From Bacteroidaceae bacterium (lineage in GTDB: Bacteria > Bacteroidota > Bacteroidia > Bacteroidales > Bacteroidaceae), in NCBI GenBank assembly GCA_017429945.1, contig JAFRNY010000006.1, positions 1 to 36,727 of the forward strand: DNA of 36,727 nucleotides. Reading direction: 5' to 3'. The notes beneath the pieces are model-generated. The model did no database searches and had not been told where the DNA came from. It was given only the letters and a program-made list of their open reading frames with translations. The stretch's first letter is position 1, and the number at the start of each line of letters is the position of its first letter. This document shows positions 1-36,727 of the stretch, piece after piece. A program made the translations under genes and the position numbers.

Positions 1-39
1 ACAAATGACAAATGACGAATGACGAATGATGAATACCTA
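1..39 (+). repeat. Heptamer tandem array, ACRAATG type
   Basis: Five to six consecutive 7-bp units of the form ACAAATG/ACGAATG/ATGAATA run from the window edge. The same heptamer family recurs at 28011-28108 (+) and, on the other strand, at 29641-29745. The array probably extends left of the window. It lies on the coding strand of the downstream permease, and related units (GACTAATGACTAATG) continue up to that gene's start at 101. Confidence 0.85.
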
Positions 40-40
40 A

Positions 41-74
41 CCTCCATTCCCTCCCCCTTTGGGGGAGTCGGAGG
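41..74. repeat. G/C-rich intergenic hairpin
   Basis: A strong hairpin: CTCCCCC (51-57) pairs with GGGGGAG (61-67) across a TTT loop, and CCTCC (41-45) pairs with GGAGG (70-74) outside it. No T-run follows on either strand, so a plain Rho-independent terminator is not convincing. It may be a dispersed intergenic hairpin repeat or a processing site upstream of the permease. Confidence 0.55.
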
Positions 75-100
75 GGGCCGTGACTAATGACTAATGAATA

Positions 101-1360
101 ATGATTGAGCTATTTCACGAGATATGGCAGACGGCACAGCGCAACAAGCTGCGTACCTCGCTCACGGGCTTTGCCGTGGCGTGGGGCATCTTCATGCTTA
201 TCGTCCTGCTCGGTGCCGGCAACGGACTGCTCAATGCTCAGCTCGAGAACAACGATCGTTGGGTGGACAATTCGATGATGGTGTTCGGCGGTATGACCTC
301 GAAGGCTCACGAGGGCCTTCAGGAAGGTCGCAATATCTCGCTCGAGGACAATGACCTTGTGACGACGCAGACTCGTTTCACTAAGAACGTCGACAAGGCT
401 GGCGCCATACTCTACGAACCTGGAGGCACCGTAACCTACGGCGAGAACTACGTCAGCAGCAGCCTGCGCGGCGTCTATCCCATGGACTTCGAGATCAACA
501 AGCGCAAGCTGGCAGCCGGACGATTCATCAACGATATCGATATACGCGACCGCCGCAAGGTGGTGGTGATGCCGGAGAATCAGGCCCGCGAGCTCTTGCC
601 TAACGCTCCGCAACGGCTGATAGGCAAGATGGTGAAGGTGGGCGATATAGCCTTCACGGTAGTGGGCCTGGAGCAGGAAGATAAGAGTCGCATGAGCACC
701 GAGGCCATTGTGCCGTTCACGACATTGCAGACGATTTATAACAGAGGTAACGACGTCGGCCGCATCAATTTCACTTTTCATGGACTTGATACCGAGGCCG
801 ACAACGAAGCCTTCGAGGAGCGCTACCGTGCAACTATAAACCGTAACCACCGTGCCGCCCCCGACGACGAGGAGGCCATCTGGGTGTGGAACCGCTTCAC
901 GCAGGCTATGCAGATGGCCAAGGGCACGAAGATCATACGGACGGCACTTTGGATTATCGGCCTGTTCACGCTGCTCAGCGGCATCGTGGGCGTGTCGAAC
1001 ATCATGCTCATCACCGTGCGTGAGCGCACTCGTGAATTTGGCATCCGCAAGGCCATCGGTGCCTCGCCGCTGTCGATTCTGCGAATCATCATCACTGAGA
1101 GCGTCGTCGTCACGGGCTTTTTCGGGTATATAGGGATGCTCTTGGGCGTCCTTGCCAACCTATATATGGACGCCACGTTGGGCTCAAAGCCTATTGAGAC
1201 GGGACTGTTCACGACGACGATGTTCGTGAATCCGACCGTCAGTCTCGGCACGTGCGTGGCTGTGACCGTAGTGTTAATCATCGCAGGCACCATAGCCGGG
1301 CTCGTTCCGGCCATGAAGGCAGCCCGCATACGTCCCATCGAAGCATTGAGAGCGGAATGA
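101..1360 (+). CDS. MacB/FtsX-type ABC transporter permease (first of two)
   Basis: Inner-membrane permease of an ABC efflux system of the MacB/LolC/FtsX superfamily, 419 aa. There is an N-terminal membrane segment at about residues 20-43, a periplasmic MacB_PCD-like domain to about 280, then three C-terminal segments (about 279-306, 328-355, 383-407). The FtsX-domain signature is clear: ERTREFGIRKAIGAS after the second segment and the terminal AARIRPIEALR. No nucleotide-binding domain is fused, so an ATPase must be encoded elsewhere, probably left of the window. It overlaps the next permease by an ATGA (1357-1360), so the two are translationally coupled and probably form a heterodimer. The substrate (macrolide, lipid, peptide or other) cannot be read from the sequence. 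The start at 101 is preceded by heptamer-repeat-like DNA and has no clear ribosome binding site. Confidence 0.9.
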   Translation: MIELFHEIWQTAQRNKLRTSLTGFAVAWGIFMLIVLLGAGNGLLNAQLENNDRWVDNSMMVFGGMTSKAHEGLQEGRNISLEDNDLVTTQTRFTKNVDKAGAILYEPGGTVTYGENYVSSSLRGVYPMDFEINKRKLAAGRFINDIDIRDRRKVVVMPENQARELLPNAPQRLIGKMVKVGDIAFTVVGLEQEDKSRMSTEAIVPFTTLQTIYNRGNDVGRINFTFHGLDTEADNEAFEERYRATINRNHRAAPDDEEAIWVWNRFTQAMQMAKGTKIIRTALWIIGLFTLLSGIVGVSNIMLITVRERTREFGIRKAIGASPLSILRIIITESVVVTGFFGYIGMLLGVLANLYMDATLGSKPIETGLFTTTMFVNPTVSLGTCVAVTVVLIIAGTIAGLVPAMKAARIRPIEALRAE

Positions 1361-2601
1361 GAATAGACATCGACGCATACCACGAGCTGCTCGAGACGCT
1401 GCTTCGCAACAAGGCGCGCTCGTTCCTCACCGGCTTCGGTGTGTTCTGGGGCGTGTTCATGCTCGTGGCTCTCATCGGCGGCGGAGCGGGCATGAAGGAA
1501 TTGCTGACCAACAACTTCGAGGGCTTCGCAACGAATGCGGCCATCATCTGGGAGCAGCCTACGACGAAGCCTTACCACGGATTCCGCAAGGGACGCCAAT
1601 GGACGCTTGCCACAGGCGACATAGAGCGTCTGCGGGCGCAGGTGCCGCAGCTCGAGGTGATCTCGCCGCTGGCTTCGCGCTGGGGCGTGCAAGCCGTCAA
1701 TGGCGACCATAAGTTCAGCTGCAGCGTCAAGGGTCAGCTGCCCGACTATGCCGATGTTGAAGCCCCTAAAATCTACTACGGCCGCTTCATCAACGCGATG
1801 GATATTGCACAGCAGCGCAAGGTGTGCGTGCTGGGCAAGAAGGTCTATAAGACGCTCTTCCCTGGCGGCGGCGACCCCTGCGGGCAGCTGGTGCGCCTGG
1901 ATTCGGCCTACTACTCGGTCGTGGGCGTAAACTATGCCGCAGGCAATATGAACATCAACGGGTCGGCAGACGAGGCCGTAGTGATACCCCTCTCGCTGAT
2001 GCAGCAGGCGTTCAACATGGGCGACCGCATCGACCTCATTGCCATCACCGCCCGCCGCGGCACTGCTATCAGCGACATCACTCCGCGCATTCGCGAGGTC
2101 ATAGCCCGTGCACACGACGTCGACCCAACGGACGAGAAAGCCGTCATGGTGTTCAACACCGAGGTGCTCTTCGGCATGATGGACAACCTCTTCTCGGGCG
2201 TCGACCTTCTGATATGGCTCGTGGGCATAGGCACATTGCTGGCAGGCGCCATAGGCGTGTCGAACATCATGATGGTGACCGTCAAGGAGCGTACCACGGA
2301 GATCGGCATACGCCGTGCCATAGGCGCCACGCCCCGCACGATTCTCACGCAAATCATCTCTGAGAGCATACTGCTCACGGCCGTGGCCGGCATCAGCGGA
2401 ATACTTTTTGCGGTAATCGTGCTGCAGATGCTCGAGCTGGGCATGACCGAGGACGGCCTGCTGAAAGCTCACTTCCAAGTGACGTTCTGGACGGCCATTG
2501 GCGCTGCCGCCCTCCTGGCAGCCCTCGGAGTGCTTGCCGGCCTGGCCCCTGCCGCGCGTGCCATGGCGATAAAGCCCGTCGATGCTATGCGCGAGGAGTG
2601 A
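1357..2601 (+). CDS. MacB/FtsX-type ABC transporter permease (second of two)
   Basis: Paralogue of the preceding permease, 414 aa with the same plan: one N-terminal membrane segment (about 24-44), a large periplasmic domain, and three C-terminal segments. Motifs are ERTTEIGIRRAIGAT and the terminal AARAMAIKPVDAMREE. I chose the ATG at 1357 because it overlaps the previous stop as ATGA and gives an N-terminus that aligns with the first permease (RNKARSFLTGFGVFWG against RNKLRTSLTGFAVAWG). An in-frame ATG at 1252 would add 35 residues read out of frame through the upstream gene and is rejected. With the adaptor 33 bp downstream it forms a MacA/MacB-like efflux unit. Confidence 0.9.
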   Translation: MRIDIDAYHELLETLLRNKARSFLTGFGVFWGVFMLVALIGGGAGMKELLTNNFEGFATNAAIIWEQPTTKPYHGFRKGRQWTLATGDIERLRAQVPQLEVISPLASRWGVQAVNGDHKFSCSVKGQLPDYADVEAPKIYYGRFINAMDIAQQRKVCVLGKKVYKTLFPGGGDPCGQLVRLDSAYYSVVGVNYAAGNMNINGSADEAVVIPLSLMQQAFNMGDRIDLIAITARRGTAISDITPRIREVIARAHDVDPTDEKAVMVFNTEVLFGMMDNLFSGVDLLIWLVGIGTLLAGAIGVSNIMMVTVKERTTEIGIRRAIGATPRTILTQIISESILLTAVAGISGILFAVIVLQMLELGMTEDGLLKAHFQVTFWTAIGAAALLAALGVLAGLAPAARAMAIKPVDAMREE

Positions 2602-2634
2602 TTTAGGATTAAAAAAACAATACAAAACTATAAG

Positions 2635-3771
2635 ATGAAACGATTTTTCACTTACACACTGGTGGCCCTCGTGGCTCTGCTTTTCTTAGGCACGTTCGTG
2701 TTCCTTTATCTCAACTCGCGCCCAAAGCCCGTGCGCTACGAAACGCTGACGCCCGCCGTCCTTGACATCCGCAAGACGACCATCGTCACCGGAAAGATTG
2801 AGCCGCGCGACGAGGTAGCCGTGAAGCCGCAGATCTCGGGCATCATCACAGAGTTGCTGAAAGAGGCCGGACAGCACGTGGAGGCTGGCGAAGTGATTGC
2901 CAAGCTGAAGGTAATCCCCGACATGAATCAGCTGGCATCAGCCCAAAGCCGCGTGCGCCTCTCGCGCCTAAACCTCGAGCAGGCCAAGACCGACCATGAG
3001 CGCCAAAAGACGCTTTTCGACAAAGGGCTCATCTCGGCCAACGAGTACGAGAAAGTGCGCCAGGCTTACAACCAGGCACGCGAGGAGGCCAAGGTGGCGC
3101 AGGAGCAGTTGGAACTGACGCGCGACGGCGTCTCGGCATCCAATGCTTCGTCGTCGAATACCCTCGTGCGTTCCACCATCAGCGGCATCATTCTCGATGT
3201 GCCGGTGAAGGTCGGTAACTCGGTGATTCTCAGTAATACATTCAACGATGGTACAACCATTGCTTCAGTGGCCGACATGAGCAACCTCATCTTCCGTGGC
3301 AATATCGACGAGACGGAAGTGGGGCGCCTCTCCGTAGGTATGCCCATGCAGATAACGATTGGTGCTCTGCAGGATGTGCGCTTCTCGGCAGCGCTGGAGT
3401 ACATAAGCCCGAAAGCGGCTGCCACGACGGGCGGCGCCAACCAGTTTGAGATTAAGGCGGCCGTGAACGTGCCAACCGACAGCCTCGGCGCCACCTCGCG
3501 CTTCATCCGCAGCGGATATAGTGCCACGGCCGACATCGTGCTCGAGAAGGCCGACAAGGTGCTCACTATTCCGGAGGCTGCCATTGAGTTCAGTGGCGAC
3601 AGCACTTTCGTCTATGTGGTCAAGGATGAGAAAGCAACGCCACAGGTCTATGAGCGTCGCGCAGTAACCACAGGCCTCTCCGACGGCATAAACATTGAGA
3701 TACGCTCGGGCTTGCGCAAGGAAGAGAAGGTTCGCGGCGGCATAATCCTGACAGAAAACGAGAAGAATTGA
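2635..3771 (+). CDS. MacA/HlyD-type periplasmic adaptor of an efflux system
   Basis: Periplasmic adaptor (membrane fusion protein), 378 aa, linking the two permeases to a TolC-like outer-membrane channel not seen in this window. An N-terminal membrane anchor spans about residues 8-27. A barrel-sandwich (lipoyl-like) half follows (VKPQISGIITELLKEAGQ, about 63-80), then a long alpha-hairpin coiled coil (about 98-165, with the turn near FDKGLISANEY), the second half-motif (STISGIILDVPVKVGNSV) and beta-barrel and membrane-proximal domains to the C-terminus. These are the usual domains of MacA-type adaptors. It starts 33 bp after the second permease and is followed by a strong terminator at 3919-3946, so it is the last gene of the operon. 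Confidence 0.92.
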   Translation: MKRFFTYTLVALVALLFLGTFVFLYLNSRPKPVRYETLTPAVLDIRKTTIVTGKIEPRDEVAVKPQISGIITELLKEAGQHVEAGEVIAKLKVIPDMNQLASAQSRVRLSRLNLEQAKTDHERQKTLFDKGLISANEYEKVRQAYNQAREEAKVAQEQLELTRDGVSASNASSSNTLVRSTISGIILDVPVKVGNSVILSNTFNDGTTIASVADMSNLIFRGNIDETEVGRLSVGMPMQITIGALQDVRFSAALEYISPKAAATTGGANQFEIKAAVNVPTDSLGATSRFIRSGYSATADIVLEKADKVLTIPEAAIEFSGDSTFVYVVKDEKATPQVYERRAVTTGLSDGINIEIRSGLRKEEKVRGGIILTENEKN

Positions 3772-4133
3772 TGCGTTCTAATAACAAAGGCAATGAATAG
3801 CAGATGGCACAATGCTTGAAATAAGCCCCAGAGGACCGACTGAATACAGGCAGGGGTTTGTGCCAATGGCTATATTATCGCCTTTTCTTAAGAACTACGA
3901 ATTCTACGAATTATTAGAGGGGGCCCTAATTCAGGGCCCCCTTTTTCAGCAATGATATAGCAGATGTCATAAACCTGCGCTCGACCTTGGTCGCTTCACA
4001 CTTGAAGAAAGGGTGTCAAGAATACAGACAGGGGTGAAATGAGCGAAGCGAATGGCGATCGTTTTCCGGGGCTTTTAGTCGTGGAAAATAGATGACGCTG
4101 AGGGGTGCGGGTAAGAAGTCTGTGGGGAACAGT
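3772..4133. other. Gap between convergent genes, with an imperfect direct repeat
   Basis: This 362-bp stretch holds no convincing gene. Besides the terminator at 3919-3946 it has two related blocks: ATAGCAGATG at 3797-3806 and 3957-3966, and GAATACAGRCAGGGGT at 3842-3857 and 4020-4035 (15 of 16 identical). The blocks lie 45 bp apart in the first copy and 63 bp in the second, so this looks like an old degenerate duplication. Nothing else stands out. Confidence 0.5.
3919..3946 (+). terminator. Rho-independent terminator of the efflux operon
   Basis: A perfect 9-bp stem, GGGGGCCCT (3919-3927) with AGGGCCCCC (3933-3941), a 5-nt loop and TTTTT at 3942-3946. It lies 147 bp after the adaptor stop. 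The T-run is only on the plus-strand side, so it serves the efflux operon and not the convergent kinase genes. Confidence 0.9.
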
Positions 4134-4748
4134 TCAGCTGAAGAGACCGTAGAGCTCGGCATCGATGAGGTCTGTGACCTGTTGCAGCGCCTGCGGGTCG
4201 TCGCCGAACTTGCAGTTGTCGCCATCGACGATGATGAGCTTGCCTTTGTAGTCCGCTATCCACTCCTCGTAGCGCTCGCTAAGACCCTGGAGGTAGTCGA
4301 TGCGGATGCTCTGCTCGAAGTCGCGTCCGCGCTTCTGAATCTGCGCTATGAGCGTGGGAATGCTGGAGCGGATGTAGATCATCAGGTCGGGCAACTTCAC
4401 GAGCGACATCATAAGGTCGAAGAGGTCGGTGTAGTTGTCGAAGTCGCGGTCGCTCATGTAGCCCTGCGCATGGAGGTTGGGAGCGAAGATGCGGGCGTCC
4501 TCGAAGATGGTGCGGTCCTGGATTACGGTGTCGGTGCTCTTGGCTATCTCCACGACGTCCTTGAAGCGCTTGTTGAGGAAGTAGATCTGCAGGTTGAACG
4601 ACCAGCGGCTCATATCTTTGTAGAAGTCGTCGAGATAGGGGTTGAAGTCGACGGGCTCGAAGCGGGCTGTCCAGCCGTAGTGGGCCGCAAGGAGCTTGGT
4701 GAGGGTAGTCTTTCCGCTACCTATGTTTCCGGCTATGGCGATGTGCAT
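4134..4748 (-). CDS. Deoxynucleoside kinase (dNK family), second of a tandem pair
   Basis: Cytosolic deoxynucleoside kinase of the dGK/dAK/dCK-like family, 204 aa, which phosphorylates deoxynucleosides to monophosphates in the salvage pathway. The P-loop GNIGSGKTTL is at residues 7-16. The DRT variant of the family's DRS/ERS motif is in VIQDRTIFED (about 95-104). The arginine-rich lid region IQKRGRDFEQSIRIDYL is about 137-153. The length is normal for the family. It is 71 bp downstream of a close paralogue, and the two resemble the tandem kinase subunits known as heterodimers in Lactobacillus; heterodimerisation here is inference. Which base is preferred cannot be read off. Confidence 0.9.
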   Translation of the reverse strand: MHIAIAGNIGSGKTTLTKLLAAHYGWTARFEPVDFNPYLDDFYKDMSRWSFNLQIYFLNKRFKDVVEIAKSTDTVIQDRTIFEDARIFAPNLHAQGYMSDRDFDNYTDLFDLMMSLVKLPDLMIYIRSSIPTLIAQIQKRGRDFEQSIRIDYLQGLSERYEEWIADYKGKLIIVDGDNCKFGDDPQALQQVTDLIDAELYGLFS

Positions 4749-4819
4749 GGTTTTGGAATATGGATTAGGGATTGGATGTATTATGGTTTATGGCTTGTGG
4801 TAGATGGTCGTTTGATATT

Positions 4820-5452
4820 TCATATTCCCTCTCCTTCCGGGAATAGCCCGAAGAGAGTGGTGTCGATGCGGTCGATGATGTGTGCGAAGTCTTCGCTGCG
4901 GTGCTGAAAGTCGAGGTTGTCGACGTCGATGGCAAGCATTCGCCCGCGATATTTCTCGTAGACGAAGTCCTCGTAGAGATGGTTGAGGTTGCGCAGGTAG
5001 TCGATGGGCATGGACTGCTCGTAGTCGCGCCCGCGCTTCTGGATGTTGGCCACGAGATGCGGTACGGAGGCACGGAGGTAGATCATCAGGTCGGGGTAGC
5101 GCAGGATGTCGGTCATCTGCTCGAAGAGCTCCATGTAGGTCTCGAAATCGCGGTCGGAGAGGTTGCCCATGCGGTGGTTGTTGGTCGTGAAGACGTACAC
5201 GCCCTCGTAGATGCTGCGGTCCTGAATGATGGTCTCTGTGCTCTTGGCCAGTTCCAGCAGGTCGCGGAAGCGCTGTTTGAGGAAGTACACTTCGAGGTTG
5301 AAGGACCATCGTGGGATGTCCTTGTAGTAGTCTTCGAGATAAGGGTTGTAGTCTACGGCTTCGAACTGCGCCTTCCAGCCATAGTGCTGTGCCAGCATAT
5401 TCGTCAGCGTAGTCTTGCCGCTTCCTATGTTTCCGGCTATTACGATGTGCAT
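4820..5452 (-). CDS. Deoxynucleoside kinase (dNK family), first of a tandem pair
   Basis: Paralogue of the next gene, 210 aa. It has the P-loop GNIGSGKTTL at the N-terminus, the motif IIQDRSIYEG and the lid IQKRGRDYEQSMPIDYL. An ATG at 5611 would add a 53-residue hydrophobic leader read through AT-rich DNA and the promoter. I rejected it because MHIVIAGNIGSGKTT matches the start of the neighbouring kinase exactly in register. The gene is preceded by a Bacteroides-type promoter (5482-5515), giving a short leader, and the pair probably forms one transcript. The two proteins share sequence along their whole length, differing mainly after the lid. Confidence 0.9.
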   Translation of the reverse strand: MHIVIAGNIGSGKTTLTNMLAQHYGWKAQFEAVDYNPYLEDYYKDIPRWSFNLEVYFLKQRFRDLLELAKSTETIIQDRSIYEGVYVFTTNNHRMGNLSDRDFETYMELFEQMTDILRYPDLMIYLRASVPHLVANIQKRGRDYEQSMPIDYLRNLNHLYEDFVYEKYRGRMLAIDVDNLDFQHRSEDFAHIIDRIDTTLFGLFPEGEGI

Positions 5453-5481
5453 TTCTGTCGGGTAAAGTGATTTTCTGCCGA

Positions 5482-5514
5482 CAAAGATAGCGATTTTTAG
5501 GTAAAGGATAACAA
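5482..5514 (-). promoter_or_regulatory. Bacteroides-type promoter of the kinase pair
   Basis: On the minus strand TATCTTTG (5482-5489) matches the -7 consensus TAnnTTTG, and TTG (5512-5514) sits 22 bp upstream at the -33 position. The -7 box ends 29 bp before the kinase start at 5452. Confidence 0.7.
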
Positions 5515-5611
5515 GAGAAAAGAGAAAAATTAAGGAAAAAGGGAAAAATAAGCAAAAGAGACAAAGAATTTCCGTGTCAGCATCGATTATTTGTTCACTC
5601 GTCGTATGCAT

Positions 5612-5652
5612 AAAAGCGCCAGACTGCTTTGGGATTGCAGCATGGCGCTTTT
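5612..5652 (-). terminator. Terminator of the TonB receptor operon, possibly bidirectional
   Basis: AAAAGCGCCA (5612-5621) pairs with TGGCGCTTTT (5643-5652), with an inner CTGC/GCAG stem (5624-5627 with 5637-5640). A/T tracts flank both sides, so it could stop transcription in either direction. It lies 50 bp after the receptor stop and before the kinase promoter. Confidence 0.75.
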
Positions 5653-5701
5653 ATTTTGCCTGGCGCTGGGCGTATTAGGAGAAATGTGTTAGTTGACGAG
5701 G

Positions 5702-8041
5702 CTACAGACGTATGGGGAAGATGGCCTTGACGGTGACGTTGCGCCCGGGATTGAAGATGCCCTGGCGGCCGGTGACGCTGTTGATGTCGGCATACTTCAG
5801 GCGGCTGAGGTGGCTCTGGTAGGCGCTGTTGAGCAGGTTGTCAGCTATGACGTAGAGCTCACAGAGCTTGTGGCTTCCGCGCAGAAGGATGTCTGTGCCG
5901 AGCGAGAGGTTGAGCAGCGTGTAGGCCGGCGTGGCCGTCTCGGTGCCGTAGGCGCGGTAGTAGTGGTTCTGGCGGAAGTAGTGCTGCACGCCGAGGCTGA
6001 GGTAGAGGTTGTCCAGAATGTGGTCGATGGCGTGGCGGCCGCTGTGGCCTACGGCGTGGTGGGGCTCTGAACTGTGGTGGTCGCCGTTGTGGATGAATTC
6101 CCATTTCACTTCGCCCGTGAGTCGTGCCGGCGGGGTGAGTGGTAGGTAGCGTGTGTCAAGACCTTGGTGGAGTTGGCGGGCATCGACGTATGAGAATGTG
6201 GAGCCGATGTGCAGTTGGTGGATCGGGTGTAGGTCGAAGCCAGCCTCGAAGCCCTTGAGCAATGCGTCGCCCTGCGTGTAGCTGAAGTAACGGTAGCTGT
6301 CGGTCAGCGCTTCAAGACCCATAGCCTGTGCAGCGTCGGCGCTCAAGGCTTGGGCGAAGATGTAGTTGCTGATGCGGTTGATGAAGAGGGCGGCCTCGAG
6401 CGAGAGATAGCGGCCGGAGTAGTCGGCGCCCAGGTCGGCCTGCAGGCTGTGTTCGGCCTTGAGGTTGTGGTTGCCTATCTCGTAGCGGAGGGTGCCATGG
6501 TGAAGGCCGTTGGAGCCGAGCTCGCTCAGGTTGGGGGCACGGAAGCCGCGGGCAATGTTGGCGCGGAGGTTAACGTTCTTATTGATGTGATATACGGCGC
6601 CGAGCGATGCCGAGAGGGCCGAGAGGTCGCGCGTGAAGCTGCTGAAGAGAGCGTCGCCGTCATCGTCGGTGAGGCTGTGGCTGTTGAGGTGGCGGTTGTC
6701 GAAACGCAGTCCGCCGCTGAAGGTCCAATGGCGCAGATTCTTGCTCGCCGTGGCGTAAATGCCGAAGTCGAAGAGGTCGTAGGCTGGGATGAGGTATTCT
6801 TCGCCACGGTTTTGCGAGCGCTGGTACATGCCTCCGATGCCGGCTGTGAGCTTCCAAGTGTCGAGGGCAGTGTGGACGTAGCGGGCATCGTAGGTGAGGG
6901 TGTGGAGGAGGAAATCGAGGGCTGCGGAGGAGGAGGCGTCGTGGGCGTGGGATTCGTCGTGGGTTCCGACGGGGAAACCGTCGGACGCAGCCCCGTGGGA
7001 GGTGGATTCGTCGTGGTCGTGATCTTCGCCGGCGTCATGGTCGTGATCTTCGTCGGCGTCTTCGTGACCATGGTGATGGTGGTGCTCGTCTTCGAATTCC
7101 TGGCGGCGGTTGAGCTGGTAACCGATGGTGGCTTTGATGAGACCGCTGTTGAGGGCAAAGGAGTTGTCGAGGACGGCTTTGTAGTGGCGAATCTGCTGGT
7201 AGGGGAGTGTTTTGGCGTAGGTCTTGAGGTTCGAAACGGAACTCTCGAGTTCACCCGTTTCGGGGTCGCGCTCGCCCTCGACGATGCTGGGGTTAAGATG
7301 GAAATAGCTCAGGGTGAGGTGCGAGAATCCCCAGTCTTTGTTCAGGCCGAGCATGGCGCTGGCAGCCCGCTCGCGGAACTGCGAGCTGGGGACGTAGCCG
7401 TCGTACTTATTCTTATACGCATGCGCGTACTTGTCGCTGAAGCGGGTGTTCCAGACGAAGCCGTGCTTGTTGCCGCCGAAGCGCAGGGAGTAGTCGATGA
7501 GGCCGCTGTTGGTCTGATATTCGGTGGAGGCGTCGGCGGCCATCGTGCCCTCGGTCTCTACGGCCTGAGGCTGGAAGATGACCACGCCGGCCATGGCATC
7601 GGAGCCGTACATGAGCGAGGCCGGTCCTTTGAGTATCTCTACCTGCCCTACGCTTTGGCCATCGAGTTCTATTCCGTGCTCGTCGCCCCATTGCTGGCCT
7701 TCCTGGCGCACGCCGTCGGCTATGGTTACGAGTCGGTTGTAGCCCAGACCGCGGATTACGGGCTTAGAGATACCGCTGCCGGTGGTCACTTGTGCCATGC
7801 CCGGCTGCCGCGATATGGCGTCTATGATATTGGTTGACGACTCTTGGCGCAGCGCTTTCTGCGTGACTACTGAGATGGGCGTAGCCGACTGCTTGCGCTT
7901 GATTTGCCCTACTGGGCTTGACACGACTACTTCGTTCAGGTTGAGGTGGTTGAAATATATGTCGGCAGAGTCGGGTTGCGACTGAGCTGACGCACTGGTG
8001 CATACGCACAAGAGCATCAACAAGGAGTATGTTGATTTCAT
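5702..8041 (-). CDS. TonB-dependent receptor with His-rich loop (probable zinc/metal uptake)
   Basis: Outer-membrane TonB-dependent receptor, 779 aa. The signal peptide spans about residues 1-19. A plug domain at about 35-155 includes PVIRGLGYNRLVTIADGVR and VEILKGPASLMYGSDAMAGV, and a beta-barrel fills the rest, ending in a segment without the usual terminal aromatic residue. Residues 317-368 form an extracellular-loop-like stretch very rich in His, Asp and Glu, and a second His cluster lies at about 655-700. ZnuD of Neisseria, a zinc receptor, has a comparable His-rich loop, so zinc (or nickel/copper) import is the best guess. The N-terminal carboxypeptidase-like domain common in Bacteroidota SusC proteins is absent. 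It is 50 bp downstream of a small Cys/His membrane protein and probably cotranscribed with it. Confidence 0.9.
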   Translation of the reverse strand: MKSTYSLLMLLCVCTSASAQSQPDSADIYFNHLNLNEVVVSSPVGQIKRKQSATPISVVTQKALRQESSTNIIDAISRQPGMAQVTTGSGISKPVIRGLGYNRLVTIADGVRQEGQQWGDEHGIELDGQSVGQVEILKGPASLMYGSDAMAGVVIFQPQAVETEGTMAADASTEYQTNSGLIDYSLRFGGNKHGFVWNTRFSDKYAHAYKNKYDGYVPSSQFRERAASAMLGLNKDWGFSHLTLSYFHLNPSIVEGERDPETGELESSVSNLKTYAKTLPYQQIRHYKAVLDNSFALNSGLIKATIGYQLNRRQEFEDEHHHHHGHEDADEDHDHDAGEDHDHDESTSHGAASDGFPVGTHDESHAHDASSSAALDFLLHTLTYDARYVHTALDTWKLTAGIGGMYQRSQNRGEEYLIPAYDLFDFGIYATASKNLRHWTFSGGLRFDNRHLNSHSLTDDDGDALFSSFTRDLSALSASLGAVYHINKNVNLRANIARGFRAPNLSELGSNGLHHGTLRYEIGNHNLKAEHSLQADLGADYSGRYLSLEAALFINRISNYIFAQALSADAAQAMGLEALTDSYRYFSYTQGDALLKGFEAGFDLHPIHQLHIGSTFSYVDARQLHQGLDTRYLPLTPPARLTGEVKWEFIHNGDHHSSEPHHAVGHSGRHAIDHILDNLYLSLGVQHYFRQNHYYRAYGTETATPAYTLLNLSLGTDILLRGSHKLCELYVIADNLLNSAYQSHLSRLKYADINSVTGRQGIFNPGRNVTVKAIFPIRL

Positions 8042-8091
8042 AAAGAATTTGTGTTTGTTGTGTTGCGAATAAATAAAAGAAAATGTGCTGT

Positions 8092-8445
8092 TTATCTATT
8101 CCACACAGGAGGGGCGCGCGAGCCGTGGGCCAGGGCGCACGACGAAGGCAGTTGCTCGGCAAAGAAGGGCTGCACTTGGCGGGCGCACGGCAAGAGAATA
8201 GCCAACAACGACGTTGAGGCTATGATGAATGAGGACCCCAGTAACTGGCAGAGCACACAGTCGTGGGCGCTGGTGCTGGCGCTAAGAAGGTGACCGGCGT
8301 GAGGCTGATGGTGGACGCAGGCACTGCACTCGTCGGCAATGGCGACGGTTGAGGGGTGAATATGAAGAGCTGCAGCCACCATTGTCGGCACAAAAACCGC
8401 CAACAGCAGCCAGGCATAAAACTGTCTCTTCAGTTCGATTTTCAT
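8092..8445 (-). CDS. Small Cys/His-rich membrane protein upstream of the metal receptor
   Basis: A 117-aa protein I cannot name. It starts with a basic residue cluster and a hydrophobic segment (about 9-25, LLLAVFVPTMVAAAL), continues with His/Cys motifs (HIHP, CSACVHH, HDCVLCQ) and a second hydrophobic segment (about 72-88). This resembles the small DUF2946-like proteins found beside metal transport genes, but that family link is a guess. I placed the start at 8445: it begins the signal-like segment and lies 8 bp downstream of a TATCTTTG promoter box; an ATG at 8607 would run through both divergent promoters. Context suggests periplasmic or membrane metal handling together with the receptor. 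Confidence 0.75.
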   Translation of the reverse strand: MKIELKRQFYAWLLLAVFVPTMVAAALHIHPSTVAIADECSACVHHQPHAGHLLSASTSAHDCVLCQLLGSSFIIASTSLLAILLPCARQVQPFFAEQLPSSCALAHGSRAPPVWNR

Positions 8446-8453
8446 ATCGGGAG

Positions 8454-8461
8454 CAAAGATA
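8454..8461 (-). promoter_or_regulatory. Promoter -7 box of the metal-receptor operon
   Basis: TATCTTTG on the minus strand, only 8 bp before the start at 8445, so the leader would be very short. No clear -33 element is visible. Confidence 0.6.
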
Positions 8462-8507
8462 AAGTGTTTTTTTTGAATAAATGTGCGGTCAGACGACTTT
8501 TTTGTTG

Positions 8508-8515
8508 TATCTTTG
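8508..8515 (+). promoter_or_regulatory. Promoter -7 box of ribE
   Basis: TATCTTTG, 27 bp before the riboflavin synthase start. No -33 match is obvious. The leader is too short for an FMN riboswitch. Confidence 0.6.
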
Positions 8516-8542
8516 CACACGTTAACAATAAAAACCCTATTT

Positions 8543-9160
8543 ATGTTCTCAGGAATAGTAGAATGCACGGCCGTCGTTGTGGCCATAGAACACGAGCAGG
8601 ACAACATTCATTTCACGCTGCGCTGCCCGTTTACAGAAGAGTTGAAGATAGACCAGAGCATAGCTCACAACGGCGTATGCCTCACCGTGGTGCGCATCGA
8701 AGGCGACACCTACACAGTGACGGCCATGCGCGAGACGCTGGAACGTTCTAACCTTGGGCTCCTGAAGGTTGGCGACGAGGTCAATGTAGAACGGTCAATG
8801 ATGATGGGCGGCCGCCTCGACGGCCACATCGTGCAGGGCCATGTCGACCAGACGGCTCGCTGCATCCGCGTCGAGGATCAGGAGGGCAGCTACGAGTTTA
8901 CGTTCGAGTACGACGTCGACCCCGAGATGGTCAGTCGTGGCTACTTCACCGTCGACAAGGGGTCGGTGAGCGTCAATGGTGTCTCGCTGACTGTGTGCCG
9001 CCCGACGAAGAACACCTTCGCCGTGTGCATCATCCCTTATACCTTCGAAGTCACCAACTTCCACAACATAAAGGTGGGGACGGTGGTGAACCTCGAGTTC
9101 GATATTCTGGGTAAGTATATAGCCCAGTATCAGTCACGAATGAAAGAATTAAGCATCTAA
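8543..9160 (+). CDS. ribE: Riboflavin synthase, alpha chain
   Basis: Riboflavin synthase converts two 6,7-dimethyl-8-ribityllumazine molecules to riboflavin and a pyrimidine by-product, the last step of riboflavin synthesis in the cytosol. The protein is 205 aa, the normal size, with the hallmark N-terminus MFSGIVE and two lumazine-binding repeats (about 1-97 and 98-195); GGRLDGHIVQGHVD marks the start of the second and SVNGVSLTV lies within it. The start at 8543 is fixed by MFSGIVE; an upstream ATG at 8483 would lie within the promoter. GlnS follows after 4 bp, so the two are cotranscribed, although their functions are unrelated. Confidence 0.96.
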   Translation: MFSGIVECTAVVVAIEHEQDNIHFTLRCPFTEELKIDQSIAHNGVCLTVVRIEGDTYTVTAMRETLERSNLGLLKVGDEVNVERSMMMGGRLDGHIVQGHVDQTARCIRVEDQEGSYEFTFEYDVDPEMVSRGYFTVDKGSVSVNGVSLTVCRPTKNTFAVCIIPYTFEVTNFHNIKVGTVVNLEFDILGKYIAQYQSRMKELSI

Positions 9161-9164
9161 AGAT

Positions 9165-10925
9165 ATGGCAGAGAATATCAACAACGAAGCTCAGGAGAAG
9201 AAAAGCGTGAGCTTCATCGAGCAGAAGGTTATTAACGATTTGGCCGAAGGCAAGAACGGCGGACGTATACAGACACGCTTCCCGCCTGAGCCCAACGGCT
9301 ACCTCCACATAGGCCATGCCAAGGCCATCGCCATCGACTTTGGGCTGGCAAAGAAGTATGGCGGCAAGTGCAACCTGCGCTTTGATGACACCAACCCTCA
9401 GAAGGAGGACACGGAATACGTCAACGCCATCGAGAAGGACATCCGTTGGCTCGGCTTCGAGTGGGCCAATATCTACTATGCCTCAGACTACTTCCAGCAG
9501 CTGTGGGACTTCGCCGTATGGCTTATCAAGCAGGGGCGTGCCTATGTCGACGAACAGAGCGCCGAGGTCATTGCCCAGCAGAAGGGCACCACGACGTCGC
9601 CTGGCACCAACAGCCCCTTCCGCGACCGTCCCGTCGAGGAGAACCTGCGCCTGTTTGAATTCATGAACAGCGGCAAGTGCGAGCCCGGAACACTGGTGCT
9701 GCGCGCCAAGATTGATATGGCTCACCCGAATATGCTCTTCCGCGACCCGCTCATCTACCGTGTGCTTAACATACCGCATTGGCGCACTGGTTCTCAATGG
9801 AACGCCTATCCCATGTATGACTTCACCCATGGGCAGAGCGACTACCTCGAAGGCGTCACCCACTCGTGGTGCACGCTTGAGTTCGTGGAGCACCGGCCCT
9901 TGTATGATCTCTTTGTAACTTGGATGAAAGAGTGGCGCGGCGAGACCGACAATATCGAGGACAACCGTCCGCGGCAGACCGAGTTCAACAAGCTCAACCT
10001 CAACTACACGCTGATGTCGAAGCGCAACCTGTTGGCGCTGGTCAAGAACGGCTTCGTAAGCGGATGGGACGATCCCCGCATGCCCACCATCTGTGCTTTC
10101 CGTCGCCGTGGCTACTCGCCCGAGAGTATCGTCAACTTTATCGACAAGATTGGCTATACGACCTACGACGCGCTCAACGACTTTGCGCTCCTCGAGAGTG
10201 CCGTGCGCGACGACCTCAACCAGCGTGCCACGCGCGTCTCGGCTGTCGTGAACCCCGTGAAGCTTGTCATCACCAACTACCCCGAAGGGCAGGTTGAGGA
10301 GCTCGAGGCCGTCAACAATCCCGAGCGGCCCGAGGAAGGAACCCACACGATTGAGTTCTCACGCGAGCTCTGGATTGAGCGCGACGACTTCCAGCCCGTG
10401 GCCGAGAAGAAGTTCATGCGCCTGGCTCCTGGCAAGGAGGTGAGGCTGAAGAACGCCTATATAATTAAATGTAACGAAGAGGGCGACCACCCCTACGACA
10501 CCGACGAGCAAGGGAACGTCACATGCATCTATGCCACCTACGATCCCGAGACGCGCAGCGGACTGCCTGGTGCCGACCGTAAGATCAAGGGTAAGACGCT
10601 GCATTGGCTCAGCTGCGACCACTGCCTGCAGGCTGAGGTGCGCATGTACGAGCGCCTTTGGCAGGTGGAGAACCCGCGCGACGAGCTGGCACGCCTGCAG
10701 GGCGAAGGTCTTTCGGCCATCGATGCCATGAAGCAGATGATGAACCCCGACTCGCTGCACGTGCTCACGAATTGCTACGTCGAGAAGTTCGTCCGCGATA
10801 TGCCGGCGCTCACCTACCTGCAGTTCCAGCGTATCGGCTATTTCAACATCGACACCGATTCAACCCCCGACCACCTCGTCTTCAATAAGACCGTAGGGCT
10901 GAAAGATACGTTTAAGAAGAAATAA
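9165..10925 (+). CDS. glnS: Glutaminyl-tRNA synthetase
   Basis: Class I aminoacyl-tRNA synthetase that charges tRNA-Gln, 586 aa. The HIGH motif is in GYLHIGHAKAI (H48-H51), and a KMSKS-type loop appears as LMSKRNLLALV near residue 285. The N-terminal catalytic part is of the GlxRS type (IQTRFPPEPNGYLH), and the C-terminal half has the two beta-barrels for anticodon recognition. GlnRS rather than GluRS is supported by FPPEPNGYLHIGH, by the missing zinc site and by the GlnRS-type C-terminus. Its presence implies direct Gln-tRNA charging. The next gene is 42 bp away across an octamer repeat. Confidence 0.96.
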   Translation: MAENINNEAQEKKSVSFIEQKVINDLAEGKNGGRIQTRFPPEPNGYLHIGHAKAIAIDFGLAKKYGGKCNLRFDDTNPQKEDTEYVNAIEKDIRWLGFEWANIYYASDYFQQLWDFAVWLIKQGRAYVDEQSAEVIAQQKGTTTSPGTNSPFRDRPVEENLRLFEFMNSGKCEPGTLVLRAKIDMAHPNMLFRDPLIYRVLNIPHWRTGSQWNAYPMYDFTHGQSDYLEGVTHSWCTLEFVEHRPLYDLFVTWMKEWRGETDNIEDNRPRQTEFNKLNLNYTLMSKRNLLALVKNGFVSGWDDPRMPTICAFRRRGYSPESIVNFIDKIGYTTYDALNDFALLESAVRDDLNQRATRVSAVVNPVKLVITNYPEGQVEELEAVNNPERPEEGTHTIEFSRELWIERDDFQPVAEKKFMRLAPGKEVRLKNAYIIKCNEEGDHPYDTDEQGNVTCIYATYDPETRSGLPGADRKIKGKTLHWLSCDHCLQAEVRMYERLWQVENPRDELARLQGEGLSAIDAMKQMMNPDSLHVLTNCYVEKFVRDMPALTYLQFQRIGYFNIDTDSTPDHLVFNKTVGLKDTFKKK

Positions 10926-10929
10926 TGCC

Positions 10930-10969
10930 GTTAACTCGTTAACATGTTTACCTGTTAACTTGTTTCCGT
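10930..10969 (+). repeat. Octamer array GTTAACNN filling the glnS-TPR gap
   Basis: Five consecutive 8-bp units (GTTAACTC, GTTAACAT, GTTTACCT, GTTAACTT, GTTTCCGT) fill the gap almost exactly. The last unit runs into the GTG start candidate of the next gene at 10968. The GTTAAC core is shared with the larger array just after that gene. Confidence 0.8.
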
Positions 10970-12440
10970 GAATCCATTCATGCGTTTAGACGACGACCTG
11001 AAATATTTTGAGGAGCCGGGCTTCAAGAAAATCCTTGAGCGCTATGAGCAGGCACGTGCGGCGGGGCAAAACGTCTACATGGACGCAGAGGACCTCACTG
11101 ACGTGGCGGAGTACTATGCCTTGGTGCTTCAGGACAACGAACAGGCCGACGAGGCCATCAACCTGGCGTTGCTCCTGCACCCCGATGCTGTCGACCCTCA
11201 GATTTTCAGGGCGCGTCAGTTTATGCTGGCCGATGAGCCAAATAAGGCGCTGGAGATATGCGATGCCATAGATGACCAGAATCATCGCGAAGTGCTTTTC
11301 CTCAGAGCCGAGCTGATGGTGCGCGACGATAACTGCGAAGATGCTACCGGTCTCCTGCTCCGTAGTGCTGAGGCGCAGACTGATGACGTAGATTATTTCC
11401 TCTACGACTCAGCATACATCTTCATAGACTACAGCCAATACGACTGGGCCTTGGTGTTCGCAAACCGGCTCGCGGATATGGCTCCGGATTGGTATAAGAC
11501 ATGGCAGTTGCAGGCCGACGTACAGTTGGGCATGGGCAACAACCGTGTGGCTTTGAAATACGTAGGGCGGATGCTCGACGTTGACCCATTCAGCATCGAG
11601 ACCTGGAATTGGAGCGCCGAGGCGCATTCCAATCTGGGGCAGTACACGCAGGCAATGGAATCCGTAGAGTACGCTTTAGCCATTGAGCCGGAGAACGAAC
11701 GTGCCCTGCAGCTTAAGGCGTGGATCCTCCTACAGCAAGGCAACTGCGCAGAGGCGCACGAGATATACCAGCGTCTGGAGACCACTAATCCCACGTGCGA
11801 GAACCACTGGATGTATGATTCCTATGCGCTGCTCGACCTCAATCAGCCAGAGCAAGCTTACCGCGCTGTAAAGCAAGCCGAAGAACTGGCGGGCGACGAC
11901 AGCGAGGACAAAGCGGCTATCTTCGAGCAGGTGGCGCAGTCGGCCAGCCGGCTGGGCAACGTCAACGAGGCTCTCGAATACCTTGGTAAGGCAGAGAGCG
12001 TGAAGGCAGGCGAGAAGAAGAATGAGTGGGACGAGCGTATGCTGGCGGTGCGCGTGTTTGCCGAGAACGACAGCCTCGATGAGGCTCTGAAGGCAATCCA
12101 TGCGCTCATGGAGCGCTATCCCGATGCCTCCTTGGATATTTATTACCAGGGTGCAAGCGTGCTGTTCGACTATTCTTATTTCGACACTGTCGTGGCTATG
12201 CTCACAGAGCTACTGCAGCTGAGCGACGAGGTTCATCCCGACGCTTATGCTATGCTGGCTTTTTCCCAGATGTCGCTGGGCAATCATGACGAGGCATTAA
12301 CGAATATTCGCAAGGCTATCGATGCGCATGCACCGAGCCTTGCGGATATTTTTTGTGATAAGTTCCCTGGGGTTAAGCCCGAGGAAATTTATGATTACTA
12401 CTACTATCAGGTCTATGGCCAATGGCCGGAGACACGTTAA
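10968..12440 (+). CDS. TPR-repeat protein of unknown role
   Basis: A 490-aa protein built of tetratricopeptide-like helical pairs throughout, for example MLDVDPFSIETWNWSAEAH, VEYALAIEPENERALQLKA and ALTNIRKAIDAHAPS. It is acidic, with no signal peptide or membrane segment, so it is probably a cytosolic scaffold. The start could be the GTG at 10968 (used here) or the ATG at 10980, which gives MRLDDDLKYF; no ribosome binding site separates them and I lean slightly to the ATG. It is bracketed on both sides by GTTAAC octamer arrays, the second of which supplies its TAA stop. The last residues (YYYYQVYGQWPETR) are tyrosine-rich. No specific function is proposed. Confidence 0.85.
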   Translation: MNPFMRLDDDLKYFEEPGFKKILERYEQARAAGQNVYMDAEDLTDVAEYYALVLQDNEQADEAINLALLLHPDAVDPQIFRARQFMLADEPNKALEICDAIDDQNHREVLFLRAELMVRDDNCEDATGLLLRSAEAQTDDVDYFLYDSAYIFIDYSQYDWALVFANRLADMAPDWYKTWQLQADVQLGMGNNRVALKYVGRMLDVDPFSIETWNWSAEAHSNLGQYTQAMESVEYALAIEPENERALQLKAWILLQQGNCAEAHEIYQRLETTNPTCENHWMYDSYALLDLNQPEQAYRAVKQAEELAGDDSEDKAAIFEQVAQSASRLGNVNEALEYLGKAESVKAGEKKNEWDERMLAVRVFAENDSLDEALKAIHALMERYPDASLDIYYQGASVLFDYSYFDTVVAMLTELLQLSDEVHPDAYAMLAFSQMSLGNHDEALTNIRKAIDAHAPSLADIFCDKFPGVKPEEIYDYYYYQVYGQWPETR

Positions 12441-12555
12441 CAGGTTAACAAATTAACAAATTAACAGGTTAACAGATTAACAAATTAACAGGTTAACAGA
12501 TTAACAAATTAACAGGTTAACAGATTAACAAATTAACAGGTTAACAAGTTTACAA
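12436..12555 (+). repeat. Octamer array RTTAACAR, 15 units, after the TPR gene
   Basis: Fifteen uninterrupted 8-bp units of (G/A)TTAACA(G/A), with a 24-bp higher-order period (ATTAACAA-ATTAACAG-GTTAACAG) repeated four times between 12452 and 12547. The first unit contains the TAA stop of the TPR gene. Because 8 is not a multiple of 3, TAA occurs in all three forward frames. Confidence 0.95.
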
Positions 12556-12574
12556 GTTCTGCAAGCATTAAAAG

Positions 12575-12659
12575 CTAAAGTAGTTAAAGACGATACTTTA
12601 GCCAAGTGACTGTCTTTAGGAGAGACAGCACTCTAATCAATCGTCTTTAACTACTTTAG
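12575..12659. terminator. Long 20-bp inverted repeat with inner hairpin between convergent genes
   Basis: A perfect 20-bp inverted repeat, 12575-12594 with 12640-12659, encloses a second hairpin: CTGTCT (12610-12615) with AGACAG (12623-12628), extended by AGTG/CACT around one bulged base. It lies between the ends of the TPR gene and rpiB, so a bidirectional terminator is the simplest reading. There is no clean T-run, so another structural role is possible. Confidence 0.6.
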
Positions 12660-12704
12660 ATACTTTAACTTCCAAAGCAACCGGGGCTTGCGAAAGTTAG
12701 CAGG

Positions 12705-13145
12705 TTAGCATGGGATCTTATCGATGCGGGCTTGATGGCGCCCTCCTTCGAAAGCAGTGGCGAAGAACTCGTCGAGGCAGGCGGCGCAGGTGGCTTCGTC
12801 TATGAAGCGGCCCGGGAAGACGATGACGTTGGCATCGTTGTGCTGGCGGATGAGGTGAGCAATCTCGGGGCGCCATACCAAGCCGGCGCGCACGCCCTGA
12901 TGCTTGTTCAAGGTCATCGAGATGCCCTCGCCCGAACCGCAGACTGCGATGCCGGGATAGACGCTGCCGTCCTCGATGGCGTAGCCCAAAGCGTGACCGA
13001 AGTCACTGTAGTCGCAAGAGGCTTCGCTATAGGTGCCGAAGTCCTTGTACTCGTAGCCCTTCTCCTCGAGGTACTTCTTGATGAACTGTTTCAAAGGGTA
13101 GCCAGCGTGGTCAGATGCGAGACCGATTATATGAACGGAGTTCAT
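12705..13145 (-). CDS. rpiB: Ribose-5-phosphate isomerase B
   Basis: Interconverts ribose 5-phosphate and ribulose 5-phosphate in the non-oxidative pentose phosphate pathway. At 146 aa it is the normal size for the RpiB/LacAB family. Visible motifs are ASDHAG (residues 10-15), the catalytic-cysteine loop CGSGEGIS with C69, and NKHQGVRA (80-87), which binds the phosphate end. It lies on the same strand as transketolase, two genes away, with which it shares the pathway; the intervening four-helix-bundle gene looks like an insertion between them. The start at 13145 follows a heptamer array at 13155-13182. Confidence 0.94.
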   Translation of the reverse strand: MNSVHIIGLASDHAGYPLKQFIKKYLEEKGYEYKDFGTYSEASCDYSDFGHALGYAIEDGSVYPGIAVCGSGEGISMTLNKHQGVRAGLVWRPEIAHLIRQHNDANVIVFPGRFIDEATCAACLDEFFATAFEGGRHQARIDKIPC

Positions 13146-13154
13146 ACTGAATTA

Positions 13155-13182
13155 AAAATTCAAAATTCAAAATTCAAAATTA
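13155..13182 (-). repeat. Heptamer array (AAAATTC on plus strand) upstream of rpiB
   Basis: Four 7-bp units (AAAATTC three times, then AAAATTA) about 10 bp upstream of the rpiB start, on the side facing the four-helix-bundle gene. Confidence 0.8.
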
Positions 13183-13207
13183 AATGTGTAAGCGTTCTAT
13201 AGAGGAT

Positions 13208-13619
13208 AATGAAAAGTGAAAAATTGAAGCCTTTTCTTATTGATTTTCCTTTGCTTTCTTTATGATGGCAACTAATAATGATATAATCTCTTTAGCATCT
13301 TTGTCCAAAGACTCGAAGAGTGCATCTTCAAGATAGTTTCCGTAGTGCAAAAGGTCTAACCAATACCTTGTCTCGTTAGCCTCTTTCAAGGCGATAGACA
13401 ACTTATTGATAAAGTCTGCTTTGCTTTGTGCAAATTCAGCTTCTCTGACTAACGCTCCTATAGCAGTGCCACTTCTAAAAACTTGGTTTGACATATTGTA
13501 CTCTTTCTTTTTCAAGATGTACTGATGTGCCTTGACCATTCGGCGTGCAAATGCGTGAGTCTTAATAGCTATAGCATTGTCCTTCATCAATAAAAGCTGT
13601 CAATTTTTCACTTTTCATT
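13208..13619. mobile_element. Candidate IVS-like cassette: four-helix-bundle gene inside a 20-bp inverted repeat
   Basis: A perfect 20-bp inverted repeat (13208-13227 with 13600-13619) brackets the small gene at 13237-13590. Similarity continues inward imperfectly for about 18 bp (AAGCCTTTTCTTATTGATT against ACAGCTTTTATTGATGAA when both are read inward). The 23S rRNA intervening sequences that encode S23 proteins have the same plan: inverted ends around a four-helix-bundle ORF. However, the arm sequence resembles a low-complexity motif seen elsewhere (19812-19827), so chance from repeated spacer DNA is possible. Confidence 0.4.
13237..13590 (-). CDS. Four-helix-bundle protein (S23/IVS-type family)
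   Basis: Small, highly helical protein of 117 aa. The family features are FARRMVKAHQYILKKKEYN, the central SNQVFRSGTAIGALVREAE and the KLSIALKEANETRYWLDLL segment. Relatives are encoded in intervening sequences of 23S rRNA genes, occur as stand-alone genes in many Bacteroidota, and resemble the Avd accessory protein of diversity-generating retroelements. No reverse transcriptase or variable repeat is nearby, so a retroelement role is not supported. Base composition is visibly more AT-rich than the neighbours, suggesting separate origin. ATG codons at 13590 and 13587 are adjacent alternatives. The biochemical role is unknown; nucleic-acid binding is a family-based guess. Confidence 0.85.
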   Translation of the reverse strand: MMKDNAIAIKTHAFARRMVKAHQYILKKKEYNMSNQVFRSGTAIGALVREAEFAQSKADFINKLSIALKEANETRYWLDLLHYGNYLEDALFESLDKDAKEIISLLVAIIKKAKENQ

Positions 13620-13628
13620 TATAATTGT

Positions 13629-15647
13629 TCATTTGAGCAAGTCACAGACTTGCTTGTACACATTCTCGGCCGTGAAGCCCAGCTTCTCGTCGAGCACCTT
13701 GTAAGGAGCGCTGAAGCCGAAGCTCTGGAGACCCCAGACGCAGCCGTCGGCACCTACGAGACCTTCGAGGTTGACGGGCAGACCGGCTGTGAGGCCGAAC
13801 TTCTTCACGCCGCAGGGCAGAATCTGCTGCTGGTAGTCCTTGGGCTGGCTGCGGAAGAGGCCTTCGGAGGGCACACTGACGATGCGCACCTTCACGCCGT
13901 CGTTGCGCAGGAGTTCGGCGCCGGCCACGAGGGTCGAGACTTCAGAGCCGCTGGCGAGCAGGATGACATCGGGATTCTCGTCGCTGCCGGCCACGATGTA
14001 AGCACCCTTCTCGGCCTGACGGTAATCGTTGCCTGCGGGCAGGTCGGCGATGTTCTGACGGCTGAGGATGAGGGCTGTGGGGCTGTCGACATTCTCCATT
14101 GCCAGGCGCCATGCCTCGGTCGTTTCCTGAGCGTCGGCAGGGCGCAGCACGAGTGTGGAGTTCTTGCCGTGGTGGTTCTTCAGTTTCTCCATCAGACGGA
14201 TCTGAGCTTCCTGCTCAACGGGCTCGTGGGTAGGACCGTCCTCACCAACGCGGAAGGCATCGTGTGTCCAGATGAACTTCACGGGCAGCTCCATGAGGGC
14301 AGCCATACGTACGGCGGGTTTCATATAGTCGGAGAAGACGAAGAATGTGCCGCAGGCGGGGATGACGCCACCGTGCAGGGCCATACCGATGCAGCAGCAA
14401 GCCATTGTCAGCTCGGCCACGCCGGCCTGGAAGAATGCGCCGCTGAAGTCACCGGCCTTGAGGGCGTGTGTCTTCTTGAGGAAACCGTCGGTCTTGTCGG
14501 AGTTGCTGAGGTCGGCGCTGCCCACGATCATGTTGGGCACCTGCTCGGCCAGCACGCCCAGTACGGCAGCACTGGCGTTGCGCGTAGCGTCGCCGTTCTT
14601 CTGTGCGACCTTTGTCCAATCCACCTTCGGAGCCTTGCCGCTGAACCATTCTGCCTGAGCGGCAGCGCACTCGGGATTCTTGGCAGCCCAGGCTGCTTCT
14701 TCAGCCTTGCGCTCAGCTACGATGGCCTTCAGCTCTTCGGCGCGACGGGCGTAGAGCTCCTTGACGTCGTCGAAGATAACGAACGGATTCTCGGCATCGC
14801 CGCCAAGGTTGGCAATAGTCTTCTTGTATGCCTCGCCTCCGAGGGGAGCACCGTGGGTCTTGCAGTTGCGCTCGTAGCTGGAGCCGTCCTCCTTGAGCGC
14901 GCCCTTGCCCATGACGGTCTTGCCGATGATGAGTGCGGGCTTGCCCTTCACGGCCTTGGCAGCCTCGATAGCCTTGCGGATCTCGGCGGCATCGTTACCG
15001 TTGATGCAGAACACTTCCCATCCGAGGGCGCGGTACTTGGCGGCGGTGTCCTCGTTCATGACCTCAGCTGTCTCGGTGGAGAGCTGAATGTCGTTGCTGT
15101 CGTAGAACATCACTACGTTGTCCAGGCCGAGTGTGCCGGCGATGCGGGCAGCGCCCTGCGAAATCTCTTCCTGTACGCCGCCATCGGAGATATAAATGTA
15201 GATGGTCTCCTTCTCGAACGTGGGGTTGCCGGTGTGGGCTGCGAGGAACTTGGCAGCGATGGCAGCACCGATGCCGAAGGTGTGACCTTGACCGAGCGGG
15301 CCGCTGGTGTTCTCGATGCCACGTGCGGGGTCAGCTTCGGGGTGACCGGGCGTGGGCGAGCCCCACTGGCGCAGCTGCTGCAGCTCTTCGAGCGAGAACT
15401 TGCCGATGAGGGCGAGCTGCGAGTAGAGCATAGGAGCCATGTGGCCGGGGTCGAGGAAGAAACGGTCGCGGCCTACCCATGTGGGGTCGGCGGGGTCATA
15501 GTTGAGGTATTCGCTATAGAGCACGTTGATGAAGTCGGCGCCACCCATAGCTCCGCCCGGGTGACCGCTCTTAGCTTTCTCTACCATCGAGGCAGCCAGA
15601 ATGCGGATGTTGTCGGCTGCGTGGTTCAGTACTTTAATGTCGTTCAT
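13629..15647 (-). CDS. tkt: Transketolase
   Basis: Thiamine-diphosphate enzyme that moves two-carbon ketol units between sugar phosphates in the pentose phosphate pathway, 672 aa, full length. Motifs are SGHPGG (residues 27-32), the GPLGQG loop, the TPP/metal region ISDGGVQEEISQGAARIA with YDSNDIQL, and the pyrimidine-binding half with ELPVKFIWTHDAFRVGEDGP and FVFSDY. Its start at 15647 is 177 bp after the seryl-tRNA synthetase stop, across a 9-bp repeat array. No TAnnTTTG box is apparent in front, so it may be read through from serS. Confidence 0.96.
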   Translation of the reverse strand: MNDIKVLNHAADNIRILAASMVEKAKSGHPGGAMGGADFINVLYSEYLNYDPADPTWVGRDRFFLDPGHMAPMLYSQLALIGKFSLEELQQLRQWGSPTPGHPEADPARGIENTSGPLGQGHTFGIGAAIAAKFLAAHTGNPTFEKETIYIYISDGGVQEEISQGAARIAGTLGLDNVVMFYDSNDIQLSTETAEVMNEDTAAKYRALGWEVFCINGNDAAEIRKAIEAAKAVKGKPALIIGKTVMGKGALKEDGSSYERNCKTHGAPLGGEAYKKTIANLGGDAENPFVIFDDVKELYARRAEELKAIVAERKAEEAAWAAKNPECAAAQAEWFSGKAPKVDWTKVAQKNGDATRNASAAVLGVLAEQVPNMIVGSADLSNSDKTDGFLKKTHALKAGDFSGAFFQAGVAELTMACCCIGMALHGGVIPACGTFFVFSDYMKPAVRMAALMELPVKFIWTHDAFRVGEDGPTHEPVEQEAQIRLMEKLKNHHGKNSTLVLRPADAQETTEAWRLAMENVDSPTALILSRQNIADLPAGNDYRQAEKGAYIVAGSDENPDVILLASGSEVSTLVAGAELLRNDGVKVRIVSVPSEGLFRSQPKDYQQQILPCGVKKFGLTAGLPVNLEGLVGADGCVWGLQSFGFSAPYKVLDEKLGFTAENVYKQVCDLLK

Positions 15648-15691
15648 GTAAGTGAATGTTTATAAGATTTATAAATGATTGGATTCTTGCT

Positions 15692-15736
15692 AATAAAGGG
15701 AGTTAAAGACGTTAAGGGAGTTAAAGAAGTTAAAGA
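15692..15736. repeat. Nonamer array AGTTAAAGA between serS and tkt
   Basis: Five 9-bp units (AATAAAGGG, AGTTAAAGA, CGTTAAGGG, AGTTAAAGA, AGTTAAAGA). The last runs into AGTTAAAGACGATA (15728-15741), 14 bases identical to 12582-12595 in the inverted repeat after the TPR gene. A small GATAG/CTATC hairpin follows at about 15738-15752. Confidence 0.75.
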
Positions 15737-15824
15737 CGATAGTTTTGCTATCAGTATTTAAGTTGACGGCTGTTGTAGGGCAATGGCGTCCCGTTAACTT
15801 CTGTTGCAGCGTTTGCGATGCCGT

Positions 15825-17141
15825 TCAGTCGATGACGGCGAAGCCGGTGTAGGGCTGCAGTGCGGCGGGAATGTGTATGCCGTCGGCGTGTTGGTTGTTC
15901 TCGAGCAGAGCGGCCACGATGCGTGGCAGTGCGAGTGCCGAGCCGTTGAGCGTATGGCAGAGTTCGGGCTTCTTGCTGGCTTCGGGACGGTAGCGGCACT
16001 TGAGGCGGTTTGCCTGGTATGTGTCGAAATTCGAGACGGAGCTTACTTCGAGCCAGCGTTTCTGTGCCTCGGAGTACACTTCGAAGTCGTAGCAGATGGC
16101 CGACGTGAAGCTTTGGTCGCCGCCGCAGAGGCGTAGGATGCGGTAGGGCAGCTCGAGTTTCTGCAGCAGGCCCTCTACATGGTCGAGCATCTCGCGGTGG
16201 CTCTCGCGGCTGTGCTCCGGAGTGTCGATTCGCACGAGCTCTACTTTCGAGAACTCATGCAGGCGGTTGAGCCCGCGCACGTCCTTGCCATAGGAGCCTG
16301 CTTCGCGGCGGAAGCACTGTGTGTAGGCGCAGTTCTTGATGGGCAGGTCCTTCTCGTCGAGGATGACGTCGCGGTAGATGTTGGTCACAGGCACCTCGGC
16401 CGTGGGGATGAGGTAGAAGTCGTCGACTTCGGCGTGGTACATCTGTCCTTCCTTGTCGGGCAGCTGTCCTGTGCCATAGCCGCTGGCGGCGTTGACGACG
16501 GTCGGGGGCATAATCTCTGTGTAGCCAGCCTTGCGGGCCTCGTCGAGGAAGAAGTTGATGAGGGCTCTCTGCAGCTGTGCGCCCTTACCTATGTAGACAG
16601 GGAATCCTGCGCCGGTGATCTTTACGCCGAGGTCGAAGTCGATGAGGTTGTATTTCTTGGCCAGCTCCCAGTGTGGCAGACGTGCGTCTTCGACTACGGG
16701 GTTGGTCGTCCAGTTGCCTACGGTGTCGCCGGGCTGGCATTCGCGCAGGTTGCTCTTCACTACGAGGTTGTCCTCAGCGGCAGCGCCTTCGGGCACTTCG
16801 TCGTAAGGGATATTGGGTATTTGGCAGAGCTGTTCGGTGAGTTGGCGCTGTGCCTCGTCCATGGCGGCCTCGAGTTCCTTGGCGCGTTCCTTGAGTTGTG
16901 CTACGGCAGCCTTTGCGCTGTCGGCCTCGTCGCGCAGGCCTTGCTTCATGAGAGCTCCGATTTCAGCTGCTTTCTTCTTGCTGTCGGAGAGCAGCTGGTC
17001 GAGCTGCTGCTGCGATTCGCGGCGTTTACGGTCTATGGCCTGCACGGCAGCTACGGCTTCGGCAGCGCCTTTGAAATGTTTCTTTTCGAGACCGCGGATT
17101 ACCCGTTCGGTCTCTTCGTTGATAAGTTTTAGTGTTAGCAT
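15825..17141 (-). CDS. serS: Seryl-tRNA synthetase
   Basis: Class II aminoacyl-tRNA synthetase charging tRNA-Ser (and tRNA-Sec where present), 438 aa. The N-terminal long coiled coil that contacts the tRNA variable arm spans about residues 28-105. The catalytic domain shows motif 2 (CFRREAGSYGKDVRGLNR) and motif 3 (NGSALALPRIVAALLE near the C-terminus), and the class-specific TAEVPVTN loop. It starts 40 bp from a TAATTTTG promoter box. The upstream gap holds a 22-bp tandem repeat. Confidence 0.96.
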   Translation of the reverse strand: MLTLKLINEETERVIRGLEKKHFKGAAEAVAAVQAIDRKRRESQQQLDQLLSDSKKKAAEIGALMKQGLRDEADSAKAAVAQLKERAKELEAAMDEAQRQLTEQLCQIPNIPYDEVPEGAAAEDNLVVKSNLRECQPGDTVGNWTTNPVVEDARLPHWELAKKYNLIDFDLGVKITGAGFPVYIGKGAQLQRALINFFLDEARKAGYTEIMPPTVVNAASGYGTGQLPDKEGQMYHAEVDDFYLIPTAEVPVTNIYRDVILDEKDLPIKNCAYTQCFRREAGSYGKDVRGLNRLHEFSKVELVRIDTPEHSRESHREMLDHVEGLLQKLELPYRILRLCGGDQSFTSAICYDFEVYSEAQKRWLEVSSVSNFDTYQANRLKCRYRPEASKKPELCHTLNGSALALPRIVAALLENNQHADGIHIPAALQPYTGFAVID

Positions 17142-17180
17142 TTATCTTTGTTTTAATTCTCGTTCGGTGTGGTTTGGCTG

Positions 17181-17209
17181 CAAAATTACGCAAAATCTGC
17201 GAGATACAA
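17181..17209 (-). promoter_or_regulatory. Promoter of serS
   Basis: On the minus strand TAATTTTG (17181-17188) fits the -7 consensus, with TTG (17207-17209) 18 bp upstream as a -33 candidate. The leader to the start at 17141 would be about 35 nt. Confidence 0.6.
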
Positions 17210-17290
17210 TGTGTTGCGAGCCAATTTTTTTGCATCAATCTTCAATTTCATGCGTTGGCCGGGTCGGAAACCTCTGGAAGTATGGCTTTA

Positions 17291-17436
17291 TCCGACCGGT
17301 CGCATCGGCTAATCCGACCGGTCGCATCGGCTAATTCAACCGGTCGCATCGGGCAATTCAACCGGTCGCATCGGCCAATTCAACCGGTTGCATCGGCTCA
17401 TTCAACCGGTCGTATCGGGCAATTCAACCGGTTGCG
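17291..17436. repeat. 22-bp tandem repeat, 6.6 copies
   Basis: Six full 22-bp units plus a 14-bp partial one. Each carries the palindrome ACCGGT followed by YGYATCGG. Units start at 17291, 17313, 17335, 17357, 17379, 17401 and 17423. The first two begin TCCG; the others begin TTCA. The array lies upstream of the serS promoter and downstream of the helicase gene. Confidence 0.95.
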
Positions 17437-17555
17437 TTTTTTCAAGCCCTTGGGCGTTGCTCTCACGTCACCTCTATCGTAGTTGACCTTCAATCGTTCT
17501 TGGTGGTTGCAGGGCCTTTGATCATGGGGCTGTGCGGCTGTAGGAGTGTGCGCTG

Positions 17556-19733
17556 TTATTTGGCGTGAGTGGCAACGAGCTCGAGCAGGTCGGCCCCATA
17601 TTCCTGCAGCGTTTTCTTTCCGATGCCTGGAATCGATAGCAGTTCGTCGGGTGTGCGCGGCTGCAGGTTGCTTATTCCGATGACGGCGCTTATGCTCATG
17701 ATGTAAGCATCGGGCAGCTTGCGCTGGCGTGCCGTTTGCTTTCTCCATTCGAGCAGAGCGTGGTAGAGCGTTGAGTTGCGCACGCGCTCGTAGTCGATAG
17801 CAACTTTGTTCGCGCTCGCCTTCTTGGGCGTGGGTGCCTTGGGCTCGGCGGCCTTCTTCGTTCGGGCCTTGCGCTGGGGCTTAGGTTCATCAACCATTGC
17901 GGCCTTGGCCTTGGCGTTCCAATAGGCGTCGAGCGAGAAGTCGGAGAGGCAGGCCGTGAAGATAGCCATTTTCTCGTCGTAGGCTCCGCGCAGTATGTTG
18001 TACTCGTTGGTGATATGCTCGCGGGTGCGGGCATTGTCAATCTCCGGCAGGTTGAGGTCGATGAATTCGCCAATGATGTTGGCTGTGGTGGTGGCGTAGT
18101 AGGCCATACCTTTCCTTAGTCGCTCACGCAGTAGTTGTGAGGTGCCTTGGCCGTCGGTGGCCATGAGTTGGCGAATCTGCGTCTGGAACTTTATGCCTAC
18201 GGCCAAGAGTTGGCTGTCGGTCTGCGACGCTGCCTCTGCCACGGCTCGTGCGTAGCTCGGGAAATAGTCTGAGAAGTGCTCCATGGCCAGACGCTCGAAA
18301 TAGCGCAGGCGCATCGAGATGGCCCGGAAATCGAAAATGTCGCAGAGTATGTCTTCGAGAAACGTGCGGCGGTCGCGCAGGAAAGTCTCAGCCGTGGGCG
18401 TGTGCTCGCCGGCATAGGTATTGAACTGGATGACGTCGGGGTCGGTGGTGATGATGTCGGGCGTGATAGGCGTGGCGAGGATCATGCCTTCGAGTGTTCG
18501 GCAGCGCGAGAGTGCTACGTAGACCTGACCGTGGGAGAATGCGCGCCCTGCATTGATGATGGCGTGGTCGAAAGTCAGTCCCTGGCTCTTGTGAATAGTG
18601 ATAGCCCACGCCAGACGCAGCGGAATCTGCGTGAACGAGCCAATCTGCTCCTCGTGGATGGTGGCCGTGGCAGGGTCAGTGGTGTAGCGTGTGTTGGCCC
18701 ATTCGAGCGGTCGCACTTCTATGCGGTCGTAGTCTGATGGAGAGCCGTTGCCGCCCTCGCGCCGGCATACAACAGTGACGCTGTCTTTGCCCACCTCGGT
18801 TACTCGCCCGATGCGCCCGTTGTAGAAGGCTTTGGCGGTCGAGGGATCGTTCTTGCAGAACATCACCTGTGCGCCCACCTTGAGGGTCAGCGAGGCATCG
18901 GTGGGGTAGGAGCCCTCGGGGAAGTCGCCCTTGATGCGCGCCTCGAAGGTGTGTGGCGCATTGGCGAGCGCCTGAAGGCGTTGCTCGTTGAGGCGTGCCG
19001 CCTGGTGGTTGTGGGTCGTAAGTGTGATCCATTCCTCGCCTTCGGGCGGGTTGAAGCGTGGCGTGTAGCGTGCGTTCAGGGCTTGCAGTGTGGCCGGTGT
19101 CACGCGGCCGTCGCGTACGCTGTTGAGCAGGTCTACGAACGTCTGGTCCTGCTGACGGTAGACGTGCTTGAGTTCGATGTAAACGAAATCTGTCTGCTGC
19201 AGTGCCAGCGACGAAAAGAAATATGGCGTGGCATACACTTCTTTCAGCAGCGGCCACTCAGTCTCGGTGGCCACGGGCGCCAGCTGCTGCAGGTCGCCGA
19301 TTAGCAGCAGTTGAACGCCGCCGAAGGGTTTGGAGCGGTCCTGATAGCGCCGCAGCACGTCGTCGATGGCGTCGAGCAGGTCGGCACGCACCATCGAGAT
19401 CTCGTCGATGACGAGGAGCGAGAGTGAGCGCAGGATGTTCTGCTTATGTTTTGATATGGTGTAGCGGCTCTTGGGGTCGCGGCCGGCAACCATCTTGCCC
19501 GGTAGGAAGAGGCCCGGCGCCAGCTGGAAGAACGAGTGAATCGTGACTCCGCCGGCATTGATAGCTGCAACGCCCGTGGGCGCTACTACAATCATGCGGC
19601 GCTTCGACTCGGCCTGAAGCCGTCGCAGAAACGTCGTCTTACCTGTGCCGGCTTTGCCCGTGAGGAAGATATTGCGGTGTGTGAAGAGCGCGTAGTTGCG
19701 CGCCATCTCGAGTTCTTGGTTCTGTGCTTCCAT
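17556..19733 (-). CDS. PIF1-like helicase with C-terminal HRDC-like domain
   Basis: Superfamily 1B DNA helicase of the PIF1/RecD type, 725 aa. Walker A is TGKAGTGKTTF (about 25-35), Walker B LLVIDEISMV (D110-E111), and late helicase motifs include LRLAWAITIHKSQGLTFDH and GQVYVALSRCRTLEG. The N-terminal 450 residues are the helicase core. A lysine/alanine/proline-rich linker (about 610-640) leads to a C-terminal HRDC/helix-hairpin-helix part with LLSIPGIGKKTLQEYG. Such proteins are common in Bacteroidota; a role at G-quadruplexes or stalled forks is inferred from the family. The start at 19733 lies 5 bp from a promoter box, so the ATG at 19706 (MARNYALF) is a reasonable alternative. Confidence 0.9.
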   Translation of the reverse strand: MEAQNQELEMARNYALFTHRNIFLTGKAGTGKTTFLRRLQAESKRRMIVVAPTGVAAINAGGVTIHSFFQLAPGLFLPGKMVAGRDPKSRYTISKHKQNILRSLSLLVIDEISMVRADLLDAIDDVLRRYQDRSKPFGGVQLLLIGDLQQLAPVATETEWPLLKEVYATPYFFSSLALQQTDFVYIELKHVYRQQDQTFVDLLNSVRDGRVTPATLQALNARYTPRFNPPEGEEWITLTTHNHQAARLNEQRLQALANAPHTFEARIKGDFPEGSYPTDASLTLKVGAQVMFCKNDPSTAKAFYNGRIGRVTEVGKDSVTVVCRREGGNGSPSDYDRIEVRPLEWANTRYTTDPATATIHEEQIGSFTQIPLRLAWAITIHKSQGLTFDHAIINAGRAFSHGQVYVALSRCRTLEGMILATPITPDIITTDPDVIQFNTYAGEHTPTAETFLRDRRTFLEDILCDIFDFRAISMRLRYFERLAMEHFSDYFPSYARAVAEAASQTDSQLLAVGIKFQTQIRQLMATDGQGTSQLLRERLRKGMAYYATTTANIIGEFIDLNLPEIDNARTREHITNEYNILRGAYDEKMAIFTACLSDFSLDAYWNAKAKAAMVDEPKPQRKARTKKAAEPKAPTPKKASANKVAIDYERVRNSTLYHALLEWRKQTARQRKLPDAYIMSISAVIGISNLQPRTPDELLSIPGIGKKTLQEYGADLLELVATHAK

Positions 19734-19738
19734 GTCTG

Positions 19739-19746
19739 CAAAGGTA
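19739..19746 (-). promoter_or_regulatory. Promoter -7 box of the helicase gene
   Basis: TACCTTTG on the minus strand, ending 5 bp before the ATG at 19733. The transcript would be nearly leaderless unless translation starts at 19706. Confidence 0.5.
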
Positions 19747-19752
19747 TGAAAG

Positions 19753-19794
19753 TTTATGGTTTATGGTTATAGGTTTAAAGTTTAAAGTTCAAAG
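19753..19794. repeat. Heptamer array TTTAWRG in the helicase-nitroreductase gap
   Basis: Six 7-bp units (TTTATGG twice, TTATAGG, TTTAAAG twice, TTCAAAG). They merge two motif types seen separately elsewhere, TTTATGG and TTCAAAG (26541-26582). Confidence 0.8.
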
Positions 19795-19851
19795 AAAGTG
19801 TGCTTTTCACTAATTTTTCACTTTTCACTTCTCAATTCTGATTATTATAGC

Positions 19852-19859
19852 TATCTTTG
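19852..19859 (+). promoter_or_regulatory. Promoter -7 box of the nitroreductase operon
   Basis: TATCTTTG ending 29 bp before the nitroreductase start. No clear -33 match is visible. Confidence 0.6.
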
Positions 19860-19888
19860 CAGCCGAATATTAACGCTAAGACAAAGAT

Positions 19889-20416
19889 ATGGAACGTTTT
19901 TCGGAACTGATGCGCCTGCGCCGCTCAATGCGCAAGTTTACTGATGAAGAAGTAGCGGCCGAAGATGTGGCGCAGCTGCTCAAGAGTGCCTTGATGTCGC
20001 CGTCGAGCAAGGGCAAGCACGCCTGGCATTTCGTCGTGGTCGACGATAAGGCTATGCTCGAGAAGTTGGCCTTGTGCAAGGCTCAGGGTGCTGATTTCCT
20101 GGCCGGTGCACCGCTGGCCGTCGTCGTCGTGGGCGACCCCGAGGCGAGCGACGTTTGGATTGAGGATGCCAGCGTGGCATCTACTGTGCTGCTCTATCAG
20201 GCCGAGGACCTTGGGCTGGGCGCCTGCTGGATTCAGGTGCGCGAGCGCTATACCGACGAGGGCGAACCTGCCGACAACATCGTGCGCTACCTGCTCGGCA
20301 TTCCCGAGCCTCTGCGCGTAGTGTCGATCGTAGCTATAGGGCACAAAGGCATGGAGCGCAAGCCCTTCAACGAGGAGCGACTGCTCTGGGACAAAGTGCA
20401 CGTAGACAAGTTCTGA
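19889..20416 (+). CDS. Nitroreductase-family flavoprotein
   Basis: FMN-dependent NAD(P)H oxidoreductase of the nitroreductase family, 175 aa. Evidence: the FMN-binding N-terminus RLRRSMRKFTDEEV (about 9-22), SALMSPSSKGKHAWHFVVV (about 33-51), LGACWIQVRER, and GIPEPLRVVSIVAIGHKG, typical of the C-terminal half. Short members such as this act as dimers. The physiological substrate is unknown; nitro-compound or quinone reduction is family knowledge only. It is the first gene of a (+) run, 18 bp ahead of the DUF2520 gene. Confidence 0.9.
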   Translation: MERFSELMRLRRSMRKFTDEEVAAEDVAQLLKSALMSPSSKGKHAWHFVVVDDKAMLEKLALCKAQGADFLAGAPLAVVVVGDPEASDVWIEDASVASTVLLYQAEDLGLGACWIQVRERYTDEGEPADNIVRYLLGIPEPLRVVSIVAIGHKGMERKPFNEERLLWDKVHVDKF

Positions 20417-20434
20417 ACGCCGTAGGCAACAGCA

Positions 20435-21220
20435 ATGTACAGAATAGCAATAATAGGAGCCGGACGTGTGGCCACAAACCTCGCACCGGCGCTGAACGAG
20501 AGTGGGGCACAGGTCGTGGAGGTGTGGAGCAAGAGCCGCGCCTCGGCAGAGACCTTGGCCGGCAAGATAGGCTGTAGCTTCACCTGGGGCGACCTCAGTC
20601 GCGTGACGCGCGAGGCCGACATATATATTATAGCTGTTAAGGATGCGGCCCTGGCCGATGTCGTCTGCCATCTCCACGAAGGACGTGAGCAGGCGCTGAT
20701 GGTTCACACCGCAGGCTCTATGCCCATATCGGTGTTTGCCGATGCAGGCCATGCGCGCGCCGGCGTCTTCTATCCTATGCAGACCTTCTCGAAGGAGCGG
20801 CAGGTGGATTTCGCGCGCGTACATTTCTTTATTGAGGCCGCACAGCCCGACGACGAGGCTGCCCTGCAACGGCTGGCGCTGAGCCTGACGGGCGACGCCA
20901 CCTTCGTGCACAAGTCCACGGCAGCCCTGCGGCGGCGCCTGCATCTGGCAGCCGTGTTCGCCTGCAACTTCCTCAACCACTGTTGCACACTCTCGGCCGA
21001 CATACTCTCGGCCGACGACCTGCCGTTCTCCGTAATGCTGCCGCTCGTCGACGAGACCGTGGCCAAGCTTCACGAGCTCGCGCCACGCGAGGCTCAGACA
21101 GGGCCTGCCGTGCGCCGCGATGCCAATGTCACAGGGCTGCAGCTGGCCATGCTGGCTGATCGGCCCGATCTTCAGCAGATTTACTCACTCCTGACAAAAA
21201 GCATACAACAATATGATTAA
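20435..21220 (+). CDS. Rossmann-like DUF2520 protein
   Basis: A 261-aa protein with an N-terminal NAD(P)-binding Rossmann fold (IAIIGAGRVATNLAPAL, residues 4-20) and a helical C-terminal DUF2520 domain (from about 130, including YPMQTFSKERQVDF and AVFACNFLNHC). It resembles ketopantoate reductase and F420-dependent oxidoreductases in fold, but no reaction is established for the family. It overlaps the KdsC-like gene by 8 bp, implying translational coupling. Association of DUF2520, KdsC-type and Maf genes is, to my knowledge, recurrent in Bacteroidales. Confidence 0.88.
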   Translation: MYRIAIIGAGRVATNLAPALNESGAQVVEVWSKSRASAETLAGKIGCSFTWGDLSRVTREADIYIIAVKDAALADVVCHLHEGREQALMVHTAGSMPISVFADAGHARAGVFYPMQTFSKERQVDFARVHFFIEAAQPDDEAALQRLALSLTGDATFVHKSTAALRRRLHLAAVFACNFLNHCCTLSADILSADDLPFSVMLPLVDETVAKLHELAPREAQTGPAVRRDANVTGLQLAMLADRPDLQQIYSLLTKSIQQYD

Positions 21221-21731
21221 CTACGACTTGAAACGCATACGTGCGCTTATGTTCGACGTCGATGGCGTACTCAGTGCCGAGACTATCTCGCATGGCGCCG
21301 ATGGCGAACCTGTGCGCACGGTGAATATCAAGGACGGCTATGCATTGCGCTTGGCGCAGATGAGCGGGCTGCACGTGGCTATCATCACCGGAGCCCACCC
21401 CGAGGCCATTCGCCGCCGCTACCAGTTGCTTGGAATCGAGGACGTTTTCCTCTCGTGCTCCGTGAAGACCGAGACCTACGAACGGCTGAAGGCTAAGCAT
21501 GGTTTCGCCGACGACGAGGTCGTTTACATGGGCGACGACATCCCCGACTATGAGATTATGCGCCGTGTAGGGTGCCCTGTGTGCCCTGCCGATGCAGCTC
21601 CGGAGATAAAGGCTATTTCGCTCTACATCAGTCATCTGCGTGGCGGCTACGGTTGTGCCCGCGACGTCATCGAGCAGGTGCTGAAGGCTCAAGGCAAATG
21701 GATGGCCGACGAGAGGGCCTTCGGATGGTAG
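21213..21731 (+). CDS. kdsC: KdsC-like HAD phosphatase (KDO-8-phosphate phosphatase type)
   Basis: HAD-superfamily phosphatase of the KdsC/YrbI type, 172 aa. The nucleophile motif is MFDVDGVLS (D15 and D17). Motif II is VAIITGAHPEAI, and a MGDDIPDYEIM motif coordinates Mg. KdsC acts in lipopolysaccharide synthesis, hydrolysing KDO 8-phosphate to KDO. The family typically reads DGVLTDG, whereas here the residues after DGVL are SAET, so the exact substrate could differ. Its start lies within the DUF2520 gene. It is cytosolic and probably tetrameric, as is usual in the family. Confidence 0.88.
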   Translation: MINYDLKRIRALMFDVDGVLSAETISHGADGEPVRTVNIKDGYALRLAQMSGLHVAIITGAHPEAIRRRYQLLGIEDVFLSCSVKTETYERLKAKHGFADDEVVYMGDDIPDYEIMRRVGCPVCPADAAPEIKAISLYISHLRGGYGCARDVIEQVLKAQGKWMADERAFGW

Positions 21732-21773
21732 GCCTGGCTTGGCTTAAAGCTTCATAAAGAAAGTAATCAAAAG

Positions 21774-22355
21774 ATGACCGATTATAAACTGATTCTTGCA
21801 AGCAATTCACCCCGCCGACGAGAGCTGCTGGCGGGGCTCGACCTGGATTTTGAAGTGCGCGTGCTACCTGGCATCGACGAGGGTTATCCCGCCGAACTTC
21901 AAGGCGGCGACATCCCTTTGTACATCGCCAAAGAGAAGGCGCAGGCCTACGTCGCGCAGCTCCAACCCGACGAACTGCTCATCACGGCCGACACCATCGT
22001 GTGGCTCAACGGCCAGGTGCTCGAAAAGCCTGCCGACGAAGCCGACGCCTTTCGCATGCTTCGCCAACTTTCGGGCAATACGCACCAGGTCTTCACGGGC
22101 GTTTGCCTGACCACACGTGAGCGGCAAGTGGCTTTCTCGTGCTGTACCGATGTCACTTTCAGCCGCCTCACCGACGACGAGATCACCCACTATGTTCGCC
22201 GCTATCGCCCCTTCGACAAGGCTGGCTCCTACGGCGTGCAGGAGTGGATAGGCTACGTAGGTGTGGAGAGCATCAACGGTTCGTTCTACAACGTCATGGG
22301 CTTGCCCGTACAACGTCTTTATACAGCATTGAAACAAAACTTTAGCATAAAATGA
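21774..22355 (+). CDS. maf: Maf-family nucleoside triphosphate pyrophosphatase
   Basis: Maf/YhdE-type nucleotide pyrophosphatase, 193 aa, which hydrolyses nucleoside triphosphates (often dTTP/UTP or modified pyrimidines) to monophosphates. The substrate-binding N-terminus ILASNSPRRRELLAGL is at residues 7-22, the catalytic Asp is in ITADTIV (D73), and KAGSYGVQEWIG is the conserved late motif. The length is normal. Its stop overlaps the start of the next gene as ATGA at 22352-22355, so Maf is translationally coupled to a surface-lipoprotein gene, an odd partner for a housekeeping enzyme. Confidence 0.94.
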   Translation: MTDYKLILASNSPRRRELLAGLDLDFEVRVLPGIDEGYPAELQGGDIPLYIAKEKAQAYVAQLQPDELLITADTIVWLNGQVLEKPADEADAFRMLRQLSGNTHQVFTGVCLTTRERQVAFSCCTDVTFSRLTDDEITHYVRRYRPFDKAGSYGVQEWIGYVGVESINGSFYNVMGLPVQRLYTALKQNFSIK

Positions 22356-22870
22356 AAAAACATCTGATTATTTGTGCGTTAAGCCTTGCGGTCGTAGCCG
22401 CAATCTTTTCGTCGTGCGACAACGAAGACCAGCAATCCTACATGCCTACGTGGAAAGGCTTTACCTATACGCCACAGCCCGCTGAGCGTGGCGACTCGGT
22501 GAAAATCACGGCACGGCAGGAGAAGATTGGGCACTTGATCTACAAGGCTGTTTACTCGTGGAAGGCTGACTACTACGTGAGCACTGCCGACGGCGCCGAC
22601 TCGCTGGTGACCGAGACGCATAAGGAGGTTGTCGTCTACGACTATGTGCCCACCGATCCGCAGTGGAGCCTCTACGTGCCGCTGCGTCTGAGCAACCCGA
22701 ATATCACCGTAAACTTCACGGCCGAGTATCATTATTCGGCCAACGGCCCCTCGGGCACCGATGGCAGCACCATCGCTGACCCGACAGCCGAGGGCATGCT
22801 CCGCCAGCGACAGTCGAGCGCCTTCCAAGGCACCAGCGCCGGCAGCCTGACAGTGAGAGTCAAAGATTAG
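22352..22870 (+). CDS. Hypothetical lipoprotein, probably surface-exposed
   Basis: A 172-aa lipoprotein: signal segment 1-21 and lipobox cysteine at C22 (FSSC). The residues after the cysteine are acidic (DNED), which resembles the lipoprotein export signal of Bacteroidota that sends lipoproteins to the cell surface. The remainder is beta-rich with no family I recognise. It overlaps Maf by 4 bp and is followed after 27 bp by a secreted M64 peptidase, so it may partner with that peptidase or the GH43-type enzyme. No enzymatic motif is visible. Confidence 0.82.
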   Translation: MKKHLIICALSLAVVAAIFSSCDNEDQQSYMPTWKGFTYTPQPAERGDSVKITARQEKIGHLIYKAVYSWKADYYVSTADGADSLVTETHKEVVVYDYVPTDPQWSLYVPLRLSNPNITVNFTAEYHYSANGPSGTDGSTIADPTAEGMLRQRQSSAFQGTSAGSLTVRVKD

Positions 22871-22897
22871 TAGAGTAACAAAACGAACTTCCATACT

Positions 22898-24193
22898 ATG
22901 TCGCCAACATTCCGCCGATTACTGGCCTGCACCTTTGCGCTGACAACCATGGGAGCGCAAGCCGCAGATGTCGATTTCGACCGCTATTTCTGTGATTCCA
23001 CACTTCGCATAGATTATATCTTCTCGGGCACCAACCGTATGCAGCATATCGCTCTCGACCAACTGTCGAAGACGGCAGGGTGGTACGGCCGGCGCCACAA
23101 CCTCGGACGCCTGCCCCTCGAGGGCAACGGACAACTGACGCTCATTGACCCCGCCACGGGCGACACGCTCTATCGCCACTCCTTCTCGACGCTCTTCCAA
23201 GAGTGGCAGGAGACCGAGGAGGCGCGTCACGTGGAGAAAGCCTTCGAGAACACGTTCGTAGTGCCCATGCCACGGGTGGCTGTGGACGCCGTGGTGCAGC
23301 TCGTCGACACTCACCGTCGCGTGAGCTCAAGCCTGCGCCACCGCATTGATCCTGCCGACATCCTCATCCGCGACCGCAGCGCTGAGGCGCCAACGCCTTG
23401 GGCCTACATACGCCAGGCCGGCGACTCGCGAGAGAAGATCGACGTGGCTTTCATTGCTGAAGGCTTTGCTGCCGACCAGATGGACTACTTCCTTGCCGTC
23501 TGCGACAGCAGCATCGCTGCCTTGACTGCCCATGAGCCTTTCCGCTCACACATCGACTGCTTCAACTTTATTGCCGTGATGCCCGTCTCGCGCGATAATG
23601 GAGTTACGATTCCGCACAAGGGACTGTGGTTCGATACGGCCTTGGCCTCGAGTTTCGACACATTCTACAGCAATCGCTATCTCACGACGCTCCACATCAA
23701 GCGCCTCTACGACGTAATGACAGGCATACCCTTTGAGCACTTCATCATCCTAGCCAATACGCCCGAGTACGGCGGGGGCGGCATCTACAATTTCTATAAC
23801 CTGGCCTCGGCACGCACGAAGAGGTTCAAGCTGGAAGTGATTGTGCACGAGTTCGGACATTCGTTCGGAGGTCTCGGCGATGAGTATGCCTATGGCGACG
23901 ACCCTGAGACGCATTACCCCGCCGACACCGAGCCGTGGGAACCTAACCTCACAACTCTGCACGATTTCAATAGCAAATGGGCAGACCTCATCAAGCCCGG
24001 AACGCCCGTTCCCACAGTGCCCGACGGCAAGGACGTGACTTCGCGAGTGGGTGTCTACGAGGGCGCCGGTTATCAGTCGAAAGGCGTCTATCGTCCGGTT
24101 CAAGAGTGCCGCATGAAAGTCAATGAGGTTCCCGAGTTCTGCCCCGTATGCCAACGGGCTATCACAAACATAATTAAATTCTACACAGAATGA
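22898..24193 (+). CDS. Secreted M64-family metallopeptidase (IgA-peptidase-like)
   Basis: Zinc metallopeptidase of family M64, 431 aa, exported by a signal peptide (about 1-22). An M64 N-terminal beta domain (about 25-145) is followed by the catalytic domain. The zinc motif is HEFGHSFGGLGDEY with H317, E318 and H321, and D328/E329 near the third-ligand position. The family is named after an IgA-cleaving enzyme of Clostridium ramosum; Bacteroidota members are widespread and their substrates mostly unknown, so IgA cleavage is not claimed. The gene overlaps the GH43-type gene by ATGA (24190-24193), which suggests the peptidase and glycosidase act on a glycoprotein together. Confidence 0.9.
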   Translation: MSPTFRRLLACTFALTTMGAQAADVDFDRYFCDSTLRIDYIFSGTNRMQHIALDQLSKTAGWYGRRHNLGRLPLEGNGQLTLIDPATGDTLYRHSFSTLFQEWQETEEARHVEKAFENTFVVPMPRVAVDAVVQLVDTHRRVSSSLRHRIDPADILIRDRSAEAPTPWAYIRQAGDSREKIDVAFIAEGFAADQMDYFLAVCDSSIAALTAHEPFRSHIDCFNFIAVMPVSRDNGVTIPHKGLWFDTALASSFDTFYSNRYLTTLHIKRLYDVMTGIPFEHFIILANTPEYGGGGIYNFYNLASARTKRFKLEVIVHEFGHSFGGLGDEYAYGDDPETHYPADTEPWEPNLTTLHDFNSKWADLIKPGTPVPTVPDGKDVTSRVGVYEGAGYQSKGVYRPVQECRMKVNEVPEFCPVCQRAITNIIKFYTE

Positions 24194-25179
24194 GACACTT
24201 GTCTGCAATCCTCATCCTTGCTGCCATCGCTGCTATGCCCGCATGGGCCCAGCGCCGCGGTCCACGCTACCGCGAGCATGTGCCTACCGACAGCATCATC
24301 CTCAGCGACCCTTGCATCCTGGCCGATTCGGCCACACATAAATATTATATGACAGGCACCGGAGGCTTGCTCTGGACGAGCACCGACCTCCGCTACTGGG
24401 ACGGCCCACGCAACGTCGTAGAGATCGACACAGCCTCGTGGATGGGCCGCCGGCCTCAGATATGGGCCGCAGAGCTCCATCAGTATCGTGGCAAGTACTA
24501 CTATTTTGCCACTTTCACCAACGAATCCATCACCATCGACTCCGTAGCCGGGCGCCGCATTCCCCGTCGTGCCTGCCACGTGCTCGTGAGCGATAAGCCC
24601 GACGGTCCCTATCGCCCGATGACCGATCCCGTCTATCTGCCGGCCTTCAAGCCTACGCTCGACGGCACTCTGTGGGTCGACACCGACGGCCACCCCTACA
24701 TGGTCTATTGCCACGAATGGTTGCAGGCCATCGACGGCACAATTGAGAAGATTCGCCTCACCGACGACCTCTCGGGATCTATAGGCTGGTCGCAGCTGAT
24801 GTTCCGTGCCAGCGAATCGCCATGGAGCCGCAACGACGATGGCACAGGACCAAACTGCGTCACCGACGGGCCTTGGCTCTTCCGCACGCAGACAGGCCGT
24901 CTGGGCATGATATGGACCAGTTGGGTGGGCAAAGACTACACCATGGGCGTGGCCTACAGCCAGAGTGGCACGCTCGATGGGCCGTGGATGCAGGAGCCTA
25001 AGCCCCTTACGCCTCCCAACTACGGTCATGGCATGATCTTCCACGACTGGAAAGGTCGCCTGCTTCTGAGTGTGCATAGCCACGAAGTAGTCAACGGCCG
25101 CTACGTCCGACGCCCACATTTCTTCCTGCTCGACGACGAAGGCGATGAGCTGAAGCTGATAGCTCATTTCCGTCCTTGA
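24190..25179 (+). CDS. Secreted GH43-type glycosidase (five-bladed beta-propeller)
   Basis: A 329-aa protein with a signal peptide (about 1-20) and repeated beta-propeller blades (DPCILADSATHKYYMTGT, IWAAELHQYRGKYYYFATF, DGTLWVDTDGHPYMVYCHEW). Candidate catalytic acids by comparison with GH43 are D40 (base, in LSDP), D158 (in LDGT) and E186 (in GTIEKI). Typical GH43 substrates are arabinans, xylans and other plant polymers, but the substrate here cannot be assigned. The start overlaps the peptidase stop. No polysaccharide-utilization SusC/SusD pair is next to it. Confidence 0.85.
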   Translation: MRHLSAILILAAIAAMPAWAQRRGPRYREHVPTDSIILSDPCILADSATHKYYMTGTGGLLWTSTDLRYWDGPRNVVEIDTASWMGRRPQIWAAELHQYRGKYYYFATFTNESITIDSVAGRRIPRRACHVLVSDKPDGPYRPMTDPVYLPAFKPTLDGTLWVDTDGHPYMVYCHEWLQAIDGTIEKIRLTDDLSGSIGWSQLMFRASESPWSRNDDGTGPNCVTDGPWLFRTQTGRLGMIWTSWVGKDYTMGVAYSQSGTLDGPWMQEPKPLTPPNYGHGMIFHDWKGRLLLSVHSHEVVNGRYVRRPHFFLLDDEGDELKLIAHFRP

Positions 25180-25206
25180 AGCGGGGAGGAGGGTCACATT
25201 CCATAA

Positions 25207-25241
25207 GCATAAAGCATTAAACGTAAAACCTTAAATACAAC
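25207..25241 (+). repeat. Degenerate heptamer array upstream of the CobW gene
   Basis: Five imperfect 7-bp units (GCATAAA, GCATTAA, ACGTAAA, ACCTTAA, ATACAAC) end one base before the ATG at 25243. This is weaker than the other arrays but has the same period. Confidence 0.5.
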
Positions 25242-25242
25242 G

Positions 25243-26514
25243 ATGAACGTAAAATCAATTCCCGTCCTGCTGCTGACGGGTTATCTCGGCAGCGGTAAGA
25301 CAACTCTTCTGAACCGTATTCTAAACAACCGCCGTGGCATTAAGTTCGCCGTAATAGTCAACGATATTGGCGAGGTGAATATCGATGCCGACCTCATAGA
25401 GAAGGGCGGGGTAGTGGGACAGAAGGACGACAGCCTCGTGGCCCTGCAGAACGGTTGCATCTGCTGCACGCTTAAGATGGACCTCATAGAGCAGTTGCGC
25501 GACATCACCCGCCAGCAACGCTTCGACTACATCGTCATTGAGGCCAGCGGAATATGCGAGCCGGCACCGATAGCACAGACTATCTGCTCGATTCCTACGA
25601 TGGGCCTTGAATACGTGCGCGACGGACTGCCCGTGGTGGATTGCATAGCCACGGTGGTCGATGCCCTCCGCATGCGCGATGAGTTCGGCAACGGCGGCGA
25701 TCTGCTGCGACCCGGACTCGAGGAGGACGACATCGAGAACCTCGTGATTCAGCAGATTGAGTTCTGCAATATCATACTTCTTAACAAAGCCTCAGAAGTT
25801 TCGGCCCACGAGCTCGGCCGTATCCGCGAGATTATCCGTGCCATTCAGCCTAAGGCCGAGATTATCGAGTGCGACTATTGCGACATCGACCTCGAGCGCC
25901 TGCTCAACACCCGCATGTTCGATTTCGATAAAGTGGCCACCTCTGCCGCCTGGATAGATGAGATAGAAAACCATCACGGTGACGAGGAAGATGATGATGA
26001 CGAAGAAGATCATCACCATCACCATCATCACGATGATGACGAAGACGAAGATCATGACGATCACCATCATCACGATGATGACGATGAAGATCATCACCAC
26101 AACCATCATCACCACCACCATCACGATGAAGGCGAAGCCGAGGAATATGGCATCGGCACCTTCGTCTACTACCGCCGCGCCCCCTTCCACCTCGGACGCT
26201 TCGACGAGTTCGTGGCGCGCAAGTGGGCAAAGAGCATCATCCGTGCCAAAGGCATCTGTTGGTTTGCCGACGAGCCTGAGACGTGCTATGTCTTCGAGCA
26301 GGCTGGCCGCCAGGTGTCGCTTCGTAATGCCGGTGCGTGGTATGCCACAATGCCTGCCGACGAACTGGCTGCCTTCAAAGCTCAGCACGCCGACCTCGAG
26401 CGCGACTGGGACGAGCGCTACGGCGACCGAATGCAGAAACTCGTGTTCATAGGTCAGCACCTCGACCGCGAAGCCATCACCGCAGCTCTCGACGAGTGTC
26501 TCGTTAAGCCATAG
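25243..26514 (+). CDS. CobW/COG0523 GTPase with very His-rich insert (zinc metallochaperone-like)
   Basis: P-loop GTPase of the CobW/ZNG1 family, 423 aa. The P-loop is GYLGSGKTT (13-21), the family metal site CICC is at 72-75, and the G4-like motif LLNKASEV is near 179. Residues 244-300 are almost entirely His, Asp and Glu, a presumed metal-binding stretch. The C-terminal CobW_C domain follows (FVYYRRAPFHLGRFDEFV, from about 307). COG0523 members deliver zinc, cobalt or other metals; the His-rich run and the His-rich receptor at 5702-8041 in the same window point to zinc, though this is inference. The gene is co-directional with DUF5687 58 bp downstream, without evident functional link. Confidence 0.9.
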   Translation: MNVKSIPVLLLTGYLGSGKTTLLNRILNNRRGIKFAVIVNDIGEVNIDADLIEKGGVVGQKDDSLVALQNGCICCTLKMDLIEQLRDITRQQRFDYIVIEASGICEPAPIAQTICSIPTMGLEYVRDGLPVVDCIATVVDALRMRDEFGNGGDLLRPGLEEDDIENLVIQQIEFCNIILLNKASEVSAHELGRIREIIRAIQPKAEIIECDYCDIDLERLLNTRMFDFDKVATSAAWIDEIENHHGDEEDDDDEEDHHHHHHHDDDEDEDHDDHHHHDDDDEDHHHNHHHHHHHDEGEAEEYGIGTFVYYRRAPFHLGRFDEFVARKWAKSIIRAKGICWFADEPETCYVFEQAGRQVSLRNAGAWYATMPADELAAFKAQHADLERDWDERYGDRMQKLVFIGQHLDREAITAALDECLVKP

Positions 26515-26540
26515 GCTATTTAGCAATTAGCTTGGCTGAT

Positions 26541-26582
26541 TTCAAAGTTCAAAGTTCAAAGTTCCACGTTCAATGTTCAAAG
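26541..26582 (+). repeat. Heptamer array TTCAAAG containing the start of the DUF5687 gene
   Basis: Six 7-bp units (TTCAAAG three times, TTCCACG, TTCAATG, TTCAAAG). The ATG of the next gene at 26573 lies within the fifth unit, so repeat DNA encodes its first codons. Confidence 0.85.
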
Positions 26583-28018
26583 TTCTTTTCCGACTGTGGC
26601 TATCACAGAAACGTAGGTCGTTTTCGTGGCGCACATTCATAGCGGGTGCCATATTGACGCTCTATTTCATAGTGCTCGTTGTAGCCGTTTTCTTCGGTCT
26701 GCGCGAGCAGCTGGCTGCGGCTACGATACCATTCGAGTTAGCGGCCATAGTGCCTGCGCTGGCCGTGAGCCTTGGAATCTCTGATTTAATCATCAAGCTT
26801 CTATGGCGTCGCTCGCCCGTAGAGATGGACGACTACCTGCGCACCCGCCCTATTGGGCAACGCATGTGGGCGCGTTTCATACTCTTCGACACATGCATGG
26901 GATTCCTGCAGTGGATTTTGCCGTGCGGCATAGCTTTCATTGCAGCCTTATTCATGCCGTTGTGGACTGCTCCGTTGGTGTTGCTGCTGGCTTACTCCAT
27001 CTCGGTCGTCAACGCTGTCTTCCAGAACTGCTGGCGCCGTGCACCGGGCAATGAGTGGACGTTGCCTCTTGTGCCGGCCTACATGCTGTGGCTGGTGCTG
27101 ACGTGGGCTGTGGCCATAGGTTGCTTCGTCGTAGTAGGCTTGGCAGGCGACGATCCGTCGACCCCCGTGCAGCAGTCGTCCGTGGTGTGGAGCGTGCTGC
27201 TGTTCTCTGCCCTGCTGCTGTTGGTCAACGGTCTGGCCGTCTATGCTCTGCAGTCGTATTTCTGCCGCCTGCGCAACCACAACGAGGAAGAGCACGCCCC
27301 AGTGGTTGTATCGGCCCGCCAACTGGGTGAGGTGTCGGTGTGGAGCATCGAGTGGACGCAGATTATGCGTAGCAAACGTCTGCGCATGGGTGTCATAGCT
27401 ATGGCTGTGCTGTTCTTGCTCAACACTTACATGCAGCAGTCCTCAACCATCCAGAACGACTTTGGCGGAGTCAACATCATGCTGCTCTTCGGCATAGCCT
27501 TCCCGAGTATTATCGTAGCGCAGTGGGTGCTGGGCGTCGAAGCCAACTACTTCTCAGGCGTATGGACTAAGCCGTGGTCTGTGGAGGGAATCTTGAGGCG
27601 CAAATTCATATTCCTGTGTGGCATGTGCGTCGTCATGGCCCTGCTGATACTGCCCTGTGTGGTGTTTATGGGCATGAACTTCTGGACATGGCTTGCTACG
27701 CTGTTGTTCGGTTGCGGTGTGTTTGTGCTTCCGTTCATGGCCACTTGTCTCTACAGTAGTCGCATGGATATGTTCTCATCGGCGTTCTTCAACTATCAGG
27801 GTGGCAACAAGCAGCTCAACTTCTTCTCGTTCATCATGTTCGTGCCTATGGCAATCTATTTCGCTTCGTACTTCCTACTCCCGCAACCTTGGTCGCACGT
27901 CGTTGTAGGTGGCCTGGGGCTCGTGGCTCTGCTGCTTCATCGGCGCTACATTCATTGGGTAGCCTCGCTTTGGTTCCGCCGTCGCTACGAGATTATGGAG
28001 CGGTGGCTGAGTGAATGA
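26573..28018 (+). CDS. DUF5687 family multispanning membrane protein (ABC-type permease)
   Basis: Integral inner-membrane protein, 481 aa, with roughly ten hydrophobic segments in two halves: about 26-47, 60-80, 108-145, 166-190 and 205-227, then 275-293, 303-322, 346-371, 378-401 and 415-460. Motifs EANYFSGVWTKPWSVEGIL and FFNYQGGNKQL match the DUF5687 family of Bacteroidota. It pairs with the ABC ATPase downstream, so it is most likely the membrane half of an ABC transporter whose substrate is unknown. The start codon lies within a heptamer array; the stop codon is the first element of another (28011-28108). Confidence 0.88.
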   Translation: MFKVLFRLWLSQKRRSFSWRTFIAGAILTLYFIVLVVAVFFGLREQLAAATIPFELAAIVPALAVSLGISDLIIKLLWRRSPVEMDDYLRTRPIGQRMWARFILFDTCMGFLQWILPCGIAFIAALFMPLWTAPLVLLLAYSISVVNAVFQNCWRRAPGNEWTLPLVPAYMLWLVLTWAVAIGCFVVVGLAGDDPSTPVQQSSVVWSVLLFSALLLLVNGLAVYALQSYFCRLRNHNEEEHAPVVVSARQLGEVSVWSIEWTQIMRSKRLRMGVIAMAVLFLLNTYMQQSSTIQNDFGGVNIMLLFGIAFPSIIVAQWVLGVEANYFSGVWTKPWSVEGILRRKFIFLCGMCVVMALLILPCVVFMGMNFWTWLATLLFGCGVFVLPFMATCLYSSRMDMFSSAFFNYQGGNKQLNFFSFIMFVPMAIYFASYFLLPQPWSHVVVGGLGLVALLLHRRYIHWVASLWFRRRYEIMERWLSE

Positions 28019-28108
28019 CGAGTGACAAATGACGAATGACAAATGATGAATGACAAATGACAAATGACGAATGACGAATGACAAATGATGAATGACAAAT
28101 GATGAATG
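28011..28108 (+). repeat. Heptamer array ACRAATG, 14 units
   Basis: Fourteen uninterrupted 7-bp units (mostly ACAAATG, ACGAATG and ATGAATG) in the DUF5687-ABC gap. The first unit overlaps the DUF5687 stop (TGA 28016-28018). Each unit boundary yields ATGA. It matches the array at 1-39 and, in reverse complement, 29641-29745. Confidence 0.97.
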
Positions 28109-28129
28109 ACGGATACATTAAATAAAAGT

Positions 28130-28141
28130 CGCGCATGCGCG
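28130..28141. promoter_or_regulatory. GC palindrome before the ABC ATPase gene
   Basis: CGCGCATGCGCG is a perfect 12-bp palindrome ending 8 bp before the ATG at 28150, in otherwise AT-rich DNA. As RNA it could form a short hairpin next to the start codon or dimerise; as DNA it could be a protein-binding site. Its function is unknown. Confidence 0.45.
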
Positions 28142-28149
28142 GGTAAGAA

Positions 28150-28896
28150 ATGAATATTATAATTGAAGACCTTCAGAAGGTGTATGGCGACAAGGTCGCC
28201 CTCGACATTCCTTCGCTTGAGATTAAGAGTGGCGAACTTGTGGGCTTGGTCGGCAACAACGGTGCCGGCAAGACAACGCTGCTGCGTCTGATCCTCGACC
28301 TTATTAAAGCTACGCGCGGTCGTGTACTATCTGACGGTGTCGACGTCACCGGAGCTGCCGACGGACGTAAGGCTACGTTCACTTCGGCCGACAATATCGC
28401 GTGGAAGCGCTACACGGGCTCGTTCATCGACGGCCGTTTTCTTATTGATTTCTATACGCCCGAGGAGTATTTCACCTTCATCGGTCGCCTCTACGGTCTC
28501 ACGCCGGAGCAGGTGACGGAGCGTCTTGAGACTTATCGCCCGCTCATGCACGATGAGATTCTGGGTACAAAAAAGTATCTGCGCGATTTCTCAGAGGGTA
28601 ATCGCCAGAAGATAGGAATCATCGGTGCTATGATGATTGAACCTAAGGTGCTGCTGTTGGATGAGCCTTTCAACTATCTCGACCCCTCATCGCAGATCGT
28701 CGTGGCACGTATGATAGCCGACATGAATCATCGTCTGGGCACAACTGTCATCATCTCAAGCCACAACCTCTCGTTCGTGGCCGACATCTCATCGCGCATT
28801 CTCCTGCTCGAAAAGGGTAAGCTGATAAAAGACCTGCCCAACTCCGAAGGCTCCGCCATTGCTGAGCTCAACGATTATTTCAACGCTGAGGCGTAA
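28150..28896 (+). CDS. ABC transporter ATPase, partner of DUF5687
   Basis: Nucleotide-binding protein of an ABC transporter, 248 aa. Walker A is GNNGAGKTTLL (about 36-46), the signature segment reads DFSEGNRQKIGI (a variant of LSGGQ), Walker B is VLLLDEPF and the H-loop is ISSHNLS. It acts at the inner membrane with the DUF5687 protein. It lies 131 bp downstream of its partner across the 14-unit heptamer array, so the array is within the likely transcript. Confidence 0.93.
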   Translation: MNIIIEDLQKVYGDKVALDIPSLEIKSGELVGLVGNNGAGKTTLLRLILDLIKATRGRVLSDGVDVTGAADGRKATFTSADNIAWKRYTGSFIDGRFLIDFYTPEEYFTFIGRLYGLTPEQVTERLETYRPLMHDEILGTKKYLRDFSEGNRQKIGIIGAMMIEPKVLLLDEPFNYLDPSSQIVVARMIADMNHRLGTTVIISSHNLSFVADISSRILLLEKGKLIKDLPNSEGSAIAELNDYFNAEA

Positions 28897-28935
28897 TCGC
28901 AGGCCGGGCTGCTCTTGAGCGGCATCCTTGAGGAG

Positions 28936-29643
28936 TTAAAACTCCAGGACCTCTCCACCATCGCTTGCTGCATAACGTTGCAGCAGGCGTTGTATGAAGT
29001 TTGCACATGCGAGCACGTTGGCGCGGTTCCCATCATAGCCGTTGACTATGGTGAGCAGACGTGTAGTGTCGAGCGATAGTTTGGTGCGCTCATGGTCGCT
29101 GGTGGGGGTGCCTATGCCTCCGATAGCATCGCGATAGACGGGCAGTCCGGCTATGTTCAGCGGTCCGCGTCCTATGCCTTCGTAGGGTTCGCCCTCGCGC
29201 CCTATACCTAACACAATGCCTCCAGCCTCTTCGTCGGTTGTCGAAGTGGCTTGGGGCATTACTATTTTGTCGGCATCGAAACCTCCGATGCTATAGCCAT
29301 AGGCTATTGAAGCTAGGTTGATAAGGTCCACGAGAGTGTTTACGCGGTAGAGCTCGTGGCCCTTGAGGGTGCGGCGTATGAGCGCTTCGCCCGAGGGTCG
29401 GTAGCGGCTGGGGTCTTTGCCACAGCGGCGGTAGGTTTCGCGTGTTGCTTCGATGGGTGGCATGGTCTTGATGCTGTCTGGCGTGAAACGTTGGCGATAG
29501 TCATCAAGGAACGCCCCGATCTCTTTCCAAAGTTCAGCGTCGTATTCGCTGTTACATACATTTGCCAAGACAGCGGCTCCCACAAACTGAGGGCACCGCT
29601 GCCGTATCTCATCAGAGACTCGTATGAATGACTTAATCCTCAT
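28936..29643 (-). CDS. B3/B4-domain protein (tRNA-editing-like fold)
   Basis: A 235-aa protein that resembles the stand-alone B3/B4 domain proteins, related to the editing domain of the phenylalanyl-tRNA synthetase beta subunit. Supporting segments are RYRPSGEALIRRTLKGHEL (about 102-120), VNTLVDLINLASIAYGYSIGG (about 123-143) and PVYRDAIGGIGTPTSDHERT. Its cellular role is unproven; deacylation of mischarged tRNA is family inference. I start it at 29643, because residues before MRIKSF come from heptamer repeat DNA; an ATG at 29664 would add MANEKWQ encoded by the array. It is the second gene of a (-) pair with the lipoprotein. Confidence 0.85.
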   Translation of the reverse strand: MRIKSFIRVSDEIRQRCPQFVGAAVLANVCNSEYDAELWKEIGAFLDDYRQRFTPDSIKTMPPIEATRETYRRCGKDPSRYRPSGEALIRRTLKGHELYRVNTLVDLINLASIAYGYSIGGFDADKIVMPQATSTTDEEAGGIVLGIGREGEPYEGIGRGPLNIAGLPVYRDAIGGIGTPTSDHERTKLSLDTTRLLTIVNGYDGNRANVLACANFIQRLLQRYAASDGGEVLEF

Positions 29644-29745
29644 TTGCCATTTTTCATTTGCCATTTGTCATTTGCCATTTGCCATTTGTCATTTGTCATT
29701 TGCCATTCGTCATTCATCGTTCGTCATTTGTCATTTTTCATATTC
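29641..29745 (-). repeat. Heptamer array (CATTTGY on plus strand), 15 units, overlapping both flanking genes
   Basis: Fifteen 7-bp units, read on the minus strand as RCAAATG-type repeats. The array carries the last codons and stop of the lipoprotein gene (29724-29726) and the ATG of the B3/B4 gene (29643). It is the same family as 28011-28108 but in the opposite orientation, again on the coding strand. Confidence 0.95.
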
Positions 29746-30332
29746 ACTCCGCGCACGCCGTGGTAGTCATTCTTTTTGGCAACCACAGAGTCTGTGGCGG
29801 TGGAGTCAGCCGCAGTGGTGGCAGCGCGTGTGGCTTTTACGTAGTAGTAATCGTCGTAGTAGTAATCATCGTAGTAGCCATAGCCGTAGCTGCTCCAGTA
29901 GCGGTCGTAGTTGCGGAGGTTGAAGTGAGTGAGGTTCTCGAGGGAGTAGTAGTCTGCAATATATCCGCTGAAATAGTCGTAGGAGAGGCGGTAGTCCACG
30001 ATGGCGCAGTCGAGTGCGGGATCATCGAAGGTGAGGTAGAGAATGCGGTTGCGCACCTGCCATTTGAAGTACGATGTCACGGCGTGGCGCGAGTAGTAGT
30101 CAACCTGCACGCCCTTTCCGTGGTCGTAGCCCCATCCGGTGTAGAACTCAATCTCCGAGCCTCGTGCGGGCTCTCCGTCGTAGTACATATCCATGTCGCC
30201 AAACCAGTGTCCGCTTACGGCGTTGCCTATCTCATCGTCCTCGTCGAGGCAGCTGGTGAGTGTGAGAGCCGTGGTGAGCATTATGGCTGCCATCCACAGC
30301 AGCTTCTGGAAGTGTGTATTCATTGTCTTCAT
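29724..30332 (-). CDS. Hypothetical lipoprotein with Tyr/Asp-rich tail, probably surface-exposed
   Basis: A 202-aa lipoprotein with a hydrophobic signal (about 10-26) and lipobox LTSC. The acidic run LDEDDE after the cysteine resembles the Bacteroidota surface export signal. The body (about 30-150) is beta-rich with many Tyr and Trp (FGDMDMYYDG, FYTGWGYDHGKG). A stretch at about 152-166 alternates Tyr-rich and Asp pairs (YYDDYYYDDYYY), followed by a Thr/Ala/Asp-rich tail. The final residues MKNDK and the stop are encoded by the heptamer array, so the real ancestral end may have been shorter. ATG codons at 30332 and 30323 are alternatives. No family recognised. Confidence 0.8.
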   Translation of the reverse strand: MKTMNTHFQKLLWMAAIMLTTALTLTSCLDEDDEIGNAVSGHWFGDMDMYYDGEPARGSEIEFYTGWGYDHGKGVQVDYYSRHAVTSYFKWQVRNRILYLTFDDPALDCAIVDYRLSYDYFSGYIADYYSLENLTHFNLRNYDRYWSSYGYGYYDDYYYDDYYYVKATRAATTAADSTATDSVVAKKNDYHGVRGVNMKNDK

Positions 30333-30371
30333 AGTTGTAATGTTTTTATGGTTTGTTGTCTTAACTCACCG

Positions 30372-30379
30372 CAAAGATA
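30372..30379 (-). promoter_or_regulatory. Promoter -7 box of the lipoprotein-B3/B4 pair
   Basis: TATCTTTG on the minus strand, ending 39 bp before the start at 30332. No -33 match is evident. Confidence 0.55.
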
Positions 30380-30461
30380 GGCATAAGTCAGACGTCATCT
30401 ATTGTAGTTTTGCCTAAAAAGCAATGGGGATTTCCCTATTTCGAAGGGGAAAACCATGGTG

Positions 30462-31319
30462 CTATAAGCCTCGAGCCTTGTAAATTAGCTCTTTAGCCTC
30501 GTTGATCTCGCGCATCTTCTTCTCGGCTGCGGCCTTGATGTCCTCGCCGAGCGAAGCCACGCGGTCGGGGTGGTGCTTCACCACCATGCGTTTGTAGGCT
30601 GCGCGCACCTCATCGTCGGTGGCCGTGGGTTCTATCTCGAGCACGGCATAGGCGGCATCGAGTGTCGTGGTGCCAAGATTGAGCATTGAGTTGAGTTCAG
30701 CCTCGTCGAGTCCAAGCTGTGTGGTCACTTCGCGCAGAACTGCTATCTCCTCGCGGGCCACCGTGCCGTCGGCTTTGGCCAACATAGCCAGCAGTTGCAG
30801 CAGTTGCAGGCGCTGCGGACGGTTGAGCACCCTGCGCAGCTGCTGGCATGCCTCTATAATCACTTGGCGGTAAGAGCCCGGGTTCTGCGCCTCCATGCGC
30901 TTCTGCTCCTCGAAGAGCTTTAGCATGATAGCGTTACCCTCGTCCACAGCCGTCTGTCCGAAGTTCTGGCGCAGGAACGTGCGCATTGTTTCCATCTCAG
31001 AGTGCATGATCTTGCCGTCGGCGCGTATGATGTAGCTGGCCAGCGTAAGCATCGAGAAGAGAAAACCGTTGCGTGTGCCGTAGTCCACGTTGTCGCTGCT
31101 GCCCGAAGAGTAGCTGCCGCTGTTGGCATAGCTGCCGCCAGAGCGGGAGTAGCCGTTGCCGCCATAGCCGTTGTAGTCATATTCGCTCTCGTCGGCTATG
31201 AGGCCGTTGTCGTCGGTCAGTTTGTCGAACAAAGCGCCAAGCACGAAGCCTGCCAGCGCACCTATAGGACCGCCTGAGAGCAGTCCCAGGAAGCCGCCTA
31301 TCCATTTAGCTTTTGCCAT
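30462..31319 (-). CDS. TerB-J-domain co-chaperone-like protein (DjlA-like order)
   Basis: A 285-aa protein with a glycine-rich hydrophobic N-terminal segment (about 7-31), a Gly/Ser/Tyr-rich linker (about 45-78), a TerB-like helical domain (about 85-215) and a C-terminal J domain (about 220-285) with the HPD motif at 250-252 (VVKHHPDRV). This order (membrane segment, TerB, J domain) is that of DjlA, a membrane-anchored DnaK co-chaperone; stimulating DnaK is inferred from the HPD motif. I start at MAKAKWIGG (31319); an ATG at 31370 adds residues read through a promoter box. It is monocistronic as far as can be seen. Confidence 0.88.
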   Translation of the reverse strand: MAKAKWIGGFLGLLSGGPIGALAGFVLGALFDKLTDDNGLIADESEYDYNGYGGNGYSRSGGSYANSGSYSSGSSDNVDYGTRNGFLFSMLTLASYIIRADGKIMHSEMETMRTFLRQNFGQTAVDEGNAIMLKLFEEQKRMEAQNPGSYRQVIIEACQQLRRVLNRPQRLQLLQLLAMLAKADGTVAREEIAVLREVTTQLGLDEAELNSMLNLGTTTLDAAYAVLEIEPTATDDEVRAAYKRMVVKHHPDRVASLGEDIKAAAEKKMREINEAKELIYKARGL

Positions 31320-31359
31320 ATTGGGTCTATGGTTTTTTAGTTTATGGTGAATCTTTCTG

Positions 31360-31367
31360 CAAAAATA
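31360..31367 (-). promoter_or_regulatory. Promoter -7 box of the TerB-J gene
   Basis: TATTTTTG on the minus strand, 40 bp before the start at 31319. It fits TAnnTTTG and no -33 element is clear. Confidence 0.45.
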
Positions 31368-31371
31368 CAAT

Positions 31372-31406
31372 AAACTTTGAACTTTAAATATTGAACCGTA
31401 AACTTT
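31372..31406. repeat. Degenerate heptamer array AAACTTT
   Basis: Five imperfect 7-bp units (AAACTTT, GAACTTT, AAATATT, GAACCGT, AAACTTT) in the gap between the divergent TerB-J and fucosidase genes. Confidence 0.55.
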
Positions 31407-31457
31407 TTTTATCAGCCCTTATATTTTTCTCTTTTCTCTTTAAATTTTTCTCTCATT

Positions 31458-31490
31458 TTTGCGGACGTCTGCAAAAATGCATTATCTTTG
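31458..31490 (+). promoter_or_regulatory. Promoter of the fucosidase gene, near-leaderless
   Basis: TTTG (31458-31461) and TATCTTTG (31483-31490) are spaced 21 bp, a good Bacteroides-type promoter. The -7 box ends only 5 bp before the ATG at 31496, so the transcript would have almost no leader. Confidence 0.75.
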
Positions 31491-31495
31491 CCCGC

Positions 31496-32800
31496 ATGAA
31501 ACGCATTCTTCTTACCTCTTTCGTGTGCCTTGCCGCTCTGGTTTCGGCTATGGCACAGACCTACACCCCCACTGAGAGCAACCTCGAAGCACGTCGCCAG
31601 TTCGAGGATTTCCGCTTCGGCATATTCATACACTGGGGCATCTATAGTGAATTTGCACAGGGCGAATGGTACCTCAACAGCGGCAACCTCACCCATGAGG
31701 AGTACTCCAAGGCTGCCTCATGCTTCTATCCCATACGCTTCGACGCCCAGGCGTGGGTGCGCGCCATCAAGGATTCCGGCGCACGCTACATCACCTTCAC
31801 CAGCCGTCATCACGACGGCTTCTCGATGTTCCACACGCGGCAGAGCTCCTACAACATCGTCGATGCCACTCCCTTCCGTCGCGATGTCCTGCGCGAGCTC
31901 TCAGATGCCTGTGCCGAACAGGGCGTGAAGCTACACCTCTACTATTCGATCCTCGACTGGATGCGCCCCGACTACCCCCTCGGACGCACAGGGCACAACA
32001 CAGGTCGCACGCTCACACCCAGCTACGACTCCTACTTCCGCTTCATGCAGGCCCAGGTGCACGAGCTGCTCACGCGTTACGGCGATATCGGAGCACTCTG
32101 GTTCGACGGCTATTGGGACCACGATTCAGACTCCACCGCCTTCGATTGGCGCATGCCTGAGTTTTACAGCTACATCCACAGCCTCAAGCCTAACTGCCTC
32201 ATTGGCAACAACCACCACATCACGCCCATCACAGGCGAGGACTTCCAGATGTTCGAGCGCGATCTCCCAGGCGAGAACTCTGCCGGCCTCTCGGGACAGG
32301 AAATCAGTCATCTGCCCCTCGAGATGTGCCAGACCATGAACGGCATGTGGGGTTACAAAGTGGCCGATCAGAACTACAAGTCGACAGCTGAACTCATTCG
32401 GCTTATAGCCCGTGCAGCCGCCAAGAGCAGCAACCTCTTGCTCAACATCGGTCCGCAACCCAACGGCGAACTGCCCGCCACGGCTCTTGATCGCCTGCAG
32501 GGCATAGGGCGCTGGATGCGCGCCAATGGCAAGAGTATCTACGGAACCCGAGCAGCCGACATTCCCGAGGCTGCATGGGGCGTAGCTACGCAACGCGACC
32601 GTAGCCTTTTCCTTCACGTGTTTGATGCCGCTGTCTCCACAATAGAGATTCCCTGGACAACCGCCAAACCGCGCTCTGTAAAGGCCCTTGCCACGGGTGC
32701 TCCCATCACCTTCGAGCACAATCGTCGCGCCAAGAGCCTGCGTTTGCAGCTGCCTGCCGACCGCGATGAGGCTGACTTCGTAATAGAGATAGTCCGCTAA
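31496..32800 (+). CDS. Alpha-L-fucosidase (GH29), secreted
   Basis: Glycoside hydrolase family 29 enzyme, 434 aa, with a signal peptide (about 1-20). It removes alpha-linked L-fucose from glycans, as expected for a gut or oral commensal. Features are FGIFIHWGIYSEFAQGEWY (42-60), the HHDGF motif (105-109) and the nucleophile region GALWFDGYW with D204. The acid/base residue is less conserved in this family and I do not assign it. A C-terminal beta-sandwich is short. The start at 31496 is fixed by the signal peptide and the adjacent promoter; an ATG at 31391 would give a leader crossing that promoter. No SusC/SusD pair is nearby. Confidence 0.92.
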   Translation: MKRILLTSFVCLAALVSAMAQTYTPTESNLEARRQFEDFRFGIFIHWGIYSEFAQGEWYLNSGNLTHEEYSKAASCFYPIRFDAQAWVRAIKDSGARYITFTSRHHDGFSMFHTRQSSYNIVDATPFRRDVLRELSDACAEQGVKLHLYYSILDWMRPDYPLGRTGHNTGRTLTPSYDSYFRFMQAQVHELLTRYGDIGALWFDGYWDHDSDSTAFDWRMPEFYSYIHSLKPNCLIGNNHHITPITGEDFQMFERDLPGENSAGLSGQEISHLPLEMCQTMNGMWGYKVADQNYKSTAELIRLIARAAAKSSNLLLNIGPQPNGELPATALDRLQGIGRWMRANGKSIYGTRAADIPEAAWGVATQRDRSLFLHVFDAAVSTIEIPWTTAKPRSVKALATGAPITFEHNRRAKSLRLQLPADRDEADFVIEIVR

Positions 32801-32877
32801 AACTCCTTTAACTCCTTCGCTCGAGCTTGCTCGCTCCACACTTTGAGAATTATCTTATCCCCTTATCCCTTATTCCC

Positions 32878-32925
32878 TAATTTTTTAATTCCCTAATTTT
32901 CTAATTTCCTAATTTTCTAATTCCC
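32878..32925 (+). repeat. Octamer array TAATTYYC upstream of cutC
   Basis: Six 8-bp units (TAATTTTT, TAATTCCC, TAATTTTC, TAATTTCC, TAATTTTC, TAATTCCC) end 5 bp before the cutC ATG. Confidence 0.85.
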
Positions 32926-32930
32926 CATTA

Positions 32931-33617
32931 ATGTCTCCAATACTTGAAGTCTGCTGCGGCAGTCTGGCCAGCGCCCTGCGCGCCGTAGAGGGTGGGGCAG
33001 AGCGTATAGAGTTGTGCTCAGCTCTCTCGCTCGACGGTCTTACACCTTCCACAGGCACTTTATGTCTACTGCGTGCTCGCTACCCCGAGCTGCGCATTCA
33101 TGTTCTCATACGTCCGCGCGAGGGCGATTTCGTATATACCGAGGACGAGCTTCAGCTTATGGAGGCCGACATACGCGCCGCCGCAGCTTTCGGCGCTACA
33201 GCCATCGTAGCCGGAGCACTTACGCCTGATGCTACCATCGACATCGAAGCCACACGCCGTCTGCGCCAGGCAGCACCTCAGCTGCCATTCACCTTCCACC
33301 GTGCGTTCGACCGTATAACCGACCAGACCGAAGCCCTCGAGCAGCTAATAAGTCTCGGCTGCGACCGCGTGCTCACCTCTGGCGGAGCCGCAACAGCCGA
33401 AGCTGGCATACCCCAGATCTCACGCCTCGTAAGTCAAGCAGCAGGACGCATCACCATACTTCCCGGTGGTGGCGTCAACAGCACCAACGCACGCCGCATA
33501 CTTGACCTCACCGGAGCCACTGAGATCCACGGCTCTTGCTCCTGCCGCCTCCCCGACGGCAGCGCCCTCACCAGTCCCGAAGAGGTGGCAGCAGTGCTCC
33601 GTTCAATAAATCATTGA
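32931..33617 (+). CDS. cutC: CutC-family protein
   Basis: A 228-aa TIM-barrel protein of the CutC family. Features are LEVCCGSLASALRAVEGGAERIELCSALSLDGLTPS (split here: LEVCCGSLASALRA, GGAERIELCSAL, GLTPSTGT), HVLIRPREGDF (about 56-66), FHRAFDRI and RVLTSGGAAT. CutC was described as a copper-homeostasis protein, but its biochemical activity remains uncertain; copper binding is family inference. It is 37 bp upstream of the flavoprotein gene, and the gap holds no clear terminator. Confidence 0.93.
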   Translation: MSPILEVCCGSLASALRAVEGGAERIELCSALSLDGLTPSTGTLCLLRARYPELRIHVLIRPREGDFVYTEDELQLMEADIRAAAAFGATAIVAGALTPDATIDIEATRRLRQAAPQLPFTFHRAFDRITDQTEALEQLISLGCDRVLTSGGAATAEAGIPQISRLVSQAAGRITILPGGGVNSTNARRILDLTGATEIHGSCSCRLPDGSALTSPEEVAAVLRSINH

Positions 33618-33653
33618 TAATAAAACTTTTAATTAACTAAACTTTAAGCTATT

Positions 33654-34175
33654 ATGAAACACAACATTCTGATTCTGCAGGCCTCACCGAGGGCTAAAGG
33701 CAACACCGTCTGGATGGCGGAAGAGTACAAAAAAGCAGCCGAGGCTGCTGGTCACGACGTAACGCTCGTTAACGTCTCGCACAAGAAGATTGCCGGATGC
33801 CTCGCCTGCGAATATTGCCATGGCAAGGGCAACGGCGCCTGCATCCAGAAGGACGATATGCAAGAGCTCTATCCCCTCATGGCAGAGGCCGATGTGCTGG
33901 TGCTGGCCGCGCCTATCTATTATTTCACCCTTTGCGCTCAGATCCAGGCTCCAATCCAGCGTATGTACTGTGTGAATGCGCCTGCCAAGGTCAAGAAAAT
34001 GGCGCTGCTCGTGTCGTCCTACTCGCCCGGTGTGTATGACGGCGCTTCGGCTGAGTTCCGCGATATCTGCAACTATTGGAAGGCAGAAAATATGGGCGTC
34101 GTGACAGCTAAGATCGACGAGCAGAAGACCGATGAGACCAAGGCCCGCATCGAGGCTCTCGTAGCCAAGCTGTAG
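33654..34175 (+). CDS. Flavodoxin-like NAD(P)H oxidoreductase with iron-sulfur cysteine motif
   Basis: FMN-dependent reductase-like protein, 173 aa, with a flavodoxin fold: the FMN phosphate loop QASPRAKGNTVW (9-20) and APIYYFTLCAQIQAP. Four cysteines, C49, C52, C55 and C63, form CX2CX2CX7C, like the compact motif that binds a 4Fe-4S cluster in archaeal iron-sulfur flavoproteins. A cluster is therefore plausible but unproven. It is followed by a Nim-like FMN protein after 36 bp, perhaps a redox pair, which is inference. Confidence 0.88.
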   Translation: MKHNILILQASPRAKGNTVWMAEEYKKAAEAAGHDVTLVNVSHKKIAGCLACEYCHGKGNGACIQKDDMQELYPLMAEADVLVLAAPIYYFTLCAQIQAPIQRMYCVNAPAKVKKMALLVSSYSPGVYDGASAEFRDICNYWKAENMGVVTAKIDEQKTDETKARIEALVAKL

Positions 34176-34211
34176 TAGTTATTTAGGTCCCACAAACTGA
34201 AACCCTCATCT

Positions 34212-34712
34212 ATGAGTGAGTTCCGCGAAATGAGGCGTAAGCGTCAGCAACTGAGCGATGCAGAGAGCCTCGACATCCTCAAAAAAGCTACCGCAGGCAC
34301 CTTGGCTCTATTGGGCGATGGTGGCTACCCCTATGCTGTTCCCATCAGCTACGTCTATGCCGACGGTGCGTTATTTTTCCACAGCGCTCTGAGCGGTCAT
34401 AAGGTGGATGCCATCAGGTCGTGCGACAAAGCATCGTTCTGCGTCATCGAGCAGGACAGCGTTCAGCCTGAGCTATATACCACCTTCTATCGCAGCGTGA
34501 TAGCCTTCGGCCGAATCCACATCATTGAAGACGAGGCCGATAGGCTTGCTGCAGCCCGACTGCTCGGCAACAAATACAACCCCAATCATGACGAGGCACT
34601 GCAGAAAGAACTTGAGAGTGGGTTCGCACGAATGCTGGTCATTCGCTTCGACATCGAGCACCTCACGGGCAAGGAAGCCATTGAGCTGGTGAGGCAGCGC
34701 CCACGTCAATAA
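34212..34712 (+). CDS. Pyridoxamine 5'-phosphate oxidase-like flavoprotein (Nim-like)
   Basis: A 166-aa split-barrel FMN-binding protein. LGDGGYPYAVPISYVY (34-49) and FFHSALSGHKVDAI (about 55-68) are typical of the group that contains Nim nitroimidazole-resistance proteins. True Nim function needs experiment; most relatives are of unknown role. It follows the iron-sulfur flavoprotein-like gene on the same strand and probably shares its transcript. Confidence 0.88.
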   Translation: MSEFREMRRKRQQLSDAESLDILKKATAGTLALLGDGGYPYAVPISYVYADGALFFHSALSGHKVDAIRSCDKASFCVIEQDSVQPELYTTFYRSVIAFGRIHIIEDEADRLAAARLLGNKYNPNHDEALQKELESGFARMLVIRFDIEHLTGKEAIELVRQRPRQ

Positions 34713-34733
34713 TCGTTAACAGTCAATTCAAAA

Positions 34734-35657
34734 ATGAAAAACGTAGTAATGATATTCGCCATGCTGGCCCTGACCGCATGCACAGGCCGGCAGGCAGCTA
34801 CCGTCGACAGCTCGGCGTCCGACGCAGAGATCCCTTTCGAGGTAGCCAAAAACTATTTCTTCAAGAATGATCAGGCCATACCTGAGAATCCGAAAATCAC
34901 ATCACGCGAAGAGTTCGACAGCCTCTTCGGTATGGCTACGCTTATGGGTGCCGACGGCCAACCTACTGCTATAGATTTCGACCATCAGTTCGTGATTGCC
35001 ATCGTGCAGCCCGAGACAGATATCGAGACCGAGATCCGCCCCTTGAAGGTAGAGGCACGCGGCGATTCGCTGCTCTACAGCTATGACGTTTCAACCGGCG
35101 AGAAGCAGTCGTTCACCACCCGCCCCTTATCCATTATCGTGCTCGACAAGCAGTATGTCAACAGCCAGGTGGTGCTCGCAGGCAATCGTGAGACGAATTA
35201 TTTCCCAGCCATAGATCGCTATCTCGTCGACTCTATCGGAAGTAATTATTCTCCGGGCGACCATTGTGTACCTCTGCATAGCATAGTTGGCGTGGATGAG
35301 CGTCAGGGCGACGACATCTTGGTTTGGGGCGACTTCTGGGTGTTCAACTACAACCTTGTGGGCGACACGCTGAAGTGCGTCTCTGGAGGCAGCCACCCAG
35401 GCTTGATGCACATACGTCAGACCGACACCGGCTACGAGGTCACGGCCTTTGACCGTGTGACCGACGGAGCGTCCTACCTCCCTTCGGCCAAGAAAATCTT
35501 CGGCGACAGGTTCGATGCATTCCAAGCCATCAATAGCGATGCAGAGCGTCGCGAGCAGTTGAGAGCCGACGTCCTCTCTGAATATGTCCGTCGCCACAGC
35601 ATCGCAGCGTCGATGTATCAGGACTACGGCTGGCCTGCAAAGCGCTTAGGAAAATAG
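34734..35657 (+). CDS. Hypothetical lipoprotein, 307 aa
   Basis: A 307-aa lipoprotein with signal segment 1-15 and lipobox LTAC (C16). No acidic export-like residues follow, so it probably stays in the periplasm-facing leaflet. The rest is globular, acidic, without family I recognise; IVGVDERQGDDILVWGDFWVFNY and GGSHPGLMHIRQTDTGYEVTAFD (the second about residues 221-243) are the most distinctive segments. It starts 21 bp after the Nim-like gene and likely ends the operon; there is no strong terminator, though the tRNA terminator hairpin at 35750-35774 lies 92 bp further on. Confidence 0.8.
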   Translation: MKNVVMIFAMLALTACTGRQAATVDSSASDAEIPFEVAKNYFFKNDQAIPENPKITSREEFDSLFGMATLMGADGQPTAIDFDHQFVIAIVQPETDIETEIRPLKVEARGDSLLYSYDVSTGEKQSFTTRPLSIIVLDKQYVNSQVVLAGNRETNYFPAIDRYLVDSIGSNYSPGDHCVPLHSIVGVDERQGDDILVWGDFWVFNYNLVGDTLKCVSGGSHPGLMHIRQTDTGYEVTAFDRVTDGASYLPSAKKIFGDRFDAFQAINSDAERREQLRADVLSEYVRRHSIAASMYQDYGWPAKRLGK

Positions 35658-35749
35658 TCTAGCGTTCTCCCCGCGAAAATATAATATCACAAATAAATGT
35701 TTTCGCATCTTTTCGCATTTCATACGTTTTCGCAATCCAAGAAACTAAA

Positions 35750-35774
35750 AAGCCTCCCCGAATAAGGGAGGCTT
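35750..35774 (-). terminator. Terminator of tRNA-Asp
   Basis: AAGCCTCCC (35750-35758) pairs with GGGAGGCTT (35766-35774), 9 bp with a 7-nt loop. On the minus strand T-rich sequence follows the stem, immediately downstream of the tRNA end at 35777. Confidence 0.85.
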
Positions 35775-35776
35775 TG

Positions 35777-35851
35777 CGGTGCGTACGAGGCTCGAACTCG
35801 TGACCCCATGCGTGACAGGCATGTATTCTAACCAGACTGAACTAACGCACC
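35777..35851 (-). tRNA. tRNA-Asp (anticodon GTC)
   Basis: Minus-strand gene of 75 nt: acceptor GGTGCGT/ACGCACC, D arm with AGTCTGGTTA loop, anticodon stem CATGC/GCATG with loop CTGTCAC (anticodon GTC), variable loop GGGTC, T arm ACGAG/CTCGT with TTCGAGC loop, discriminator G. All four stems close. CCA is not encoded. Confidence 0.97.
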
Positions 35852-35882
35852 GTTTTTGCTCAACGTTTCCGTTTTGCGGTTG

Positions 35883-35890
35883 CAAAGGTA
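35883..35890 (-). promoter_or_regulatory. Promoter -7 box of tRNA-Asp
   Basis: TACCTTTG on the minus strand, 31 bp before the mature tRNA 5' end, implying a short precursor leader. No -33 match is clear. Confidence 0.55.
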
Positions 35891-36084
35891 AGCATAATGT
35901 ACGAGATAAAAAAGAATATCAGGAAAAAATACACTACAGAGGCTGTTTTTAATGCTATTTTAGCTGTTTCGGCCTATTTTATAGGGCTTTTATAAGATAA
36001 AGCATGCGCAAATGTCCTCATCACGCTGCTGTGCCAACAATAATATAGGAATGGTGTAGATATTTTTTCAAAAGAAAAGTTGAA

Positions 36085-36106
36085 TTTCACTGTCACCGTC
36101 ACTTTT
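36085..36106. repeat. Left outer arm of nested palindromic element
   Basis: A 22-bp arm, complementary in inverted orientation to 36345-36366 at 21 of 22 positions. The one exception (T36091 with G36360) can pair as a G-U wobble in RNA. Confidence 0.85.
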
Positions 36107-36141
36107 TCTTGCAATGAACTGAGCTATAACGTCTTATGTGC

Positions 36142-36167
36142 AGTGAAGGTGAATATTCACCTTCACT
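36142..36167. repeat. Perfect 26-bp palindrome P1
   Basis: Half-site AGTGAAGGTGAAT followed by its exact reverse complement, with no spacer. It shares 22 of 26 positions with P3 (36284-36309). Confidence 0.97.
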
Positions 36168-36180
36168 CGCATTTTGACCA

Positions 36181-36221
36181 GTTGAATTGAAGTAAAACAA
36201 CTTGTTTTACTTCAATTCAAC
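36181..36221. repeat. Perfect 41-bp palindrome P2
   Basis: Twenty-base arms (36181-36200 and 36202-36221) around a single C. The arms are AT-rich (half GTTGAATTGAAG...) and unrelated to P1 and P3. Confidence 0.97.
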
Positions 36222-36282
36222 CGAGGGTATAGCTTAACATTCCTGGGTGTTTAGGCCGATATGCCCGTTTAAGTATGAAAAA

Positions 36283-36310
36283 CAGTGTAGGTGAAATTTC
36301 ACCTACACTG
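36283..36310. repeat. Perfect 28-bp palindrome P3
   Basis: Half-site CAGTGTAGGTGAAA followed by its exact reverse complement. It is related to P1 through the core AGTGNAGGTGAA. Confidence 0.97.
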
Positions 36311-36344
36311 CCCTTAACGTGTTTATCTTTCGGGAGTTACAAGC

Positions 36345-36366
36345 AAAAGTGACGGTGACGGTGAAA
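36345..36366. repeat. Right outer arm of nested palindromic element
   Basis: Partner of 36085-36106. It contains AGTGACGGTGACGGTGAAA, which again carries the GGTGAA core of P1 and P3. Confidence 0.85.
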
Positions 36367-36615
36367 AATAAAAAATGTTTTCTTGAAAAAATAATCGTTC
36401 GCTTTCTCATAAACGTATAGAGAAGCTGACACAAATGTATTTAGAGGCTGTTATTATCTATCAGAGATACAAATCTATGGTCCGCATACAGAATTTGGTC
36501 GGTATTGTTTTGCAGAATGTGTTAGTCTGAATGAAATATTATTCACCTATGAGGATGTGTGCATTTATGAGAATTGTGTTTACGGGTCACTAGTGTCCAC
36601 TAAAAATGTACGAGT

Positions 36616-36727
36616 TTAAAAATTAAATAAATTAGGTTCACTTGAACCGCTTCGGTCTTTGTCATTTTTGAATATAGTTTTGTCGAAGAGATCTCTGAGA
36701 TGCGTTGTGTCAGTGAGTGACATGCTG
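36616..36727 (-). CDS. C-terminal fragment of a gene running off the right edge (possible transposase)
   Basis: On the minus strand an open frame enters from the window edge and ends at TAA 36616-36618. Its last 35 residues start MSLTDTTHLRDLFDKTIF and end SEPNLFNF. Just beyond the stop, at 36584-36604, the sequence GGTCACTAGTGTCCACTAAA looks like an insertion-sequence terminus. The style and position suggest the end of an IS transposase, but I cannot name the family and a host gene is possible. Confidence 0.4.
   Translation of the reverse strand, partial: SMSLTDTTHLRDLFDKTIFKNDKDRSGSSEPNLFNF

Follow-up and report, generated by a model that had tools for sequence, protein, structure and literature searches.

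The palindrome cluster at 36142-36310 of the window (the whole stretch of 36,727 bases analysed here) is probably part of one copy of a dispersed, non-coding MITE-type repeat that belongs to a new MITE-like, non-autonomous family. The element spans ~333 bp (~36061-36393), with arms that reach further out than the 36085-36366 interval given in the initial annotation, and its ends read TATTTTTTC.. and ATTTCTTTC... The three perfect palindromes of 26, 41 and 28 bp proposed there were confirmed. The 22-bp inverted arms described around them are also present; they pair at 21 of the 22 positions, a single T/C difference being the exception. An additional, outer pair of arms (36061-36081 and 36373-36393) is 81% complementary. 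The features of the element and its neighbour are as follows.

36050..36177, plus strand: left end module (outer AT-rich part, iterons, fixed spacer and P1); 117.5 bits with the covariance model, this row having been used in model building
36061..36081, plus strand: outermost left inverted arm, AT-rich, beginning with TA
36085..36106, plus strand: left iteron block TTTCACTGTCACCGTCACTTTT
36142..36167, no strand: P1, perfect 26-bp palindrome AGTGAAGGTGAAT/ATTCACCTTCACT
36181..36221, no strand: 41-bp palindrome with 20-bp arms and an odd centre, containing the 19-bp core GTAAAACAACTTGTTTTAC at 36192-36210
36222..36282, no strand: spacer from the central palindrome to P3, alignable among copies in the 8-copy alignment
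36283..36310, no strand: P3, perfect 28-bp palindrome
36345..36366, minus strand: right iteron block, inverted copy of 36085-36106 (21/22)
36274..36406, minus strand: right end module, inverted; 114.2 bits with the covariance model, 36274-36401 being the model-building row
36373..36393, minus strand: outermost right inverted arm, closing with TA
35776..35851, minus strand: tRNA-Asp(gtc), a neighbour outside the element

Apart from P1, the 41-bp palindrome and P3, the window contains no palindrome whose arms reach 9 bp. When the window was simulated 60 times with a first-order Markov model, the longest palindrome per run measured 14 to 23 bp. Moreover, the pattern AGTGNNGGTGAA has four matches in the window, which are the four half-palindromes, against 0.06 expected. 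A chance origin of the cluster was rejected on these two grounds. The window copy contains no ORF that reaches 60 aa, in keeping with the earlier statement that no ORF explains the element.

Each end of the element consists of one module of ~128 bp, made up of an outer AT-rich part, iterons (TTTCAC..TCAC...CACTTTT), a fixed spacer and a 26-bp palindrome. The element is composed of two inverted copies of this module, the near-perfect palindrome forming the inward end of each. CAC motifs are iterated along it, with three in the outer block and a similar TTCACC..CACT in both palindrome arms. Our set comprised 23 modules, 17 from the same genome as the window and six from UBA4372 (the MAG 'Prevotellaceae bacterium UBA4372'); an iteron-like match at C18:56542, with two mismatches and without a module, was excluded before this count. 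All 23 modules align without gaps from the iterons through the palindrome, except for one inserted base in one UBA4372 module. The mean major-base fraction is 0.92 in the iterons and 0.96 in the palindrome, compared with 0.59 in the spacer and 0.46 in the outer part (gaps counted against). A covariance model of the module, used to search 84 sources, recovered the 23 modules, by construction, and a single new one, in UBA4372 (L204, 66 bits, cut by the contig end). The initial annotation had pointed out that P1 and P3 are identical at 22 of 26 positions, that their differences form two symmetric pairs and that each lies 71 bp from the centre of the outer arms. These observations are correct, and the likeness and equal distances arise because P1 and P3 correspond to each other by homology, one in each of the two inverted module copies.

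Whole-genome searches placed the element at 10 or more loci of its own genome. Seven of these loci are two-ended (C34, which is the window copy, C70, C42, C12, C9, C53 and C57) and three are one-ended (C16, C46 and C35). The element gave 96 matches at E ≤10 in this genome, with the best 40 of 52 candidates scored, so that the number of loci is at least 10; most of the 96 matches are core-only pieces or second readings of the palindromes. The 8-copy alignment was made without C57, which has an insertion, and without the one-ended copies. In UBA4372, the element is found at three places, and a further copy is truncated by a contig end. Among 61 genomes (its own and 60 relatives, with at most the 11 best candidates scored per genome), its own and G315 have matches at E ≤0.001, that in G315 covering just 36 bases of the centre. 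A degenerate pattern of the 26-bp palindrome, run against genome_contigs (84,980 species, with records near the window's genome possibly excluded), retrieved UBA4372 alone, on three contigs. No element matches were found in plasmids, phages or viral contigs. The pattern was to be considered an isolated accident should there be no other copies; copies exist, and it is not one. The tRNA-Asp neighbourhood mentioned in the initial annotation looks incidental, as the other copies adjoin various protein ORFs (tRNA genes were sought in the window only).

A block of 337 bp is common to the copies C9, C42, C12, U050 and U052, at 92-96% identity, despite differing flanks, which, at the sequence level, is as would be expected of a mobile repeat. 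In C9, the block is 94.4% identical to that of C42 and 92.6% to that of C12, and the flanks are unlike; U050 and C42 share an identical 337-bp extent at 95.8% identity. Flanks are common to C42, C12 and U052 and, separately, to C9 and U050. Thus, the five near-identical copies stand for no more than two insertion sites. The remaining copies are ~70-87% alike, and their ends are less sharp and fade out. The window copy and some others have TA at either end (as judged by eye, in AT-rich regions), but C42, C12 and U052 lack it; no consistent target-site duplication was found among the copies. No transposase-bearing parent was seen, the iteron pattern matching only element ends and C18:56542 in the own genome (an assembly 82% complete). 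The window's locus has no orthologue among the UBA4372 matches, which, besides element pieces, are two stretches at 70-71% identity. The mobility of the element is inferred, since this leaves no pair of filled and empty sites to compare. We also searched the own genome for the empty site of the insertion in the UBA4372 locus L051 and found no clear match to the flanking genes among the best 40 of 91 candidates; the matches were pieces of the element, the core and the VapE gene, plus two of 35 bases.

The flank common to C42, C12 and U052 ends in what we take to be an RHS-core-like sequence. At L090, L099 and L052, element copies were seen directly behind RHS-core-like sequence (DWYDYGARRYDPAY in the own copies). 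The RHS-adjacent copies of the own genome and UBA4372 are 95-97% identical over ~516 bp, in contrast with just 70-71% for two stretches of window genes. Judging from these identities, recent transfer or mis-binning is possible.

Prokaryotic MITEs are short, non-coding, dispersed sequences with inverted ends and no transposase. The window element is short (~333-337 bp, below the limit of ~600 bp) and gene-free, it has terminal inverted repeats, and the family is dispersed in multiple copies with common ends at unrelated sites, with two kinds of flank. A new miniature element was one of the options listed in the initial annotation, and it is the number of loci, the fixed module architecture and the 337-bp block between unrelated flanks that speak for it. 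In contrast with other prokaryotic MITEs, the ends are very long and compound, with nested perfect palindromes, and the family has neither a parent IS nor a clear target-site duplication among the searches made. We propose that the element is copied to new places by an enzyme acting in trans, which would bind the iterons and palindromes of both ends. The strong conservation of these parts relative to the spacer would then reflect a binding-site requirement rather than an RNA structure. Where P1 and P3 differ symmetrically, the cause might be a two-fold symmetric binding site or a hairpin that tolerates paired change, and the descent of both ends from one module would underlie this pattern too.

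The 19-bp palindrome at the centre also occurs without the element ends, in dozens of intergenic tandem arrays. This core (GTAAAACAANTTGTTTTAC) is present in the own genome at 34 places exactly, at two with one mismatch and at four with two mismatches, compared with none for the reversed control. Exact cores were found in 4 of 301 family genomes (the own and 300 others), namely 34 in the own genome, 20 in G075, two in G157 and one in G281; UBA4372, which was found outside this count, contains the core too. In the own genome, the core GTAAAACAASTTGTTTTAC lies mostly amid 22-bp-periodic arrays, with a single core at most sites, and the window copy has one intact core, within its 41-bp palindrome. 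Identity at lag 22 is 0.461 around the 24 exact own core sites outside end-module loci, versus 0.251 (sd 0.016) at other lags, and 0.317 around the 20 G075 sites, versus 0.256 (sd 0.017) at other lags, a smaller effect in which lag 24 comes next with 0.298. When the pattern was relaxed at its ends, the distance between neighbouring cores was 66 bp in G157 and at 13 of the 14 G075 loci, and 65 bp in L051 and at two own loci. At the sampled loci, no core lies inside a script-called ORF of 140 aa or more (0/37 own, 0/14 G075). Convergent placement of cores is enriched (Fisher p 7e-4 own, 1.8e-4 pooled), as counted with script-called ORFs of at least 140 aa, without annotation, and excluding five own and two G075 loci at stretch ends.

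At own-genome loci among L087-L125, intergenic 22-bp semi-palindromic units (of types around CCCTTAAGGG and ACCGGT) meet at a GTAAAACAASTTGTTTTAC unit, and the unit types often differ between its two sides; examples are L102:2792-2945, L105:2584-2870, L116:2395-2590 and L119:2508-2760. In G075, which belongs to another genus, the 19-bp palindrome is mostly paired at a distance of 66 bp (L140-L153), with variants CCAAAACAA..TTGTTTTGG and mixed arms.

The initial annotation took the paired changes as a sign of a maintained fold. The paired changes are partly real, but their reading as a maintained fold is weak, and several modules break the pairing. In the 26-bp palindrome of the 23 modules, double changes occur in four cells, a level matched in 2 of 500 shuffles, and in 3 of 13 pairs, matched in 18 of 500; the shuffled mean is 1.1 in both cases, and sliding the partner by +3 gives two and two. 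Twelve of 299 cells are unpaired, seven of them at the central pair, and four pairs are broken, in 1, 2, 2 and 7 modules. The covariation score of the modules exceeds all 500 shuffles, and related sequences without structure also give such scores. For the eight whole copies, 6 of 79 pairs show a double change, compared with a shuffled mean of 2.0, a value reached by 1 of 500 shuffles, and three with the partner slid by +3. Covariation is thus real but modest, it is confounded by descent, and it is equally compatible with a symmetric DNA site and with an RNA stem; since several modules break the pairing, the paired changes do not prove an RNA. It is unlikely, in our opinion, that the element is a structured RNA, a bidirectional transcription terminator or a 3' stabiliser whose fold is kept at gene ends. 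Such a role would agree with the double changes and with the predicted fold of the 333 nt, at -139.5 kcal/mol versus -69.3 +/- 4.6 for 100 shuffles (z -15.4), but a strong predicted energy is expected of any nested inverted repeat, and the covariation term of the alifold prediction is -0.99 of -88.6 kcal/mol. Convergent ORFs flank the 19-bp core at 16 of 32 loci in the own genome and at 6 of 12 in G075, compared with 17 of 97 other ORF pairs at these loci, a placement that counter-selection of insertions in promoters would also yield. No Rfam match at the gathering score was found in the window except the tRNA, and a host housekeeping RNA fits poorly with the near-absence of the element from relatives. 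Quite improbable, too, is a cluster of binding sites for a regulator or a nucleoid protein, in which the iterons would be operator sites with a host function. The iteration of one motif in the outer blocks and in both arms of the palindrome, with a conservation of 0.92-0.96 versus 0.59 for the spacer, is compatible with it, and a dimer site suits the symmetric changes. However, whole units of ~330 bp with common ends are dispersed rather than sites alone, the flanking ORFs differ between copies and the distribution is patchy.

Two candidates for the origin of a mover were considered. That the element is REPIN-like and moved by a RAYT (a Y1 transposase) appears extremely improbable. The 19-bp palindrome does occur in pairs 65-66 bp apart, GTAG is present in the left palindrome arm of 19 of 23 modules, and three of the four core-bearing genomes tested (the own, G157 and G281) have a Y1_Tnp match. 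Yet the fourth, G075, which is 99% complete and has 20 exact cores, has no Y1_Tnp (PF01797) match, and this largely refutes the reading. In addition, 3 of 11 core-free genomes have such a match, neither motif was found within 2.1-3.4 kb at each of the five loci scanned out of nine listed Y1 loci, and GTAG, itself a part of the palindrome, is missing from 4 of 23 modules. A single gene for a Y1-type (RAYT-like) transposase was observed in the own genome (L156), with no core palindrome nearby. The other candidate comes from UBA4372, where two end modules enclose an ORF for a VapE-like protein of 672 aa with a BT4734-like N-terminal domain (L051:5472-7941). Iterons combined with palindromes resemble replication origins, and the ends could in principle be those of a primase-helicase element whose autonomous form carries this BT4734_N + VapE gene; we regard this as very improbable. 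L051 is the lone case among the VapE-like loci. We collected 31 others (28 from relatives and three own) and submitted 24 of them, all but L230-L236, to the module model; none gave E <0.1, the nearest being L218 (0.12) and L209 (0.88). An inverted-repeat scan of the 31 loci, several with short flanks, yielded unrelated repeats at most, including L086 with a score of 25, equal to that of L051, for a different sequence. As these loci have no module-like inverted repeats, VapE was rejected as a general parent, and in L051 cargo or chance is likelier than parenthood. An HU-like gene lies just outside the end modules of L051. HU-type genes beside the core (L051 and L054) were dropped as partners, one of 14 G075 loci showing one among the listed ORFs (by eye); phmmer detected an HU-like ORF at 3 of 32 VapE loci, and missed the HU gene of L051, which is cut by the stretch end.

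The MITE-like reading of the window element can be compared with described systems. The closest precedent in design is BrickBuilt of Porphyromonas gingivalis, an intergenic, non-coding MITE described from P. gingivalis and P. gulae, with 19 copies in ATCC 33277 (PMC4596501). It consists of a leader and a tail with inverted ends and tandem short units within, and some copies are leader- or tail-only (PMC4596501). The family analysed here is likewise intergenic and non-coding, with inverted ends, short tandem units and some one-ended copies. In contrast, the BrickBuilt unit is 23 nt, compared with 22 bp around the 24 own core sites, its 12-nt ends (GAGACCTTTGCA, IS5-like) are absent from the ends of the window element, and its leader is unlike its tail, the two ends of the window element being instead copies of one palindrome-bearing module (PMC4596501). 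Thus, the window element is not a member of BrickBuilt, because its ends and unit length differ. Like REPINs and REPs, our sequences are extragenic palindromes, with core pairs at a fixed spacing in G075; unlike them, they have no RAYT match in G075, and their core, a perfect palindrome of 19 bp, is set in a 22-bp period. A search of open papers retrieved no description of the element family, and with half of the 19-bp core as a literature string, the matches listed looked unrelated from their titles and the beginnings of their abstracts.

Altogether, the initial interpretation of the element is partly supported. Our verdict is a new family of MITE-like elements whose palindromic end modules are unusual; with it goes a 22-bp array system that extends more widely and is not as well understood. 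As for how the two are connected, we tentatively offer a speculative model, itself rather unlikely. In this model, GTAAAACAASTTGTTTTAC would be the recognition site of a putative mobility or array-building enzyme with a patchy distribution across several genera of the family, which would seed intergenic, 22-bp-phased, semi-palindromic arrays, in which cores are paired at a distance of three units; the window element would be a form that has acquired palindromic ends of its own. If true, neither a RAYT nor a known IS would be responsible for moving this repeat system. The patchy core counts across the family genomes make a comparison of gene presence possible. An odd palindrome cluster thus resolves into a defined family of repeats, for which a consensus end module can be given, connected to 22-bp brick arrays that are built, in few of the genomes searched, around an almost invariant 19-bp palindrome.
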